From assembly GCF_000308615.1 (NCBI RefSeq), contig NZ_BAGB01000165.1:1-64000 (forward strand): a stretch of DNA of 64,000 bases, written 5' to 3'. How positions within the stretch are numbered: position 1 is the stretch's first letter; the number at the start of each line of letters is the position of its first letter. Of this stretch, positions 1-64,000 are shown piece by piece. The stretch is from Nocardia jiangxiensis NBRC 101359 (GTDB lineage: Bacteria; Actinomycetota; Actinomycetes; Mycobacteriales; Mycobacteriaceae). A program made the position numbers and the translations under genes. The notes below the pieces were generated by a model. The model worked only from the letters and a program-made list of their open reading frames with translations, did no database searches and was not told where the DNA came from.

Positions 1-130
1 CAACGGCAATAACTGGGCGCTAGGCTGACGCGGCCCGGCGCGCGAGCCGTGGTCGAGTGATAGAAGAACGGCGATCTGAACTGAGCCGTGTAGGCCAGGA
101 CCGATTGCCGGAGTATGACTCGGGCGCAAC

Positions 131-149
131 GGATTCCTCAGAGGAATTC
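131..149. promoter_or_regulatory. Palindrome upstream of the first MHS transporter
   Basis: ATTCCTC and GAGGAAT face each other around a single A at 133-147, with partial extension to 131-149. It ends 76 bp before the transporter start at 226, a normal place for an operator or an untranslated-leader hairpin. No second copy was seen in the window, so the binding protein is unknown. Confidence 0.3.
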
Positions 150-225
150 GTCCGATCGCGCGCCTCAATCATGCCTGTGGTCCGCCCTGCAAGGCGCGGA
201 CTCGTCGAGAATTTGGAGAATATAC

Positions 226-1533
226 ATGTTATCCCCCGAGCATAAACCCTTATCGAGCGTGAGTTCTGAGGTGGCAGAACGTGCCACCATTGCAAGAAGA
301 GCAAGTATATCGGCTGCGGTGGGCACCGCGATTGAATTCTACGACTTCACGATCTATGCGTTCCTGGCTACTATCATCGCACCATTGTTCTTTTCCAAGC
401 ACGATGAAGTAGCCGGCCTGCTGGCCACCCTTGGAGTCTATGCAGTCGGGTACGTGGCAAGGCCGCTCGGATCGATATACTTTGGTCGGCTCGGCGACCG
501 GCAGGGGCGGCGGCGGGCGCTGCTGATCACCATCACCGTAATGGGTGTGGCGACCGCGCTTACTGGCCTTCTGCCGACCTACGCGGCCATCGGTGTGGCA
601 GCTCCGACGCTGCTGACAGTGCTCCGAATCGTCCAAAGTCTAGCCGCGGGCGGAGAGCTCGGCGGTGCGGCAGTGCTGGTCGCAGAGTCCGCACCGCGGA
701 AGCGCCGAGGGTTCCTCGGATCTTCGACCGCGATCGGGGCAGCAGGAGGCGCGACACTCGCGGCCGTTGTGGTTGGCACTGTCAGCGTCATGCCGGCACA
801 TGCGATGTCGAGCTGGGGATGGCGTGTGCCCTTCCTGCTCGCCGTGCCTCTATTGATCGTCTGTCTGGTCTACAGGCTGCGTGTCGAGGAGTCGCCTGTC
901 TTCCAGCAGATGGCGTCCGAAACTGCTCCTCCTAAGGCTCCGGTGTCGGATGTTGTCGCAAATCACTGGAAGGCTCTCCTGAAAGTCACCCTGACCTCGT
1001 ATGCGCTGAATACCGCCGCGAAACTCTCGTCCTTGTACTTGGTTGTGCAGTTTCATCTGCTCGGTTATCCCGTCGCGCAATCGGTGTGGTTCGCAGCTGG
1101 TTTCACGTTTGTTTCTGGAACCGTCATGACCTATGCAGGACAGTTGTCGGATCAGTTCGGCCGTCGAAGGGTCATGGCGGTGGGCTTCGTCGGATTCATA
1201 GTGTTGGCGATACCGTGCTATATGTTGATGGCCGCAAGCCTTCTCGCGGCTCTGTTCGCTGGCCTGATCTTGAACGTTGTCGACGGTTTGATCACGGGTG
1301 TCGTCTTCACTGCCTTCTCGGAACAGTTTCCGAAGCATGTTCGGTACACCGGTGTCTCTCTTGGCTACAACCTCGGCACTGCCTTCGGTGGTGGCCCCGC
1401 ATCGCTTGTGGCCGCCGCTCTGGTTTCCTCGACCGGAGTACTGATAAGCCCAGCTTTCTACATCGTCATCGTCTCCGTGATCGGCCTCGGAACAGTTGCC
1501 GTATTTGACGATCGTGAGCAGTCCGACCTCTGA
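226..1533 (+). CDS. MHS-family MFS transporter (metabolite:H+ symporter)
   Basis: A 435-residue, 12-helix inner-membrane carrier of the metabolite:H+ symporter group, which imports organic acids. The family motif is visible after the second helix as GRLGDRQGRRR (residues 87-97), and the first helix begins EFYDFTIYA (37-45). I start at ATG 226 because GGAG at 215-218 lies 7 bases upstream; an in-frame upstream ATG at 115 has no such site and adds unlike sequence. The length then equals that of the close paralog at 13169-14476, so the two copies bracket block A. Import of the catabolic substrate is inferred from position; the substrate is unknown. Confidence 0.85.
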   Translation: MLSPEHKPLSSVSSEVAERATIARRASISAAVGTAIEFYDFTIYAFLATIIAPLFFSKHDEVAGLLATLGVYAVGYVARPLGSIYFGRLGDRQGRRRALLITITVMGVATALTGLLPTYAAIGVAAPTLLTVLRIVQSLAAGGELGGAAVLVAESAPRKRRGFLGSSTAIGAAGGATLAAVVVGTVSVMPAHAMSSWGWRVPFLLAVPLLIVCLVYRLRVEESPVFQQMASETAPPKAPVSDVVANHWKALLKVTLTSYALNTAAKLSSLYLVVQFHLLGYPVAQSVWFAAGFTFVSGTVMTYAGQLSDQFGRRRVMAVGFVGFIVLAIPCYMLMAASLLAALFAGLILNVVDGLITGVVFTAFSEQFPKHVRYTGVSLGYNLGTAFGGGPASLVAAALVSSTGVLISPAFYIVIVSVIGLGTVAVFDDREQSDL

Positions 1534-2005
1534 GGGCACGCCCGGGCGAGGCGCATCCGGCGCTTCGCCCGGCAGCAATAGGCTGGGCGAGTCGGCTATG
1601 GGAACCGCTCACCGAGCGCGGAAGCGGTTGGGGACGTGGTGCTTCCGTGAGCGCCGAAGCGAACACCGTCGTTCTCGACGAACAGCGCGTCCAACTGAGC
1701 CCGGCCCTCTGGATATCTGCGGGCAGCAGTAGTTGAGACGCCTGTGTTCGGCGCGCGGCTTCGACAGCATCCTCCGAGGCTTGCTGACGGGGACGCCTCC
1801 GCCGAGCACCAGGGCCGTGTCGGGGGGAACTTGCGTGTGCCTGCCGTCGACAGGAAACCAGACTGCCGCCGAGGTCGCCACCGCATAGCCCGACGATCAC
1901 ACATGGTCAATCGCATAGCCGGAACCGGTCACGTTCGCCTCGTTGAACTTCTCGGCTGGCCTCGCCAAAGAGCGAACGACTAACGTGGTACCGAAATTTC
2001 TGAAG
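1534..2005. other. Intergenic region without a supported gene
   Basis: About 470 bases between the transporter and the IclR promoter region. The minus strand has open frames across 1596-1916, but they overlap one another, carry no recognisable domain and have no ribosome-binding site. One short stretch (ALVLGGG on the minus strand, near 1800-1825) resembles a nucleotide- or patatin-type glycine loop, and could be a trace of a lost gene. Confidence 0.4.
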
Positions 2006-2024
2006 TGTTCTGTTGAGCGGAACA
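2006..2024. promoter_or_regulatory. Candidate IclR operator, distal copy
   Basis: TGTTCTGTTGAGCGGAACA is an imperfect palindrome with perfect TGTTC/GAACA ends. It matches the element at 2132-2150 at 14 of 19 positions and lies exactly 126 bp upstream of it, about 12 helical turns, which suits co-operative binding by a tetrameric IclR-type repressor. The ten bases TTGAGCGGAA recur at 5892-5901. Confidence 0.45.
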
Positions 2025-2081
2025 AATTCGGTGCCCACTACCAATTTTGCTTAACTCTTCTCTCCCTTTGGCTATCAAGTC

Positions 2082-2109
2082 TTGACACAAGATTATTCAG
2101 AGGTAACAC
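2082..2109 (+). promoter_or_regulatory. Candidate promoter of the IclR operon
   Basis: TTGACA at 2082-2087 is a perfect -35 box. A weak -10 candidate (TAACAC, 2104-2109) follows after 16 bases. The two candidate IclR operators sit on either side, at 2006-2024 and 2132-2150, as expected for autoregulation. Confidence 0.4.
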
Positions 2110-2131
2110 TGCAAACATGCTTGCGAACACC

Positions 2132-2150
2132 TGTTCCGTCAAACGAAACA
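2132..2150. promoter_or_regulatory. Candidate IclR operator, proximal copy
   Basis: TGTTCCGTCAAACGAAACA is a near-perfect palindrome; with one more base each side (2131-2151) the arms are CTGTTCCGT and ACGAAACAG around CAA, differing at one position. It lies just downstream of the candidate promoter and 63 bp before the IclR start codon. Size and symmetry resemble known IclR-family operators. Confidence 0.5.
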
Positions 2151-2213
2151 GTTCTTGCGGCGGTAAGCGGTGGGGGTCGTGTTGTGGCTTTGGTAAGCAA
2201 CGGAGGAGCTGTA

Positions 2214-3029
2214 ATGACAGGTGAGCGAGAGCCGGTCGCGCGAGCGTTGGATGTGTTGTCGTGGTTCGCGGCGAATCCCGTGCCGCCGTGGGGTATTCGG
2301 CAGGTAGCGCGCAGTCTCGAGATGTCGCCGGCGACTGTGCACCGGATCTTCGGCATATTCGAGGGCCGCAGGCTGTTGGAACGCGACGAGGATGGTAACT
2401 ACGTACCGGGTGTCGAGTTGTATCGCGTGTGCCATTCGGTGGCCGCGCGGATGTCGCCTGTTCGGCTTGTGCGTCGGCATCTCGAGGCGTTGAGCGCTGA
2501 GTGCAGTGAGACCGTGCTCTTCGGCGTCTATGATGCTGGACGCGGCCAGATGATGGTTATTGACGTCGTACCGAGTACGCATCCGGTACAGTACCTTTCG
2601 GAAGTCAACCATTGGATGCCGATCCATTCCGGCGCAAGCGGTCTCGCAATTTTGGCCTCATTGCCGGAGTCCGAGCGCGAGTCTGTCTATGAGGCAGGAC
2701 TCCCGTCACTCACTGACCGCACGTTGGTGACTGCTGAAGATGTCGAGGCGGCGTTGGGGGATGTCCGCGCTCGCGGGTTCGCTGTAACGCATGGCCAGCG
2801 CACCGTCGGTGCCGTTGGTTTCGCGGCGCCGATATTTGACGCTGGCGGCAATGTGTTCGGCGACGTTTGTGTGACTATTCCGGAGCAGCGGTTTGCCGAG
2901 TCCATGACCGAGACGGTCGGCGCCTGTGTCCGGGAAACGAGCAAGATTGTCACTGAGGAGCTGCGCCGTGCCGGTTTCCGGCGAGGTATTACAGGCGCCA
3001 GCTCTGCATCGATGGCGAGGAGTCGTTGA
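2214..3029 (+). CDS. IclR-family transcriptional regulator
   Basis: A 271-residue regulator with an N-terminal winged helix-turn-helix (about residues 5-65; VARALDVLSWF, then SPATVHRIF as the recognition region) and a C-terminal IclR effector-binding domain (about 85-255). The frame is open from 2082, but ATG 2214 is preceded by GGAGGAG at 2202-2208, so I place the start there. Its stop overlaps the start of the thiolase-like gene (TGATG), making it the first gene of the 2214-5834 operon. The two palindromes at 2006-2024 and 2132-2150 are its likely operators. IclR proteins commonly control degradation of aromatic or other organic acids; the inducer is unknown. Confidence 0.85.
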   Translation: MTGEREPVARALDVLSWFAANPVPPWGIRQVARSLEMSPATVHRIFGIFEGRRLLERDEDGNYVPGVELYRVCHSVAARMSPVRLVRRHLEALSAECSETVLFGVYDAGRGQMMVIDVVPSTHPVQYLSEVNHWMPIHSGASGLAILASLPESERESVYEAGLPSLTDRTLVTAEDVEAALGDVRARGFAVTHGQRTVGAVGFAAPIFDAGGNVFGDVCVTIPEQRFAESMTETVGACVRETSKIVTEELRRAGFRRGITGASSASMARSR

Positions 3030-4174
3030 TGCGCACAGGGTACCGGACGGCTATCGCAGGTGTCGGTGTGACTGAGCAGGGGGAGATTCCAGGCGAAACG
3101 GGGAATCAGATCGCGGTGCGTGCGGCGGCGCTTGCCCTGGCTGACGCGGGCATCGATCTGAGCGATATCGACGGGCTCGTTACGTGCAAGCCACCTCTGT
3201 CGGCCGACAACGCTGGCATCGATGAGGACATGGGTTACCTGCTCGGCATCAACCCCGCGTTCAGCACAACGCTCGAGTACGGTGCGTGCGGGTTCTCCTT
3301 GCACCTCGCGGCGATGGCCATCCAAGCTGGGCTGGCCAACACAGTGCTGCTGACCTACGGAACAAATCAACGCAGTGCCAAGGCGAATTTCGCGACGCCG
3401 ATCGGAGGCGCGGCCAATTGGTCGGAGTTGGCGGGGTTCATTCACGTCGCAGGCCCGGCGGCGATGGCATTTCGCCGGCATATGGCCAAATATGGCACGA
3501 CTGAAGATCAGCTGGGTTGGGTGTCGGTCGCCCAACGCGAGTGGGCTGCAAAGAATCCGCGGGCGATCTTTCGAAAATCGATGACTATCGAGGACTATTT
3601 GGCCAGCCCTTACGTTGTTGCCCCCCTGCGGCGTGCCGACCTGACAATGATCTCTGACGGTGGGGCCGCTGTCGTCATGACCACAGCTGAAAGGGCTAGG
3701 GATCTGAGCACCAAACCTATCTATCTCGCGAGCATGGCTCAGCAATCAGCAATGCGCAACGATCAGAATCCAGACAAGCTGATGCGGCCATGGATCGCCG
3801 ATATCGCGAGTCGTGTATACGCCGATGCCGGCCTGGCTCCCCATGACATCGACCTGGCCTACCTGCAGGATGCAACGTCGGTCTGGGTCCTGCAACAACT
3901 GGAGTGGTACGGCTTCTGCGGGGTTGGCGAAGCGGGTGCGTTTGTCGCTGAGGGACACACGAGGCCCGGCGGATCCCTACCGGTCAATACCAACGGCGGT
4001 CAGCTCTCCGAAGCTTATATGTGGAATTGGTTGCATTTATATGAGTGCGTGCAGCAATTGCGCGGAGAGTGTGGCGACCGACAAGTTGCGGACGCCGAAT
4101 GCGCGCTGCATGCACAGACCCACGACTTTTTTAAGGGCGCCGCAACCATCTTGACCATCCGGAGCGAATCGTGA
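3029..4174 (+). CDS. Thiolase-like protein, Ltp2/PhlC type, copy 1
   Basis: A 381-residue thiolase-fold protein of the group annotated as lipid-transfer protein or acetyl-CoA acetyltransferase. GAGGAG at 3017-3022 precedes ATG 3029, which overlaps the IclR stop. The C-terminal signature reads NTNGGQLSEAY followed by HLYECVQQLRGE, without the GHP histidine of true thiolases; a cysteine occurs in YGACGFS near residue 90. The next gene encodes a DUF35 partner. Known pairs of this kind are Ltp2 with the DUF35 part of ChsH2 (retro-aldol cleavage of steroid side chains) and PhlC with PhlB (acyl transfer to phloroglucinols). A C-C bond cleavage role is inferred. Copies 2 and 3 lie at 21365-22567 and 31480-32619. 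Confidence 0.75.
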   Translation: MRTGYRTAIAGVGVTEQGEIPGETGNQIAVRAAALALADAGIDLSDIDGLVTCKPPLSADNAGIDEDMGYLLGINPAFSTTLEYGACGFSLHLAAMAIQAGLANTVLLTYGTNQRSAKANFATPIGGAANWSELAGFIHVAGPAAMAFRRHMAKYGTTEDQLGWVSVAQREWAAKNPRAIFRKSMTIEDYLASPYVVAPLRRADLTMISDGGAAVVMTTAERARDLSTKPIYLASMAQQSAMRNDQNPDKLMRPWIADIASRVYADAGLAPHDIDLAYLQDATSVWVLQQLEWYGFCGVGEAGAFVAEGHTRPGGSLPVNTNGGQLSEAYMWNWLHLYECVQQLRGECGDRQVADAECALHAQTHDFFKGAATILTIRSES

Positions 4175-4578
4175 ATGAGTACGCTGGCCCCGTTCCGGAT
4201 TTGAACGATTCGCTGACCGCGCCATTCTGGGAGGCCACTCGCGAGAACAGGCTGGTCGTGCAGCGGTGCAGCTCCTGTGGCTACCTCCGCTGGCCACCAG
4301 GGCCGGCGTGCAACGAGTGCCTGGCTCCCGGTGGTGAGTGGACGGAGCTCTCCCCGGTCGGCAGCCTCTATAGCTATGCGGAGTATCACTTGGCGTTCAA
4401 TCCGGCATTCAAAGATGAAATCCCTTACGTAGTGGGCCTTGTCGAGCTTGACCAGGGGCCCAGGATGTATGGGCTGATGCGCTCGCAACCGAGTACCGCC
4501 GATATCGGACGGAAAGTCGGGGCGGTGTTCGAGTCTGTGACCAATGAGGTGACGTTGGTCCGATGGGAGCTGATGTGA
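4171..4578 (+). CDS. DUF35 OB-fold/zinc-ribbon partner protein, copy 1
   Basis: A 135-residue acyl-CoA-associated OB-fold protein with an N-terminal rubredoxin-like zinc ribbon; four cysteines at residues 33, 36, 47 and 50 (CSSC and CNEC) are in place. The OB-fold follows from about residue 55. The GTG start overlaps the stop of the thiolase-like gene (GTGA) and has GGAG at 4161-4164, so translation is coupled. Proteins of this family form complexes with thiolase-like enzymes and are needed for their activity (PhlB, ChsH2). It is therefore best read as the obligate subunit of the 3029-4174 product. Confidence 0.85.
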   Translation: MNEYAGPVPDLNDSLTAPFWEATRENRLVVQRCSSCGYLRWPPGPACNECLAPGGEWTELSPVGSLYSYAEYHLAFNPAFKDEIPYVVGLVELDQGPRMYGLMRSQPSTADIGRKVGAVFESVTNEVTLVRWELM

Positions 4579-5834
4579 TGACGAACCAGGCGGTAACGAC
4601 GAATGCGGAGGCTGCTGATGCGGTCCCGCCGGGACGGCGCTTGGGAGTACTACATGGCGTGAAGGTCCTGGATTTGACGCGGTTCCTAGCGGGGCCGTTT
4701 GGTGGAATGGTATTGGCTGACCTCGGGGCAGATGTGCTCAAGGTCGAGCAGTTGGTGGGTGATTCGTCCCGAGCCAATCCGCCATATTTTCATCAGGGCG
4801 ACAGTGCCTACTTCATGTCGATTAATCGAAATAAACGGTCAATCGCCCTGGACATCCGAACGGACAAGGGCAAGAATATATTGCGAAAGCTCGTGGCCGA
4901 CGCTGACATTATCCTGGACAACCTGCGTGCGCCGCAGCGCAAGAAGCTGGGCTTGGACTACGAGGAACTGGCCCAAGTTAATCCGCGCATCGTGAGTGTA
5001 TCGGTGACGGGATTCGGATCGAGCGGCCCGTTTGCGGATCGGCCCGCCTACGACATCATTGTGGAGGCGCTGGCCGGGGTGATGAGTGTGACCGGCCCGA
5101 TTGGTGGACCCAGTGTGCGTGCGGGCGTGCCGATCGGTGACATCACAGCGGGGTTGTACGCGGCCATCGGCTCGTTGGCTGGACTGCAAACGGTCCATGC
5201 CACCGGGCGGGGTACCCATCTGGATGTCGGGATGTTGGATTGTCAACTCAGCCTGTTGTCCTACCTGGCGCAGTACTATTTCACGGGCGGACTGGTCGCA
5301 ACTCACCAGGGCAGGGAGCACTTGTCGATCCCCACGTACAACACCTTCGTAACCAGGGACGGTAGCGAGATCGTAATCGCGGCCAATACCGAGGAGCAGT
5401 GGCAGGCGCTCTGCACGGTGCTGGACCGCAAGGAGTTGTGCGGGCTCGAAAGATTCGCCACCAACGCTGATCGGTTGGCTCATCGCGACGAGTTGATCAC
5501 TGTGCTGCGAGCCGAAATGAGTAAGTGGGACCGAGACAGCCTGGAACGAGCATTGATGGATGCCGAGGTGCCGGTTGCGGCGATCAACACGATCGACGTC
5601 GCTCTGCGTAGCCCGCAAGTCGCGCATCGCGAAATGGTCGTACGAGCACCGCACCGCAACGGTGGCTACTTTCGAACTCTGGGCGCGACGATCAAGAGCG
5701 AAACGAGTCCTGGCGGCGAATTTACGTCGCCACCCGCTCTAGGCGGTGATACCCAGGCTGTATTGCATCAACTTGGTTATAGCGCCGACGACATCGCCGA
5801 CCTGGCCGACCAAGGAGTAATCAAATCGACCTAG
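4578..5834 (+). CDS. Class III CoA-transferase (CaiB/BaiF family)
   Basis: A 418-residue single-domain family III CoA-transferase, which moves CoA between carboxylic acids through an aspartyl-CoA thioester. The N-terminal Rossmann part contains VLDLTRFLAGPFGGMVLADLG, and the expected catalytic aspartate is in GVPIGDITAG (about residue 190). The start ATG 4578 overlaps the DUF35 stop (TGATG) with GGAG at 4566-4569. A start 15 bases upstream (4563) is possible but less well spaced. It closes the tightly overlapping operon IclR - thiolase-like - DUF35 - CoA-transferase and probably activates the pathway acid for the thiolase-like/DUF35 step. Confidence 0.85.
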   Translation: MTNQAVTTNAEAADAVPPGRRLGVLHGVKVLDLTRFLAGPFGGMVLADLGADVLKVEQLVGDSSRANPPYFHQGDSAYFMSINRNKRSIALDIRTDKGKNILRKLVADADIILDNLRAPQRKKLGLDYEELAQVNPRIVSVSVTGFGSSGPFADRPAYDIIVEALAGVMSVTGPIGGPSVRAGVPIGDITAGLYAAIGSLAGLQTVHATGRGTHLDVGMLDCQLSLLSYLAQYYFTGGLVATHQGREHLSIPTYNTFVTRDGSEIVIAANTEEQWQALCTVLDRKELCGLERFATNADRLAHRDELITVLRAEMSKWDRDSLERALMDAEVPVAAINTIDVALRSPQVAHREMVVRAPHRNGGYFRTLGATIKSETSPGGEFTSPPALGGDTQAVLHQLGYSADDIADLADQGVIKST

Positions 5835-5889
5835 CGGCGCTGCCGCAGGGTTCCAGGCCAAGATGCATGGCAATTAAAATTGAACAGAC

Positions 5890-5903
5890 AATTGAGCGGA
5901 ATT
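5890..5903. promoter_or_regulatory. Possible third IclR half-site before the hydrolase
   Basis: AATTGAGCGGAATT shares the ten bases TTGAGCGGAA with the distal IclR element at 2013-2022. It lies in the 250-bp gap between the CoA-transferase and the hydrolase gene. Symmetry is weak, so it is only a candidate. Apart from this and the ribosome-binding site before 6086, nothing else was recognised in 5835-6085. Confidence 0.25.
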
Positions 5904-6085
5904 ATTGAATAGTTCGACTGGCCAAACGGCCTGGATGCCCATGCGGAGTGGCAGGGTTTACTATCGCTGCGCTTATATCGGGACATGCGCTATCGGGGAA
6001 TAGCGGCCGGTCAATGTATTTCTGGCGAGGCGGATCGCCGAGCCAGTCGGATTGGGGAAGTAGGAAATTGGTGAAGGAGACAACG

Positions 6086-6997
6086 ATGTCGAGCCTGGAG
6101 TCCGATGCGCTGCGTGCGCAGTATCAGGACATGGCCGACCGGATGGCTGCCGATTCGGACATGCGACTCCCCGCTTTGCGTGCGATGTTCGAGGAGTTGC
6201 ACACTCTGGCGAGTGAGCCCGTAGGAGTGAGCTATGAGGAGGGCATGGCTGGGTCGTGCCGGGCCTTGTGGTGTATCCCAGTGGATGCTGCGAGCGATCG
6301 GGTCCTGCTGTATTTCCACGGGGGTGGGTTCGTGACCAACTCGGCGGACAGTCACCGCAAGATGGCGGCGCATTTGGCGAAAGCCGCAGGCGTACGCGCG
6401 CTGGTCCTCGACTACAGGCGTGCACCCGAACATCCTTGTCCCGCACAACTCGAGGACGCGGTGAGCACATACCGCTGGCTCCTGGAGCAGGGCTACGCGG
6501 CGCGTCATATTGCATCGGTGGGTGACTCTGCGGGAGGGAATCTGGCGACCGGCGCGGTTCTTGCGCTGCGCAACAACGGCATTGAGTTGCCGGCCGCGAT
6601 CGTCGCGATTTCACCGGCCTACGATGTCGACGGCCGCAGCCGGAACGTCGACAGCGATGCGCGTAACGACGCGATTCTGACCAAGGTGAAATCGCTTGGC
6701 TTGGTGTCGCTGTATCTGGGGGAGCGCGGGTCGGCGACTGATCCGCTGGTGAATCCGCTATATGCCGATCTCACTGGTCTACCGCCGATCTACCTATCCT
6801 GTGGCACACACGAGACATTGCGGGATGACGCAGTGCGTTTCGCTGCGTTAGCCGAAAAGGCCGGGGTCAGTGCGACTCTCGATGTGAATCGCGGCATGCA
6901 GCACGTGCACACCTATATGGCGGGCCGCGCCCCTGAGGCGGACGCGACTATCGCCGCAATCGGAGGGTGGTTGCGTCCGCGTCTCGGACTCACCTGA
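6086..6997 (+). CDS. Alpha/beta hydrolase, hormone-sensitive-lipase family, copy 1
   Basis: A 303-residue esterase of the HSL (bacterial family IV) group. The oxyanion-hole motif HGGGF is at residues 78-82, the nucleophile serine is Ser148 in GDSAGG (146-151), and the likely acid and histidine are Asp247 and His273 or His275 (MQHVH). ATG 6086 is preceded by AAGGAG at 6074-6079; the longer open frame upstream is not needed. It is a full-length paralog of 36167-37075, and both are followed by a BVMO gene. The inferred role is to hydrolyse the ester made by the BVMO. Confidence 0.85.
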   Translation: MSSLESDALRAQYQDMADRMAADSDMRLPALRAMFEELHTLASEPVGVSYEEGMAGSCRALWCIPVDAASDRVLLYFHGGGFVTNSADSHRKMAAHLAKAAGVRALVLDYRRAPEHPCPAQLEDAVSTYRWLLEQGYAARHIASVGDSAGGNLATGAVLALRNNGIELPAAIVAISPAYDVDGRSRNVDSDARNDAILTKVKSLGLVSLYLGERGSATDPLVNPLYADLTGLPPIYLSCGTHETLRDDAVRFAALAEKAGVSATLDVNRGMQHVHTYMAGRAPEADATIAAIGGWLRPRLGLT

Positions 6998-7052
6998 CGG
7001 CCGAATGGTACACACCTGCTCAACCACCTATCAGTTCGAAAGATGAAGGTAC

Positions 7053-8691
7053 ATGTCTAAAAACCTCAACGCGCAGACCGCCGACCCCGCCGACGCCGCC
7101 GCACTAGACTTCGACGCCATCGTTGTTGGTGCCGGATTCGCTGGCATCCGCACCTTGTACGAACTCCGTGAGCTGGGGCTACGGGTACGGGTCGTGGAGT
7201 CCGGATCCGATGTCGGCGGGACCTGGTTCTGGAATCGATACCCGGGAGCACGCACCGACAGCGAGAGCTGGGTGTACGCATTCCGCTTCTCTACGGAGGT
7301 CCTGAACGAGTGGAGCTGGAGCGAGCGCTACCCGACCCAGCCCGAAGTGCACCGATACTTGTCATACGTGACTGAGAAATTCGATCTGCGCAAGGATATG
7401 CAGTTCAACACGCAGCTCGTCGCCGCAACTTTTGACGAGGACAGCGAGACCTGGCTCGCGACGACGGATGCCGGCGAAACTTACCGTACCCGGTTTCTAC
7501 TCACTGGTCTGGGCCACCAGTCCCACCCGTATCGGCCGCCGTTCCCCAATTTGGACAGCTTCCAGGGGAAATGGTATCAAAGCGCCCGATGGCCGCATGA
7601 GCCCGTCGACTTCACTGGGAAGCGGGTTGCCGTCATTGGTACCGGCGCCAGCGGTGTCCAGATTATTCCTCTGGTGGCTCAGCAGGCCGAACATGTGATC
7701 GTCTTCCAGAGGACTCCGAACTGGGTAATCCCCTCGGGCAACCATTCGCTCGGGGAGGAGGATTGGACTGAGATTCGCAGCAACTACGATGCGATCTGGG
7801 AGAAGGTATTCAATCAGCCTTACGCGCTGCCCTTCAACGCCGCCAACCGTAAGCCGAGCGACGTGACACCATAAGAACAGGAAAAGATCCTCGAGCACGC
7901 ATACAAGCAAGGTGGCTTCCGGTATCTGTTCGAAGCGTTCGACGACGTCCAGGGCGATGAAGAGTCCAACCGCGCCACTTCTGGGTTCTTGCGCAAGAAG
8001 ATCCACGAGATCGTCAGGGACCCAGCGACCGCGGAGCTGCTCTCGCCGCAGTACCCGTTGCTGGCAAAGCGGCCCCCACTTGGACACTCCTACTACGAAA
8101 CCTTCAATCGCGACAACGTCACCCTCGTCGACGTATCCCGGAATCCGCTCGTCGACGCGACTCGCAACGGGCTGCGCACCGCGGACACTGAATACGAGGT
8201 CGACGTAATCATCTTTGCCACCGGATTCGATGCTGTCACCGGCAGCTACCGGAGCATCGACCTCATCGGGCGCGGTGGGGTCCATCTGCTGGACAAATGG
8301 CGAGAAGGGCCCAGGACGAACCTCGGCGCCATGGTAGACGACTTCCCCAATCTCTTCCTCGTCGGTGGTCCGCACGTGCCCTTCGCCAACATCCCTGTGG
8401 TCATCGACCGCGAAGTCCGATGGATCGGACGAACAATCGCCCGGATGCTTGAAGGAGCAACGGTTCATCGAACCCACCACCGAGGCGACCGACAAATGGA
8501 CGAGCCTTATCCCTGAACTACTCGATGGAACGTTGCTGGTCAGGGGCGCAGCTGTTAATTCATGGTTCCTGGGCGCGAACATCCCTGGTAAGCCCGTCGG
8601 AGCACTCAGCTACCACGGCGGAGCCGGCAACTACTTCGCGGCCCTCGACCAAGAATTTGACGACGGCCTTCCCGGCTTTGTCCGCCGATAA
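7053..8691 (+). pseudogene. Baeyer-Villiger monooxygenase, copy 1, broken by a stop and a frameshift
   Basis: This reads as a full-length flavin-dependent BVMO against the intact paralog at 37122-38759, with two lesions. Codon 274 is TAA (7872-7874) where the paralog has a glutamine codon, and the same frame then continues to about 8453. There the frame shifts, most simply by loss of two bases, and homology resumes to FVRR at 8691. The first part has the FAD motif GAGFAGIRTL and the BVMO-like FQGKWYQSARWP followed by a second GTGASG loop. Only a 273-residue fragment would be made, lacking the C-terminal half. Either true decay or two sequencing errors could explain it; two independent lesions favour decay. 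Confidence 0.8.
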
Positions 8692-8723
8692 CCTCGACCG
8701 CTGATCAGACAGGAGGAAAAACC

Positions 8724-10091
8724 ATGTCAAAGCAAACCTCCGGCGCAGGCCGCCCCGACTCAGGTGTGCCTTTCACTATCGTCTCGGCCGACTCGCATGT
8801 GGGTCTTCCCGCCGAAGAATATCGACCATACGTGGATTCAAAGTACCGCGACGAGTTCGACGCGTACATTGAAGACAATCTGGTCTTCCAGTCTCTGTTC
8901 CATAAACTGGGATACCCTTTCAGTCCGGAGGTTCTCCAGGTTATCGACAAGCGCGGGGCGATCACCTCGGGGGGTGTCGCGGGCTTCTTCGACGCGCACC
9001 GTCGGCTAGGAATCCAGGCCGATGAGGGTGTGGTGGCCGAAATTCTGCATCCAGGTGGTCCGATCGCAGTCATTCCGTGGGCAAACCCCGGAACGCGCCG
9101 GGTCTTCGATGAATTGCGGGCGGCGGGCACTACCGCGTACAATCGGTTCCTGGCAGATTTCTGCAGCGTTGATCGCAAGCGGTTCCTCGGCGTGGCTCAA
9201 ACCTACCCGTGGCCCGACGTGCAAGCTGCGGCAAACACTGTGAAGTGGGCGGCGGAGCAGGGCATGGTCGCTATCTATCCGCCGCGATTCGCTGGTGCCG
9301 AGAACGACTTGCCGCCGGTCTACGATCGGTTTTGGGATCCACTGTGGGCTGCATGTTGCGAACACGGGCTTAAGGTTCATCTGCATGCTGGCAGCGGAAA
9401 ACCGCAGGGCTTCATGTTGGAGCGGATCCGGGGTGCTTTGGCACGGGCTGGAGACGGGCCAGATGCCCTAGCGCAGATCTTCGAGAGCATTTTCGACGAG
9501 CGGCGCCCGCTCTGGCAGATGATGTGGGCCGGGGTGTTCGACCGGTTCCCCGAGTTGCAGGTTGTGTTCGCCGAGATCCGCAGCTACTGGATCCCGCCGA
9601 CGCTGGACGCGTTGACCCGCAGGAACCAGGAAGAAGGCGGCGTACTGAAGCGCTCGCCTTGGGAATATTGGCAGCGCAACTGCGCGGTGACACCCACCTT
9701 CATGCGGGTGTCGGACCTCGATGTCCGCGAAAAGATCGGGTTGAGCAAGACGATGTTCGGCACCGATTACCCGCACGCGGAAAGCACCTGGCCCAACACA
9801 CAGGATTTCCTGCGACTCGTGCTCAACGATGTACCGGAGGTCGACGCACGCGCCATTCTCGGTGACAACGCGATCAACTTCTACGGGCTCGACCGCGGGT
9901 ATCTCAATAGCCTTGCCTCGCAATATGGGCCGAAGCCGGAGGAAATCATCGGCCAGGCGCAACTTGTTGACTCTGGCATCGTCCAGCACCTCGACCACCG
10001 GAACGGGCTCAATAAAAAGGTCACCTACGAAGACGAAAAGACTGCCACAGCCCTCGATGTGGATATCGAAACGGCGTCTGCTCAGCGATAA
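8724..10091 (+). CDS. Amidohydrolase-2 family protein, copy 1
   Basis: A 455-residue metal-dependent TIM-barrel enzyme of the amidohydrolase-2 (ACMSD-like decarboxylase/hydrolase) family. Likely metal ligands are in SADSHVG near residue 25, HLHAGSG near residue 220, and FGTDYPHAEST near residue 345. AGGAGG at 8711-8716 gives a strong start at ATG 8724. It follows the BVMO pseudogene by 32 bases. A second, diverged member is at 25739-27022. Family members include non-oxidative decarboxylases of hydroxybenzoates and C-C or C-N hydrolases; which reaction applies here cannot be told from sequence. Confidence 0.8.
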   Translation: MSKQTSGAGRPDSGVPFTIVSADSHVGLPAEEYRPYVDSKYRDEFDAYIEDNLVFQSLFHKLGYPFSPEVLQVIDKRGAITSGGVAGFFDAHRRLGIQADEGVVAEILHPGGPIAVIPWANPGTRRVFDELRAAGTTAYNRFLADFCSVDRKRFLGVAQTYPWPDVQAAANTVKWAAEQGMVAIYPPRFAGAENDLPPVYDRFWDPLWAACCEHGLKVHLHAGSGKPQGFMLERIRGALARAGDGPDALAQIFESIFDERRPLWQMMWAGVFDRFPELQVVFAEIRSYWIPPTLDALTRRNQEEGGVLKRSPWEYWQRNCAVTPTFMRVSDLDVREKIGLSKTMFGTDYPHAESTWPNTQDFLRLVLNDVPEVDARAILGDNAINFYGLDRGYLNSLASQYGPKPEEIIGQAQLVDSGIVQHLDHRNGLNKKVTYEDEKTATALDVDIETASAQR

Positions 10092-10254
10092 GCGGAGATC
10101 TTCCAGCCAGACCGTTACCCAGGCGGTATTCGGAAGTTAAGTTGCTTCGAAAGCCGTTCCTTAGTCTTTCTGGTTGATTGAGAATCATATGCAATCGCGG
10201 CTTCGGAGACCTGTTCGAGCTGCATCACTATCAAACATGAATGGAGAAAATAAC

Positions 10255-11175
10255 ATGAGTGAATCGCCTGTTGTGATTGTCGCGGCCTTGAATGGTGGCG
10301 CTCAGCAGAGTCGCGATGGAGCCTTTGTTCCCAGCAGCGTGCCGGACATCATCGAAGAGGCGATGCGCTGCGAGGAAGCCGGCGCCACGGTGTTGCACTT
10401 CCATGGGCGCGACGCGCAAGGAAAGACCACCGGCGATCCCGCCGTTTACAACGAGATCATTGGCCTGATTCGGGACAAGACAAATCTGCTGATTCAGACG
10501 ACGAATGGGATCGGGATCAGGATGAACCCGGAGACTGGTGATTATGTGTTTCCGGGAGATAAAGAGCGTCTGGCATTGCTGAATTTGGATCCCGAGCCGG
10601 ATTATTACGGTGCGATGGCTGTTTCGATCGATTTCTATGACCCCCATGGTGGCTGCGATGGGGAGGCGTCGTTCCCCACGTCCGGGCGGTTTCTGCAGGA
10701 GACGATTCGCACGGTCTACAGCCGAGGTTCCATGGTGGAGTTCGAGATTCCGCACGTGACGGCGCTGCATCGGGTCATGCGGTATCTCGCCGCTGAGGGC
10801 ATCGATCCGTCGGCTCCCTACATAGGGTTTCTGTATCCGCTGATGCCGTCGTTCGTGCCGAATCATCGGACTTTGTTGCATCTGCAGGACGAGGGGCAGC
10901 GGATGTTCCCGAACGCGATCCGCAACCACTGCGGTGACGGGCCGATGGCCTTCGAAGCAGTGACCACTGCGTTGGCCTTGGGCTTCGAGTGCATCCGCGT
11001 TGGCTTCGAGCAGAGTATCTACCTGGCCGACGGATCGGTCGCTCACCGCAACCATCAGCAGGTCGAGCAGGCGGTCCAGATCGCCAAGATCTATGGTCGA
11101 CGTCCGGCAACGCCCGCGGAAGCCGTCAAAATCCTTCAAGTTCACCGAGGACCGCAGCAGGTAGGCATGGCCTGA
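10255..11175 (+). CDS. Beta-keto acid cleavage enzyme (BKACE, DUF849), copy 1
   Basis: A 306-residue TIM-barrel enzyme of the Kce/BKACE family, which condenses a beta-keto acid with acetyl-CoA to give acetoacetate and a new acyl-CoA. The zinc histidines are in VLHFHGR (about residues 45-51) and the zinc glutamate in RVGFEQS near residue 260. Most family members read ED after RVG-x, whereas here E is followed by Q. The start is ATG 10255, with GGAG at 10243-10246. It is the full-length paralog of 42229-43149, and both are followed by a class II aldolase gene. The cognate keto acid is unknown. Confidence 0.8.
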   Translation: MSESPVVIVAALNGGAQQSRDGAFVPSSVPDIIEEAMRCEEAGATVLHFHGRDAQGKTTGDPAVYNEIIGLIRDKTNLLIQTTNGIGIRMNPETGDYVFPGDKERLALLNLDPEPDYYGAMAVSIDFYDPHGGCDGEASFPTSGRFLQETIRTVYSRGSMVEFEIPHVTALHRVMRYLAAEGIDPSAPYIGFLYPLMPSFVPNHRTLLHLQDEGQRMFPNAIRNHCGDGPMAFEAVTTALALGFECIRVGFEQSIYLADGSVAHRNHQQVEQAVQIAKIYGRRPATPAEAVKILQVHRGPQQVGMA

Positions 11176-11235
11176 TTCCCCGCGTAGTCCAGCGCCTCTA
11201 CCGCAAAGCAAGTCATCGATAACAAGGGAGTCACT

Positions 11236-11943
11236 GTGTCCGATATCCGCGAACCGAGTACAGAACTGGTGATGGCCAACCGTATCCTTGCGGCGCAAGG
11301 GGTGGTCGATGGGTGGGGTCATGTAAGTGTGCGCCACCCGGACCGGGCAGACCGGTTCCTGCTCGCTCGCGGCTTGGCACCTGCGATTGTGACCCGGGAC
11401 GACCTGCTGGAAATGGATGTCGTCACCGGTGAGCCGGTCGATGGTGGGCACACCTACCTGGAGCGGCACATCCACTCCGGTATCTACCGAGCCCGTCCGG
11501 ACGTGAATGCTGTTGTTCATAGTCACGCCCCCGATATGATCCCGTTCAGTGTGACCGGCACCGATCTCCAACCGCTGTTGCACTCGGCTGCGTTTCTAGG
11601 CGACGGCGCACCCCGTTTCGCCATCGACGGTGTACTGACCGGCGTGCTGATCGACTCCTCGGCGATCGGGGACGCGCTGGCCGCATCACTGGGTGCGGCT
11701 CCGCTGGTGCTCATGCGATCGCACGGAGTCTCGGTGGTGGGAACCTCGTTGACTCAGGCGGTCTACCGCTCGGTCTACGCACGGATGAACGCATGCGTCC
11801 AGCTACAGTCGATTGCTCTCGGTGACGTGACCTATCTGTCGAGTCAGGAAAGTCGGGAGATCGCGACGACCGTCGACAAGGTCCTGGATCGGCTCTGGAA
11901 CCTGTGGGTTCGCGAACTCGGCGATGCCGCGAACCTGATCTGA
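11236..11943 (+). CDS. Class II aldolase/adducin family protein, copy 1
   Basis: A 235-residue class II aldolase-fold protein, which uses zinc to cleave or form aldol bonds. The fold's catalytic glutamate is in YLERHIHSG, the first two zinc histidines in VVHSHAPD, and the third in MRSHGVSVVG, so the active site looks complete. The start is GTG 11236, with AGGGAG at 11225-11230. It lies 60 bases after BKACE, and the same order recurs at 42229-43978. A retro-aldol step coupled to the BKACE product is a reasonable inference, though some family members act as decarboxylases or epimerases. Confidence 0.8.
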   Translation: MSDIREPSTELVMANRILAAQGVVDGWGHVSVRHPDRADRFLLARGLAPAIVTRDDLLEMDVVTGEPVDGGHTYLERHIHSGIYRARPDVNAVVHSHAPDMIPFSVTGTDLQPLLHSAAFLGDGAPRFAIDGVLTGVLIDSSAIGDALAASLGAAPLVLMRSHGVSVVGTSLTQAVYRSVYARMNACVQLQSIALGDVTYLSSQESREIATTVDKVLDRLWNLWVRELGDAANLI

Positions 11944-12355
11944 CAACTGGACGAGGGTATTCGTCTGTTCGGGATCGAGCCCATCGTCATCGTAGTCGAG
12001 CGTCACCTCGATTTGGACGCGCTGGATGGATATCGGCCGAAAGATCGGCCCGGATAGTGCTGAAAGCGAATTCGCCCGCGCGGGTGACGTATACATGCAG
12101 CTGTGGTTGTATCCGCGAGGGTGCTCCAGTTCGTTGGATATCCAGCCCTGGAGGGCAGCTGCGGCGGGATATCTTCCGCTCATCATGACAACGATATTAA
12201 TGTATTTCGGACGGCACGTCGCTTGACCAATAGAAGTGTGGTATTTCGACCGCCACAAAGTGGATTAGTAGCAAAGTATGATACATAGGCATCCGACTCG
12301 TCAGCTGACTGGATCGCCTTCGTCTCATCCTAGTATCGACAGAAGGGAATGGGTC
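11944..12355. other. Intergenic region with an unexplained minus-strand open frame
   Basis: About 410 bases without a supported gene. A minus-strand open frame from 12258 runs back into the aldolase gene. Its middle part (VQIEVTLDYDDDGLDPEQ) has a protein-like composition, but it matches no family I recognise and has no ribosome-binding site. It may be a gene remnant or chance. Confidence 0.3.
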
Positions 12356-12907
12356 ATGAGCCATGACTCGGAGCTAGATCGGCATGCGGTGCATCAACTG
12401 CTGGTCAAGCAGCGTCTGCACGATCTCGAGATGGCGTACTGTCGCGGTATCGACCGCCGCGATCGTGAACTATTCAGGTCGGTGTATTTCGATGACGCCG
12501 TAGAGGATCATGGCGGGATGTTCCAGGGTCCAGTGGAAGAGTTCGTCGATTGGGTTTTCGGCGGATTTATGAGCCGGATCGACAGCACAGCTCACTATGT
12601 GCTCAACGAGGCATACCGCATCGACGGTGACAAGGCAGAGGGAGAGATCCACCGCATCTCCTACCATCGCATCCTGGAACCTGGTGTCGACCAGCGATTT
12701 TCGGCGGTACGCAGTTTCAGTCGCTACGAATGCCGGGGCGGGATCTGGAAGATTGCTCGCCGAACTTCCGTCCGCGACTGGATTGTCGATACGCCGCAGA
12801 CTGTGGATTTGCTCGGTGGGCAGGTTGCGATGTCCCTGAGCGCGCACGGCAATGCCGACCGCTCGTACGTCGAACTCCCTCTCTTCTCTCCGGGGCCGAT
12901 CGACTAG
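12356..12907 (+). CDS. SnoaL-like (NTF2-fold) protein
   Basis: A 183-residue NTF2-fold protein of the SnoaL-like/aromatic dioxygenase small-subunit-like group. The typical N-terminal helix pattern (LEMAYCRGIDRRDRELFRSV, then FDDAVEDHG) is clear, and YRISYHRIL with RTSVRDWIVDTPQ follows further on. ATG 12356 has AGAAGGGA at 12341-12348; the frame is open to 12278 without such a signal. Family members are isomerases, cyclases, dehydratases or dioxygenase beta subunits. No dioxygenase alpha subunit is present here, so an isomerase or dehydratase role is more likely. Confidence 0.7.
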   Translation: MSHDSELDRHAVHQLLVKQRLHDLEMAYCRGIDRRDRELFRSVYFDDAVEDHGGMFQGPVEEFVDWVFGGFMSRIDSTAHYVLNEAYRIDGDKAEGEIHRISYHRILEPGVDQRFSAVRSFSRYECRGGIWKIARRTSVRDWIVDTPQTVDLLGGQVAMSLSAHGNADRSYVELPLFSPGPID

Positions 12908-13168
12908 GCGACACCGTCGTGAGCTCGCACGGGTGCCCGAAATCGGCGGTCCTATTGGTATTCCGCGGATAGGGTCAGCGGGAGGTGCCCATGTAATTTG
13001 GATCGCCGTTCGGTCGTAGTGACAAGAGTTCAATATAGTAATAACGCATCTGCGCAGGCCGGTTTAGATGATCGTCCCGCGGAGTGTGGGAAGAGGCGGC
13101 TTCCAGCCGCATCTATGTAGGCCTGGGAACCCGAAAGTGGACCAGGAGGCGATCAAGAGAGCGAATCA

Positions 13169-14476
13169 ATGGCGATTTTCGAGTCCGAACCGCCGGTGCA
13201 ACCGCGTAGCTTCTCTGTGGAACGTGCATCCGTTGCAAGGCGGGCGGGCATTTCCGCAGCGGTAGGTACGGGTATCGAGTTTTTTGATTTCACAATCTAT
13301 GCGTATCTAGCTACCACTATAGCCCCCCTGTTCTTCGCGGCTCACGATCAAATGGTGGGGCTATTGGCGACATTGGGTGTATATGCGATCGGGTATATCG
13401 CGAGGCCGCTTGGTGCTGTGATCTTCGGCCGGCTCGGTGATCAGCGGGGGCGGCGGCCCACGCTGCTGCTGACTGTGACGCTGATGGGAGTAGCGACCGC
13501 GCTGACCGGCCTGTTGCCGACATACGCCACGATAGGGGTGGCGGCGCCGATCTTGCTGACAGTGTTGAGGATCGGGCAGAGCATCGCGGCGGGGGGTGAA
13601 ATTGGTGGCGCTGCGGTCCTGGTCGCGGAATCCGCTCCGAGGAAGCGGCGCGGCATCCTAGGGTCTTCGACATCTCTGGGTGCCACCATTGGTGCGACGC
13701 TCGCTGCCGTGGTCGTGGGGGTGGTCAGCCTTTTGCCTGGACACGCCCTCGCAACCTGGGGTTGGCGCGCGACCTTCCTGATCTCGGTACCCTTGTTGAT
13801 CGTCTGCCTGATCTACCGGCTGCGGGTCGAGGAATCTCCGATTTTCCAGCAGATGGTCGCCGAGCATACGCCGGTCAAGGCGCCAGTTTCAGGTGTGTTA
13901 GCCCGCCGCAAGAAGGGCCTGCTGAAGGTTGCGCTGATAACGTTCGCTGTCACCACGACGGGTAAATTGTCGTCTCTGTACCTGGTCGTGCACTTCGCCG
14001 AGCTGGGCTACCCGGTGTCCGTGTCGGTTTGGTTCGCGGCCAGCTTTACCCTCGCGTCTGCCACGGTGATGGTGTACGCCGGGCACCTGTCCGATCAGTG
14101 GGGGCGCCGCCGGATCATGACCATCGGGTTTGGCGGGTTCATAGCGTTGGCTATCCCTGCGTACCTTTTGATGGACGTGAATCTGATCGCCGCGGCTGTT
14201 CTGGTACTGATATTGAACTTGTTCCACGGGTTGAATCTTGCCGTCTACTTCACCGCTTTCGCCGAGCAGTTCCCGAACGAGTTCCGTTACACCGGGGTGG
14301 CCCTGGGATACAACCTCGGAAGTGTCATAGGCGGTGGGGCGGCGTCCCTCGTCGCAACTGCCTTGGTCGCCTCGACCGGCATCGCTATCAGTCCATCGTT
14401 CTACATCGTGTTCGCAGCCGTGATCGGTTTGGCCACGCTCGGGACGTTACGGGACCGGTCGCAAGCTGAACTTTGA
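13169..14476 (+). CDS. MHS-family MFS transporter, copy 2
   Basis: A 435-residue carrier very similar along its whole length to the product of 226-1533, with EFFDFTIYA at residues 37-45 and GRLGDQRGRRP at 87-97. ATG 13169 has only a weak purine run (GAGAG, 13157-13161) upstream, while a better AGGAGG at 13143-13148 is too far away, so the exact start is less certain. The two copies bracket block A and probably import related organic acids; which one serves which substrate is unknown. No gene was seen in the 260 bases before it. Confidence 0.85.
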   Translation: MAIFESEPPVQPRSFSVERASVARRAGISAAVGTGIEFFDFTIYAYLATTIAPLFFAAHDQMVGLLATLGVYAIGYIARPLGAVIFGRLGDQRGRRPTLLLTVTLMGVATALTGLLPTYATIGVAAPILLTVLRIGQSIAAGGEIGGAAVLVAESAPRKRRGILGSSTSLGATIGATLAAVVVGVVSLLPGHALATWGWRATFLISVPLLIVCLIYRLRVEESPIFQQMVAEHTPVKAPVSGVLARRKKGLLKVALITFAVTTTGKLSSLYLVVHFAELGYPVSVSVWFAASFTLASATVMVYAGHLSDQWGRRRIMTIGFGGFIALAIPAYLLMDVNLIAAAVLVLILNLFHGLNLAVYFTAFAEQFPNEFRYTGVALGYNLGSVIGGGAASLVATALVASTGIAISPSFYIVFAAVIGLATLGTLRDRSQAEL

Positions 14477-14670
14477 AGTACCGGTCGCTGGTCATCGTGG
14501 ACCGGGTCAACGCAGGTGCGGGACGACCAGCAGATGGGCACCGTTGCATTCAAGGCTGCGCGGTGGGGCATCTTGACGGGCGTGGCCGGTTCCGTAATGC
14601 GCCGCGGTCGCGAAACGCCTCGCAGTGTTCTCAGCAGACCCCATATCGACCAAATATCATACAGACAGCC

Positions 14671-14693
14671 TAAACAGGTACACTGTCTGTTTA
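14671..14693. promoter_or_regulatory. MarR operator overlapping the MarR start codon
   Basis: TAAACAG (14671-14677) and CTGTTTA (14687-14693) are perfect 7-base arms around nine bases. A second pair, ACAGACAG (14661-14668) and CTGTCTGT (14683-14690), overlaps it. The right arm ends on the A of the MarR ATG. This placement fits a repressor that blocks its own leaderless or near-leaderless transcript. Confidence 0.55.
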
Positions 14694-15130
14694 TGATTGC
14701 ACCGTTGCCTCATGACATCGCTGGAGACCTTACCCATGCGATGGTTCGTTTGCGGGCGCGTTTGCGGGCTGAGTCGGCGCCGACTGATATGAAGTGGTCG
14801 TGGTCGCAGATCACGACGCTCAACCGTATCGCTCAAGAGGGTTCCGCCACGGTCAGCGAGTTAGCCGTCGCCGAGCATGTTCGTCCCCAGTCGATGGCGT
14901 CTATTGTCTCGGCCCTGCTCGACGGAGGGCTCGTAGCACGGAGATCGGATCCCAACGATGGTCGCAAGACGCTGATTTCCATTACCGATGAAGGCGCCGA
15001 ACTGCTCGCCAGAATTCCTACCATGCGTGAAACCTGGCTCGAGGCCGCCATTGAAAGGCATCTGTCTCCTGCAGAGCGCGAAACGCTGGCCAACGCCGCG
15101 CGAATCATGGAGTCTCTCGCCGACTGCTGA
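14693..15130 (+). CDS. MarR-family regulator 1
   Basis: A 145-residue MarR winged-helix regulator. Recognition helix and wing are visible as VSELAVAEHVRPQSMASIV and SDPNDGRKTLISIT. The start is ATG 14693 because the longer open frame from 14516 adds nothing MarR-like. No ribosome-binding site precedes it, and an operator-like palindrome overlaps the start codon, so the mRNA is probably leaderless. It is a close paralog of the MarR at 19068-19535. Likely targets are itself and nearby export genes; the ligand is unknown. Confidence 0.8.
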   Translation: MIAPLPHDIAGDLTHAMVRLRARLRAESAPTDMKWSWSQITTLNRIAQEGSATVSELAVAEHVRPQSMASIVSALLDGGLVARRSDPNDGRKTLISITDEGAELLARIPTMRETWLEAAIERHLSPAERETLANAARIMESLADC

Positions 15131-15242
15131 TTTTCGATATCCCCGCTTGCCACCCCGGATCGCTCACGGGTAATGATCGTCGGCGGGTTTCGCGGTCTCG
15201 CCCTCCGCTTTAGGCCGAGAATGTCTCGATGCGAAGAATCGG

Positions 15243-15294
15243 CGCTCAAACCGTCGAGTGGACCCTTTGACTTCTCTGCTCGACGGTTTGAGCG
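15243..15294. terminator. Bidirectional stem-loop between convergent genes
   Basis: Perfect 16-base arms (CGCTCAAACCGTCGAG at 15243-15258 and its complement at 15279-15294) enclose a 20-base loop, between the convergent ends of MarR 1 (15130) and the secreted-protein gene (15304). There is no strong U-tract. A terminator for both genes is the simplest reading. Confidence 0.7.
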
Positions 15295-15303
15295 TTTACC
15301 TGG

Positions 15304-16053
15304 TCAGTGTCCCGGCTGCGGGCCCGCCGGTGGCACAATCGGAGCGTTCATCGTCTGGAAATACTGGAACAACGCACCGACAGCGATCGGACCACCGACC
15401 AACAGAGTGCCGCCGATACCAGCGATAGGAGCGAACAGCACCGCACCACCCACACAACCCGCGATCGGCCCTACCCCGAGCAACCATGCCACCGGAGTCG
15501 TTGCCGCTGCACCCACTACAAGCCCTGCGATACATCCGATACCAGCGCCGACTACCGTACCGAGCATCCCGCTCAACATACTTCCGACGGTGAGCTGCTG
15601 CACCAGGGTCCCCAATGCATCCGAGGACCGCTTGTCCGCGCTCGGGTAGGTCGCTGCAACATGCTTCAAGGCTCCGTCAACCGGTACGACGCTGGCGGGC
15701 GAAACATCCGGAGCCGGAGTGGCAGCAGCCGGAGTCGTATTCGGGGTCAACACTACAGTCCGGCCTGTAACCGCTGCATTGATTGGGTGATCGAGGTTAT
15801 TCATTCTGTAGGTCAGTGGGATCGCGGCAACCTCACCACCATGTACATCCAGGATATTCAGTTGATTATCTCGAACCGCCAAAGAGCCGGAATCGGTCGA
15901 CAGAACCACAGATTTATCGGCTACCTTCGCGGTGTAGTGAATCTCCTGTGTGGGCACACTTCCCGACGCTGGAGCGGCGGACGCCGTTCCAGCGCACAGG
16001 CCGATAACTGTGGCAGCCGACACCGCAGCAGCAGCGAATTTCTTGCCATTCAT
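15304..16053 (-). CDS. Secreted alanine/glycine-rich protein of Nocardia type
   Basis: A 249-residue exported protein. The signal peptide spans about residues 1-26 (KK, a hydrophobic core, then a cleavage site after ASA). A polar domain of about 100 residues follows (VPTQEIHYTAKV onward), then a Pro/Ala linker and a glycine-rich hydrophobic segment (about 165-235, GAGIGCIAGLVVGAAA). This layout is common in uncharacterised Nocardia secreted proteins and is the best taxonomic hint in the window. ATG 16053 has a GAGAGAGGGG purine run upstream. The function is unknown; it appears unrelated to the catabolic genes around it. Nothing further was seen in the 270 bases upstream. Confidence 0.75.
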   Translation of the reverse strand: MNGKKFAAAAVSAATVIGLCAGTASAAPASGSVPTQEIHYTAKVADKSVVLSTDSGSLAVRDNQLNILDVHGGEVAAIPLTYRMNNLDHPINAAVTGRTVVLTPNTTPAAATPAPDVSPASVVPVDGALKHVAATYPSADKRSSDALGTLVQQLTVGSMLSGMLGTVVGAGIGCIAGLVVGAAATTPVAWLLGVGPIAGCVGGAVLFAPIAGIGGTLLVGGPIAVGALFQYFQTMNAPIVPPAGPQPGH

Positions 16054-16325
16054 TTAAATCCCCTCTCTCCAGGAGTAAATCGAATTCTTCTCAGTGGGTC
16101 GTCGGCGCCAGGCTTTTGGATCCGATGTTGGGTACGCCCCGGTTCGGCGTGGTTGATAATCCTCGGTTATTCGACAGCGGCTAGCTTGATCTACCTGCTC
16201 ACGGCAGTCGGCGGAAAATGTCGCCATTGCTGGCGGGGAATCTGCTCTCAACGGTTTGAAATAGTTGTCGTAACCGTCAGCGCTTCGGGATATCGGGCGT
16301 CTCGAGTGCAATCGGAGATGGTGAA

Positions 16326-18101
16326 TTAATCCCGTCGTGCATCGAACGCGAGGGCTTGTTCTGTGACCGTTGCTTGCAGCAGCTCGATCTCTGCTCTGGC
16401 GGCTTCGAGGGCGGTAGTTATGGTGTCCAGTTCGGCCCGCTGCGTAGGTTGCCGGGTTGGATCCAACGCGTCGAGCGCACCTTCCTTTGCTGTGCGGCAG
16501 ATCGATACCACCGTCGACTGATCCACCCCCCATTTCTCAGCTGCCTCGTCGCGAGTGACCTTCCGAGTCAGAACCTGCACGAACATCTCATACTTGTCCG
16601 TCGGTGCCAGCTGATTGTGAGATGCATCCTGCGGCTCCGTAACAGTTGCCTTCGGAAAGGTTTGTCGCTTGGCGAGGCTGCGGTCGAGCACAGTCAGGGC
16701 CAGGACGACGATGCTGACGCCGGCCAGAATCGCGGCTGTCACATGCAGGCCGGAATCGGTCACATCGTGGCGGAAGACGGTTCCCGTGATGGTTGCCGAG
16801 GCAATCGAGCCGAGGTAGCCGAAGGTGCGGAACAGTCCGGCCGCGGTTCCTACCTGTTCGGCAGGTGCCTGAACGTAGAGGGCGGTCTGGTTGGATACGG
16901 TAGTAGTGCCCAGGGTGACGGCGAACAACAGAGTGACGCCGATGATGGCTACCAGTGGTGTGGTTGAAGTGAACAGTGCCACGGCACCGGAGGCGACCAC
17001 CAAGCTTGCTGCGCCGAGTACCAGCGGGCCACGGACGAGGTTTCGTGCCGCAACCGGCCGCGCAACAATTGCGCCGAGAACCCCCATCGGTAGCAGCATC
17101 AGGCCGGCGGCTTGGGTAGACAATCCATGGCCAGCTTCAAGCCACTGAGTGAGACCGAACAGCACGGTGTAGAAGGCCAGCAGGGTGAGTGCGCCGCGCA
17201 GGTAGGTGCGGGTGAGCGCCATATTGGAAGCGAGCAGGCGCATGTCGATGAACGGTGACGATGCGCGCAACTCCCACCACACGAGCACGATGCCTAGGGC
17301 TAGAAAGATGCCCAGAGGCAACCATGCAGGAGAGGGCAGTGAGAGCAGGAAGACGAGTAGCGCACTCATCATCCCGCCGAACAGCACAATTCCGCTGGCA
17401 TCTACGCGACGGGCAATTTCACCTAGCGGACGACGCTCGAACCGATCATCCTTCGGCACCCAAGCCAGTGTCATCAGCAGGACCAGGATCGTAACCGGAA
17501 GGTTGACGAAGAAGGCCGAGCGCCAGCCGAACATGGCCAGAAGAACGCCTCCGATCGGAGGGCCTACTGCAACGGTCGCGGTGCCGGCGATAGACAGGCC
17601 ACCGAGCACGTTGCCTGGCGGTTCGTTCATCCCCTCCAGGCTCGCTCGGCGGCGAATGATCACCATGGCCGCCGGATATCCGGCCGATGTACCGATACCG
17701 ATGAGCACGCGTGCAACGGTGAGCGTAGTCAGATCGCTTCCGAAGCCACCAATGATGCCGCCCACCAGCACCAAAGCCGTGCCGACGAGGTACACCCGTC
17801 GCGGGCCGAGTACCTCGGACAGCTTTCCAGCTGTGGGCTGCGCGATCGCACTGGCGAGGTAGAGCGCGGACACCAGGATGGCGGTCTGGCCGACTGACGT
17901 CCCGAGAGCGTGCGCGATCGGGACCAGGCCTGTCGCGATCAGGGCGCTGTTGATGGGATTGAGCGCCGAAGTCATGAACAGCGGCGTACAGAACTGCCAC
18001 GAAAATGCCTTGCGAGACTTGCTGGAGCCGGAATTGAACGAGGTGCCAGTCCTTCGATGCGTGCCACCTCGGGTGGCAGATGGTGCCTCTGATGGTGTCA
18101 T
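16326..18101 (-). CDS. 14-helix MFS exporter fused to a transposase-like helix-turn-helix
   Basis: A 591-residue protein. Residues about 35-475 form a DHA2-type (EmrB/QacA-like) drug:H+ antiporter, with NPINSALIATGLVPIA in the first helix and VLIGIGTSAGYPAAM in the motif C region. Residues about 502-545 form a helix-turn-helix like that of IS3-family OrfA proteins (YEMFVQVLTRKVTRDEAAEK, then WGVDQSTVVSICRTAK). A probable coiled coil follows at about 555-585. The tail is in frame without interruption and there is no insertion-sequence end, so this is a genuine fusion. ATG 18101 has GGAGA six bases upstream. The 45-bp palindrome at 18252-18296 lies in its promoter region. An MFS protein without the tail is at 49938-51326. 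Confidence 0.85.
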   Translation of the reverse strand: MTPSEAPSATRGGTHRRTGTSFNSGSSKSRKAFSWQFCTPLFMTSALNPINSALIATGLVPIAHALGTSVGQTAILVSALYLASAIAQPTAGKLSEVLGPRRVYLVGTALVLVGGIIGGFGSDLTTLTVARVLIGIGTSAGYPAAMVIIRRRASLEGMNEPPGNVLGGLSIAGTATVAVGPPIGGVLLAMFGWRSAFFVNLPVTILVLLMTLAWVPKDDRFERRPLGEIARRVDASGIVLFGGMMSALLVFLLSLPSPAWLPLGIFLALGIVLVWWELRASSPFIDMRLLASNMALTRTYLRGALTLLAFYTVLFGLTQWLEAGHGLSTQAAGLMLLPMGVLGAIVARPVAARNLVRGPLVLGAASLVVASGAVALFTSTTPLVAIIGVTLLFAVTLGTTTVSNQTALYVQAPAEQVGTAAGLFRTFGYLGSIASATITGTVFRHDVTDSGLHVTAAILAGVSIVVLALTVLDRSLAKRQTFPKATVTEPQDASHNQLAPTDKYEMFVQVLTRKVTRDEAAEKWGVDQSTVVSICRTAKEGALDALDPTRQPTQRAELDTITTALEAARAEIELLQATVTEQALAFDARRD

Positions 18102-18251
18102 TGATTTCTCCGTCTACTTCGTGTTCGACCGAAGCTCAGTCGTGGCTGGCATTGGCGGGTGAACACCGCGACGAGGCTGTCGACACGGGTCGCGCGGTTA
18201 TCGCTCATCAGGCCGGGGTTGAACCTCCCGCCATGACACAAGAGTATCAAC

Positions 18252-18296
18252 TACACAGCCTGCCTGTACAGTTAAACTGTTCAGGCAGGCTGTGTA
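18252..18296. promoter_or_regulatory. 45-bp nested palindrome before the MFS-HTH gene (operator site A)
   Basis: Perfect 15-base arms (TACACAGCCTGCCTG at 18252-18266 and its complement at 18282-18296) enclose a second perfect palindrome, ACAGTTAAACTGT (18268-18280). The 12 bases CAGCCTGCCTGT (18256-18267) recur exactly at 19031-19042, in front of the MarR 2 gene. That repetition argues for a MarR 2 operator rather than only a terminator for the isochorismatase gene upstream. Confidence 0.6.
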
Positions 18297-18344
18297 TTTC
18301 CCCACACTCGCGGGCGCATCGTTGGGGCCGCGAAGCGGCGCTGG

Positions 18345-18932
18345 TCAGGCCGTGTGAGCCAGGGTGTCCAGGTCGGACGTTGTGATGACGTCAGCGTGCC
18401 GGGGGAAGACCTTCTCGATGAGGACTCGATGAACCTCGGCGTCGGGATCGTCGGTGGCGTCGGCCAGGACGAAGATTCGGTAATCCTGGTCGGATGCCTC
18501 CCGCACCGTGGACAGCATCACGCCAGCGGTGGAGATTCCGCCCATCACCAAGGTGTCGATCGATGAATCGCCCAGGAGGGTGTGGAGATTGGTCGTACTG
18601 AAGGCGCCGTAACGCGTCTTGCGGACCACGATGTCGTCATCGCGAACATCCAGGGCGGAAACGATCTCGAGTTTCGGGTCTCCGTCGGCGAATAGGCGGC
18701 CGCGGCGTGCCGGTCCGAACGTCTTGTGGTGATGGGGGATCGCGTCGTAGTCCTCGGGTGCGAAGGCTACTCGTACGAACACGACCTTGATCCCACGCTC
18801 GCGCGCCCATTCGAGGGCTGTTTGGGCGCGTTCCACCACTCCATCGCTGTCGGGGACGGTAGCCAGGGCTGCCGGTTGGTAGTCCATCAGCATCAGCGCT
18901 GTTTGCTGCGGAACGATGCTCGTATCGGTCAC
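18345..18932 (-). CDS. Isochorismatase-like cysteine-less hydrolase 1
   Basis: A 195-residue isochorismatase-fold protein. The catalytic aspartate is in MLMDYQP and the lysine in VVRKTRYGAF. The usual cysteine position reads GISTAGVMLST, with glycine in place of cysteine, as in true isochorismatases rather than cysteine amidases. I place the start at GTG 18932, which has AAGGAGG nine bases upstream; the longer frame to 19013 lacks this. It is divergent from MarR 2, with operator site B between them, and upstream of the MFS-HTH gene. This suggests one MarR-controlled detoxification unit. Confidence 0.75.
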   Translation of the reverse strand: MTDTSIVPQQTALMLMDYQPAALATVPDSDGVVERAQTALEWARERGIKVVFVRVAFAPEDYDAIPHHHKTFGPARRGRLFADGDPKLEIVSALDVRDDDIVVRKTRYGAFSTTNLHTLLGDSSIDTLVMGGISTAGVMLSTVREASDQDYRIFVLADATDDPDAEVHRVLIEKVFPRHADVITTSDLDTLAHTA

Positions 18933-19028
18933 GTACGTGACCCTCCTTCGCATTGTGGAATATGTGGCGACTCGCGGCCTTGCGAGGCTGCCGAGGCTTG
19001 CAGGCGGGCTCATTGCACAGTTAGACTT

Positions 19029-19067
19029 AGCAGCCTGCCTGTCTAAACTAGACTAGTCTGGCTTGCT
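19029..19067. promoter_or_regulatory. MarR 2 operator overlapping its start codon (site B)
   Basis: The region between the divergent isochorismatase and MarR 2 genes carries CAGCCTGCCTGT (19031-19042), identical to part of site A, followed by GTCTA-AAC-TAGAC (19041-19053), a perfect short palindrome, and a partial inverted copy (GGCTTGCT) that runs up to the ATG at 19068. Binding here would repress both divergent genes. Confidence 0.55.
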
Positions 19068-19535
19068 ATGTCCATCAACCGAGATGGAGCACACACCTTG
19101 GCCGTTCCGCTTGCCTGCCACATTGCCCACCAGCTTTCGTGTGCGGTACTACGTCTGAGAGCGCGACTGCGGACCGAGTTCGCGACCGGTAGCTCGCGCT
19201 GGACGTGGTCGCAACTATCGACGCTGAATCGCATTGCCAGCGAGGGGCCGACCACGCTCAGTGCCTTGGCGGCGGCGGAATGTGTTCGTCCGCAGGCGCG
19301 GTCGTCGACTGTCGCGGCTCTCTGTGAAGAAGGGGTAGTCGCCCGCGAGTCGGACCCCACCGACGCCCGGAAGATGCTGGTCTCGATCACTCCCGCGGGC
19401 AGGGACCTTCTCGCGAGCATTCCCGCTCTACGTGAAGCCTGGCTTGAACGGGCGATTGAACAACGCCTATCGCCGACTGAGCGGCGGACGTTGGCCGACG
19501 CGGCGCAGCTCATGAACCGGCTGGCTGACTGCTGA
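19068..19535 (+). CDS. MarR-family regulator 2
   Basis: A 155-residue MarR protein closely related to MarR 1 (shared patterns: VLRLRARLRTEFA, WTWSQLSTLNRIASEG, CVRPQARSS, SDPTDARKMLVSIT, and a LADC C-terminus). No ribosome-binding site precedes ATG 19068, and the operator-like site B abuts the start, so the mRNA is probably leaderless, as for MarR 1. The shared 12-base element at sites A and B points to control of itself, the isochorismatase-like gene and the MFS-HTH exporter. The ligand may be a toxic pathway compound; that is inference. Confidence 0.8.
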   Translation: MSINRDGAHTLAVPLACHIAHQLSCAVLRLRARLRTEFATGSSRWTWSQLSTLNRIASEGPTTLSALAAAECVRPQARSSTVAALCEEGVVARESDPTDARKMLVSITPAGRDLLASIPALREAWLERAIEQRLSPTERRTLADAAQLMNRLADC

Positions 19536-20003
19536 GTCGGTCCTGATCGCCGCGGTTCGCCGATGGGTTCGCCCCTTCTGCTCCCGGTCGCTTCGTTCAT
19601 CATCTACTGATGTCTCACACGTGATCAGGGTGATGCTCGGCACTTATTGAGGTTCTGTCCTCGGTCCGAAACGAAGTACGACCTTGGGGGCGGGATCGAT
19701 CGTCGTCTTCGATCTGGAGTCACCCACTTGAATTATCAAGTGCCCCAGTCATTTTCATGTCGGGAATCCGCTGGGTTGATTGCGGTCATGCTGAGATGTT
19801 GCTGCGGCAGCGGTAGGTCGAGCTGCATGACTGATGCATTACAGCTATTAATCCTTGGGGTGAGTGAAATGACCGGGTTGCTCTAGATCCGGGATTGCCG
19901 CAGGAAAAAGGGGATTTCAGCTGGATGTAGGGGTGAGGGCCCGCTCGCAGGCCGAGCCTGGGCTGCATGCCTCTAGCTGGGCTTTACTGTATTATTCAAT
20001 AAA
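19536..20003. other. Intergenic region without a supported gene
   Basis: About 470 bases between MarR 2 and the XRE-cupin regulator. Short open frames on both strands have neither ribosome-binding sites nor domains. Nothing functional was recognised except the palindrome and start region at its right end. Confidence 0.4.
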
Positions 20004-20013
20004 ACTGTACAGT
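20004..20013. promoter_or_regulatory. Palindrome before the XRE-cupin gene
   Basis: ACTGTACAGT is a perfect 10-base palindrome in an AT-rich stretch 34 bases before the GTG start at 20047; a partial half (ACTGTA) lies at about 19986-19991. It is well placed for autoregulation by the XRE protein. Confidence 0.35.
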
Positions 20014-20046
20014 GCCTAGATATGGCAATGACCGACTGGAGCTGAA

Positions 20047-20754
20047 GTGTCTGACCCTGACCCTGCGGCTGGCGTGAAGGTACGCCCCGCGCCCGATCCC
20101 ATGGTCGGTGCACGTCTTCGTACTGGGCGACGGAACCAAGGCCTCACTTTACGTCAGCTGGCAAGCAAAGTGGGCGTTTCGCCCCAGCTGCTATCTCAAA
20201 TCGAGAACGGTAAGACGCTGCCATCGGTGGCGACGCTGAAGGCCGTGGTCACGGAACTCGGGCTCACATTTGATGACGTGTTTGTGGCAATGAGTTCGGG
20301 TTCGACGGATTCGAGTTCGCCCTCGGCTACACGTCGTCCAGCCGTGTCACGTAAGACCGACGATTCCGCAGGCCCGGTCTTCCGTGCTGGTTCGTACCCC
20401 GTACTTCAAATGACCGGCGGTGTAACCCTGTCGCAACTGCCTACCGGGGTTATCGGTGCGGCGGTTGAGAGTTTTGTGACGACATTGCCGCCCGGGACTG
20501 CGTCGTCCACGGATGGCTCACTCGTGCGACACAATGGTGCTGAGTTGTGCTTCGTTTACGAGGGAACGTTGATGCTGAAGCTCGGATTCGAAACCTATGA
20601 TCTGAATGTCGGTGATGTCGCCGCGTTCGACTCGACCGTTCCGCACGTGTACGTAAACAATGGGGAAGAGCCAGCGAAGGCCATGTGGATGCAGACGCAG
20701 GCTCTGGGATACGAGCAAATGGTCGTTGACGAACAGGGAGAAGCCGCCGAGTAG
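20047..20754 (+). CDS. XRE-cupin transcriptional regulator
   Basis: A 235-residue regulator with an N-terminal XRE helix-turn-helix (about residues 20-78; GLTLRQLASKVGVSPQLLSQ) and a C-terminal cupin_2 domain (about 140-220; HNGAELCFVYEGTLMLKLG). Proteins of this PuuR-like design bind a small-molecule effector in the cupin barrel. The start is GTG 20047, with GGAG at 20038-20041. It is convergent with the DUF35-thiolase operon, which it may control, and separated from it by two stem-loops. Confidence 0.8.
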   Translation: MSDPDPAAGVKVRPAPDPMVGARLRTGRRNQGLTLRQLASKVGVSPQLLSQIENGKTLPSVATLKAVVTELGLTFDDVFVAMSSGSTDSSSPSATRRPAVSRKTDDSAGPVFRAGSYPVLQMTGGVTLSQLPTGVIGAAVESFVTTLPPGTASSTDGSLVRHNGAELCFVYEGTLMLKLGFETYDLNVGDVAAFDSTVPHVYVNNGEEPAKAMWMQTQALGYEQMVVDEQGEAAE

Positions 20755-20763
20755 CGGAAGTCG

Positions 20764-20788
20764 GGTGGCGGTGTTATTCACCGCCACC
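20764..20788 (+). terminator. Terminator of the XRE-cupin gene
   Basis: Perfect 10-base arms GGTGGCGGTG (20764-20773) and CACCGCCACC (20779-20788) around TTATT, ten bases after the XRE-cupin stop. Confidence 0.75.
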
Positions 20789-20853
20789 TTCGCTCGAGGC
20801 CTGGCGGTCGAGTGCTGCAAAGTCTTGGCATCGGCAGTATTCACGCACCGGGA

Positions 20854-20881
20854 CCGCAAAACCGATCTGCGAGTTTTGCGG
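20854..20881 (-). terminator. Terminator of the minus-strand DUF35 operon
   Basis: Perfect 9-base arms CCGCAAAAC (20854-20862) and GTTTTGCGG (20873-20881), just beyond the stop of the DUF35 gene at 20903 when read on the minus strand. Confidence 0.6.
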
Positions 20882-20902
20882 GCACTCTTTGCTGTTCTCG
20901 CG

Positions 20903-21325
20903 CTACGACAGCTTGAAAAAGGGCAGCGTAACTCCCTCCGCGACATCTCTGAAGATTATGTCGACGGGGGCACCCAAGCGCAGCCGGTGGGTATCGCCGT
21001 CGACCAGCGTGGCCGTGAGGTTCAGGGTGGGCTGGACGTCGAACGACACCAGCGCATGTACCCACGGGACCTCATCAGCAAAGCCCTGCACCATCGCGTC
21101 ATACATGACTGTCCAGTTCAGGATCTTGCCGCGGGGGCTTATCTGCGCAAATTCGAACGACGGATGGGACACATTGTGGCAGTGTCGACAGAACGCCACG
21201 GGAGGGTGGGCGTAAGTCCCGCAGTGGTTGCATCGCTGAAAGGCCAGTTCGTGCCTGCGTGCGGCCTCCCAGAACGGTGCGGTGTCCTCGTCCGGACAGG
21301 GAATTGGTTTGCCGTACTCGCCCAA
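20903..21325 (-). CDS. DUF35 OB-fold/zinc-ribbon partner protein, copy 2
   Basis: A 140-residue DUF35 protein with zinc-ribbon cysteines at residues 32, 35, 46 and 49 (CNHC and CRHC) and an OB-fold after residue 55 (RGKILNWTVMYDA). The start is TTG 21325, with AGGAGG at 21331-21336 giving a five-base spacing; no ATG is better placed. It lies 39 bases downstream of the thiolase-like gene at 21365-22567 and should be its subunit. Copies 1 and 3 are at 4171-4578 and 32629-33057. Confidence 0.85.
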   Translation of the reverse strand: MGEYGKPIPCPDEDTAPFWEAARRHELAFQRCNHCGTYAHPPVAFCRHCHNVSHPSFEFAQISPRGKILNWTVMYDAMVQGFADEVPWVHALVSFDVQPTLNLTATLVDGDTHRLRLGAPVDIIFRDVAEGVTLPFFKLS

Positions 21326-21364
21326 CTTGTCCTCCTGGTGCTGGATGAAGAAGGTCCTCGATGC

Positions 21365-22567
21365 TCAGGACGACTTGTCGGAGCTGTAGAGGATAGTGGT
21401 TGCGTGAACGAAGCCGGGCACGCTGTAGGTTGAGATACCGGTCGTTGCCCCGCTGATTTGGCGATGACCGGCACGACCCGACAACTGCAGGTAGTTCTCC
21501 AGGATGTGTGGAATGCCGTGGATACGACCCCAGCCGATGTTGCCGCCGCCTGACAACAGAGGGAATTCACCCTTCGGGTCTATGCGGCCGTCCTGAATGT
21601 ACTGCCACGCCTCGCCGATACCACAGAATCCCAGGCACTCCATCCACCACAGCGCGACTGGTAGGAAGCCATCATAGAGCTGTGGAACGTCCACGTCGGA
21701 CGGGTGCCACCCGCTTCGATTCCACAGCTTTTTCGCCATGTACCGGGTCGGCTCGAACATCGCGTCGAGCGAACCCAGGGTGCCCGGAATTGGCTTGTAG
21801 GTGTTCTGGACCAGGCCCCAGTCAGTGATGTACACCGGCTGGTGTGGCATGTCGGCTGCACGTTCCGCAGTGGTAACGATGAACGAGCCGCCGCCATCGA
21901 CCGGAATGTCGTTGTCGAACAGGCACATTGGCTCGCTGATTGTGCGAGCTGTCATGTAGTCCTCGAACGTCAACTCCTTGCCGTACCAATACGCCTCCGG
22001 TATGGACTGGACGTTCTTCCGGATCTGTAGCGCAAGCGTTGCCATGTGCTCGCGCTTCATTCCGTACCGCTTCTGGTACTCCATGTACGGCATCGCTATG
22101 CCGGAGGTCCCCGCGACATAGCCGTACGGCGCTGTCCACTGCGTTTCACCTCCGGCGAGAGTTTCAGTGAACGAATTGTAGCGACCGGCAGGATTGTGCA
22201 AGGTCCTGTTCAGAAGCACATAGCTTGCCGCTCCCGAGGCCACCGCCTGTACTGCGCGAACCACAGCCGGCGGAAATGAGACGTCGTCGTAGGACCAGAG
22301 TGTATCCAACTCCATGTGTTCAATCAGGAAGTCGGCGTCGACGAATCCGTAGCCAGGACGGAGCACCCGATTGCTGCCGTAAGCGGGCAGACTCGTTGCG
22401 GTCGCAACACCATCGATCTGGGCTCGGGTGAGGCCAGCATCCTTGATCGCCTGGTCCGCAGTCTCGACCGCCAGGCTCGCGATCGGGACGTCCGCGTGCC
22501 GGCGCGACTTTGTGATGCCATATCCAACGATCGCAACCTTGTTCCGAAACTGGTGCTTGTCGACCAT
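21365..22567 (-). CDS. Thiolase-like protein, copy 2
   Basis: A 400-residue thiolase-fold protein, the most diverged of the three in this window. N-terminal KVAIVGYGITK is typical. The region of the thiolase nucleophile (LWSYDDVSFPPAVVRAVQAV) has no cysteine, and the C-terminal motif reads LLSGGGNIGWGRIHG, without GHP. ATG 22567 has AGGAGG just upstream. It is cotranscribed with the DUF35 gene and probably with the two-domain CoA-transferase upstream. Loss of the thiolase residues suggests an aldolase or acyltransferase chemistry, as known for Ltp2 and PhlC; the specific reaction is unknown. Confidence 0.75.
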   Translation of the reverse strand: MVDKHQFRNKVAIVGYGITKSRRHADVPIASLAVETADQAIKDAGLTRAQIDGVATATSLPAYGSNRVLRPGYGFVDADFLIEHMELDTLWSYDDVSFPPAVVRAVQAVASGAASYVLLNRTLHNPAGRYNSFTETLAGGETQWTAPYGYVAGTSGIAMPYMEYQKRYGMKREHMATLALQIRKNVQSIPEAYWYGKELTFEDYMTARTISEPMCLFDNDIPVDGGGSFIVTTAERAADMPHQPVYITDWGLVQNTYKPIPGTLGSLDAMFEPTRYMAKKLWNRSGWHPSDVDVPQLYDGFLPVALWWMECLGFCGIGEAWQYIQDGRIDPKGEFPLLSGGGNIGWGRIHGIPHILENYLQLSGRAGHRQISGATTGISTYSVPGFVHATTILYSSDKSS

Positions 22568-22690
22568 CGTTCCTCCTACAGCGAGACAAGAGCAGACGAG
22601 CGGAGCCTGGTGGGACTGGTCCTATGCTCTGGCAGTCGCTGACGCCTCGGCCGTCAACGTGGCTATGCGCACAAGGCTCCGCGGTGGGTG

Positions 22691-25282
22691 TCAGAGTGAG
22701 CCGGTTTCGCGCAGCTTCCGGATCGCGCTCTCATCGAGCTTCAAGATCTCGTTGAGGACGTAGTCGGTGTCTTGGCCGTAGCTCGGGCCCGAACGATTGA
22801 GCCGGCCGCCGATATAGGGCGGAGTGACCGACATCTTTGTCGGCAACTCCCGGACAGGCCATCGGCCGATGTACGCCTGATCGAGTTCGACCAGCCAGTC
22901 CAAGGCCTTCAGCTGGGGGTCGTTGTCATAGCGGTCCTGCGCATTCTGGCAAACGCCAGCGGGGAACTTGCGCTGCTGCAGTTCTGTCATCAGCTCGAAG
23001 CCGTCCCACTCGAGGGTCGCCTCTGTGATCAGCGCATCGAGCTCGTTGAGGTTTTCCAGTCGTCGCTCCAGCGTCGCGAAACGGGGATCATCCGCCAGAG
23101 CGTCGAGGCTGAGGACACTGATCAACGCCGACCAGTGTGCCTCGGTGAAGCTGGCCAATGCGATCCATCGGTCGGTGCCCGCGGTCCGGTAAGCACCATG
23201 AGGGGCAGCAGGCTTGTAAGGCGATCGGTTGCCATAACGCTGCCACCGGCGCCCGTTTGCCGTGAAATTGAGGATCGCCGATCCAGTCAGGTACAGCCCA
23301 GTCTCAGCCTGCGAGGCGTCGATATGACATCCCAGCCCAGTGGCGTTTCGCCGGTACAGGGCCGCGAGCATCGCGTTGGCCATGTTGTAGGCGCCGAACC
23401 AGTCAAGGTACGAGTAGCCGATTCCTGCCGGCGGGTACGACTCCGGCAGTCCGGACATCTCGCTGATACCCGCGATGGCCGCGGCGGTCGGTCCGTACGC
23501 ACGAGTGCGGCCGTACGTGCCGTACTCGCCGAAACCGGACTGCTGGACATAGATGATGCTGGGATTGATCTGCTTCATTCGTTCGTAGGACAACCCCATA
23601 CGAACCATCGTCCCGGGCGAGAAGCCTTCGACAATCATGTCCGCGTCGCGGATCAAATCCTCCAGCAGCTCGCGCGCCGAGGGGTCTTTGAGGTTGAGCG
23701 ACATCGAGAGCTTGCCGGAGTTGATCTCCATGAACGCGCCACTCTCGTTTGGCGTGGACGCCGGAGGGATGGTGAGCGGGCTGGTTGCCTTCTCTCTTGC
23801 GGTGCGTCCTCCCTCGGGCGGGATTCCTCGACTCCAGCGCATTCCATCCCAGCGCGATTCGTGTTCTACCTTGATGACTTCGGCGCCCAGAGCACTCAGG
23901 AACCGGCCGGCACCCGCCGATGCCAGCATCCAGCTCAGATCGATAACGCGGACGTTGGACAGCGCAAATGGCTTCCCGTGCTCGCTGATCAACGGTTGCC
24001 GCTTGGATCGCTCGTTGACCTGAACCTGTTTGTGCTCGACGATCGTGGCTGTCCATTCGCGGCGAACCGCGTCGTTGTGCTCGCCGATCATCGGTGGTCG
24101 CGGTCCGTGCTGCCACGCCACGTCATGATCGAGCCATTTGGCGCCGATGTAGGTGAATGACCGGCCGAGCTCCGGGTGATGGATTCCCACGAAAGCGTTT
24201 CGGGCCTGCCAGTGGTCGTCGTCGATGTTCTCTTCGGGGCGCCGTACCGCGGCCCAGGGCAAGTTCTTCTCCTGAGCTTGTCGCCACAGGTCACGATCGA
24301 ACAGCAGTCGGGAGACCAGCTTGTCGGTCTGAACCTGGATGTGTTCGATCGCCTCGGGAGTGTAGCGGTGGTCACCGTCGTACTTCGAGTCGTCCAGGTC
24401 GGCTTGGAATCCGTAGTCCTTCAACAGTTCGACGGTGCCGTCCCAGGGGCTGAGAGCGCTTCGCAGATACGTGCGGTACGGCAACAGGTAACGACCATCC
24501 TTGGTTGCCGAGAGCGCAGGTCCACTGGCCTGCGGCATCGAGTGACGGCAAGTGAGACGCAGATGGGTCTGACGCTCGAAAATCCAATTGGGAATGTCGT
24601 TCTCGGTGTTTTTGCTGACCGCCTCGTGCACAGCGGTGGACAGGAATTGTCCCTTACCGCCGTCGGCCAGTCGGTAGTTCAGCGCACCGAGGATCGCGAT
24701 CACGGTCATCTCACCCGCGATGTGATACGCCTGCCACATCTGTGGCGCAATCGGCGGGGTTTCGTAGAACCCCGTCGGGTCCGGGTCGTACCCGCAATTC
24801 ATCATCACTCCGCCCAGCGCGAGGTGTACGAGATCACTGGCCTCGTAGTCCGCCCACGGGCCCGAGTCGCCGAAAGGTGTAATCCTCGCCCATATCAGCC
24901 CGGGATTGACCTCGGCCATCTCCTCGTAGCCGATGCCGCGTTCAGTCATGTACCCGCGGGGACGAGAATCGATCACGATGTCGGCCGACTTGGCCAGTAT
25001 TCGAAACTCGGCCTGGTCGGCAGGGGCTTCCAGATCCAGGGTCACCGAACGTTTGCCCACGTTGTAGTGCCAGAAGTGCAGGCTGCGATTCGGGTCCGGC
25101 ACGTCCTCGTAGAACGGGCCGTAGGTGCGCGTCACCTCACCGGTCGGTGGCTCGATCCGGACGACGTCAGCACCGAGGCCAGCAAGCACCTTTCCGCAGT
25201 ACTCACCTAGTTCGTCGCCGACTTCGAGAACGCGGATCCGCCCCAGATACCCCGTGAATGCCGATGCATCGATTCCGGTCAT
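22691..25282 (-). CDS. Two-domain class III CoA-transferase (tandem CaiB/BaiF)
   Basis: An 863-residue protein made of two CaiB/BaiF domains in tandem (about residues 10-400 and 430-860). Each begins with its own Rossmann motif: RIRVLEVGDELGEYCGKVLA and NVRVIDLSWMLASAGAGRF. The catalytic aspartate appears only in the second half (GYSYLDWFGAYN); at the matching place in the first half I read QAYHIAGE. The fusion would form the interlocked family III dimer as one chain with one active site. ATG 25282 has AAGGAG at 25295-25300. The similar fusion at 33860-36151 is shorter. Confidence 0.8.
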   Translation of the reverse strand: MTGIDASAFTGYLGRIRVLEVGDELGEYCGKVLAGLGADVVRIEPPTGEVTRTYGPFYEDVPDPNRSLHFWHYNVGKRSVTLDLEAPADQAEFRILAKSADIVIDSRPRGYMTERGIGYEEMAEVNPGLIWARITPFGDSGPWADYEASDLVHLALGGVMMNCGYDPDPTGFYETPPIAPQMWQAYHIAGEMTVIAILGALNYRLADGGKGQFLSTAVHEAVSKNTENDIPNWIFERQTHLRLTCRHSMPQASGPALSATKDGRYLLPYRTYLRSALSPWDGTVELLKDYGFQADLDDSKYDGDHRYTPEAIEHIQVQTDKLVSRLLFDRDLWRQAQEKNLPWAAVRRPEENIDDDHWQARNAFVGIHHPELGRSFTYIGAKWLDHDVAWQHGPRPPMIGEHNDAVRREWTATIVEHKQVQVNERSKRQPLISEHGKPFALSNVRVIDLSWMLASAGAGRFLSALGAEVIKVEHESRWDGMRWSRGIPPEGGRTAREKATSPLTIPPASTPNESGAFMEINSGKLSMSLNLKDPSARELLEDLIRDADMIVEGFSPGTMVRMGLSYERMKQINPSIIYVQQSGFGEYGTYGRTRAYGPTAAAIAGISEMSGLPESYPPAGIGYSYLDWFGAYNMANAMLAALYRRNATGLGCHIDASQAETGLYLTGSAILNFTANGRRWQRYGNRSPYKPAAPHGAYRTAGTDRWIALASFTEAHWSALISVLSLDALADDPRFATLERRLENLNELDALITEATLEWDGFELMTELQQRKFPAGVCQNAQDRYDNDPQLKALDWLVELDQAYIGRWPVRELPTKMSVTPPYIGGRLNRSGPSYGQDTDYVLNEILKLDESAIRKLRETGSL

Positions 25283-25492
25283 GACTTTCGTTGTCTCCTT
25301 GTCCCGGCTAAGGCACAGTTCCAGTGGCTGTGCGGAGTCGTGCGCACGATCGGGCGTGAACCGCTCCTGGGTGCCTAGGTGCTCGCCGTTGTGTGTCGGT
25401 GGAGCGAGGCTTTCGAGGTCTTCGCGTTGCGCCCCGAGTAGCCGACGGAGGCTCTGGCCAGCATCTCCCACCGGACATCGTGCAGACTGTCG

Positions 25493-25525
25493 GTAGATAT
25501 GTCAAGTCCAGTAGGACATATCTAC
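25493..25525. promoter_or_regulatory. Inverted repeat in the divergent CoA-transferase/amidohydrolase promoter
   Basis: Perfect 11-base arms GTAGATATGTC (25493-25503) and GACATATCTAC (25515-25525) around an 11-base spacer, midway between genes starting at 25282 (minus) and 25739 (plus). The tip TGTC/GACA resembles the core of the GntR sites elsewhere, but with a long spacer. A second imperfect repeat (AGGC...GCCT) lies at 25608-25631. The rest of 25283-25738 holds no supported gene. Confidence 0.45.
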
Positions 25526-25738
25526 AGGTCAAGATCGCGACTTGCTGGGCCTGTTGCCGGGATGATTGCGGTGAGTGGCGGCCGGGTGCTTGCCCGGTAG
25601 GGCCTTGAGGCGTATACATAGCAAGTATGCCTAGTCATGGCTAGTTTTTTGGGTTATGGGAAGGCAAGTCTGGGTGTAGGGATGCGACAACGTATCCACC
25701 GGATACACACAGGTATTCAAGTGATAAGGAGTGCGCGA

Positions 25739-27022
25739 ATGACCCAGTCAGTGGAAGCGCCGAATCCTGACCAGCCGCTGGACCGCGACCACCCGTTGCT
25801 GGCTTCGATAAAGGGAATTCCGGTCGTTGATACCGACACGCACCTCACCGAGCCTGGTGACTTGTGGACTTCCCGAGCGCCGGAGAAGTACCAGAATCTG
25901 GTTCCGCGGGTCCAGTACCTGGACGAAGCCGACTTCTACACCACGATGGGCTGGACCCGTGACACCGAGGAGCGGTCTCCGGTTTGGGTAGTCGAGGACG
26001 ACATCATGCTCGGATTCGCGGGTGGTGGCAGCGTCATCAACAAGTCGAATCAGAAGATCAAGGGTTCCGAGTTCATCAAATGGCCTCTGACTGATGTCTC
26101 GCCCGGCGCGACCCATGTGGATCCCCGGCTCGAGATGATGGACGACGTGGGGATCTGGGCCCAAACGGTCTATCCGAACGCAGTCGGCTTCGGCGGCCAA
26201 GGCTTCGCGAAGATCCAGGACCCGCATCTCCGCCTGCTGTGCCTGACGATCTGGAACGACGTCATGGTTGAAATGCAGCAGCAGTCGAATGGCCGTTTGC
26301 TCGGCATGGGCATCATTCCCTGGTGGGATGTTGACCTTGCGATAAAAGAGGTCGAGCGCATCTACAACCTCGGTATCAAGGGCGTGAACATCAACGCGGA
26401 CCCGCAGAATCAGGGTCTGCCCGAGCTGTCCGATCCCTATTACCAGCCCATGTGGGACGTCGTTTCCCAGCTCGACCTACCGGTGAACTTCCACATCGGT
26501 TCAAGCGTCTCACAGATGAGCTATGCCGGAAGCGGGCCGTGGCCGTCGATGAGCAACGATCAAAAGATCGCGGTCGGCTCGTCGCTCATGTATCTGACGA
26601 ATGCCCGACTCATTACCAACTTCATCTACTCCGGTCTGTTGGACCGGAACCCGAAGTTGAAGATGGTCTCGGTCGAGAGCGGTGTCGGCTGGCTCCCATT
26701 CATCCTGAACGCCCTCGACTACCAGGCGACCGAGAACAACATCGACAACCTGTCGATGAAGCCGTCGGACTACTTCCGCCGGCAGGTCTACGCCTGCTTC
26801 TGGTTCGAAGAGGGGTCGGATCTGATGACCGACGTCGAGCGTGTAGGCATCGACAACTGCATGTTCGAGACAGACTTCCCTCACCCGACCTGTTTGTACC
26901 CGCAGCCGCTGAACGGCATCGCGAAGACGTTCGCTGACAATGATGTTCCGTTCGAGACACGCAAAAAGTTGCTCGGGGGTAACGCGGCAAAGGTTTACAA
27001 CCTCGAGTTGCCCGCTCTTTGA
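25739..27022 (+). CDS. Amidohydrolase-2 family protein, copy 2
   Basis: A 427-residue TIM-barrel metal-dependent enzyme. Likely metal-site segments are VVDTDTHLTEPGDLW near the N-terminus, NFHIGSS near residue 245 and FETDFPHPTCLYP near residue 380, the last matching FGTDYPH of copy 1. ATG 25739 has AAGGAG at 25726-25731. It is divergent from the two-domain CoA-transferase, with a strong inverted repeat between. A hydrolase or decarboxylase role in the same pathway is inferred. Confidence 0.8.
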   Translation: MTQSVEAPNPDQPLDRDHPLLASIKGIPVVDTDTHLTEPGDLWTSRAPEKYQNLVPRVQYLDEADFYTTMGWTRDTEERSPVWVVEDDIMLGFAGGGSVINKSNQKIKGSEFIKWPLTDVSPGATHVDPRLEMMDDVGIWAQTVYPNAVGFGGQGFAKIQDPHLRLLCLTIWNDVMVEMQQQSNGRLLGMGIIPWWDVDLAIKEVERIYNLGIKGVNINADPQNQGLPELSDPYYQPMWDVVSQLDLPVNFHIGSSVSQMSYAGSGPWPSMSNDQKIAVGSSLMYLTNARLITNFIYSGLLDRNPKLKMVSVESGVGWLPFILNALDYQATENNIDNLSMKPSDYFRRQVYACFWFEEGSDLMTDVERVGIDNCMFETDFPHPTCLYPQPLNGIAKTFADNDVPFETRKKLLGGNAAKVYNLELPAL

Positions 27023-27035
27023 TCCACTGCGTAGT

Positions 27036-27075
27036 AGTCCCGGCCGACGGACAATAACAGGTGCCGGTCGGGACT
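27036..27075 (+). terminator. Stem-loop after amidohydrolase copy 2
   Basis: AGTCCCGGCCG (27036-27046) pairs with CGGTCGGGACT (27065-27075) with a single G-U wobble around an 18-base loop, 14 bases after the amidohydrolase stop. No long U-tract follows. Confidence 0.55.
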
Positions 27076-27131
27076 GGCAGAAGCCATGATTTATCGAATA
27101 GGTCCGGCGTTTGGCCCGGGGAGGAAGAGTA

Positions 27132-27710
27132 TTGAGTGCGATTGATACAACGGACGTCGCAACCGGGATCTTGCGAGCTGCGATCGGAGTGGTGTTCATG
27201 CTCCATGGGTGGAACCACGCTTTCGGTGGCGGGCGCATCGCCGGCACTGCCGGGTGGTTCGAGAGCTTGGGTATGCGTCCGGGGCGTCTGCATGCCTGGG
27301 CGGCCACTGTAGTCGAGCTCGTCGGTGGCTTCCTGCTGGTGCTCGGACTGTTGACTCCTTTCGCGGCGGCGGCGCTTCTCGGCACGATGGTGGTTGCGTT
27401 CGTGACGAATCACCGAAGAAATGGATTCTTCATCTTCCGTCCAGGCGAGGGGTACGAATATGTGCTCGTCCTTGGATTCGTCCTGGCTTGCTTGGGCGGT
27501 CTTGGCGGGGGTCGGCTGACTCTCGACCACGGGCTGGGTATCTTCGGCGCTACCTGGACATCTCTGATCCTGACTTTGGTTTTCGGGGTAGTCGGTGGTC
27601 TGGTCCAGATACTGCTCTTCTGGCGGCCGCACGCAGCCGAGCCGGCTGCTGGGACGGATATCGCCGGTGATGAGCTCGGAGATGGTACTGCTGAATGGGC
27701 GGAGACCTAA
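27132..27710 (+). CDS. DoxX-family membrane protein
   Basis: A 192-residue integral membrane protein with four predicted helices. The DoxX signature is visible in GILRAAIGVVFMLHGWNHAF and in the following GTAGWFESLGM. The start is TTG 27132 because GGAGGAAG (27119-27126) sits five bases upstream; the frame is open a little further. DoxX proteins are linked to respiratory or redox-stress functions and often sit near oxidative catabolic genes. The specific role is unknown. Confidence 0.75.
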   Translation: MSAIDTTDVATGILRAAIGVVFMLHGWNHAFGGGRIAGTAGWFESLGMRPGRLHAWAATVVELVGGFLLVLGLLTPFAAAALLGTMVVAFVTNHRRNGFFIFRPGEGYEYVLVLGFVLACLGGLGGGRLTLDHGLGIFGATWTSLILTLVFGVVGGLVQILLFWRPHAAEPAAGTDIAGDELGDGTAEWAET

Positions 27711-27960
27711 TCGGCGAGATAGCGACTATGAAACCAGGGCATTCGCCTTGATTTCGCCACCAAGACTGAGATCGATTCAATATTTGCCCTACAGGGTAGG
27801 CGAGTGACGAATCGAAATTCGTTGAGGTCTGCGTCGCATCAGCAGTCTGAGTAACAGGCGACGTAAATTCGGTTCACCCTGGCGACCAATCGTCGTCGAC
27901 GCACAGGAGACGGAGCCTTCAGGTGAAGCCAACAACTACCTATGGACGGAGGTTCCAGAA

Positions 27961-28230
27961 ATGCTGACTCAATCCACACCGATGCCCGAGAGAGACCATA
28001 TTGCAGGCCTAATCGATGGTTCGATCGTACTGCAGCAAGATTCAGCCGGGGGATTATCGCTACAAGTGACGCTTGGGCCAACAGGACCGGAGCACGGCCG
28101 GCACGGTCCCTTGCTCGAGATCGGACTGGCTGCAGACGCGGTCGAGCATCTCGCGAGCCTCTTACTCAGCGACGGTGAGAAGACCATGACGGTTCGGTGC
28201 CATGTCGGTGTACGTGCGCGGGAGATTTAG
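27961..28230 (+). CDS. Small hypothetical protein
   Basis: An 89-residue open frame with GGAGG at 27948-27952, eight bases before ATG 27961. The sequence (GLIDGSIVLQQDSAGGLSLQVTLGP, ending VRCHVGVRAREI) looks like a compact beta-rich soluble protein, but I recognise no family. It sits between DoxX and GTP cyclohydrolase I in the same direction. Real but unassigned is my best reading. Confidence 0.45.
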   Translation: MLTQSTPMPERDHIAGLIDGSIVLQQDSAGGLSLQVTLGPTGPEHGRHGPLLEIGLAADAVEHLASLLLSDGEKTMTVRCHVGVRAREI

Positions 28231-28410
28231 CGGCTGACGCGCTCTTCCCGAGCGTTACGTGGACCCGCGGAATGGCCATGTCGATGTTGGCATATACCCG
28301 CGAGTGCATTGGTCTCATCAAGTTTATCGAACACGGCGCGGCCGGAGACAGGGACCAGCAAGGCGGCGCGCCAGATTACAGAACTACGACACAGTGAGGA
28401 GCAGGTCTTG

Positions 28411-29016
28411 ATGAATATGACTGTTCCAAACCGAGCGGCGATCATTTCCGATCGGCCTACCATCGATGTACATGCTGCCCAGGATGCGGTACACCAGCTG
28501 CTCGCCGCAATCGGGGCGGATCCTGGGAATGAGGATCTCCAGGAGACACCACGCCGTGTGGCGGAGGCGTTGAAGGAACTTCTCTCACCGCGCCCCTTTC
28601 GAGTCACGACATTTCCGAACGACCAGGGGTACGACGAACTCGTACTGGCCAAAGGGATTCCCTTCCGGTCACTGTGCGAGCACCACATGCTGCCGTTCTA
28701 CGGTCGCGCCCACGTCGGCTACTTCCCGGGCAACCGGATCGTAGGAATCTCCAAGTTAGCGCGGGTCGTAGAGCATTATGCTTGTCGACTGCAGGTTCAG
28801 GAGCGAATGACCAAACAAATAGCGGACTGGCTCGTCGACACGCTCAACCCGAAGGGCGTCGGTGTTGTCATCGAGGCAGAACACACCTGTATGACGCTAC
28901 GCGGCGTTCACGCCGTCGGTTCGCAGACCGTTACTTCAGCACTGCACGGTGTACCTCGCGAAAGCGCCAGCTCCCGAGCTGAGTTCTTCGCGTTGACGGG
29001 CGTGAGCATGCGATAA
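28411..29016 (+). CDS. folE: GTP cyclohydrolase I (non-housekeeping copy)
   Basis: A 201-residue type IA GTP cyclohydrolase, which makes 7,8-dihydroneopterin triphosphate from GTP. Zinc ligands Cys89, His92 (SLCEHHMLP) and Cys160 (HTCMTLRG) are intact, as are GISKLARVV and QVQERMTKQIAD. ATG 28411 has GAGGAG at 28396-28401. No folate genes surround it, so it is unlikely to be the housekeeping folE operon. An accessory copy may raise pterin supply for a pterin-dependent hydroxylase encoded elsewhere; no such enzyme is in the window. Confidence 0.85.
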   Translation: MNMTVPNRAAIISDRPTIDVHAAQDAVHQLLAAIGADPGNEDLQETPRRVAEALKELLSPRPFRVTTFPNDQGYDELVLAKGIPFRSLCEHHMLPFYGRAHVGYFPGNRIVGISKLARVVEHYACRLQVQERMTKQIADWLVDTLNPKGVGVVIEAEHTCMTLRGVHAVGSQTVTSALHGVPRESASSRAEFFALTGVSMR

Positions 29017-29196
29017 CCATCGACTTCGCCGACTGCGGACATCGAGATTCGAGTCCAGCCGCCCGATCGTCGGGTCGGGGGAGCAAGCGATCTGTTCGAT
29101 GGAAATGAGGCCGATGCGTTTCCTGATGGCTTATGCCTGCAAGCTATGACTCGACCTCCGGTCCATTGGCTGGCTACTTACGAAATTTGACTCCTC

Positions 29197-30456
29197 ATGA
29201 TATTCACCCCAACTCGTGGACGAGCCCCTGCTGCACCACGATTGCCTGTTCGCCCGCTGATCGTTACCGCGGTCTTCATCCTGCCCGCGCTGATTATGCG
29301 AGGCATCGGGGCAAGTCCCGGCGCAACTTCGACCCTGCTGGTCTTTGGCGGTGCGGTAGTTGCGGCCAGCTTCCTTCTCGCTTGGGCGACTGAAGCCGCC
29401 CAGGTCGACATCTCTGGTGGTCTGGCAATCGCCATCCTCGCATTGGTCGCCGTGCTGCCTGAATACGCGGTCGATGTGTATTACGCATGGACTTCTGGGC
29501 ACCTCCCCGAGTACACGAAGTACGCCGCGGCCAATATGACTGGTTCTAACCGGCTGCTGATGGGACTGGGCTGGCCGATCGTGGTGCTGGTCGGCATCGC
29601 CGTCACCAACAAGCTGAACGGGCGGCGGTCGACCACCCTCAGGCTGGAGCAGGACAACCGCGTTGAGTTGGGGTTCTTATGCGTGGCTGGCGGCTTTGCA
29701 TTCCTGGCGCCGGCAACTGGACGGATTCATCTTCTTCTCGGTCTGGCGTTGCTGGCCTGGTTCGGCTTCTACCTGTACAAACTCGCCCGAGGCCCGGCTG
29801 AAGAGCCGGATCTGATCGGAGCCGCTGCCACTCTCGGGGCTTTATCAGCCACCCGGCGTCGTATGATGGTTATCGCGCTGTTTGCGATCGCGGCGATAGT
29901 CATTCTGGTGTGTGCGGAACCGTTCGCGAATAGCCTTATAAACACGGGCACCGAACTCGGTATCGACCGATTTCTCCTCGTGCAATGGCTAGCACCGCTG
30001 GCTTCAGAGGCGCCGGAGTTCGTCATTGCTGTTCTGTTCGCTCTCCGAGGTAAGGGAACCGCTGCGGTCGCCACACTCATCTCGTCCAAAGTCAACCAAT
30101 GGACGCTACTGGTCGGGTCTTTGCCGATCGCACATCTCGTCGGCGGTGGCGGAACGAGCCTAGTGCTGGACGCGCGCCAGACGGAGGAGCTGCTACTGAC
30201 CGCCGCTCAGACCTTGATGGGTGTTGCGTTGATCCTCGGGCTCAGGTTCCACCGTTGGGCAGCATGGACTCTGCTGCTACTGTTCGCTGTCCAATTTCCA
30301 GTCACGGGGCCGGCGGGTCGGCTGGCCCTCGCGGTTGTTTATGCGACTGCGGCCTGCGTACTGCTGGCCGTTAATCGAAGGCATCTCATTTCGGTTCTGG
30401 CTGCGCCGTTTCAACTCGGTGGAGACTGCAACCGGCCGGGTGCTGGCGAGCTTTGA
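29197..30456 (+). CDS. CaCA-superfamily cation exchanger-like membrane protein
   Basis: A 419-residue integral membrane protein with about ten to eleven helices. The two alpha repeats of the Ca2+:cation antiporter superfamily are visible as LPEYAVDVYYAW (about residues 88-99) and SEAPEFVIAVLFALRGKGT (about 270-288), each with the conserved acidic residue. ATG 29197 has no strong ribosome-binding site. Substrate and link to catabolism are unknown; it ends block C before the GntR gene. Confidence 0.7.
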   Translation: MIFTPTRGRAPAAPRLPVRPLIVTAVFILPALIMRGIGASPGATSTLLVFGGAVVAASFLLAWATEAAQVDISGGLAIAILALVAVLPEYAVDVYYAWTSGHLPEYTKYAAANMTGSNRLLMGLGWPIVVLVGIAVTNKLNGRRSTTLRLEQDNRVELGFLCVAGGFAFLAPATGRIHLLLGLALLAWFGFYLYKLARGPAEEPDLIGAAATLGALSATRRRMMVIALFAIAAIVILVCAEPFANSLINTGTELGIDRFLLVQWLAPLASEAPEFVIAVLFALRGKGTAAVATLISSKVNQWTLLVGSLPIAHLVGGGGTSLVLDARQTEELLLTAAQTLMGVALILGLRFHRWAAWTLLLLFAVQFPVTGPAGRLALAVVYATAACVLLAVNRRHLISVLAAPFQLGGDCNRPGAGEL

Positions 30457-30632
30457 CGTGGGCATCGATCACGGAACCAGCAGAGGACCAGACGTCGGTA
30501 GTCGTTGCCTGCTACGTCCGCCGTATGTATGGCCCTCGCGTGGACCGCCCTAGGGCACTCGCAGTGCGTGATTTGCGGGGTGTACCTGCGAAGACAGTCT
30601 CTTCCGACACGGGTCTCAGGGCCGCTGGTTGG

Positions 30633-30662
30633 TTGACCGCCCCAACTCGACTGTCGTAGTAT
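30633..30662 (+). promoter_or_regulatory. Promoter of the GntR regulator
   Basis: TTGACC (30633-30638) and TAGTAT (30657-30662) are spaced by 18 bases. The -10 box ends one base before the operator palindrome at 30664-30682, so a bound repressor would cover the transcription start. Confidence 0.6.
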
Positions 30663-30663
30663 G

Positions 30664-30682
30664 TACTTTGTCAGACAAAGTA
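30664..30682. promoter_or_regulatory. GntR operator 1: perfect 19-bp palindrome
   Basis: TACTTTGTC and GACAAAGTA are perfect 9-base arms around a central A, immediately after the -10 box and before the ribosome-binding site of the GntR gene. Close copies are at 42095-42113 (17 of 19 identical) and 51754-51772 (15 of 19), all sharing the core TGTCAGACAAA. Length and TnGTC..GACnA symmetry are typical of FadR-subfamily GntR operators. Confidence 0.75.
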
Positions 30683-30692
30683 AGGGGAGCGT

Positions 30693-31361
30693 GTGGAGAC
30701 TGAAAAACTTGACTTGCTGATCGACCGACCGTCCGAGTCGATCCCTGAGCGGGTTGTTCGGCGTGTGCGCCAGGCGATTGCGGAGGGATTGCTTCCTCCT
30801 GGGCGGCGTCTCACTGAGCGTGAGCTCATGGAACTGACCGGCGTCAGCCGTACTTCTATACGTGAAGCAGTGCGGCTTCTGCAGACCCTCGGCTTGGTGG
30901 AGACCTCGCCAAGCCGAGGAGTGCAGGTGGCCGTTCTCGGCAGCGCTGAAGTTCGGGAGATCTACGAGATGAGGGAGGCGCTGGAACCGGCTGCGGCAGC
31001 GCTGTTTACTCGTAGGGCGACGGATGCTGAGGTAGCGGCGCTGGTCGAGTTGGCCCAGCCGAGGGTGTCCGGCGAGGAGCGGCTGAAGGCGATCGACAAG
31101 TTCGACGAGTTGCTACTCGAAGGAGCTCGCAACTCCTTGCTGAAAGATACGCTGGGTGCACTTCACGCCCGAATAAATGCACTGCGAACTCTGTCTCTAT
31201 CCGTTCCTGGGCGGTTGGAACTAGCTGTCCAGGAGTATTTGGATTTGGCTGCGGCGATTGAGGATCGATCACCCGAAAGGGCTGCGGAGGCCGCGCGAGT
31301 TCATGTGCATTCTGCTGCGGAGGCTGCGCTGGAAGCGGTAAAGGTGCTCGAACAGAAATAG
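30693..31361 (+). CDS. GntR-family regulator, FadR subfamily
   Basis: A 222-residue regulator with an N-terminal winged helix-turn-helix (about residues 10-78; LTERELMELTGVSRTSIREA) and a C-terminal all-helical FCD effector domain (about 95-215; EIYEMREALEPAAAALFTRR). The start is GTG 30693, with AGGGGAG at 30683-30689. A perfect 19-bp palindrome lies between its -10 box and start. The presence of that palindrome at two other promoters suggests it governs itself, the 42229 BKACE operon and the 51969 transporter. Ligand unknown, probably a carboxylate or acyl-CoA of the pathway. Confidence 0.85.
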   Translation: METEKLDLLIDRPSESIPERVVRRVRQAIAEGLLPPGRRLTERELMELTGVSRTSIREAVRLLQTLGLVETSPSRGVQVAVLGSAEVREIYEMREALEPAAAALFTRRATDAEVAALVELAQPRVSGEERLKAIDKFDELLLEGARNSLLKDTLGALHARINALRTLSLSVPGRLELAVQEYLDLAAAIEDRSPERAAEAARVHVHSAAEAALEAVKVLEQK

Positions 31362-31479
31362 TATTTCTGTATTCTCTTTCCGCAAAACTTTCATATATTC
31401 TACTACGTAATGCGCGCTGCTGCTGAGTGGCGAGCTGGGGTGGGTTGCGCTCGATCAACTGACATTGTTGAGAGGCGAA

Positions 31480-32619
31480 ATGTCGAGATTCATAAATGAT
31501 GTTGCTGTCGTTGGCGTTGGTCAATCCAACTTCCGAGAGCTGTATTCAAACAAGGATACTTCCCGGGATCTATACGGCCTGGCAGCCGGTGCTTTTCGAG
31601 AGGCATTGGACGATGCCGGGATCGAAAAGAGCGAGGTAGATGGTCTCCTTTGTACGAATGTCAAGTACGGCCGAATGGCTGATGTGCTCGGTATGCACAA
31701 TGTTCGTTTCGTGCACGACCTCGAAGGCTCCGGTCGAATGAGCGGCGTTGTCTTGCAGGAGGCATGTGCCTTGGTGCGGGCTGGTCTTGCCGACGTCGTG
31801 GCCTGCGTGTACGCAACCAATGGTCGGTCCGCTCGATTGACCTACGGTGGCGAGGAAGCCGGGCCGACGGCCAGCTACGACACAATGTACGGAATGACTT
31901 CGCCGGGTGCTTATGTCGCGATGATGTACCAACGATATAGGCAACTCTACGGCGCTTCTGAGGACGCGCTGGCTGCTTTGGCGATCAACAATCGTCGCAA
32001 CGCAGCACTCAACCCCGCGGCGGTGTTCCAGCAGGAGATCGACCGGGACGACTACATGGCATCCCGTTTCGTCTCCGAGCCCTTGCGCAAGCTCGACTAC
32101 TGCCTGATCAATGACGGTGGAGTCGCATTTATTGTCACCTCGCTCGAGCGGGCTCGCTCGATGCGGAAGCCTCCTGTCCGCGTTATCGGGACGGCAGGAA
32201 TGAGCAACTTGACCAACTTCTACACCAGTGAAGACTTCTTCTATTCGGCTTGCAGCGAGGTCGCTAGTCGGCTGTACAAGGAAACTGGCCTCAAACCCGA
32301 TCACGTCGACTGTCTGCAGGTGTATGACAACTTCACTCCCACCATTCTCTTTACACTCGAGGGCTTTGGGCATGCGCCTAAGGGCGGTTCTTGGGAATGG
32401 GTGCAGGACGGGCGAATCCACCGGGACGGGCCGCGGCCGTTGAATACTTCGGGCGGCCATACCAGCGAGAGCTACATGCAGGGCTTCGCGCTGCATGTCG
32501 AAGCCGTCCGGCAGGCACGTGGCGAGGCCGGCGAGCGTCAGGTGGCCAACTGCGAAACGGTCCAGTACATGTGCGCGTCGCCCATTGTCACATCGCATGT
32601 GCTGACCGTGGAGAAGTGA
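31480..32619 (+). CDS. Thiolase-like protein, copy 3
   Basis: A 379-residue thiolase-fold protein. The N-terminus reads DVAVVGVGQSNFREL. The nucleophile region (DLEGSGRMSGVVLQEACALV) lacks the thiolase cysteine, and the C-terminal motif is NTSGGHTSESYMQGFALHV without GHP. VYDNFTP near residue 285 and ESYMQGF provide tyrosines at places where Ltp2 aldolases use catalytic tyrosines. ATG 31480 follows GAGG closely; a TTG at 31465 is an alternative start. Its DUF35 partner follows after nine bases. Confidence 0.75.
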   Translation: MSRFINDVAVVGVGQSNFRELYSNKDTSRDLYGLAAGAFREALDDAGIEKSEVDGLLCTNVKYGRMADVLGMHNVRFVHDLEGSGRMSGVVLQEACALVRAGLADVVACVYATNGRSARLTYGGEEAGPTASYDTMYGMTSPGAYVAMMYQRYRQLYGASEDALAALAINNRRNAALNPAAVFQQEIDRDDYMASRFVSEPLRKLDYCLINDGGVAFIVTSLERARSMRKPPVRVIGTAGMSNLTNFYTSEDFFYSACSEVASRLYKETGLKPDHVDCLQVYDNFTPTILFTLEGFGHAPKGGSWEWVQDGRIHRDGPRPLNTSGGHTSESYMQGFALHVEAVRQARGEAGERQVANCETVQYMCASPIVTSHVLTVEK

Positions 32620-32628
32620 GGTTCAGAA

Positions 32629-33057
32629 ATGCTTTCCGAAGCGTACTCGGCATTGTTGCCGGAGATCACAGCCACGAATGGACCCTTCTGGCAAGGCTGT
32701 GCACAGGGTGAGTTGCGGCTGCAAGTCTGTGACGCATGCGGTACTTTCCGCTTCCCGGATGCGCCAGTTTGCCCCAGATGCCTGCACGATTCCTTTACGT
32801 GGAAGAAGACCAGCGGGACGGGCCGGCTCTGGTCGTGGATCAGAATTCACCAGCGCTATTTGGCGGCCTACGCGGATGAGATCCCATATGTTGTGGCGTT
32901 CGTTCAGCTGTCGGAGGGGCCATTCCTGATCACGCACCTCGTCGATGGTCCTCCGGATTCTTGGTTGGACCAACCGGTGCGAGCGGTCTTTGAGCCCGAC
33001 GCGGCTGGGCGATCGGTGCTCAAGTTCGCCGTCGATGAACTTCAGGAGCAGCGATGA
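32629..33057 (+). CDS. DUF35 OB-fold/zinc-ribbon partner protein, copy 3
   Basis: A 142-residue DUF35 protein with zinc-ribbon cysteines at residues 34, 37, 48 and 51 (CDAC and CPRC) and an OB-fold after residue 58. It is the likely subunit of the thiolase-like protein encoded just upstream, and its stop overlaps the start of the enoyl-CoA hydratase gene (ATGA), so the four genes 31480-36151 are translationally linked. Confidence 0.85.
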   Translation: MLSEAYSALLPEITATNGPFWQGCAQGELRLQVCDACGTFRFPDAPVCPRCLHDSFTWKKTSGTGRLWSWIRIHQRYLAAYADEIPYVVAFVQLSEGPFLITHLVDGPPDSWLDQPVRAVFEPDAAGRSVLKFAVDELQEQR

Positions 33058-33863
33058 GCGCGCCGAACCAAGAGTTGGTGCAATGCAGCGATCTGGGGGA
33101 CGGCGTCATGTGGGTGACGCTGAACCGGCCTGAGAAGCGGAATGCGATGAACCGCGCGGCGCGCGCCGCGTTGTTGAATGTGCTGGACGACTGTGCGATG
33201 AAGATGGCGAAGGTCGTCGTTCTCACGGGCGCAGGTCCGGCATTCTGCGCGGGCGCCGATCTCAAAGAAGCTGCCCAGGACGGGCCGGACGCGGACTCCC
33301 AGGTGCCGGGCAGCCGTACGAGCTGGCTGACAGTACAAGAGCGAATCCGCGATCATCCGGCGATCGTGATCGCTGCGGTCAACGGTTTTGCACTCGGCGG
33401 CGGTGTCACCTTGATCAATTCGAGCGACCTGGCCATCGCCACCGAGGATGCGCCGATCGGCATGCCCGAGGTGGGGTTCGGCCTGTATCCGAGCCTGGCC
33501 GGCCCGTCGACGCAGTTGCGGCTGGGTCCCAAACGTGCCGCTTGGATGGTCCTGACGGCCGACCGGATCAGCGGTCGTACGGCCGCGGAGTGGGGGCTTG
33601 TGAACCAGGCGGTGCCAGCCGAAAAACTGAGCCAGGCCGCGCTCGATCTGGCTCACAAGATCGCAGGATACGACAATGTGACGCTTACTTGGTCGAAGCG
33701 AGCGCTGCAGCAGATTCCGATGCATATTTCCGAGTGGTCGGCCGCGCTTCGTTACGGTGAGAGCGTCAGGGCACAGATCGCCGTTCGATCCGATGTCCTC
33801 GACGATGGGCACGTGGTGCACAACCGTGCGGTGCGTGGTGGGCCGGGCGAGGTGCCGCAGTGA
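33054..33863 (+). CDS. Enoyl-CoA hydratase/isomerase 1
   Basis: A 269-residue crotonase. The oxyanion-hole segments CAGADLKEA and FALGGGVTL are present. Both glutamates used by true hydratases can be assigned (in ATEDAPIG and MPEVGFG), so hydration of an enoyl-CoA is plausible. The start overlaps the DUF35 stop (ATGA) and its own stop overlaps the next gene's GTG, giving a fully coupled operon. Hydration before the thiolase-like/DUF35 retro-aldol step would match known side-chain degradation logic. Confidence 0.8.
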   Translation: MSAPNQELVQCSDLGDGVMWVTLNRPEKRNAMNRAARAALLNVLDDCAMKMAKVVVLTGAGPAFCAGADLKEAAQDGPDADSQVPGSRTSWLTVQERIRDHPAIVIAAVNGFALGGGVTLINSSDLAIATEDAPIGMPEVGFGLYPSLAGPSTQLRLGPKRAAWMVLTADRISGRTAAEWGLVNQAVPAEKLSQAALDLAHKIAGYDNVTLTWSKRALQQIPMHISEWSAALRYGESVRAQIAVRSDVLDDGHVVHNRAVRGGPGEVPQ

Positions 33864-36151
33864 GCACCGGCGGAGGGGATCGGGATCCTTCGGTGCCGGC
33901 TCGGCCACTGCGGGTAGTCGAGCTCGCGGCAGGGGTTGCTGGCCAAGCTTGTGGACGATTGTTCGCCGGTCTCGGTCATGATGTGCTCAAATTCGAGCCG
34001 CCGACCGGTGACCCGATGAGGAATCAAGCGCCGTTGAATCGAGCTGGCATCGGATTCACGTTCGCCACCTTGAATTCGGCCAAGCGTAGCCGAGTTGTCG
34101 AGCTGGAGACTTCCGCCGGTCGTTCAGATCTGGCTGGGCAGCTGTCCGGTGCCGACGTTCTGATTATCGACCTTGGGCCGAGGGCGGCAGAGGCGGCTGG
34201 TTTGTCGGCCACGCAGCTGCGCGCAACCTGGCCTCACCTGACGGTAGTTTGGTTCACCCTTTACGGGCTCGACGACAGCCGTTCGAACCAGTTCGGGGAC
34301 AGCCTCCTCGCGGAAAGCTACGGTGGCCTCGCCTGGATGATCGGCGAACCGAGCCAGGCTCCCCTGAGCTTGGGTGGAGAACAGGCGGCACACGCGTCCG
34401 CGTTCGTCGGATTCTTCGGTGCCATGCTTGCGATCCGGCGATCAGGTGGTGATGTTGTCGATGTCGCACTATGCGATGTTGCGGCGTATCTCGATTGGAA
34501 GAGCGAGGTCAGCTACGCCGTCGGTGGTCAACTGCCTAAACGGAGCGGCGCGAGCATAGGACCGTGGCGTATCGTGCCGGCGGCCGACGGTTGGATCGGG
34601 GTGGTCTTCCAGCCTGAGCAGTGGGACTCGGTCGTCGCGCTGATTGGTGACCCGGCGTTGTCGGACCCGGAGCTCGAGGACAAGGACACCCGGGCGTCGA
34701 ACCCGCAACGGTGGTGGCCGGTTATTACTGGTTGGGCTGCTGAACTTCCCAAACGGGAGATCTATCGGCGAGCTCAGCGCCTCGGCTTGCCATTCGGATA
34801 CAGCGCGGACATGGCCGATTTATCCATGGACCCCCAATTCCGCGCTCGCGGATTCATCACTGACCGTGAGGACAACGGTGAACCGATGGTCGGGCCGCTG
34901 GTGGTGGCAGCGGGGCAGAGTTGGTGTGGTGGCGAACCGCCGGAACTGGGCGGTGACAACAGTTCGCCGCCGGTCCCTCGTCGCGCGTACAGCGAGCTGC
35001 CGGATCTCGATATCGCACCTCTTGCGGGCGTGGTCGTGCTGGACCTTGGCACGATCACCGCCGGTGCCGCCACAAGCCGATTCCTGGCTGACTACGGCGC
35101 GACCGTCATCAAGGTGGAGGCGCCGGATCGCCCCGATATGTTCCGGGTGTGGTCGGCGAGCGGGCCAACGACGCCTGGCGCGCAGGGGCCCCAGGTATCA
35201 CCGCTTTTCGAATCGAATAACGCGGGCAAGCTGGCGGTATCGCTCGACCTGAAGTCCGAGCAAGGCCGTGTGGAGATGGCGAGCCTGGCAGCACAGGCGG
35301 ACGTGCTGGTCGAGAACTTTACAGTTGGCGTCACAGAGCGGCTTGGGATCGACCACGCGAGCCTACTGAAGATCAATCCCGAATTGATCTCTGTCTCGCT
35401 CTCGAGTCAGGGCCAATCGGGGCCCGAGGCTCGCTCGAGGTCGTACGGATCGACTTTGGATCTGTTATCCGGGTTGGCCTCGGTTACCGGCTACTCCGGT
35501 GGCGCACCGATCTGGTCGTCGGCGGATGTGAACTATCCCGATCAGCTGGTGTCGTTGCTCGCTGCCGGCCTGGCAGTTCATTCTCTGAATTTCGGCCTGA
35601 AGGGGGAGCAGCTCGATCTGTCCCAGCGTGAGGTCGTCAGCTGGACTATGGCTGACCGGATCGCCGAATACGCGGAGACGGGCAGGGTGCCTGAACCCGG
35701 GGCGAACCGCCGCGCCGGAAGCACCCCGCACGATGTTTACCGGTGCGCAGGTTCGGAGGACTGGGTTGCCATTGCATGCCACCGCGACGCCGACCGAACG
35801 GCGCTCGCCGCCGTTCTCGGTGCGCGTGGTTGGGCAGAAATGTCAGAGACCTGGTGGCAGACCCACTACGAGGACATTGACCGCGTGATTGCGGAGTGGT
35901 CTATCGAGCGTTCCCGCGAGGAATGTGTTCGGCAACTGGTCGAAGCAGGCGTGCCGTGCGCGCCGGTTAACACCGCCGCGGACCGTGAGCGCGATCCGCG
36001 ATACCGGGAGCGTCGGGTGTTCCTGAACGACGGGCTGCCGCGCAAGGGCTTTCCGATGCGGTTGCTCGGGTACCAGCCACCAGACCCCACGCCCGCACCG
36101 GACATCGGGCGCGACAACGCGACCGTCCTGGTCCGGCGATCGATGACCTGA
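33860..36151 (+). CDS. Two-domain class III CoA-transferase (tandem CaiB/BaiF), copy 2
   Basis: A 763-residue tandem of two CaiB/BaiF domains (about residues 10-370 and 390-760), with Rossmann starts PLRVVELAAGVAGQACGRLF and GVVVLDLGTITAGAATSRF. The aspartate expected for CoA transfer is present in the second half (VNYPDQLVSLLAAG); the first half has GGEQAAHASAF there. This repeats the one-active-site design of 22691-25282. The start is GTG 33860, overlapping the hydratase stop. It probably activates the acid that enters this operon's pathway. Confidence 0.8.
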   Translation: MSTGGGDRDPSVPARPLRVVELAAGVAGQACGRLFAGLGHDVLKFEPPTGDPMRNQAPLNRAGIGFTFATLNSAKRSRVVELETSAGRSDLAGQLSGADVLIIDLGPRAAEAAGLSATQLRATWPHLTVVWFTLYGLDDSRSNQFGDSLLAESYGGLAWMIGEPSQAPLSLGGEQAAHASAFVGFFGAMLAIRRSGGDVVDVALCDVAAYLDWKSEVSYAVGGQLPKRSGASIGPWRIVPAADGWIGVVFQPEQWDSVVALIGDPALSDPELEDKDTRASNPQRWWPVITGWAAELPKREIYRRAQRLGLPFGYSADMADLSMDPQFRARGFITDREDNGEPMVGPLVVAAGQSWCGGEPPELGGDNSSPPVPRRAYSELPDLDIAPLAGVVVLDLGTITAGAATSRFLADYGATVIKVEAPDRPDMFRVWSASGPTTPGAQGPQVSPLFESNNAGKLAVSLDLKSEQGRVEMASLAAQADVLVENFTVGVTERLGIDHASLLKINPELISVSLSSQGQSGPEARSRSYGSTLDLLSGLASVTGYSGGAPIWSSADVNYPDQLVSLLAAGLAVHSLNFGLKGEQLDLSQREVVSWTMADRIAEYAETGRVPEPGANRRAGSTPHDVYRCAGSEDWVAIACHRDADRTALAAVLGARGWAEMSETWWQTHYEDIDRVIAEWSIERSREECVRQLVEAGVPCAPVNTAADRERDPRYRERRVFLNDGLPRKGFPMRLLGYQPPDPTPAPDIGRDNATVLVRRSMT

Positions 36152-36166
36152 AGAAGGAGGCTGATG

Positions 36167-37075
36167 ATGCCCAGCCCAGAATCCGATGTGCTGCGGGCTA
36201 AATACTCGGAAATGGCAGACCGGATGGCAGACAACCCCGACATGTCGCTCGCGCAACGACGCGCGATGTTCGAGGAATTGCATGTCATGGCCGTGGAACC
36301 CACTCGGGTGACCTATGAGGAAGTGAAAGCCGGCCCGTGCCGTGCTCTATGGTGCAACCCACTGGACTCGGATAGTGAGCGCGTCCTGTTGTATTCGCAT
36401 GGTGGTGGATTCGTGACGAATTCCGCGGATAGCCACCGCAAGGTGGCTGCTCACTTGGCGAAGGCGGCAGGTGCCCGCGCTCTTGTGCTGGACTACCGGC
36501 GCGCCCCCGAATTTCCTTTTCCGGCACAGATCGAGGATGCGGTCGGAGCCTACCGCTGGCTTCTGGACCAGGGCTTCGCGGCCAATCACATTGCCTCGGT
36601 TGGTGATTCCGCCGGCGGAAACCTGTCGACCGCCGCGGTCCTCGCGATGCGGAACAAGGGCCTACGTCTCCCTGCGGCGATTGTCGCGATCTCACCGGCG
36701 TACGACCTGGAACTCACCGGTTCGACCATTGAGTCGAATCGGGAGAAGGACGCGATCCTTTCGAGGATGCCGTTGGACAAGACGGCAATGTACTTGGGGG
36801 AGAAGGGGTCTGTGAAGGATCCCCTGGCGAACCCGCTGTACGCGAACCTCACGGGATTGCCTCCGATCTACCTGTCCTGTGGCACCGACGAGATGCTCCA
36901 GGACGACGCTGTTCGCTTCGCTGCATTGGCCGAAAAGGCCGGGGTAAGCACGACTCTCGATATCAACGAAGGAATGCAGCACGTGCACGTATATATGGCG
37001 GGCCGGGCTCCCGAGGCCGACGCGACGATCGCTGCGATCGGAGCCTGGTTGCGACCCCTGCTCCAGCTCAACTGA
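36167..37075 (+). CDS. Alpha/beta hydrolase, hormone-sensitive-lipase family, copy 2
   Basis: A 302-residue HSL-type esterase, paralogous over its whole length to 6086-6997. It has SHGGGF for the oxyanion hole, GDSAGGN with the nucleophile serine, and MQHVHVYM with the histidine. Of two adjacent ATGs, 36167 is better spaced from AAGGAGG (36154-36160) and matches the N-terminus of copy 1. The BVMO gene follows 46 bases later, as in block A, supporting a BVMO-esterase pair that turns a ketone into acid plus alcohol. Confidence 0.85.
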   Translation: MPSPESDVLRAKYSEMADRMADNPDMSLAQRRAMFEELHVMAVEPTRVTYEEVKAGPCRALWCNPLDSDSERVLLYSHGGGFVTNSADSHRKVAAHLAKAAGARALVLDYRRAPEFPFPAQIEDAVGAYRWLLDQGFAANHIASVGDSAGGNLSTAAVLAMRNKGLRLPAAIVAISPAYDLELTGSTIESNREKDAILSRMPLDKTAMYLGEKGSVKDPLANPLYANLTGLPPIYLSCGTDEMLQDDAVRFAALAEKAGVSTTLDINEGMQHVHVYMAGRAPEADATIAAIGAWLRPLLQLN

Positions 37076-37121
37076 CGCCGGTTTGACACCGGTACGTCCA
37101 AGTATTGAAAGGTAAGAAGAG

Positions 37122-38759
37122 ATGTCTGATCACAGCGATGTGAGGACTGCCGCCACCAGCGATACCGCAGTCGATTTTGATGCCATTATCGTGGGGGCCG
37201 GTTTCGCCGGCATCCGCACCCTCTACGAACTTCGTGAACGCGGCCTGACCGCTCTAGTGATCGAAGCGGCTTCCGACATCGGCGGTACCTGGTTCTGGAA
37301 TCGGTACCCCGGCGCCCGGACCGACAGCGAGGCGTGGGTCTACGCATACTGCTTCTCCAAAGACCTGATGAACGAGTGGAACTGGAGCGAGCGCTATCCG
37401 AGCCAGCCTGAAGTGGAACGGTACTTGCGTCTTGTGGTCGACAAATTCGACATGCGCAAAGATATGATGCTCAACACTCATATCGAGTCTGCGGTATTCG
37501 ATGAGGGCTCCGAAACCTGGGTTGTCAGCATCGAAGGCGGCGCGCAAATTCGGTCGAGGTTTATCGTTACCGGTCTGGGGCACCTTTCGAAGCCGTATCG
37601 GCCGCCGTTCCCGTCGCTCGAGAGTTTCCGGGGTGAGTGGTACCAGACCTCACGGTACCCGAGCGAAGGCGTCGACTTCACCGGTAAGCGTGTCGCCGTG
37701 ATCGGCACCGGTGCGACCGGTGTGCAGCTCACTCCGCTCGTTGCCGAGACGGCCGCGCACGTGACGGTCTTCCAGCGCACACCGAACTGGGTCCTCCCCG
37801 CGCGCAACCACCCACTGGACGATGCCGCATGGCGCGAAATTCGCGCCGACTACGACGGCATCTGGCAGAAGGTCTTCAGTCAGAACTTCGCGCTGCCCTA
37901 TGGTTCGGCTCATCGCGTCGCGGCCGATGTCTCTGCGCAGGAGCAGCAGGCGATTCTTGAACATGGGTACGAGATCGGTCACTTCCAGTTCTTGTTCGAG
38001 ACGTTCGACGACATCCTGACCGATGAGACGACCAACGAGCTGGTGTGCGACTTCCTTCGGAGCAAGATCCGGGAGACGGTCAAGGATCCCGCCACCGCCG
38101 AGATCCTGTGCCCTAAGTATCCGCTGCTTGCCAAGCGTCCCCCGCTGGGGCACTTCTACTACGAGGCGTTCAACCGGGACAATGTCAGCCTTGTCGACGT
38201 GTCGGACAACCCGCTGGTTGATGTCACCGAGGGAGGGCTGCGTACCGCCGACGCCGAGTACGAGGCCGATATCATCGTCTTTGCGACGGGCTTCGATGCG
38301 GTGACCGGCGCCTATCTGACTCTGGACATCGTCGGACGTGACGGCGTGCATCTGCACGACAAATGGAAAGACGGGCCGCGGACCAACCTCGGTGAGATGG
38401 TCGATGGGTTCCCGAACCTGTTCCTCGCGAGCGGCCCGCATCAGCCGTTCGCAAATATCCCGGCGGTCATCGACCGGTCTGTCCGCTGGATCGGCCGGGC
38501 GATCACCCAATTGCTGGAAGACAAGCAGACGATCATCGAAGCCGACGTGGATGCTGTCGACAAGTGGACCGATCTCATGCCGGAGTTGCTGGCGAGGACG
38601 ATTTTCGCGAAGGGGATGGGCGTCCATGCATGGCACCTCGGTAGCAACATCCCGGGCAAACCGGTGGTGGTGATGGCCTACCACGGCGGAGCCAACAATT
38701 ACTTCGCAGCTTTGGACGACGAGGCGGAAGCTGGCTTCCCGGGCTTCATCCGGCGGTGA
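37122..38759 (+). CDS. Baeyer-Villiger-type flavin monooxygenase, intact copy
   Basis: A 545-residue FAD/NADPH monooxygenase of BVMO type, which inserts oxygen next to a ketone. The FAD loop GAGFAG is at residues 25-30, GTWFWNRYPGARTD at 55-68, and the NADPH loop GTGATG at 195-200. The BVMO fingerprint (F-x-G-x-x-x-H-x-x-x-W-P) is recognisable at 169-180 but reads FRGEWYQTSRYP, with Gln175 in place of histidine and Tyr in place of Trp. The broken copy at 7053-8691 has the same glutamine. The C-terminus (GANNYFAALDDEAEAGFPGF) is normal. Overall similarity is to aryl- or cyclo-ketone BVMOs; substrate unknown. Confidence 0.85.
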   Translation: MSDHSDVRTAATSDTAVDFDAIIVGAGFAGIRTLYELRERGLTALVIEAASDIGGTWFWNRYPGARTDSEAWVYAYCFSKDLMNEWNWSERYPSQPEVERYLRLVVDKFDMRKDMMLNTHIESAVFDEGSETWVVSIEGGAQIRSRFIVTGLGHLSKPYRPPFPSLESFRGEWYQTSRYPSEGVDFTGKRVAVIGTGATGVQLTPLVAETAAHVTVFQRTPNWVLPARNHPLDDAAWREIRADYDGIWQKVFSQNFALPYGSAHRVAADVSAQEQQAILEHGYEIGHFQFLFETFDDILTDETTNELVCDFLRSKIRETVKDPATAEILCPKYPLLAKRPPLGHFYYEAFNRDNVSLVDVSDNPLVDVTEGGLRTADAEYEADIIVFATGFDAVTGAYLTLDIVGRDGVHLHDKWKDGPRTNLGEMVDGFPNLFLASGPHQPFANIPAVIDRSVRWIGRAITQLLEDKQTIIEADVDAVDKWTDLMPELLARTIFAKGMGVHAWHLGSNIPGKPVVVMAYHGGANNYFAALDDEAEAGFPGFIRR

Positions 38760-38766
38760 TGTGCCC

Positions 38767-40296
38767 ATGAATTTCCTCAATGTGATCGAGCGCGTCGCGC
38801 GGCGCCGAGGCGACGCCCTCGCACTGCGCTGCGGCGACACCGAGCTGGACTATCGCGCCCTGGTCGACATCGCTGCGGCATTTGCCGGGCATTTGGTTCG
38901 TAACGGATTGCGGCCCGGCGACCGTGTGGGCTTCTTCATGCACAACGAACCGGAGTATCTGCCGGCATTGTTGGGCGTGTGGAAGGCCGGCGGTGTTGCG
39001 GTCCCGCTGAACTACATGTACACGGCGTCAGCTCTGGCCCACGCGGTGCAGGATTCGGGATCGTCGTGGTTGGTGACGCTCGGCTCCGATGCGGAGCGCC
39101 TGCTCGAGGGCATGGACTCGGTCGCAGCTGACCACGTAGTCACCGTCGGTCCCGACGGCGGTGCGGTGGGCGTGCCCTTCGGCGATGTCATCGTGGGTGA
39201 CTGGCTGGGCGAGACCATCCCCCGTCTAGATGCCGATGATGCGATGTTGATGTATACGAGCGGATCGACCGGCGTACCCAAAGGCGTTCGATTGACGCAT
39301 CGCAACGTTGCGGCAGAATGTGAGGCGGTTCTCGACCTGTGGAACCTCGGACCGGGCGATCATGGTCTTGTCGCGACGCCGCTGTTTCATGTCGGAGGAT
39401 TGTGTTGGGCCACTCTGCCGTTGTTTGTCGCGGGAGGTAGCGTCACACTCCGGCGTTGGAACGTGGCTCGATGGCTCGACGATGCTGAGGAATTGCGACC
39501 GACGGTAGCCACTCTCGTACCTACGATGATGATCGACATCGTGAACCACTTGGGAGTCAACCACCGTGGCTTGGACTCGCTCCGAATCTGTGGCATCGGC
39601 GGGTCTGCCTTGCCAGAGGCTCGATTGCATGAATTCACAGAGGCGGTCGGAATTACACCGGTCAATGCCTACGGTCAGACAGAACAGAGTGGTCTGGCCA
39701 TTACCCAGCGGCTTGACCGGCCACGTCAGGACGGTTCGATGGGGAGGCCGCTGGAGCAGATTGTCGAGTGGCGGATCATTGACGCGATGACCCTCGCGCC
39801 GGTTGCCCCCGGCGATGTGGGCGAGCTCCAAGTGCGTGGTGACGCGGTGGCGGCGGGCTATTGGCGGCTTCCGGAGGTCGAGAAGGACCGGTTCATCGAC
39901 GGCTGGTTCCGGACCGGCGACTTGGTCCGCCAAGGGGTCGGTGGCGACCTGTATTACGTCGAGCGCATGGACGACATGATCATCAGCGGTGGCGAGAACG
40001 TCTATCCGCAGATGGTCGAAGGACACCTGCAGGAGTGCCCATTGATCGCTGAGGTCGCGGTGATCGGAACGCCGCACGAACGATTCACACAGCAGGTTAC
40101 CGCGATCGTGGTGCCCAGCCGACCGGATGTGACGGTTGCGGACATCGGCGACTTCTGCAGCGGCCATGCCGATCTGCAGGGGCTCCACCGGCCTCGTCGG
40201 ATCGAGATCGTCTCGGAAATTCCACGGACGGGCAGCAACAAGGTGGACCGACCAGCTCTGAAGGCTCGATTCGGAGCGCCGATCCCAGCCTCCTGA
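38767..40296 (+). CDS. Acyl-CoA synthetase (AMP-forming)
   Basis: A 509-residue ANL-superfamily ligase that activates a carboxylic acid through an acyl-adenylate. The P-loop-like YTSGSTGVPKG is at about residues 163-173, the A5-type motif NAYGQTEQSG at about 300-309, and GWFRTGDLV with the hinge ERMDDMIISGGENVYP follow; the catalytic lysine is in TGSNKVDRPAL near the end. I use ATG 38767; GTG 38761, just after the BVMO stop, is equally possible. It may activate the acid released by the hydrolase. Confidence 0.85.
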   Translation: MNFLNVIERVARRRGDALALRCGDTELDYRALVDIAAAFAGHLVRNGLRPGDRVGFFMHNEPEYLPALLGVWKAGGVAVPLNYMYTASALAHAVQDSGSSWLVTLGSDAERLLEGMDSVAADHVVTVGPDGGAVGVPFGDVIVGDWLGETIPRLDADDAMLMYTSGSTGVPKGVRLTHRNVAAECEAVLDLWNLGPGDHGLVATPLFHVGGLCWATLPLFVAGGSVTLRRWNVARWLDDAEELRPTVATLVPTMMIDIVNHLGVNHRGLDSLRICGIGGSALPEARLHEFTEAVGITPVNAYGQTEQSGLAITQRLDRPRQDGSMGRPLEQIVEWRIIDAMTLAPVAPGDVGELQVRGDAVAAGYWRLPEVEKDRFIDGWFRTGDLVRQGVGGDLYYVERMDDMIISGGENVYPQMVEGHLQECPLIAEVAVIGTPHERFTQQVTAIVVPSRPDVTVADIGDFCSGHADLQGLHRPRRIEIVSEIPRTGSNKVDRPALKARFGAPIPAS

Positions 40297-40522
40297 CAAG
40301 TTGGGACCACTTCACCGCCGAGACGAGCTTGCTCGGATCGGCATCGCCATGGCGGCGGATTCGGTGGCCCGCCGCCATGGTGTCCCAAGAGCATCGGGGA
40401 GTAGGACACACAAATCTCGGTCCTGAGAAGCCCTGGGCTGCACGATATTTCAGTCGCGGTGAGCTCACCGCTATCGGCACCGCTGTGGCGATGCGCTATT
40501 GGAGAATGACAAGGAGCGACGA

Positions 40523-42022
40523 ATGGGTGTCCGAACCGCAGAGCAGTACCGAAAGGGCCTGATCGACGACCGTACGATCGTCTACCGCGGCCGCCGGGTG
40601 ATCGATGTTGAACAGGAGCCGGATATCCGGTCAGCCACCGACCGGTGCGCACTGTGTTTCTCGATCGCCGCCGACCGTCCCGCTCTCGCTATCCGGGACG
40701 GCTATTCGGCTTTCTACCATCTTCCTCGGTCGCGCGAGGATCTCATTGCCAGAAGCGAGTTGCTTCAAGAGATCTCACGTCGGGGTGCGGGCGCGATTGT
40801 GCTCAAGGAGGTTGGCAGCGACGCTTTGTTCGCACTCCTGCGGACGTGCGAGGGGGAGGGACTCGATCGGATTCGTGCCTTCTACCAGCGCTGCTTGGAC
40901 GATGACCTCGCTCTCGCGGTGGCTCAAACCGATGTGAAGGGGAACCGCTCGCTGACTCCATCGCAGCAGGCCGACCCCGACCTGTATCTGCGAATCGTTG
41001 CGTCAGACGCCGACTCGATCACTGTACGCGGCGCCAAGGCACAAACGACGTACTCGCCGAACGCAGATGAGATCGTAGTGCTCCCAACTCGGGCGATGGG
41101 GCGTGACGACGCGGACTACGCTGTCTCCTTTGCGATCCCGCCTGCCACCCCGGGACTGACCCTCTATGTTTCGCCGTACTCGGCCGGTCAGCGAAATGAG
41201 TTTGAATTTCCGCTCTCCAGCAGACACCGGATGCTCGAGTCGTTGACGGTCTTCGATGATGTTCGGATCCCACGCGAACGTGTCTTCATGGAGCGACAGT
41301 GGGAGATGGCCGGCCCACTGACCTTGGCATTTGTCGACTTTCATCGCCATACGGCCATCAACTACAAGTTGCCCTTTCTCGACCTGATGCTCGGAGCAGC
41401 GAACCTGGTGGCGGATGCGAATGGCATCAGCCATGCTGGCCATGTTCGTGACAAGTTGGCCCGGATGGTCGCATGGACCGAGACCGTCCGCGGACTTGCG
41501 GAACTGTCGAACATCCGTGCTTTGCCCGACGACCGCGGCGTCTGGAGGCCGGACCCGCTCGTGGTGAACTTGGCGAAGTACACGTTCGCTCATGGTTACC
41601 CAGAGGCTGCCGCCACATTGGTGGATCTCGCGGGTGGGCTGTTGGTTACGGGTCCAGGGGCAGAGGACTGGGCTGACCCCAGTATTCGGCCGGTGCTCGA
41701 AAAGTACTACGCCGGCGCCGTTCCCGGCGAGCGACGGTTGCGTATCGCCAATCTGGTCGCAGATCTCACGGTGCGTGACTACGGCGGCTACCAAACATCT
41801 CTCAACAGCCATGCGGAGGGCTCGTTGGAGGCGGAGAAAATGCAGATGATCAGGTCTTTCGATCCTGGTTCCGCAATGCGGTACGCCGAAGAACTTGCTG
41901 GCCTCGTGGCAGTTGACCGCACCGTGGCCGACGGAGTCGGCCACGGTCGCAGCGGTGAGGAGGACTGGCCGAGCGTGGACCGGCTTGGCTGTCTACCGCT
42001 CGATTGGAGCGAAGACAGATAG
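40523..42022 (+). CDS. HpaB-family flavin-dependent hydroxylase
   Basis: A 499-residue member of the 4-hydroxyphenylacetate 3-monooxygenase large-component family, which hydroxylates phenols ortho using free FADH2. The typical start (MGVRTAEQYRKGLIDDRTIV) and the central VFDDVRIPRERVFM are present. ATG 40523 has AAGGAG at 40511-40516. The family also contains 4-hydroxybutyryl-CoA dehydratases, but their iron-sulfur cysteine pattern is not apparent. The expected flavin reductase (HpaC type) is not in this window and must be encoded elsewhere if this is a hydroxylase. Confidence 0.8.
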   Translation: MGVRTAEQYRKGLIDDRTIVYRGRRVIDVEQEPDIRSATDRCALCFSIAADRPALAIRDGYSAFYHLPRSREDLIARSELLQEISRRGAGAIVLKEVGSDALFALLRTCEGEGLDRIRAFYQRCLDDDLALAVAQTDVKGNRSLTPSQQADPDLYLRIVASDADSITVRGAKAQTTYSPNADEIVVLPTRAMGRDDADYAVSFAIPPATPGLTLYVSPYSAGQRNEFEFPLSSRHRMLESLTVFDDVRIPRERVFMERQWEMAGPLTLAFVDFHRHTAINYKLPFLDLMLGAANLVADANGISHAGHVRDKLARMVAWTETVRGLAELSNIRALPDDRGVWRPDPLVVNLAKYTFAHGYPEAAATLVDLAGGLLVTGPGAEDWADPSIRPVLEKYYAGAVPGERRLRIANLVADLTVRDYGGYQTSLNSHAEGSLEAEKMQMIRSFDPGSAMRYAEELAGLVAVDRTVADGVGHGRSGEEDWPSVDRLGCLPLDWSEDR

Positions 42023-42068
42023 ACCGGCAGACCTGCTGGCTAGCTCGAGCGCGTCGACGGAAGGAGCT

Positions 42069-42098
42069 TTGACGCTCCCAATATTCGTACGTTATAGT
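42069..42098 (+). promoter_or_regulatory. Promoter of the BKACE operon in block B
   Basis: TTGACG (42069-42074) and TATAGT (42093-42098) are spaced by 18 bases and overlap the GntR-type operator at 42095-42113. Confidence 0.5.
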
Positions 42099-42113
42099 AT
42101 GTCAGACAAAGTA
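42095..42113. promoter_or_regulatory. GntR operator 2, before the BKACE operon
   Basis: TAGTATGTCAGACAAAGTA matches the perfect palindrome in front of the GntR gene at 17 of 19 positions. It covers the -10 region of the promoter for 42229-47044, so these genes should be repressed by the GntR protein at 30693-31361. Confidence 0.7.
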
Positions 42114-42228
42114 CAATAGTCGGCGGCCCGTCTGGGCTGTCCGGTCCGCAGGGCGTCGGTCTGCGCTCCATGCTTCGGCTTGCTTTCAGGGGCGAGTTGT
42201 TCAGAATCGAATCTCAGGGAGAGAGCAC

Positions 42229-43149
42229 ATGGCAGAGAAGCCTTTGGTGATTGTCGCGGCGGTGAACGGCGGTGCCCAGCAGAGCCGCGATGGGGCGATT
42301 GTTCCGGTGACCACGGAAGAGATCGTGGAGGAGGCTGTTCGGTGCGAGGAGGCCGGTGCCACCGTCCTGCATTTCCACGGCCGTAATTCCGAGGGGAGAA
42401 ACACGGGCGATCCGGCCGTTTATGCAGAGATCATCCGCCAGGTGCGGCAGAAGACGAAACTGCTCATCCAGTGCACGAACGGAATCGGATACCGAATCGA
42501 TCCGACCACCGGCGAGCATGTGTTCCCGCCCGATGCGGAGCGGCTCGCTCTTCTCAATCTCGATCCGACTCCTGATTACTACGGTGCGATGACGGTGTCG
42601 ATCGACTTCTACGATCCTGACGGTGGTTTTCCGCAGGAGGCGTCGTTCCGCAACTCCGGTCGGTTCCTCAGTGAAACGATCCGAACGGTCTACAGTCGCG
42701 GTTCGGTCATCGAGTTCGAAATCCCGCACATCTCCTCGCTGCACCGACTGCACCGGTATCTGGCTGCCGAGGGAATCGACCCGGCATCGCCCTACATTGC
42801 ACTGCTGATGCCGATCATTCCCTCGTTCGTGCCCGACCACCGGACGTGGCTTCATCTTCAGGACGAGGCCAAGCGGATGTTCCCGAATGCGATTCGCAAC
42901 CACGTCGGGAGTGGTTCAACGGCGTTCGAAGCGGTGGCGTTGGCCCTGGCCGTGGACTTCGAGTGTGTGCGCGTGGGGTTCGAATCGAGCCTGAATCTCG
43001 CCGATGGATCGTTCGCTCGCCACAACTACCAGCAGGTCGCGCAGGCGGTGGAGATCGCGCGGATCTTCGGTCGTCGCCCAGCGACTCCGGATGAAGCTGT
43101 CAAGATCCTGCAACTGGATCGCGGGCCGCAACAGCTCGGCGCCGTCTGA
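42229..43149 (+). CDS. Beta-keto acid cleavage enzyme (BKACE, DUF849), copy 2
   Basis: A 306-residue BKACE paralogous from end to end to 10255-11175, for example GGAQQSRDGAIVP near the N-terminus and VLHFHGRNSEG with the zinc histidines. The zinc glutamate segment reads RVGFESSLNL, with Ser where most members have Asp, and Gln in copy 1. The start is ATG 42229, with AGGGAGAG just upstream. It is the first gene of a GntR-controlled operon and is followed by the aldolase, as in block A. Confidence 0.8.
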   Translation: MAEKPLVIVAAVNGGAQQSRDGAIVPVTTEEIVEEAVRCEEAGATVLHFHGRNSEGRNTGDPAVYAEIIRQVRQKTKLLIQCTNGIGYRIDPTTGEHVFPPDAERLALLNLDPTPDYYGAMTVSIDFYDPDGGFPQEASFRNSGRFLSETIRTVYSRGSVIEFEIPHISSLHRLHRYLAAEGIDPASPYIALLMPIIPSFVPDHRTWLHLQDEAKRMFPNAIRNHVGSGSTAFEAVALALAVDFECVRVGFESSLNLADGSFARHNYQQVAQAVEIARIFGRRPATPDEAVKILQLDRGPQQLGAV

Positions 43150-43276
43150 CTTCGCTTCTTCGAGAAATCGCCTGGTCCGGTGACCGTTCGACAGACGGTA
43201 CTTGTTGAATCCTGCCCGTCGGTGATCGACCCGAGTATCGGGATTTGCCTGAAGTTGATATCTATAAGGAGTCCCT

Positions 43277-43978
43277 GTGACCGACATCGACCAGCTCCGT
43301 AACGAACTTGTGATGGCCAACCACGTGCTGGCGGCTCTGGGAATCGCCGATGGCTGGGGGCACGTGAGTGTTCGCGTGCCGGACAGGCCGGATCGGTTTT
43401 TGATTGCTCGTGGTCTGGCGCCGGCCATTGTGACGCCGGCGGATCTGTTGGAGGCAGAGGTCGCTACCGGCGAAACCGTCAATGGTGAGCGGACCTATCT
43501 CGAAAGGCATATCCACTCCGGCATCTACCGTGCCCGGCCGGAGGTCAATGCAGTTGTACACAGCCATTCCACGGACCTGATTCCGTTCACTGTGACGGAT
43601 ACCGAACTGCTGCCTGTATTGCACGCGAGTGCCTTCCTGGGCGATGGCGCACCTCGTTTCGAGATCGATGGTCAACCGACCGGCGTCTTGGTCGAAACAT
43701 CGGCTGTTGGTGATGCACTCGCGGCATCGCTGGGGACGGCGCCATTGGTGCTCATGCGAGCCCACGGTGTCTCGGTTGTCGGGGCATCGCTGCGGCAGGC
43801 GGTTTATCGCTCGTTCTACGCACGCGAGAATGCGAACGTCCTGCTCAAAGCACTTGCGCTGGGGGCCGTCAGCTATACACCCAAGGATCAGGCACGTGAG
43901 ATCGCGGCCACGGTCGATACCGTTATCGATCGCGTCTGGGACCTGTGGGTCCGCACCGTGAACGGTGCGGCAGTGTGA
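43277..43978 (+). CDS. Class II aldolase/adducin family protein, copy 2
   Basis: A 233-residue paralog of 11236-11943. Catalytic glutamate (TYLERHIHSG), zinc histidines (VVHSHSTD) and third histidine (MRAHGVSVVG) are conserved. The start is GTG 43277, with AAGGAG at 43266-43271. Conservation of the BKACE-aldolase order in both blocks implies that the two enzymes act in sequence or on the same metabolite. Confidence 0.8.
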   Translation: MTDIDQLRNELVMANHVLAALGIADGWGHVSVRVPDRPDRFLIARGLAPAIVTPADLLEAEVATGETVNGERTYLERHIHSGIYRARPEVNAVVHSHSTDLIPFTVTDTELLPVLHASAFLGDGAPRFEIDGQPTGVLVETSAVGDALAASLGTAPLVLMRAHGVSVVGASLRQAVYRSFYARENANVLLKALALGAVSYTPKDQAREIAATVDTVIDRVWDLWVRTVNGAAV

Positions 43979-44060
43979 TTGCCACGAGCTGTCGCAGCGG
44001 CATCAGCGTTCAGGATGCCCCGTCGTTTTCGTGCGGACTTCGCGAAGAGAGGACGCTGCC

Positions 44061-45206
44061 ATGATTTCCCGAAGGCTGGTTCCGCCGGTCCCGGACGATG
44101 CCGGCCCGTTGCACGCCTTACGTTCAGAGGTCCGCACCTTTCTGTTCGAACAGCGTATGGCGGGGCGAATCACACCTAGAGTCGACTCGTGGGTAACCGG
44201 CTGGGATGAGCAGTTCACCAGGGCGCTGGCTGCGCGGGGCTGGCTCGGAATGACCGTGCCAATCGAGTATGGCGGACATGGTCGTAGCCACCTCGAGCGC
44301 TTCGTGGTGACGGAGGAATTACTTGCCGCCGGTGCACCGGTTGCAGCCCATTGGATTGCAGACCGGCAGATCGTCCCGTCTCTGCTCAAGTACGGCAGCG
44401 AGACGCAGAAACGTAGCTATCTCCCGGCAATTGCCCGGGGTGAATGCTTCTTCGCAATCGGAATGAGCGAGCCCGACTCCGGATCTGATCTGGCCAGCGT
44501 ACGGACGAAGGCAACTCAGGTCGACGGTGGTTGGCAGATCACCGGCACGAAAGTGTGGACGTCCGGCGCGCACCGGGCGGATGCCTTTATCTGCCTTTCG
44601 CGCACCAGCCCCGTGGACCCCTGCCGACGGCACGAAGGCCTTAGTCAGTTCATCGTCGAGCTCAAATCTCCGGGCGTCGATATTCGGCCGATCGTGTCGA
44701 TGAGTGGGCGACACCATTTCAACGAGGTGATCCTCGACGACGTATTCGTCGCCGACGCGATGGTGTTTGGGAGTATCGGTGACGGCTGGCGACAGGTCAC
44801 GTCGGAGCTTGGGTATGAACGTAGTGGACCGGAACGGTTTCTGTCGACGTTCCCGCTACTGGCGAAGACCGCTGAACAGATGTTCCACGGAGCGGTACCC
44901 CGCCATCCTGATCTGGGGCGTTACGTGGCGCGGCTCGCCGGACTTCATCAGATGTCGCTCGCCGTTGCCGGAGCCTTGGAGCGCGGCGAGTCGGCCGACA
45001 CGGCGGCGGCTGTCGTGAAGGTGCTGGGTACGGCAACGGAGGGCGATATTGCCGAGTTCGTCGATCTGCTTACAGAGTTGCCCGAGGACGCGGCGTATCG
45101 CGCTCTTGTCGAGGAATCGGTACTCCAACGCCCAGGGTTCACCCTCCGCGGCGGCACGAACGAGGTTCTGCGCGGAGTGATCGCTCGAGGATTGGGGATG
45201 CGCTGA
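44061..45206 (+). CDS. Acyl-CoA dehydrogenase, subunit A
   Basis: A 381-residue acyl-CoA dehydrogenase with the FAD/substrate motif FFAIGMSEPDSGSDLASVRT (about residues 128-147) and the C-terminal RGGTNEVLRGVIARGLGM. The position of the usual catalytic glutamate (EGT) reads RGGT. ATG 44061 has GAGAGGA upstream. Its stop overlaps the start of a second, shorter dehydrogenase gene. Paired genes of this kind encode heterotetramers in actinobacterial steroid side-chain degradation (ChsE1-ChsE2 type); the same assembly is inferred here. Confidence 0.8.
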   Translation: MISRRLVPPVPDDAGPLHALRSEVRTFLFEQRMAGRITPRVDSWVTGWDEQFTRALAARGWLGMTVPIEYGGHGRSHLERFVVTEELLAAGAPVAAHWIADRQIVPSLLKYGSETQKRSYLPAIARGECFFAIGMSEPDSGSDLASVRTKATQVDGGWQITGTKVWTSGAHRADAFICLSRTSPVDPCRRHEGLSQFIVELKSPGVDIRPIVSMSGRHHFNEVILDDVFVADAMVFGSIGDGWRQVTSELGYERSGPERFLSTFPLLAKTAEQMFHGAVPRHPDLGRYVARLAGLHQMSLAVAGALERGESADTAAAVVKVLGTATEGDIAEFVDLLTELPEDAAYRALVEESVLQRPGFTLRGGTNEVLRGVIARGLGMR

Positions 45207-46216
45207 TGATATCTGTGGACAGTGCGCTGACGGACATGATGTCCGCGGTGTTCGCTGACTACCGTGAGGGCCATGACAGTCCTACAGTTTGTGATGCAGC
45301 GTTCTGGAACCGCCTGAACGAACTTGGGCTGATCCGACTTACTGGGGATGAGGCGCGAGGGGGCAGCGGCGCGAGTTGGTTGGAGGCTGCCGAACTTCTG
45401 CGGACGGCTACCTACCACGGTGTCCGTGTGCCGCTGGCCGAGCATGACTTGCTGGCATGCTGGTTGCTCGACCAGGTTGGGCTGGAAGTGGACGACGCTC
45501 GCCGTACTGCGTGTGTGCTGGACGGGACCGGAACGGCGACTGATGTTCCGTGGGCGTCATGGTCGGACCGCGTGGTCGTGGCCTGGCGACAAGGCAGTAG
45601 CACGAGAGTTGCCGATGTTGATGGCCGTGACCTCCACATCGTTCCTGGAACGAATATTGCCGGAGAGCCACGCGATCGTGTTTCCGTCGACGTTGCTCGG
45701 CTTTCCGGCGATGTGGCTCCGGATACGCTGATCGATACGCTCTTTCTGCGGGGTGCGCTCGCAAGGAGCGTGCAGATATGCGCGTCCTTCGACCGCATAC
45801 TGGAGTTGGCTGTCGAGCATACGAGAGATCGAGTCCAGTTCGGACGCCCGCTCATGCGGTTTCAGGCGATTCAACATCTCGTCGCGGACATCGCCGCAGA
45901 GACCGCATTGGCACGAGCCACCACCGAATCCGCTGTGGCCGAAGTGGTGCGTTCAGGCTGGGACGATCCGCGGATCGCTTTCCGAATCGCTGTTGCACGC
46001 TCTTGCACAGGCCATGCGGCGTCGGTGGTGGTGCGGAATGCTCACCAGGTACACGGTGCCATCGGCACGACTCGGGAACATCGCCTGCACGAGTTCACGA
46101 CGGGTGCCTTGGCGTGGCGCTCCGACTTCGGGTCGGTCTACCACTGGGACAACCTGCTTAGCGGAACCGCTATGGCAGCTGGGCCACACCGACTGTGGGC
46201 ATATATGTCGTCGTGA
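45206..46216 (+). CDS. Acyl-CoA dehydrogenase, subunit B
   Basis: A 336-residue, shorter acyl-CoA dehydrogenase whose ATG overlaps the stop of subunit A (TGATG). The N-terminal and middle beta-barrel parts are reduced, but the C-terminal helical domain is typical (RDRVQFGRPLMRFQAIQHLV, then HQVHGAIGTTREHRLHEF, which contains a glutamate suited to act as base). Reduced FAD contacts plus a candidate base fit the partner role in an alpha2beta2 enzyme. Confidence 0.75.
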   Translation: MISVDSALTDMMSAVFADYREGHDSPTVCDAAFWNRLNELGLIRLTGDEARGGSGASWLEAAELLRTATYHGVRVPLAEHDLLACWLLDQVGLEVDDARRTACVLDGTGTATDVPWASWSDRVVVAWRQGSSTRVADVDGRDLHIVPGTNIAGEPRDRVSVDVARLSGDVAPDTLIDTLFLRGALARSVQICASFDRILELAVEHTRDRVQFGRPLMRFQAIQHLVADIAAETALARATTESAVAEVVRSGWDDPRIAFRIAVARSCTGHAASVVVRNAHQVHGAIGTTREHRLHEFTTGALAWRSDFGSVYHWDNLLSGTAMAAGPHRLWAYMSS

Positions 46217-46264
46217 TGCCCACCGTGACGTGTCGTAAAGGACTCTCGCAGAAGGATTTTCGCA

Positions 46265-47044
46265 ATGGCAGACCTCGAGTACATCGTCGACGACGGGATC
46301 GCGACAATCCTGCTGAATCGGCCGCATCGGAAGAACGCCTTCACGCTCGAAATGCTCGATACGTGGGCTGAGTGTCTGCGCTCTGCGCGGTCGAACCCCG
46401 CCGTGCGTGTCGTCTTGGTTACCGGTGCCGGCGGAACATTCTGCGCGGGTGTCGATCTGGAAGACTTTTCTAAAATCACCTCAACGCTCGGCCGGCAGGA
46501 AGTCCTGTCGCATCGGGTTCACCGTGTTGCGGCTGCCGCCCTGGAACTCGACAAGCCACTGATCGCGGCGGTGGACGGTGCTGCCGTCGGTGCGGGAATG
46601 GATATGGCGCTTGCCTGCGACATCAGGCTTGCGTCGGATCGAGCGCGCTTCTCGGAAGCGTACGTCCGGGTCGGCCTGATCCCTGGCGATGGCGGTGCCC
46701 ACCTGCTGCCCCGGATCGTCGGCCAGGCTCGAGCTCTCGAATTGTTGTGGACTGGCCGGTTTGTAGACGCCACCGAGGCGCTCGACCTCGGCATCGTCCT
46801 GTCCGTTCACGCACCTGATCAGCTTGCTGAAGAGGCGAATCGGCTGTGCCGTCGTCTTGCCGACAGTCCCCCGGTTGCCGTCCGAGCCATCAAACGTCTT
46901 GTCCGGCAGGGGGAACGAGTCGACTTCATGACTTCGCTCGCTATGGTTGCGGCTGAGCAAGCAGTTGTTCAGTCGACACGGGACTCAGATGAAGCCCGCA
47001 CCGCCTTCCGCGAGAGGCGCGCTCCCATCTTCACAGGCGAATGA
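46265..47044 (+). CDS. Enoyl-CoA hydratase/isomerase 2
   Basis: A 259-residue crotonase with CAGVDLEDF and VDGAAVGAGMDMALACDIRL for the oxyanion hole. By alignment to true hydratases, one active-site glutamate is replaced by aspartate (ASDRARF) and the other by tyrosine (SEAYVRVGL), so an isomerase, hydrolase or retro-Claisen role is as likely as hydration. ATG 46265 has AGAAGGA upstream. Last gene of the GntR-controlled run. Confidence 0.7.
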   Translation: MADLEYIVDDGIATILLNRPHRKNAFTLEMLDTWAECLRSARSNPAVRVVLVTGAGGTFCAGVDLEDFSKITSTLGRQEVLSHRVHRVAAAALELDKPLIAAVDGAAVGAGMDMALACDIRLASDRARFSEAYVRVGLIPGDGGAHLLPRIVGQARALELLWTGRFVDATEALDLGIVLSVHAPDQLAEEANRLCRRLADSPPVAVRAIKRLVRQGERVDFMTSLAMVAAEQAVVQSTRDSDEARTAFRERRAPIFTGE

Positions 47045-47769
47045 TATTGGCTGAGCCTACGAGGATGTCGATCTGATTTGTCACTGCTGACGAAATCGCT
47101 GGCAGCCAGACGGCTTTGGCCCAGTATGTAGGTTCGGCGTCAAGTCCAAGTCGCATCAGGCGCCGCAGCAAGGGGCGGCCCAGGCCATCAGCGCTCTCGA
47201 TCGAACCGGGCTGCTGCAGCCACCTGGGCCAGGGGGCAAGGCGTTGATCGTCGCGATCTGCAAAGGAGATCCCACTCCGCCATGTTGGTGGATCCTGCCG
47301 CAATCCGCCACTTCAGACATGAGGGGGCAACCTTACGTCGAGTTGGAGAAAAACGAGTCGCAGTTCCTTTGAGCTGCAAGCTACTAGACATGTCAACGCA
47401 GGTTAGAGCTTCTGATGTGTACGCGTTCGGGATCGGAGCTGCAGATCGTACAGCTGAACGCTCGGTCACCCGTCCATGTGCCCTTGCTCACGCTTCGATG
47501 GTGGTGTATACATATCAAGTCTGACAAGTCATGACAACCTCATCTTAGGCTCAAAGGGCTTCGGTCCCGGTCGAAGGATGCGGAGGTATGACAAAGACCA
47601 GGAGAGTTGGTATGACCCGATCTGCAAAGGCGCGGCAGTTTGTCTATTCCCGAACAGCTGCCGTTCGCTCCGGGGCAGGCAAAGCGATCCGGTCATCGAT
47701 GTCGGCCAATCACTAATCTGTGGCTCCGCCCAGCCGTCGTTGCCTCGCGGAGCTTGAGTAGGAGTTCCT
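47045..47769. other. Intergenic region without a supported gene
   Basis: About 725 bases. Several short open frames exist on both strands, none with a ribosome-binding site or domain. A weak match to the GntR core (AGTCTGACA at 47518-47526) lies near the right end, in an AT-rich stretch that may hold the promoter of 47770. No repeat or mobile element was recognised. Confidence 0.4.
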
Positions 47770-48330
47770 GTGCCCCTTCGCGTTCTAGAGCCCACCCTCG
47801 CGCTCATACTCGTTGACCTGCAAGCCGGATTGGCTGGGCTGCCAACCGTGCATCCGCTTGACGACATCGTTGCCCGAGCGGCCTCCCTTGCCGATGCTTT
47901 CCGCGCCAAGCATTTGCCTGTGATCTTGGTCAACGCTGCCGGGCAGTCTCCCGGGCGTACAGAGCAGGGCGGCGGCCACGAGATGCCGGACGGTTGGACC
48001 GATTTGTTGCCTGAACTCAACCAGCATCCCGACGACAAGACGGTAACCAAATACACGTGGGGCGCCTTCCACAACACAGACCTCGGAGAGCATCTGGTCG
48101 AGCTCGGTATCACGCAGGTCGTCATCGCCGGCGTCGCGACGAGCATCGGAGTTGATTCGACTGCCCGTCAGGCCCACGAGCATGGCTACAACGTCGTTCT
48201 GGTCGCTGACGCCATGACGGATCTCAGTCATGTCGCCCACGAGAACAGCATCAACAATATCTTTCCCCGGCTCGGGGAAATGACCACTGTCGCCGACCTT
48301 CTCGCTTTGCTCGACCGCACCGGCGGCTAA
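47770..48330 (+). CDS. Isochorismatase-like cysteine-less hydrolase 2
   Basis: A 186-residue isochorismatase-fold protein with the N-terminal aspartate (LALILVDLQAG), the lysine (VTKYTWGAF) and, at the cysteine position, GVATSIGVDST, again without cysteine. The start is GTG 47770, with AGGAG at 47760-47764. It heads a group with an alpha/beta hydrolase, MarR and an MFS exporter. This echoes the MarR - isochorismatase - MFS arrangement at 16.3-19.5 kb. Confidence 0.75.
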   Translation: MPLRVLEPTLALILVDLQAGLAGLPTVHPLDDIVARAASLADAFRAKHLPVILVNAAGQSPGRTEQGGGHEMPDGWTDLLPELNQHPDDKTVTKYTWGAFHNTDLGEHLVELGITQVVIAGVATSIGVDSTARQAHEHGYNVVLVADAMTDLSHVAHENSINNIFPRLGEMTTVADLLALLDRTGG

Positions 48331-48412
48331 CGCCGCGATCATTGAAATCTTCTGTGCGGCAGCATGATCCATTGTGTAGACGTGCAGACTTCCTCCACGA
48401 CAGGAGAACTCT

Positions 48413-49372
48413 ATGCTCTATCCCCTCAGCTTCGAAGTTCGTGACGGCGTCGCCGATACTGAACTGAGCCAGGCCGCATGGGTATTTGTACCTCCGCCTG
48501 GCATCGAGCCGACCGGCACGATGGTTTGTCTGTCCGGTGGGGGATTCGATAAGCACTACTGGCACCTCGAAGTGCCCGGACACCCTGGATACAGCTTCGC
48601 TGAGCATCTCTCCGAGCTGGGCTGGGTGGTAATAGCGCTCGATCACCTCGGCGTCGGCGAGAGCAGCGACCCACCCGGCGGTGCGGTTACGGCAGAGCGG
48701 CTTCGCAACGGCAATAGCGTTGCCGCGGCGCAGATTATCGAGCGGGTTCGGGCGGGCACCCTTGTCGATGGGCTCGGCCCGGTGAAGGGGCCATTCATCG
48801 GGGCTGGACATTCGCTCGGTGCGTTCGTCACGATCCTGGTGCAGGCTGGGTTTCGCACATATGATGCGGTCTGCCTGCTCGGCGCCGGGCTCGACTACTC
48901 GAACCCGTTTGGTGAGATTCAAGGCAACACCCTTGCCGAACGCATGGATGCCAGTGAAGCGATCGGTCGCAAGCGGTTTGGGGTAGCACCCGAAATCCAG
49001 TTCCATCGTCGACCGAGAAAGAACATCCAGCACCTCCTGTACGGATCCGATGTACCAGTGGCCGTGCTGGAGGCGGACGAGGCGGTCAGTTCGCGAGTTC
49101 CCGTTCGGGCTGCGGCCGAGGTCATCGCTCCGGGATTCGGCAGAGACGAAGCTGCAGTCCTCGAGGTGCCGGTGTTCCTCGGCTTCGGTGAAGGATTCTT
49201 CGAACTCACCAGGGACCCGCGCGCTGAGCCGAGTTTTTATCGCGCCTCGCCTGATGTCACCCTGTTTGTGCTGCAGGGCGCTGCGCACTGCCACAACACC
49301 GCTTCGACGCGTGTCCAACTTTGGGATCGTATCTCGAGCTGGGGCAATGCTGTTGCGCATAGTCTCGGTTGA
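48413..49372 (+). CDS. Alpha/beta hydrolase
   Basis: A 319-residue alpha/beta-hydrolase-fold protein. The nucleophile serine is in GAGHSLGAFV (near residue 128), the oxyanion region in CLSGGGFDKHYW, and the histidine in QGAAHCHNTAS near residue 290. ATG 48413 has CAGGAGA at 48401-48407. It is unrelated to the HSL-type copies. The substrate is unknown; an ester or carbon-carbon hydrolase role in the same pathway is possible. Confidence 0.75.
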   Translation: MLYPLSFEVRDGVADTELSQAAWVFVPPPGIEPTGTMVCLSGGGFDKHYWHLEVPGHPGYSFAEHLSELGWVVIALDHLGVGESSDPPGGAVTAERLRNGNSVAAAQIIERVRAGTLVDGLGPVKGPFIGAGHSLGAFVTILVQAGFRTYDAVCLLGAGLDYSNPFGEIQGNTLAERMDASEAIGRKRFGVAPEIQFHRRPRKNIQHLLYGSDVPVAVLEADEAVSSRVPVRAAAEVIAPGFGRDEAAVLEVPVFLGFGEGFFELTRDPRAEPSFYRASPDVTLFVLQGAAHCHNTASTRVQLWDRISSWGNAVAHSLG

Positions 49373-49474
49373 CCGCGCCTCGGGCGAGCAGAAGCACCAG
49401 AGGTCGCGGTCGAGCCGGAGGTGGGTGCACGATATCTCTTGTACCCCAACATTTTTGAGTCGGCTGATCAACTA

Positions 49475-49487
49475 ACAAGATTCTTGT
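49475..49487. promoter_or_regulatory. MarR 3 operator
   Basis: ACAAGA-T-TCTTGT is a perfect 13-base palindrome ending seven bases before the MarR 3 start codon, a typical autoregulatory position. Confidence 0.5.
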
Positions 49488-49494
49488 CGAAGGT

Positions 49495-49935
49495 ATGAGT
49501 AAACCTCTGGTTACGGTGTCTGAATCTGCATGGGAGGTCGCACGTGAGCTGCGTATAACACTGGTCCGGCTGCGGCGCCGGATCCTCGCGACGTCGGATA
49601 ATCAGGAATTGACACCGTCGCAGATGTCAGTTATGAGCCGGTTGACGTGCGGCGACTTTACCGCCAGCGAGATTGCCGCCGCGGAGCGCGTGCGGCCCCA
49701 GGCAATTGGGGTCACGCTGTCGGCACTGGCCGAACGCGGCTTCGTCGATCGCCACCACGATCCGCACGATGGGCGGCGGCAACCGATCTCGCTCAGTAGT
49801 GCTGGGCGTGAATACATGACCAGCCGGGTCAAAGCTGGACAGGAATGGCTCGCGACGGCGATGGAGGAGGAGTATTCGGAAGCCGAGCGGCAGACCATGT
49901 TGCGCGCCCTGGCTCTACTCGAACGGTTTGGGTAA
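49495..49935 (+). CDS. MarR-family regulator 3
   Basis: A 146-residue MarR protein (recognition region FTASEIAAAERVRPQAIGV, wing HDPHDGRRQPISLS). It is more distant from MarR 1 and 2 than they are from each other. A 13-base palindrome precedes the start. The MFS gene begins two bases after its stop, so regulator and exporter are cotranscribed, a frequent arrangement for MarR-controlled efflux. Confidence 0.8.
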   Translation: MSKPLVTVSESAWEVARELRITLVRLRRRILATSDNQELTPSQMSVMSRLTCGDFTASEIAAAERVRPQAIGVTLSALAERGFVDRHHDPHDGRRQPISLSSAGREYMTSRVKAGQEWLATAMEEEYSEAERQTMLRALALLERFG

Positions 49936-49937
49936 GG

Positions 49938-51326
49938 ATGACTTTTCTATTGCGGGTCAATAAGCATGAGGCACCACCAGACCGTTTCGATCGTCGGTTG
50001 TTACCTGCCATGATGCTGAGTTCAGCCTTGAACCCAGTCAATTCATCCATTATTTCGGTTTCGCTGGTACCAATCGGCGTAGCGTTCGGCGCCTCAGCAT
50101 CCGAGACCGCTTGGTTGGTGTCGGCGCTGTACCTGGCAACGGCTGTTGGGCAACCAGTCGTCGGGCGGCTTGTGGATCTGTACGGTCCTCGCTGGATCTA
50201 CCTGGGTGGAACGATGCTGGCCGGCCTCGCTGGCCTATTGGGGGTGCTCGCACCCCAGTTTTGGGTTCTCGTCCTAGCGCGGGTGGTCCTGGGATTCGGT
50301 ACGTGTGCAGGCTATCCCGCATCGATGTACTTGATTCGCAGCGAAGCTGATCGCACAGGGAAGGGCAGCCCTGCGGGCGTTCTCACCGCGTTGGCTGTTG
50401 CCAATCAGACGGTGACGGTTATCGGGCCGACACTGGGTGGCTTGCTCATCCATGTCGGAGGCTGGCGAACGACCTTCGCCGTCAATATTCCACTCGCGCT
50501 TGCATGCTTGGTGCTGGGCGCGCGTAGAATACCGAAAGTCGTTGTTGCCCAACGAAGCACGTTGTCGAGCCTGGACTTTCCAGGCATCGGCCTCTTCACG
50601 GGAATGTTGGTCGCTCTCTTGATCTTCCTGATGAAGCCTCAAGTCGCGCATTGGTATCTACCGGTGATTGCATTGTTGGCAGGTATCGGCTTGATCATCC
50701 GCGAGATGCGCATCGCGCAGCCATTTCTTGATGTTCGGGTTCTCGGTGGAAATCTTCCCCTGGTGGCGACATTTCTGCGAAACCTACTCGCTTGTATGGT
50801 GCTCTACTGTTATCTCTACGGTTTCACACAGTGGCTGGAGCAGGGGCGTGGTCTGAGTGCCGCAGGGGCAGGACTTGTTTTGCTCCCTATGTCATTGACG
50901 GCGATCGGCGTCTCGACCCTCACTGGTCGGCGGCCAGAGATCCGGGCGAAGCTCCTGGTCGGCAGTCTAGGCCAGGTCCTAGTGGCTGTCGTCTTGCTGA
51001 CATTGCACTCTGGTTCGGCGATCTGGCTTCTGGTTGTGGGCTCGATGATCATGGGCATACCTCAAGGGCTGAATACCCTTGCCAACCAAAACGCCCTTTA
51101 CTTACAGGCAGATCCGACGCGGATCGGTTCGTCTGCGGGGCTGCTTCGGACTTCCACCTACTTCGGCGCGATCGGCGCGGCAGCTGCGGGCGGCGCGTTC
51201 CTATCATCGGGTTCCAGCGGGGCTGGTTTGCCGAGTCTTGCAGGATTCATGCTGGTTTCATCGGTAGCACTGGTTCTGTTGACAACACTCGATCGGTCGC
51301 TTGCGCGCCTCGGCCGGTCTCAGTGA
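49938..51326 (+). CDS. 14-helix MFS exporter (DHA2-like)
   Basis: A 462-residue major facilitator with SALNPVNSSIISVSLVPIG in helix 1 and VVLGFGTCAGYPASMYLI in the motif C region. These parts resemble the MFS portion of 16326-18101, but there is no helix-turn-helix tail. ATG 49938 directly follows the MarR 3 stop, with AAGG immediately before it, so translation is probably coupled. Export of a toxic substrate or intermediate under MarR 3 control is inferred. Confidence 0.8.
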   Translation: MTFLLRVNKHEAPPDRFDRRLLPAMMLSSALNPVNSSIISVSLVPIGVAFGASASETAWLVSALYLATAVGQPVVGRLVDLYGPRWIYLGGTMLAGLAGLLGVLAPQFWVLVLARVVLGFGTCAGYPASMYLIRSEADRTGKGSPAGVLTALAVANQTVTVIGPTLGGLLIHVGGWRTTFAVNIPLALACLVLGARRIPKVVVAQRSTLSSLDFPGIGLFTGMLVALLIFLMKPQVAHWYLPVIALLAGIGLIIREMRIAQPFLDVRVLGGNLPLVATFLRNLLACMVLYCYLYGFTQWLEQGRGLSAAGAGLVLLPMSLTAIGVSTLTGRRPEIRAKLLVGSLGQVLVAVVLLTLHSGSAIWLLVVGSMIMGIPQGLNTLANQNALYLQADPTRIGSSAGLLRTSTYFGAIGAAAAGGAFLSSGSSGAGLPSLAGFMLVSSVALVLLTTLDRSLARLGRSQ

Positions 51327-51650
51327 TGGGCCCACAGACCTTCCGCCTAGGGTTCTCGTTCCGCATCAACTCCGAATAGCCTGAGCGACGCCAAGCTTCG
51401 GATTTTCGGCCAAATATCCTCGGATCGTCGCATCGCGACCCTCTCAGCTCAAATGCTCTTCGGTGATCGACGCGCGTATAGACAATCCCCGAGAGGGTGC
51501 GCTCTAGTTCCGTTACGAGAGTGGTGAACTGGGGTCTGGTGCGGCGGCGTCGCCCGTACCTTGGTCCTGGGCTGCAGTCACGACCCAGTAGTTGGTGGGT
51601 GCGTGCTCCAGAGCCGCTGCGCCCGCTCGAAAGCCGGCGTTATCGAGCAA
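51327..51650. other. Intergenic region without a supported gene
   Basis: About 320 bases after the MFS exporter. Open frames here have no ribosome-binding site or domain. It leads into the large stem-loop at 51651-51698. Confidence 0.4.
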
Positions 51651-51698
51651 CCTCCCGATCAGAATCCAGAACGGCTGCCGTTCGTTCTGATCGGGAGG
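51651..51698. terminator. Large two-part stem-loop
   Basis: Outer arms CCTCCCGATCAGAA (51651-51664) and TTCTGATCGGGAGG (51685-51698) are perfect 14-base complements. Inside, GAACGGC-T-GCCGTTC (51669-51683) forms a second perfect hairpin, so nearly the whole 48 bases can pair. GGGGCGCGCCCC (51697-51708) adds a third palindrome. It lies between the MFS exporter and the next promoter. A terminator is the default reading, but no U-tract follows. Confidence 0.5.
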
Positions 51699-51722
51699 GG
51701 CGCGCCCCGTATCTTGTGGGCC

Positions 51723-51752
51723 TTGACACAGTCGAACGATCCTTCGTACTAT
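51723..51752 (+). promoter_or_regulatory. Promoter of the MFS-YrdC pair
   Basis: TTGACA (51723-51728) and TACTAT (51747-51752) are spaced by 18 bases. Its geometry relative to the following GntR-type operator is the same as at the GntR promoter (16 bases from the -10 start to the operator centre). Confidence 0.55.
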
Positions 51753-51753
51753 A

Positions 51754-51772
51754 TAAGATGTCAGACAAACTA
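51754..51772. promoter_or_regulatory. GntR operator 3, before the MFS-YrdC pair
   Basis: TAAGATGTCAGACAAACTA matches the GntR palindrome at 15 of 19 positions, including the full core TGTCAGACAAA. It lies just after a strong promoter for 51969-54109. The leader from here to the start codon is about 200 bases long. Confidence 0.65.
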
Positions 51773-51968
51773 CCAACTCGTGCGGGTCCCCCTGCTCGCG
51801 ATGCGGCTGTTCGAATTTGATCCCTGACAGGTCGGTGCGAGGCGAGAAGCCTGCTCGGACCGGTTCTGTGGTGAACGGTGCGCCCGGCGAATCCTCGAAA
51901 CTGTGGGCTGTCCGGGACCCCGTCACCGTCAAGCTGCTACTCGGCAGCGTTAGAAAATGTAGGTCGAT

Positions 51969-53282
51969 GTGGACTCTTCGAATGCGGGTATCAGCCAACC
52001 TGCGCGGATGTGGTTGGTACCCCAATTGATCTGCTGGTTAGCACTGATTGCCGATGGATATGAGGTTTTCGTCTACGGTGCGACACTGCCGTTGATTATC
52101 CACGAAAAGACGTGGGGGATAACGGCGGCGTCGGCCGGAACTGTCGGGAGTGTATCCCTGGTGGGATTGCTGATCGGGGCCTTTGGAGCCGGAACATTGA
52201 CCGATGTTTTCGGTCGCCGACGACTATTCCTTTTCTCGCTGACATTCTACTCGTTATCGGCACTTTTCTGCGCAGCGGCGGCGAACTTGGCGACGTTCGG
52301 CGCCGCACGTTTCATGACGGGTCTCGGAATCGGCGGAATGATGCCCATCGTTGTCTCCATTGCTTCGGAGTTTGCGCCGCCTCGCTATCGCCATCGCGTT
52401 GTCTGTGCCGTCTTGACCGGTCCGTTCTTCGGTGCAGTTGTGGCATCGTTTGCAGCCCTGGTGCTGCTGCCGCACGGCAGCTTCCGCGCGGTGTACGCCC
52501 TTGGGGCGATTCCGCTGGTAACGGTGTTGCCGATGGCATTCGCTTGGCTTCCCGAGTCCATGTCGTACCTATGGTTGCACCGGCAGGAGCTCGAAGCCGG
52601 CATCGTTGCCAGCAAGTACGGACTCGATGAATCGACGGAGAAGGTCGCCGATGTTCGGCCAGCGCGATCTCCAATCGTTGCGCTGTTCCAGCCGCAATAT
52701 CGGTGGGCCACAATCGGGTTCTGGCTGACCATGGTTATCATACTCCTGATCATTTATGCCACGAGCACCTGGTTGCCACATTTCATGGTGCAGGCCGGCT
52801 TCCCGTTGGGTTCTTCGCTCGAGTTTCTGATGCTCTACAGTGTGAGCTCGATTATCGGCTCGGTGATAGTTTCCTGGATTGCTGAGCGAACCGGTGCGAG
52901 AACGATGATCGTAATAGGATTCTTTCTTTGCGCAGCCGGGTTCGTTCTGATTGCAGGAGCCTCGCGTATCGCGGCTATATGCGCGGTTGTGGTCGCAGGT
53001 TTCGGGACGGCTGCAGTACTGAACCTGATGTTGGACCATATCGCTGGCTTCTACCCCGCGGCCGCTCGTGCAACCGGCGTGGGCTGGGCAAATGGCGTCG
53101 GTCGATTCGGAGCAATTGCCGGGCCCTCGTACGGCGGAATGGTTCTCACGATTTCACATGGGAGCCCGATGATCGCAGCTCTGGGTTTCGCGTTGCCTGC
53201 CATTCTCGGCGGCCTTGTGGTGGGGATTCCCCTCCAACGCAGTCCGCAAAGTGGCAGTGCATCAGCTGCGCCGCAGCGTTGA
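51969..53282 (+). CDS. MFS transporter, aromatic-acid:H+ symporter-like (AAHS)
   Basis: A 437-residue, 12-helix carrier. The AAHS helix-1 motif appears as ADGYEVFVYGATLPLI, followed by TDVFGRRRLFLFSL after helix 2 and SEFAPPRYRH in the loop. The GTG start at 51969 is weakly supported by TAGG upstream; an internal ATG at 52008 is the alternative. Relatives import aromatic acids such as 4-hydroxybenzoate or protocatechuate. The GntR operator upstream ties it to block B catabolism. Confidence 0.8.
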   Translation: MDSSNAGISQPARMWLVPQLICWLALIADGYEVFVYGATLPLIIHEKTWGITAASAGTVGSVSLVGLLIGAFGAGTLTDVFGRRRLFLFSLTFYSLSALFCAAAANLATFGAARFMTGLGIGGMMPIVVSIASEFAPPRYRHRVVCAVLTGPFFGAVVASFAALVLLPHGSFRAVYALGAIPLVTVLPMAFAWLPESMSYLWLHRQELEAGIVASKYGLDESTEKVADVRPARSPIVALFQPQYRWATIGFWLTMVIILLIIYATSTWLPHFMVQAGFPLGSSLEFLMLYSVSSIIGSVIVSWIAERTGARTMIVIGFFLCAAGFVLIAGASRIAAICAVVVAGFGTAAVLNLMLDHIAGFYPAAARATGVGWANGVGRFGAIAGPSYGGMVLTISHGSPMIAALGFALPAILGGLVVGIPLQRSPQSGSASAAPQR

Positions 53283-53335
53283 ATTCATTGTCGCCGACAC
53301 GTAGTCAAAGTACCCTGGGATAGGAGAAGTGTGGT

Positions 53336-54109
53336 ATGACACATTCCGCTAAACGTTCGGCCCGTACTCTCGGGCGACCAGACATTGCAGGTGACACACA
53401 GAAGCTGTGGGACGTGGTTTCCAATGACGGACTAGCGATCTTTCCGACCGATATGGGCTATTCGATTTGGGGTGGAAGTCTCGATGCAGTTCGACGGATC
53501 AACCAGGTGAAGCGCCGCGGTCCGCATAAACGGATCGGAATGGTGATCGGTCGAGATGCCCAGCGCGAGATTCTCGAGCTGGACGATCATCAATGGGATA
53601 TGATCGACTGCGTCAGTATCGACTATGGTCTGCCGTGGTGCAGTATCGCGCGATATCGTTCGGACCACCCGTTGATGAGGCAGATTGAACCGGGCCTGCT
53701 GGACCTCTGCACGGCGAACAGCACCGTCGCGGCCGCTAGGAATCTGGGCGGCCCGTTTCTGTCTCGTGTCGAACAACTCAGTCTCGAGCACTTGCACCCG
53801 ATATTCGGTACATCGGCGAACCTTACGGGCACTGGTGTCAAACACCGGGTCGAGGACATACAGTCCTCAATTCTCGACGCGGCTGACCTTGTGCTCGACT
53901 ATGGACCGAGCCGTTCGATCGCCGGCGTTTCGGTCGGGGGTACACAATTCAATTTCGAGACTATGAAACTTATTCGATGGGGTGCAATGTTCGATTCGAT
54001 CGCCTACGTGCTCAAACGCCATTTCGATCTGGATCTTCCACCCGACCCAGGCCGTGAATCCAGCCCTCACGGGCACGTGGATGAATTCGGCCTCGCCAAG
54101 GCCGAATAG
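53336..54109 (+). CDS. YrdC/Sua5-domain protein in a catabolic operon
   Basis: A 257-residue protein with a YrdC-type domain (FPTDMGYSIWGGSLDAVRRI near residue 40, FGTSANLTGTG near residue 160), the fold of threonylcarbamoyl-AMP synthase and of carbamoyltransferase domains in HypF and TobZ. It lacks the C-terminal Sua5 domain and carries a 35-residue tail. ATG 53336 has AGGAG at 53322-53326. It follows an aromatic-acid-type transporter and shares its GntR-type promoter, so a housekeeping tRNA role is doubtful; an acyl-adenylate or carbamoylation role in the pathway is speculative. Confidence 0.75.
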   Translation: MTHSAKRSARTLGRPDIAGDTQKLWDVVSNDGLAIFPTDMGYSIWGGSLDAVRRINQVKRRGPHKRIGMVIGRDAQREILELDDHQWDMIDCVSIDYGLPWCSIARYRSDHPLMRQIEPGLLDLCTANSTVAAARNLGGPFLSRVEQLSLEHLHPIFGTSANLTGTGVKHRVEDIQSSILDAADLVLDYGPSRSIAGVSVGGTQFNFETMKLIRWGAMFDSIAYVLKRHFDLDLPPDPGRESSPHGHVDEFGLAKAE

Positions 54110-54155
54110 GCAGATTTAGCAGCCCCCTCCGGTCCTACGTGCATAATCCGGAGAT

Positions 54156-54509
54156 TTGATCTGTGGAAATCTCCAATCGGCGTACGCCCATAGCGTCTTC
54201 GCAGCCATCGTGCCGCTCGGATGCGGGCGTTGCGAGTGCCGAATCGGATTCATCGGTGCCCTTCATGTCCAAAACAACTTGTGGGGCCAGGGCATCGCTA
54301 CCGGTGCCCTGGCCTACCTTCGTGACCAAGTGCCCGGCTACATCTAGCAGACCAGCCGCCACAAGCCCACCGCGAAATCGTTCTGGCTGCTGGTCGCCGA
54401 GCGCTCCGGCGAGGACTATGCCGACACCCAGCCCGAGCACATGTGCGAGCACCTCGCACGGTTCTGGCGCAGCGGCCCGACCTGGCACGGGCAAGAATCC
54501 GGCAGCTGA
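54156..54509 (+). pseudogene. Remnant of an unknown accessory gene
   Basis: A plus-strand frame with protein-like sequence (ALHVQNNLWGQGIATGALAY, then RSGEDYADTQPEHMCEHLA) is interrupted by TAG at 54345-54347; the same frame continues coherently to 54509. One base change from TGG would explain the stop. Family not recognised. It lies at the left edge of a run of decayed genes. Confidence 0.4.
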
Positions 54510-54590
54510 GCCACCAAGGCTTCGCCGGAATCGGCGAGTTCTGGTGTCGTGCACGAATTCTCGATCACGGGATCGTGTCGCACCGCCGAG

Positions 54591-55482
54591 TCATACTGAA
54601 CCGCATGGGGTATGAGGCGGTGCGGATGTCCCGTCCCCGAGGCCCCATTGATGGTTGCCCTTGGCGAAATCGACGATCCCGGCCCGTGCGCCGGGCTCGA
54701 ACGGGGCCCACTCATCGCAGGAGCGCCGCGCCAACCGAGTGAGGTGGGATTCGTTGCGGTACACGAATTTCATCCACCGATACACGTGCACCGGCGAAGC
54801 GAATCCCGCGCGGGAGACGTGCACATGGATCCCGGCATCGCTATCGATGTACGCGCCGCGCTCCTCGAGTTCGGGCAGCAGATCCCATGGGAACTCCTGC
54901 ATCGCGTACGGGTAGGACATCGGGTGGGTGACCACCTCGAACCCGTGTCCGTACCCGATCACCGTCGTCCTCGAGATAGCCGAGGCGGCTCAGCTTCCTG
55001 GAGGCCAGGCGGGCGCAGTCGTAGCAGTCCCCGTCGGAGGTTTGAGTTCGAGCTCGAGGCCCAGGAACACGGGTCCGTCCCCCGTGGAGCAGCGGGGTGG
55101 GTTTGTAGCTGTAGTCGTGGATGTCGTTGCTGCGCGAGCAATCCGAGCAGTAGTCGGCATATCCGGTGATCAGTGCGTCGCAGCGCTGACAGGAGCAATA
55201 GTCGATCGCGCATTGCGCGCAGACTTCGGTGCCGTTGTCTACCTCTCGCAGATTGTGGTCCAGTAGCCCGCAGTCGTCGCAGCGGCAATAGCCCCCGGCG
55301 CAGTCGCCGCACAGCACCCCGTCATCGACGGTCAGATGCTGCTCGGCCGCGGGCATGGAACACTCATCGCACCAAGGGGTCTGGGTGCAGGCATCACACA
55401 GTGGATGGCCGGTGCTCGGGTCGTCGGACCGCAGGGCAGTCGAACATGCCGAGCAACGCGCCTGAGTCACAGCAGAAGGCAT
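54591..55482 (-). pseudogene. Zinc-ribbon/amidoligase-like gene, frameshifted
   Basis: From ATG 55482 the reading begins with a cysteine-rich region of at least five CxxC zinc-knuckle pairs (CSAC, CDAC, CDEC, CGDC, CRCDDC) ending in YSYKPTPLLHG. The expected GPVFLGLELEL occurs in another frame, after one extra G in a run near 55080 and one missing base near 55045. Near 54967 a further indel moves homology to VIGYGHGFEVVTHPMSYPYA and IHVHVSRAGF. The C-terminal part resembles the amidoligase-like proteins of actinobacterial plasmids and phages. At least three indels make it a pseudogene unless the sequence is faulty. Confidence 0.6.
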
Positions 55483-55751
55483 GAGCAATCGCCTTTCGGG
55501 ACAAGGGGATGCAGACGACAGCGCCCCGTCCCGTCCGCCGAGGCGGACAGAACGGGGCGCTGTGATGGGGATAGAGCCGAAGGAACCGACCCGACGTGGA
55601 GCGGGGGTCAGCGGTGGAGCCCGCCCGAACAAGGTGAGGCCGGTGGCATGTCGGCTACCCGCGGGGAGAACTCGATGTGGCCGATGATCGGGATCGCCGG
55701 GGTGGCCGAGGTCCGCACTCACCCATGAAGGCAGGAGCAGCAGAGGTGATC

Positions 55752-56620
55752 TCAGCCGAGGATGGTGTCCCGGATCTGGTCGATGGTGGTGACCAGTCGG
55801 GCTTGGCTGGTGCGGATCATGTCGTGGCAGCCCGCGGACGTGGCTGAGGTGATCGTGCCTGGCACCGCGGCGACCGGGCGGCCCACTGCACGGTGTTGGC
55901 GGCGCCGCTGCGCAGGCCCGCTTCGCACACCAGCACTCCGAGCGAGAGCGCCGCGATGATCCGATTCCTTGCCAGGAACCGGGATTTCACCGGTCCGATG
56001 CCGGGCGGGTACTCCGAAATCACCAGGCCGGTCTCCACGATCCGGGCCAGGAGCCGCTCGTGCGCGGCAGGATACGGGCGGTCCAGCCCACACGGCAGCA
56101 CCGCGATGGTCGACCCCTGCTCGGCCAGGGCCGCGGTGTGGGCGGCCGCGTCGACACCGAACGCGGCACCGCTGACCACAGTCCAACCCTGACGAGCCAA
56201 TGCCCCGGCGAAATCGTGCGTGACACGTTGGCCGTAGCCCGACGCGACGCGAGACCCGACCACCCCGATCGTGTTGGATGCGAACAGTTCCGGCTCCTGC
56301 GGGCCGCGTACCCACAGCGCGACCGGGGCGTGCACGTCCGCGCCGAGTTCGTCGAGACGTGCGGGCCAGTGCGGGGCGTCGCGGGTGGGCAACCTGCCAC
56401 CCATCAAAGCGGTTCGGAACAGGTCGTCCTCGGCGCGCTGCCAATCCCGTGGACCGTAGCGGGCATCGATCACCCCGCTCACGACCCGGTCGGCCGCGTC
56501 GACCGCGCCGTGCGCGTGCACGAGTTCGGCAACCATCCCCGGCGCGGACAGCGCCACCCGGGACAGCAACGCCCACGCACGATGCCGCTGCGGGTCGGGT
56601 GTAAGCGTGGTGTCGGTCAT
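55752..56620 (-). pseudogene. dprA: DprA/Smf-like DNA-processing protein, frameshifted
   Basis: The frame from ATG 56620 has the DprA Rossmann-like core: GVVGSRVASGYGQRVTHDFA, then SGAAFGVDAAAHTAAL, LPCGLDRPYP and FLARNRIIAALS. After SGAANTVQWA, near 55880, homology jumps frame to GRPVAAVPGTITSATSAG and runs to the stop at 55752; a deletion of around 11 bases would explain it. DprA protects and loads incoming single-stranded DNA. This copy is surrounded by plasmid- or phage-type genes and is probably an accessory homolog rather than the chromosomal gene. Confidence 0.65.
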
Positions 56621-56860
56621 CGACTGCACAGTGGCGCTCCTCTCGATGAAACGGATTGGCACGAGCGATGCGCGCGCCGGTGCCCCGGCGCCACAGTGAA
56701 CCTGACGGGCCCTGGGTGTTAGCCGACATTGAAAATGCCGACGTAGCGGGCGCTTTCAGGCGTTGGGTTTGCCGATGAAGCTGGAACTTGTGACGGGCTC
56801 CTCGGCGGCGGAACCTGGCCGACGTCGGCCGCCGCGAACGAGGGAACCCTCTGTCGCTTG

Positions 56861-56879
56861 TTAGGTAAGCGTTGCCTGT
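56861..56879. promoter_or_regulatory. DtxR-type metal box before the ZIP gene
   Basis: TTAGGTAAGCGTTGCCTGT has symmetric AGGTAA/TTGCCT halves around GCG and agrees with the DtxR/IdeR iron-box consensus at 12 of 19 positions. It lies 43 bases before the ZIP start. Control by a DtxR-family iron or manganese sensor is likely. Confidence 0.5.
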
Positions 56880-56922
56880 CATAGGCTGGCTCGTCCGCTC
56901 ACGCTCTAGCCGAGGTCCTCTC

Positions 56923-57750
56923 ATGTCCAGTGCAAACATCGCCCTGCTTGGCGCCATAGCAGGATTCACCATCTACCTCGGTCTGCCGATCGGCCGGCTG
57001 CGTAAGCCCACCCCGCGTCTGAAGGCCGGGCTCAACGCGGTCGCCATCGGGATCCTGGTGTTCCTGGTCTGGGACGTGCTGACGCACGCCTGGGAACCCA
57101 TCGACGGCGCCCTGGGCAAGCACGAGTGGGGCACAGTGGCATCCGGCGGGCTCACCCTGGTGGCGGGCCTGGCGGTGGGGCTGCTGGGCCTGGTGCACTA
57201 CGACAGCTGGATGGCCCGTCGCCGCCAGGCTGCCAGCCGCCCGCAGGGCCCGGGTGCGGTGGCCGCCACCGAACTCGCGTCGAAGAGCCGCAGCCAGGCC
57301 GCGTCCCTCGCGCTGATGATCGCTACCGGCATCGGTCTGCACAACTTCGCCGAGGGCCTGGCTATCGGCAACTCCGCCGCCAAGGGCGAGCTCTCCCTCG
57401 CCATCCTGCTCATCATCGGCTTCGGTCTGCACAACGCCACCGAAGGGTTCGGCATCGTCGCACCGCTCGCCGCGCAGGGCGAACGCCCCTCCTGGCTCAC
57501 CCTGCTCTGGCTCGGCCTGATCGGCGGCGGCCCCACCTTCCTCGGCACGGTCGTCGGTCAACGCCTGGTCAACGACACGGTGTCGATCGCCTTCCTCGGC
57601 CTGGCTGCGGGGTCCATCCTCTACGTGGTGATCGAGCTGCTCGCCGTCGCGCGCAAGACCGGCTTCAAGACGCTGACGACCTGGTGTGTCTTCGCCGGTC
57701 TCGTGCTGGGCTTCGCCACCGACGCCGTGGTCACCGCAGCCGGGGCCTGA
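56923..57750 (+). CDS. ZIP-family divalent metal transporter
   Basis: A 275-residue, eight-helix ZIP carrier. The two metal-binding helices carry HNFAEGLAIG (His140, Glu144) and HNATEGFGI (His170, Glu174), the binuclear-site residues of the family. I start at ATG 56923 rather than the upstream GTG, because MSSANIALLG begins the first helix. A DtxR-like box in the promoter suggests iron or manganese response. It is intact although flanked by decayed genes on both sides. Confidence 0.85.
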   Translation: MSSANIALLGAIAGFTIYLGLPIGRLRKPTPRLKAGLNAVAIGILVFLVWDVLTHAWEPIDGALGKHEWGTVASGGLTLVAGLAVGLLGLVHYDSWMARRRQAASRPQGPGAVAATELASKSRSQAASLALMIATGIGLHNFAEGLAIGNSAAKGELSLAILLIIGFGLHNATEGFGIVAPLAAQGERPSWLTLLWLGLIGGGPTFLGTVVGQRLVNDTVSIAFLGLAAGSILYVVIELLAVARKTGFKTLTTWCVFAGLVLGFATDAVVTAAGA

Positions 57751-57759
57751 CTCAACCAC

Positions 57760-58207
57760 GCCTCAGCAAGCCCAGCCGCGGCTACTGCCGCCGTATGCGG
57801 CACCATGCCGACGAGATACGCCACCTCGCCGACCGAATCCATTGGGCAACCGTCGTTTCCGATCGGTATCCACAACGCCGGTTCGTCCGAATTCGGAGTG
57901 TCGCTCAACACCCTGGGCCGATTCGGCGACCGCCCATCAAGCGGTGAGGTATTCATCGAGGTCCGCGTATCGGTCGCGGCCGCGGCCTGATATCGATGAC
58001 GCTGAGGGGCAATGATTTCCGGCTCCATCCCCAGATACAGCGGCCCGTCCCCGTGGAAAGGGGATCGGGTTTGTAGCTGTAGTTCCACACCTCCGCACCC
58101 GACCGACAGGCATCACAGACTCTGTAGTCCGGCAGCAGCGCGCCGCACTCCTCACATGCGGAAAACCCAGCCGCGCAGCCTTGGCAGACGCGGCGCCCGC
58201 CGGACAC
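57760..58207 (-). pseudogene. Second zinc-ribbon/amidoligase-like remnant
   Basis: From about 58207 the minus strand reads CQGCAAGFSACEECGALLPD and CDACRSGAEVWNYSYKPDPL, matching the first remnant's YSYKPTPLL. After an indel near 58060 it continues in another frame as HGDGPLYLGMEPEI, the equivalent of GPVFLGLELEL. It then loses similarity and runs into the ZIP gene region. It is a degraded paralog of 54591-55482. Confidence 0.5.
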
Positions 58208-58229
58208 GTAACGCGCGGTGCGTGAGCGT

Positions 58230-58778
58230 TCAGTGGCCGAGGTCGGCGAAATGGCAATCCGGGGCGTGGTGCCCGGTGCAGGTGACGGTTCCCATCGTGC
58301 GGGTGGTAACTGCCAGCTTGCGACGGGCCGTGGTCTCAGCAGCGTCGATCAGGGGGCCGACAGCGTCTTCGTAATAGTCGCGCATCGAGCCGCCGACCGG
58401 AGGGAAACCGGCCTTGCGCCACATCCGCAGATACAACCCCGCGCCTGTGCTGTCGAGCGGCGTGGCAAGGCTGGTGGTCATCATCGCGGCGGCAACTTCG
58501 GCCGCGGTGCCCGGCCGGGTATCGCCCCCTGCGGCAACACGTTCGAGCAACTCACGCACATGGCTGCGATACACGAACTCGGTCGACATCACCCGATGAG
58601 TCGGCACACACAGCCCATCGCAGTGCCACAACAGATCCCCCGCCTCAGGGTGACGTTCCTGCGCCTGGCCGATCTCGTCCTCCATCCACTCACGCTGCGC
58701 GAACACAGCGTTCACCGTGGATTCGATGTGCCCGGAACAGGTCACGCATATTGCCGAGTGCTGATGGTTCACGCTCAC
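58230..58778 (-). CDS. Hypothetical protein upstream of the amidoligase-like remnant
   Basis: A 182-residue open frame with protein-like composition (RHPEAGDLLWHCDGLCVPTH, MSTEFVYRSHVRELLERVAA, GAGLYLRMWRKAGFPPVGG). Two CxxC-like cysteine groups near the N-terminus and C-terminus could bind metal. It ends 22 bases before the amidoligase-like remnant on the same strand, so it probably belonged to the same accessory element. I do not recognise the family. Confidence 0.5.
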   Translation of the reverse strand: MSVNHQHSAICVTCSGHIESTVNAVFAQREWMEDEIGQAQERHPEAGDLLWHCDGLCVPTHRVMSTEFVYRSHVRELLERVAAGGDTRPGTAAEVAAAMMTTSLATPLDSTGAGLYLRMWRKAGFPPVGGSMRDYYEDAVGPLIDAAETTARRKLAVTTRTMGTVTCTGHHAPDCHFADLGH

Positions 58779-58869
58779 CAGTCACGAATGTCTCTCTCCG
58801 TGGCGCAGGCGTCGACTTCGGTGAGCACGGCTGTCATCTCGGTGACGGCCCGCTCGGTGAGTGTTCGAA

Positions 58870-59316
58870 TCAGGTGTTGACCTGCGTCGTCGCGTACCTG
58901 ATCGCGGCTATAGCCGCTGGTGGACTCGGACTTGTGCTGGGTGCACGATTCCCGACGGCGGTGACTGTGCCCGCGATCGTGCTCATGCTCATCTGGCGGC
59001 GATACCGTTCTTGCTCATCGCGCTGATCGTCAGCGCCGTGAGCGGAACCGCCTCGACCGAACGCCACGCCCACTCCGCTCCCTATGGCACACCGCATCCA
59101 TCGCAGGGGCCTGCTCAATATCCGAATCCAGCTCCTTACGGCATGCCGCATCCGCCGCAGGGACCGCCGCCCCAATATCCGAATCGAGCTCCCTACGGCA
59201 CGCCCTACCCGCCGCAGGCGCCTCCCCCTGAGCCGGATCAACCGATGTTGGTGTTGCCCCGGCGGGGTCATGGGGCCGGAAGCCGCTGTTCTGTCCACCT
59301 TCCACCGTGCCGGTAG
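58870..59316 (+). pseudogene. Proline/tyrosine-repeat membrane protein, frameshifted
   Basis: One frame gives two hydrophobic helices (VAYLIAAIAAGGLGLVLG, then VTVPAIVLMLIW). One missing base near 58999 moves the reading to AAIPFLLIALIVSAVSGTAS and a cytoplasmic or surface tail. The tail has three imperfect 19-residue repeats beginning APYGTPHP, APYGMPHP and APYGTPYP. Such small membrane proteins with PYP-rich tails are common in actinomycetes. The start is unclear. Confidence 0.4.
59073..59240 (+). repeat. Three tandem 57-bp imperfect repeats
   Basis: The DNA behind the proline/tyrosine-rich tail is an imperfect threefold repeat with a period of about 57 bases (each unit starts near GCTCCCTA or GCTCCTTA and continues CGGCA...CCGCA). 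Such repeats are prone to slippage. Confidence 0.5.
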
Positions 59317-59567
59317 TGGCTCGGCTGAGGGTTCGAGCGGGGGGACACTGTGCAGCGACGGAAGCAGCGCTCCGGGTACCCGCTCGCACCATGGTGGCGA
59401 GGCGAAGAACGAGGGGCACGTCCATCATGGTGGCGGCTACGGTAGCAGGCGGGCAACACCGCGCGGCCTGGGTGAGGGGAGAGGTCAGGACGTACCCCGA
59501 CATGAATTCGGCTGCGTCCCACGGTGTCACGGTGGGTGCCTCTCCCCGGATATGACGTGGATGACGG
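59317..59567. other. Region without a supported gene
   Basis: About 250 bases between the repeat protein and the aldo/keto reductase. Open frames on both strands overlap, and none shows a domain or ribosome-binding site. Confidence 0.35.
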
Positions 59568-60584
59568 TCAGCGGCGGCGGGCTGCCGGGAGGAGTTCGTG
59601 GGCTCCGTAGCTGTTGTCGTCGGGGTTGATCGTTACGCCGGGTGCTACGAGTTCGTCGATCCGGTCGAGGACGTCGGTTGTCAGGGTGATATCGGCTGCG
59701 GGCAGGTAGGACTGGAGTTGGTCCATCGTGCGTGGGCCGACGATCGCGCTGGTGACGCCGGGGTGGGTGAGGACGAAGGCGATCGCGAGTTCGAGCAGTG
59801 AGATGCCGGTCTGTTCGGCGAGTTGTGCGAGGTTCTCGACGACGTCGAGTTTGCGTTGGTTGGCCGGATCGGTCATGTCGAAGCGGGCGCTCGGGCGGGC
59901 TGCCGAGGTGGGCGTGGGGGCGGCGTTCTTACGCCACCGGCCCGAGAGCCAGCCGCCGGCGAGCGGGCTGTAGGTCAGGGTGCCCATGCCGTGGCGCTGG
60001 ACGGTGGGGAGTACGTCCTCCTCGATACCGCGTACGAGGATCGAGTACGGGGGCTGCTCGGTGACGAACCGCGAGAAGTGGTTCTGCTTCGCGGCCCATT
60101 GCGCTTCGACTATCTGCGAGCCGGAGAACGACGACGAGCCGATGTAGCGGACCTTGCCCTGGTGCACGAGGTCGCTGAGCGCGCCGAGGGTCTCGTCGAT
60201 GTCGACGTCCGGGGTCGGCCGGTGTACCTGGTACAGGTCGATGTAGTCGGTGTTCAGCCGGGTGAGGGAGTTCTCGACCTCGCGGATGATCCACCGGCGC
60301 GAACCGCCCCGCTGGTTCGGGTCCTCGCCCATCGGCATGAAGAACTTCGTCGCGAGGAATACCTCGTCTCGGCGGTCTTTCAGAGCCTCGCCGACGATCT
60401 GTTCGGAGACGCCGCCGGAGTACACATCCGCGGTATCGACGAAGTTGATCCCCGCGTCGAGCGCGGCGTGGATGATGCGGATCGAGTCCGCTCTGTCGTC
60501 ATTGCCCCACGGGCCGAACATCATCGCTCCGAGGCACAGCGGGCTGACCTGAACGCCGGTACGGCCGAGCGGACGGTACTGCAT
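59568..60584 (-). CDS. Aldo/keto reductase
   Basis: A 338-residue NADPH-dependent TIM-barrel oxidoreductase. Tetrad residues are visible: Asp and Tyr in FVDTADVYSGG, Lys in FLATKFFMP, His in DLYQVHRPTPD. ATG 60584 has GAGGAGAG upstream; the frame is open to 60653 without a signal. It resembles the potassium-channel-beta/YajO-like group. Ordinary chromosomal type, probably unrelated to the catabolic supercluster. Confidence 0.85.
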   Translation of the reverse strand: MQYRPLGRTGVQVSPLCLGAMMFGPWGNDDRADSIRIIHAALDAGINFVDTADVYSGGVSEQIVGEALKDRRDEVFLATKFFMPMGEDPNQRGGSRRWIIREVENSLTRLNTDYIDLYQVHRPTPDVDIDETLGALSDLVHQGKVRYIGSSSFSGSQIVEAQWAAKQNHFSRFVTEQPPYSILVRGIEEDVLPTVQRHGMGTLTYSPLAGGWLSGRWRKNAAPTPTSAARPSARFDMTDPANQRKLDVVENLAQLAEQTGISLLELAIAFVLTHPGVTSAIVGPRTMDQLQSYLPAADITLTTDVLDRIDELVAPGVTINPDDNSYGAHELLPAARRR

Positions 60585-60716
60585 AGCGGAACTCTCCTCA
60601 CCGATTCGACAGGCGGCCACAGCGACGCTGCGGCCCAGGGCCGATGCCCGCATCCGACGCTAGGCCCATGGCCGACAACGAGGGAGGGGCTGTCATTACC
60701 CCTGACCGAGAGTGAT

Positions 60717-61475
60717 TCACGCTGCGGGTGCGGTGTCGTCGAGGATGCGTAGGGCGTTGAGGGTGCGTGGGTAGCCGAGGAAGGGGAGGAGCTGAGTGAG
60801 CACGGTCAGCAGCAGGGCTCGGTCGTTGCCGACCGTGAGGTTGGCCGTGACGTGGCCGCGTAGCTGGGCCTCGCAGCCGCCGAGCGCGGCGAGCATCGAG
60901 AAGGTCAGCAGTTCACGGGTTTTCAGATCCAGGCCGGTGCGGGTTAGGTGATCGCCGAAGCAGTTCGCCGACAGATAGTGCTGGATGTGCACCTCGTCGT
61001 CGGCGGCAGCGGCGTACATCCCGTCCACGACCTGCTTGCCGACGATTCGTTGCTGGACCGCCAGCCCCTCCTCCTCGCGCGTCGACGGCGAGGTGGTGGA
61101 CTGGCCGGGCAGGGGGAGATCGAGGCCGTGCTCGGTCAGCACGTCGTTGGTGGCGTGCAGGAAGTCGAATACCTTGCCCATGCCGACGTACGGAACGGCC
61201 TGGTAGACGATCTCCCTGGCTGCCACTGGCGTGACGCCCGCGGTGAGCGCCGCCCCGAGCATGACTCGGTACTCGCCGAGTGCCGGGATGGCGATGAGTG
61301 CGGCCAGTTGGGTCATGAGCCGGGTGCGGGTGTCGAGTTCGCCGTAGCGCAGGACCTCGTCGAAGGCGAAATTGTCGAAAATCTCGATCAGTTCGGGGTC
61401 GGTGTTCCGCAGGGTCGAGACGTGTCCGGGGAACAGGGCGGCGTGGTTGGCGCGGGCGGTTTCGCTCAGTGCCAT
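60717..61475 (-). CDS. Carboxymuconolactone decarboxylase family protein
   Basis: A 252-residue protein with two tandem CMD-type helical domains (about residues 35-115 and 165-245). The second has LGGCEAQLRGHVTANL with the family histidine. ATG 61475 has GGAGAA just upstream. It is cotranscribed with the cupin gene 24 bases upstream. This CMD-cupin pairing with aldo/keto reductases is widespread; true gamma-carboxymuconolactone decarboxylase activity is not implied. Confidence 0.8.
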   Translation of the reverse strand: MALSETARANHAALFPGHVSTLRNTDPELIEIFDNFAFDEVLRYGELDTRTRLMTQLAALIAIPALGEYRVMLGAALTAGVTPVAAREIVYQAVPYVGMGKVFDFLHATNDVLTEHGLDLPLPGQSTTSPSTREEEGLAVQQRIVGKQVVDGMYAAAADDEVHIQHYLSANCFGDHLTRTGLDLKTRELLTFSMLAALGGCEAQLRGHVTANLTVGNDRALLLTVLTQLLPFLGYPRTLNALRILDDTAPAA

Positions 61476-61499
61476 GGAGTTCTCCTTCCAAGCGTGCGG

Positions 61500-61922
61500 T
61501 CAGGACCGATCGCGCTGGTGGTCGGCGCGCCGGTATTCGTCGTCGGTGACCTGCTCACCCCAGGTGGTCTCGGGGACGTTCGGGTCGCCCGCGCCCTCCC
61601 AGATCGCCAGATGGGTCATGAAGTTCTCGGAAGTCGCACCGTGCCAATGCCATTCGCCCGGCGGGGTGTGGACGGTGTCGCCGGGACGCATCACGATCAC
61701 CTTCCCGTCGCGGGTGGCCACCAGGCCGATGCCCTCGGTGACGTGCAACGTCTGCCCGACGGCGTGGGTGTGCCAGGCGGTGCGAGCACAGGGAGTGAAA
61801 TGAACGGCGTTCACTCTGGCTCGCGAGGGCTCCTCGCCCCGGTAGATCTGGTCGAACCAGACCTCCCCGGTGAACGACTCGGCAGGGCCCTTCCGGGATG
61901 CCGGATTTATCAGTCTCTCCAT
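61500..61922 (-). CDS. Small cupin protein
   Basis: A 140-residue single-domain cupin. Metal ligands fit AWHTHAVGQTLHV (His, His and Gln or Glu) and the second motif PPGEWHWHG. ATG 61922 has AAAGGG upstream, and the protein begins MERLINPASRKGP. It is the first gene of the cupin-CMD pair and divergent from the aldo/keto reductase at 62064. Function unassigned. Confidence 0.8.
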   Translation of the reverse strand: MERLINPASRKGPAESFTGEVWFDQIYRGEEPSRARVNAVHFTPCARTAWHTHAVGQTLHVTEGIGLVATRDGKVIVMRPGDTVHTPPGEWHWHGATSENFMTHLAIWEGAGDPNVPETTWGEQVTDDEYRRADHQRDRS

Positions 61923-62063
61923 GGTGTCGAACCCTTTCTGCAGAAGTATCGATCCGTTGTTCGTATTCGAGTACACGCCCCGGACCAGGGCTGTGGGAGT
62001 CACGGGGCTTCCAGGTAATCGCAGTACCTCCCTCGCACGTCACGCACGTTTTAGGGTCGGGAT

Positions 62064-62948
62064 ATGACTACTCCGAACCTCACCCTGAACAACGGAGTCA
62101 CCATGCCGGCCCTCGGGTTCGGCGTCTTCCAGACGGCTCCGGACGAGACTGTCGCGGCTGTGCAGGCAGCGTTGACGACCGGGTACCGGCATATCGATAC
62201 CGCTGCGGTCTACGGCAACGAACGCGAGGTCGGCGAGGCTGTTCGCCGCAGTGGGCTCGACCGCGACGAGCTCTTTCTCGAGACCAAGATCTGGATCACC
62301 GATTTCGGGTACGAGCAGACTCTGCACGGTTTCGACAAGAGTGCCGGAAAGCTCGGTGTCGAGCAGATCGACCTGCTGATCCTGCATCAGGCGGTGCCCG
62401 GGGAGTTCGAGCGCACCATTCAGGCGTACAAGGCGCTGGAGAAGCTGTACGCCGATGGCCGGGTTCGCGCGATCGGCGTCTCGAATTTCATGCCCGACCA
62501 CATCATCCGGCTGCTCGCGGCGACCGAGGTCGTGCCCGCGGTCAACCAGATCGAGGTGCACCCGTATTTCCGCCAGTCGGATCTGCTCGCCGTCGACAGC
62601 GAGCACGGGATCCTCAATCAGGCGTGGTCGCCGATCGGTGGCATCACCTTCTATCGAGGTGGGCCCCACGGATCCACGCTCGAGGACCCTGTGATCGCGG
62701 AAATCGCTGCGGCGCACGGTAAGTCACCCGCGCAGGTGATGCTGCGCTGGCATCTGCAGCAGAACCGGCAGGCGATTCCGAAGTCGGTGCGTCCTGCCCG
62801 GATCGCGGAGAACTTCGACATCTTCGATTTCGAGCTGACCGCCGCCCAGCTGGCGGCGATCGATGCACTCGATACCGGTGTGCGCGGCGGCCCGGACCCG
62901 GTCGACATCACCCGGGAGAACTACGGCGTCGAAATCCCCGAAGCCTGA
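62064..62948 (+). CDS. Aldo/keto reductase, 2,5-diketogluconate reductase-like
   Basis: A 294-residue NADPH-dependent reductase. Tetrad residues: Asp and Tyr in HIDTAAVYGNE, Lys in LETKIW, His in LLILHQAVPG. NADPH-binding is indicated by IPKSVRPARIAEN near the C-terminus. It is divergent from the cupin-CMD pair and likely coregulated with it. Confidence 0.85.
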   Translation: MTTPNLTLNNGVTMPALGFGVFQTAPDETVAAVQAALTTGYRHIDTAAVYGNEREVGEAVRRSGLDRDELFLETKIWITDFGYEQTLHGFDKSAGKLGVEQIDLLILHQAVPGEFERTIQAYKALEKLYADGRVRAIGVSNFMPDHIIRLLAATEVVPAVNQIEVHPYFRQSDLLAVDSEHGILNQAWSPIGGITFYRGGPHGSTLEDPVIAEIAAAHGKSPAQVMLRWHLQQNRQAIPKSVRPARIAENFDIFDFELTAAQLAAIDALDTGVRGGPDPVDITRENYGVEIPEA

Positions 62949-62975
62949 CCGGGGAACGTGGTCGCCGCTTCGGGG

Positions 62976-63527
62976 TCACTCGCCGCGCACGTCGGTGCCA
63001 TCGCTTGGTACGCCGTTTCGGGTGACGGCACGGGTGGGACCGGCTGCGAATGGTCGATGCACCGGTGCGGGGTGGCCCTGTTCGGCGATCCACGCGGCGA
63101 TCTGGGCGCGTGAGGTGAATCCGAATTTGGTGACGATGTGTTCGACGTGTCCCTGGGCGGTGCGCTGGGAGATGCTCAGTCGGCGGATCCGGGCGTCCAG
63201 GGAACCGTGCGGGTAGTAGGGCGTAACCAGATAAGGCACCCCCGAGGTGGTGGTGCCGACCTGCAACACACCCAGGACATTGGGCTGCCTGGTCAGTCGG
63301 CCCATCGCTCGCTGTTCCCGGACGAATCGCTGCATATTCGTTGCATACTCGGCGGTGAGCACCTTGACTGCCGCGGTCCGGTCCAGGGTGGCCTGGTTGC
63401 ACCTGTACACCACGCCGAACCCACCGCGTCCGATCTCCTCTGCGCCGGAAAATCCGGCGTCTGCCAGCTCGGACGTGACTCCTGGGATCACGGTGCGTTG
63501 AGTTTTCGGCGAGTCGATCGCACTCAT
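62976..63527 (-). CDS. PknK-like remnant: kinase N-lobe joined to half a LuxR helix-turn-helix
   Basis: A 183-residue in-frame product. Residues about 29-110 are the N-lobe of a PknK-type Ser/Thr kinase (GRGGFGVV at 33-40, Lys55, then [13 protein letters not shown]). At about residue 116 the sequence jumps from [10 protein letters not shown] to [20 protein letters not shown], the C-terminal half of a LuxR DNA-binding domain. Family proteins are far longer, with the C-lobe, an ATPase domain and the full LuxR domain between these parts. The catalytic loop is missing, so it cannot be an active kinase. An internal deletion is the likely origin. Confidence 0.65.
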
Positions 63528-63752
63528 TCTCGAGTCCTGGTCTGTGGTATGGCTCACTCTACCGCCTGGTCGGCTGTGATCGTGATGAGTCGAAATATTG
63601 CATCGAATCGGCTGTGCCGATCCGTTGGACGCGTCCGACGCCCTACGGGCCGAGTTTCGATATCGCATCTCGAATACCATCCGGATACTCAGATACTAGT
63701 TGGTATATTGGCGGCGGTCGCGCGTGCGAGCGATGTGGATACGGGAGGCATC

Positions 63753-64000
63753 ATGAGCGAGCTGTCGAACGAAAAGTCCTCGGTGACAGGGGAACTCGAC
63801 TCAGTGGTGCAATCTGCCGAGGTCCGATCAGCCGCGCAGGATCGTCTGCGGGTGAAGCGAGTGCAGGTCTGGGCGACGGCGGGCGGGCTGCTCCTGGCGC
63901 TCCAGGTGTACGTGTGGGTTCGGTGGATCACCGGGCCGTACTTCCAGCGGGTGCCCGGCGGGCCGACCAACCCGCCGACGTACATGAAGGCATTCCTCAC
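63753..64000 (+). CDS. AveC-like (spirocyclase family) protein, partial
   Basis: The first 82 residues of a gene cut by the window edge. After a polar N-terminus, VWATAGGLLLALQVYVWVRW forms a membrane helix, followed by ITGPYFQRVPGGPTNPP, a pattern I associate with the spirocyclase AveC family of Nocardia and Mycobacterium. ATG 63753 has GGAGG at 63744-63748. Function of these homologs outside avermectin biosynthesis is unknown. Confidence 0.55.
   Translation, partial: MSELSNEKSSVTGELDSVVQSAEVRSAAQDRLRVKRVQVWATAGGLLLALQVYVWVRWITGPYFQRVPGGPTNPPTYMKAFL

Follow-up and report, generated by a model that had tools for sequence, protein, structure and literature searches.

The window analyzed here is a 64,000-nucleotide stretch of the Nocardia jiangxiensis NBRC 101359 genome (contig NZ_BAGB01000165.1, positions 1 to 64,000). 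It contains a cluster in which the reading frame of an MFS exporter continues into a tail related to a transposase subunit, with the following features:

16326..18101, minus strand: whole fused ORF, a single open frame of 591 amino acids.
16665..18101, minus strand: MFS exporter part, residues 1-479, ending in DRSLAKR at about the point where homologues end.
16611..16664, minus strand: linker, residues 480-497, mostly predicted to be disordered and opening with CAA (Gln480).
16464..16610, minus strand: OrfA-like helix-turn-helix, residues 498-546, with the putative recognition helix at 528-546.
16332..16448, minus strand: long helix, residues 552-590, homologous to the coiled-coil region of OrfA.
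18249..18299, no strand assigned: palindrome between the isochorismatase and MFS genes.
18345..19013, minus strand: isochorismatase-like hydrolase of 222 amino acids (PF00857, 2.2e-35).
19014..19067, no strand assigned: divergent intergenic region between marR and the isochorismatase gene, holding CAGCCTGCCTGT at 19031-19042.
19068..19535, plus strand: MarR-family regulator of 155 amino acids (PF01047, 1.7e-9), divergent from the isochorismatase-MFS pair.

The fusion of exporter and tail was confirmed, with 591 uninterrupted codons at 16326-18101 on the minus strand. The exporter half has an MFS_1 fold (Pfam match at residues 41-435, E 5.7e-40), and its best NCBIfam match was TIGR00711, efflux_EmrB, with 93.5 bits. 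This score is below the curated cut-off of 230.2, and we therefore call the exporter DHA2-like and place it outside the subfamily model. Exporters of the DHA2 or EmrB type have 14 transmembrane helices and both ends in the cytoplasm. In a full-length AlphaFold2 model (three sequences in the alignment, mean pLDDT 67.9), 14 long helices were counted with moderate confidence between residues 35 and 472 when 124-139 and 141-155 were treated as one helix, while residues 477-496 fell below a pLDDT of 50. If this count is correct, the tail would lie on the cytoplasmic side, as the even number of helices suggests. The MFS_1 domain is shared with EmrB/QacA-type (DHA2) exporters encoded beside marR, as the 14 long helices of the model would be, but the exporter in the window has an extra C-terminal domain and scores far below the EmrB cut-off.

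The gene arrangement also differed from that of most relatives. The marR gene is divergent in the window, whereas in 30 of 40 homologue places (six duplicates removed) it preceded the MFS gene on the same strand. Similarly, the isochorismatase gene is upstream in the window, but in 7 of the 40 relatives it follows the MFS gene (and is fused to it in one, L065). On a Priestia megaterium plasmid (L106), an isochorismatase gene immediately precedes an MFS gene from the same family, with a divergent TetR-family gene; this is the layout of the window cluster but with another type of regulator. Since the plasmid also has isochorismatase upstream of the MFS gene, we do not read the gene order as evidence of a rearrangement. 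Elsewhere in the window, the exporter family has a second member (49989-51287, 38% identity) with a marR gene upstream, and another MFS transporter (13169-14476) is followed by another MarR-family gene (14516-15130). A perfect, terminator-like 16-nt inverted repeat with 20 nt between its arms (15243-15294) sits between the convergent ORFs at 14516-15130 (plus strand) and 15304-16053 (minus strand).

The tail was related beyond chance to OrfA, the helix-turn-helix subunit of IS3-like elements, and sequence comparison places this homology across both the helix-turn-helix and the coiled coil. It was 57% identical over 93 residues to the OrfA of L044 (blastp E 1e-26, in a small database of frames from IS loci) and 56% identical over residues 498-587 to WP_051445766.1 from M. 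intracellulare plasmids. The OrfAs of L045 and L047 were 48% and 52% identical and other real OrfAs about 37 to 54%, and the best tblastn match in the whole plasmid collection had an E value of 2e-15. Helices were predicted at residues 500-511, 517-523, and 528-546, a trio typical of a helix-turn-helix, and at 552-590. The same elements appeared when the tail was folded alone (mean pLDDT 77.8), and in that fold the long helix was the best predicted part, with pLDDT blocks of 79, 94, 93, and 85. A first-pass annotation of the sequence had described an exporter running without a break into an OrfA-type helix-turn-helix, at about residues 502-545, and a coiled coil; the single frame, the homology, and the predicted helices all agree with it. 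Profile matches were weaker. The Pfam matches of the tail were below threshold for both HTH_59 (2.7e-4, 21.3 versus 27) and HTH_28 (0.017, 15.6 versus 25), the L044 OrfA passed the HTH_28 gathering score (28.5, threshold 25), and a fold search of the PDB with the tail returned nothing at an E value below 0.001.

Although it has the helix-turn-helix and the coiled coil in common with IS3-like OrfAs, the tail departs from them at several points. A basic run such as RKRR precedes the helix-turn-helix in all five aligned OrfAs, and the tail has DASHNQ in its place. An arginine opens the recognition helix in 15 of 17 OrfA sequences (9 of 9 in one set and 6 of 7 further ones; L099 and L102 escaped the search pattern), the exceptions being L101 (Val) and L059 (Cys, in a copy with an internal stop). 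The tail has Gln528 at this position. The LHLxxGKxxW-like C-terminal end of OrfA also is absent. The differences between the tail and the L044 OrfA amounted to 0.32, 0.35, and 0.61 at codon positions 1, 2, and 3. The tail thus differs mostly at third positions, and coding constraint acted on it through a large part of its history, a constraint that cannot be divided into the periods before and after the fusion. No ATG, GTG, or TTG occurs in frame between Gln480 and Met506, which lies in the first tail helix, and the full tail can therefore be produced only in one piece with the exporter, in contrast to OrfA.

Matches to the tail were found in 3 of 198, 6 of 397, 8 of 394, and 6 of 296 genomes in four overlapping samples, each of which included the genome of the window itself and in which a limited number of candidates was scored per genome (the 296-genome search was run at E 1e-8). 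None of the 16 other genomes with a tail match has an MFS exporter in the same frame, and in two of them (G230 and G595) the matches were weak and probably due to chance. The frames matched in the 296-genome sample were 85 to 135 amino acids long. Frames longer than OrfA (L043, L058, L059, L061, and L062) turned out to be chance frames or weak matches with no MFS exporter. A search with the whole protein identified no second fusion in 150 genomes of the genus at E 1e-110. None turned up among the plasmid matches, where all eight MFS matches were inspected, or in viral contigs, and a scan of genome contigs gave two relatives, both without the tail. Two plasmid tblastn matches (H22 and H24) aligned past residue 480; we rejected them, as their frames extend for just 14 and 9 residues beyond residue 472.

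The exporter family itself gave the same result. An OrfA-type tail was present at none of 46 homologue places (52 loci minus six duplicates; among the 46, two pairs, L076/L107 and L108/L109, have the same match values, the second of each repeating the first), and tail-like sequence was absent from these loci, which mostly covered 1.5 kb on each side. The frame ended 7 to 40 amino acids past residue 472 in 45 of the 46 places, compared with 119 in the window. In the remaining one (L065, in genome G090), 222 amino acids follow residue 472 and form an in-frame isochorismatase-like hydrolase. The C-terminus of the exporter family has therefore accepted a domain at least twice, and the OrfA tail once. 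The first-pass annotation had suggested looking for the same domain fusion in other genomes, and among those sampled it was seen only in this one; a one-off capture is the most likely account. Searches of an open-access library turned up no paper describing an MFS exporter that carries an OrfA tail.

The IS elements that encode relatives of the tail are about 1.6 kb long, and an orfB with an integrase core accompanies the OrfA relative in six annotated plasmid regions. Their ends were obtained by comparing copies, and 4-bp target duplications could be read in L002, L004, and L006. The best NCBIfam match of their OrfB proteins was the IS3 transposase with 104.3 bits, below the cut-off of 160, and the elements are for this reason called IS3-like. 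The inner block of their terminal repeats varies by lineage, with CCCAGCCA in L044 and L047, CCCAACCA in L085, CTCCCCAC in L099 and L100, and CAGACAACATC in L098; such lineage-specific blocks could help to match the recognition helices of OrfAs to the sites they bind.

Unlike in these elements, neither orfB nor terminal repeats were found beside the tail. The OrfB proteins of three ISs gave a best E value of 0.22 against positions 13000-19000; a tblastn search whose queries also included unrelated long frames produced three matches below 1e-5, all of them frames that overlap orfA or run antisense to it and that match the tail region. Six repeat queries from the three ISs detected no terminal repeat in 15000-17000, where, depending on the query, 19 to 60 of 60 shuffles scored at least as high; the first-pass annotation had proposed confirming that no IS ends flank the tail. 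The linker resembled IS leaders only at the level of shuffled sequence. With neither a repeat nor leader similarity at the junction, we dropped an IS insertion at this point. In the genome of the window, an OrfB query (P0003) matched only at 26 to 36% identity, and the tail had no second match. The earlier description of a domesticated transposase domain is borne out for the origin of the tail, through its OrfA homology; for a function of the domain, we found no evidence.

The position of the junction points to how the fusion may have arisen. In three homologues (L017, L018, and L025), the stop codon (TAA, TAG, and TGA, respectively) immediately follows DRSLxxR, and in the window DRSLAKR is followed by CAA, the codon of Gln480, which is one transition away from TAA. 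Our preferred reading, to which we assign a probability of about 0.65, is that a MarR-controlled, DHA2-like MFS exporter gained an orphan IS3-like OrfA in frame at its natural C-terminus. The exporter stop could have been lost, for example by a change of TAA to CAA at Gln480; alternatively, a rearrangement could have joined the 3' end of the exporter gene to a degraded IS fragment. Stop loss and rearrangement beside an IS fragment would both fit, and with either of them ribosomes would run into orfA. Under the same reading, the tail is probably a tolerated appendage that perhaps adds self-association through its coiled coil, and the divergent MarR probably controls transcription through the 19014-19067 region and the palindrome ahead of the MFS gene. 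The coding constraint seen in the tail and the resemblance of the palindrome to the inner repeat block of L044 count against this reading. A regulatory role for the tail is possible but unsupported.

The palindrome that the first-pass annotation had placed at 18252-18296 is real. Its arms (18249-18273 and 18275-18299) are 92% complementary, as RNA it would fold with -42.2 kcal/mol (z -7.65), and even with three mismatches allowed, its 41-nt core is unique in the 10.4-Mb genome. With at most one mismatch, CAGCCTGCCTGT occurs three times in the 64-kb window, at 18256-18267, 18281-18292, and 19031-19042. All three sites lie within the two regulatory gaps of the exporter cluster, and CAGCCTGCCTGT is a candidate MarR operator motif.

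To follow these sequences into the family, we compared 140 nt around the marR start of 30 tail-less relatives (score of at least 22) with control pieces from the same loci. Palindrome-like sequence was present in 8 of the 30 relatives versus 2 of 300 control pieces; for the 19014-19067 region, similar sequence was present upstream of marR in 6 of 30 versus 0 of 300. The other 22 relatives had no palindrome-like sequence upstream of marR, and the eight positive ones all belong to the genus of the window, represent two lineages, and include one in the same genome. In L014, CAGCTACACAGCCAGCTGTACAGTT stands just ahead of marR. When relatives were collapsed at 60% MFS identity into seven lineages, the palindrome was found in 2 of 7, a count that the controls overlap (mean 0.23, largest 2, in 40 draws), and the 19014-19067 region in 3 of 7 (0 in 40 control draws). 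The latter region recurs near marR, and marR adjoins the exporter, which makes the intergenic region a good candidate, and a probable one, for a MarR operator. The palindrome shares the 12-mer of this region, and the balance of the comparison favors it as another MarR operator.

A different role for the palindrome would follow if the exporter were a membrane-tethered autoregulator, with a tail dimerized by its coiled coil that binds the palindrome ahead of the gene encoding it and ties transcription to export. This pairing looked good at first. On the minus strand, GGAAATACACAGCC of the palindrome agrees at 13 of 14 positions with the inner block of the L044 terminal repeats; among ISs whose ends are known, L044 encodes the OrfA most similar to the tail. 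A profile of this block, built from six repeats, gave its highest score in the 64-kb window at the palindrome (15.65 versus 13.21). In 396 random 243-nt pieces, the profile never scored as high as it did upstream of the MFS gene, and the genome contains GAAATACNCAGCC at only two places, one of them the palindrome. Additionally, work on two IS systems can be cited in its support: IS911 OrfAB(1-149) was proposed to bind the subterminal repeat region as a dimer (PMC2909936), and for IS2, OrfA is reported to act as a repressor close to its promoter (PMC3299598).

However, the pairing was weakened by unselected tiles, 22 of 1,822 of which (about 1.2%) match the repeat equally well, and by the presence of palindrome-like sequence before marR in tail-less relatives. 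Among 10 ISs, the match to the palindrome reached the 1% level of shuffles in only two (L044 and L047), and over all 10 the rank correlation between repeat match and tail identity was not significant (Spearman 0.60, p 0.07). The IS repeats had no resemblance to the marR-upstream regions (p 0.15). The tail also has lost the basic arm and the recognition-helix arginine, and the fusion is confined to a single genome. We regard tethered autoregulation as unlikely on this evidence, and the palindrome fits the neighboring MarR at least as well as it fits the tail. The suggestion of a one-piece sensor, exporter, and regulator in the first-pass annotation loses ground on the same points: the single genome, the missing OrfA features for DNA contact, and a proposed target that is common to the marR-upstream regions of some tail-less relatives. 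It is rather unlikely, too, that the captured OrfA tail reads the palindrome or some other site, in which case a tethered transporter-regulator may compete with MarR for its operator.

The tail may instead have been kept for protein-protein contact, through oligomerization by the coiled coil, and not for DNA binding. The long helix is its best predicted part, the DNA-contact features are among those that changed, and L065 bears a different cytoplasmic domain, the isochorismatase, at the same place; however, none of the relatives has the tail, and we consider this account quite improbable. A sequencing or assembly error that removed the stop between two ORFs that are separate in life is very improbable, since a separate OrfA would have no in-frame start before the first tail helix and would therefore be truncated or require a second error, even though the sequence comes from one draft genome of 173 contigs and a single base change at Gln480 would give a stop where relatives have one.

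A parallel to the captured OrfA is the MFS-isochorismatase fusion of L065, which belongs to the same MFS family (56% identity) and carries its in-frame domain at the same point. The domain added there is a common neighbor gene of the cluster, whereas that in the window is part of a transposase. The window provides a clean natural example of an IS subunit grafted onto a host membrane protein, and the grafting site is a C-terminus that accepted a different domain elsewhere in the exporter family. The tail-less relatives show that a tempting operator match may have a simpler explanation in the neighboring regulator. Should the tail prove to bind DNA, a single protein would connect export with transcription.
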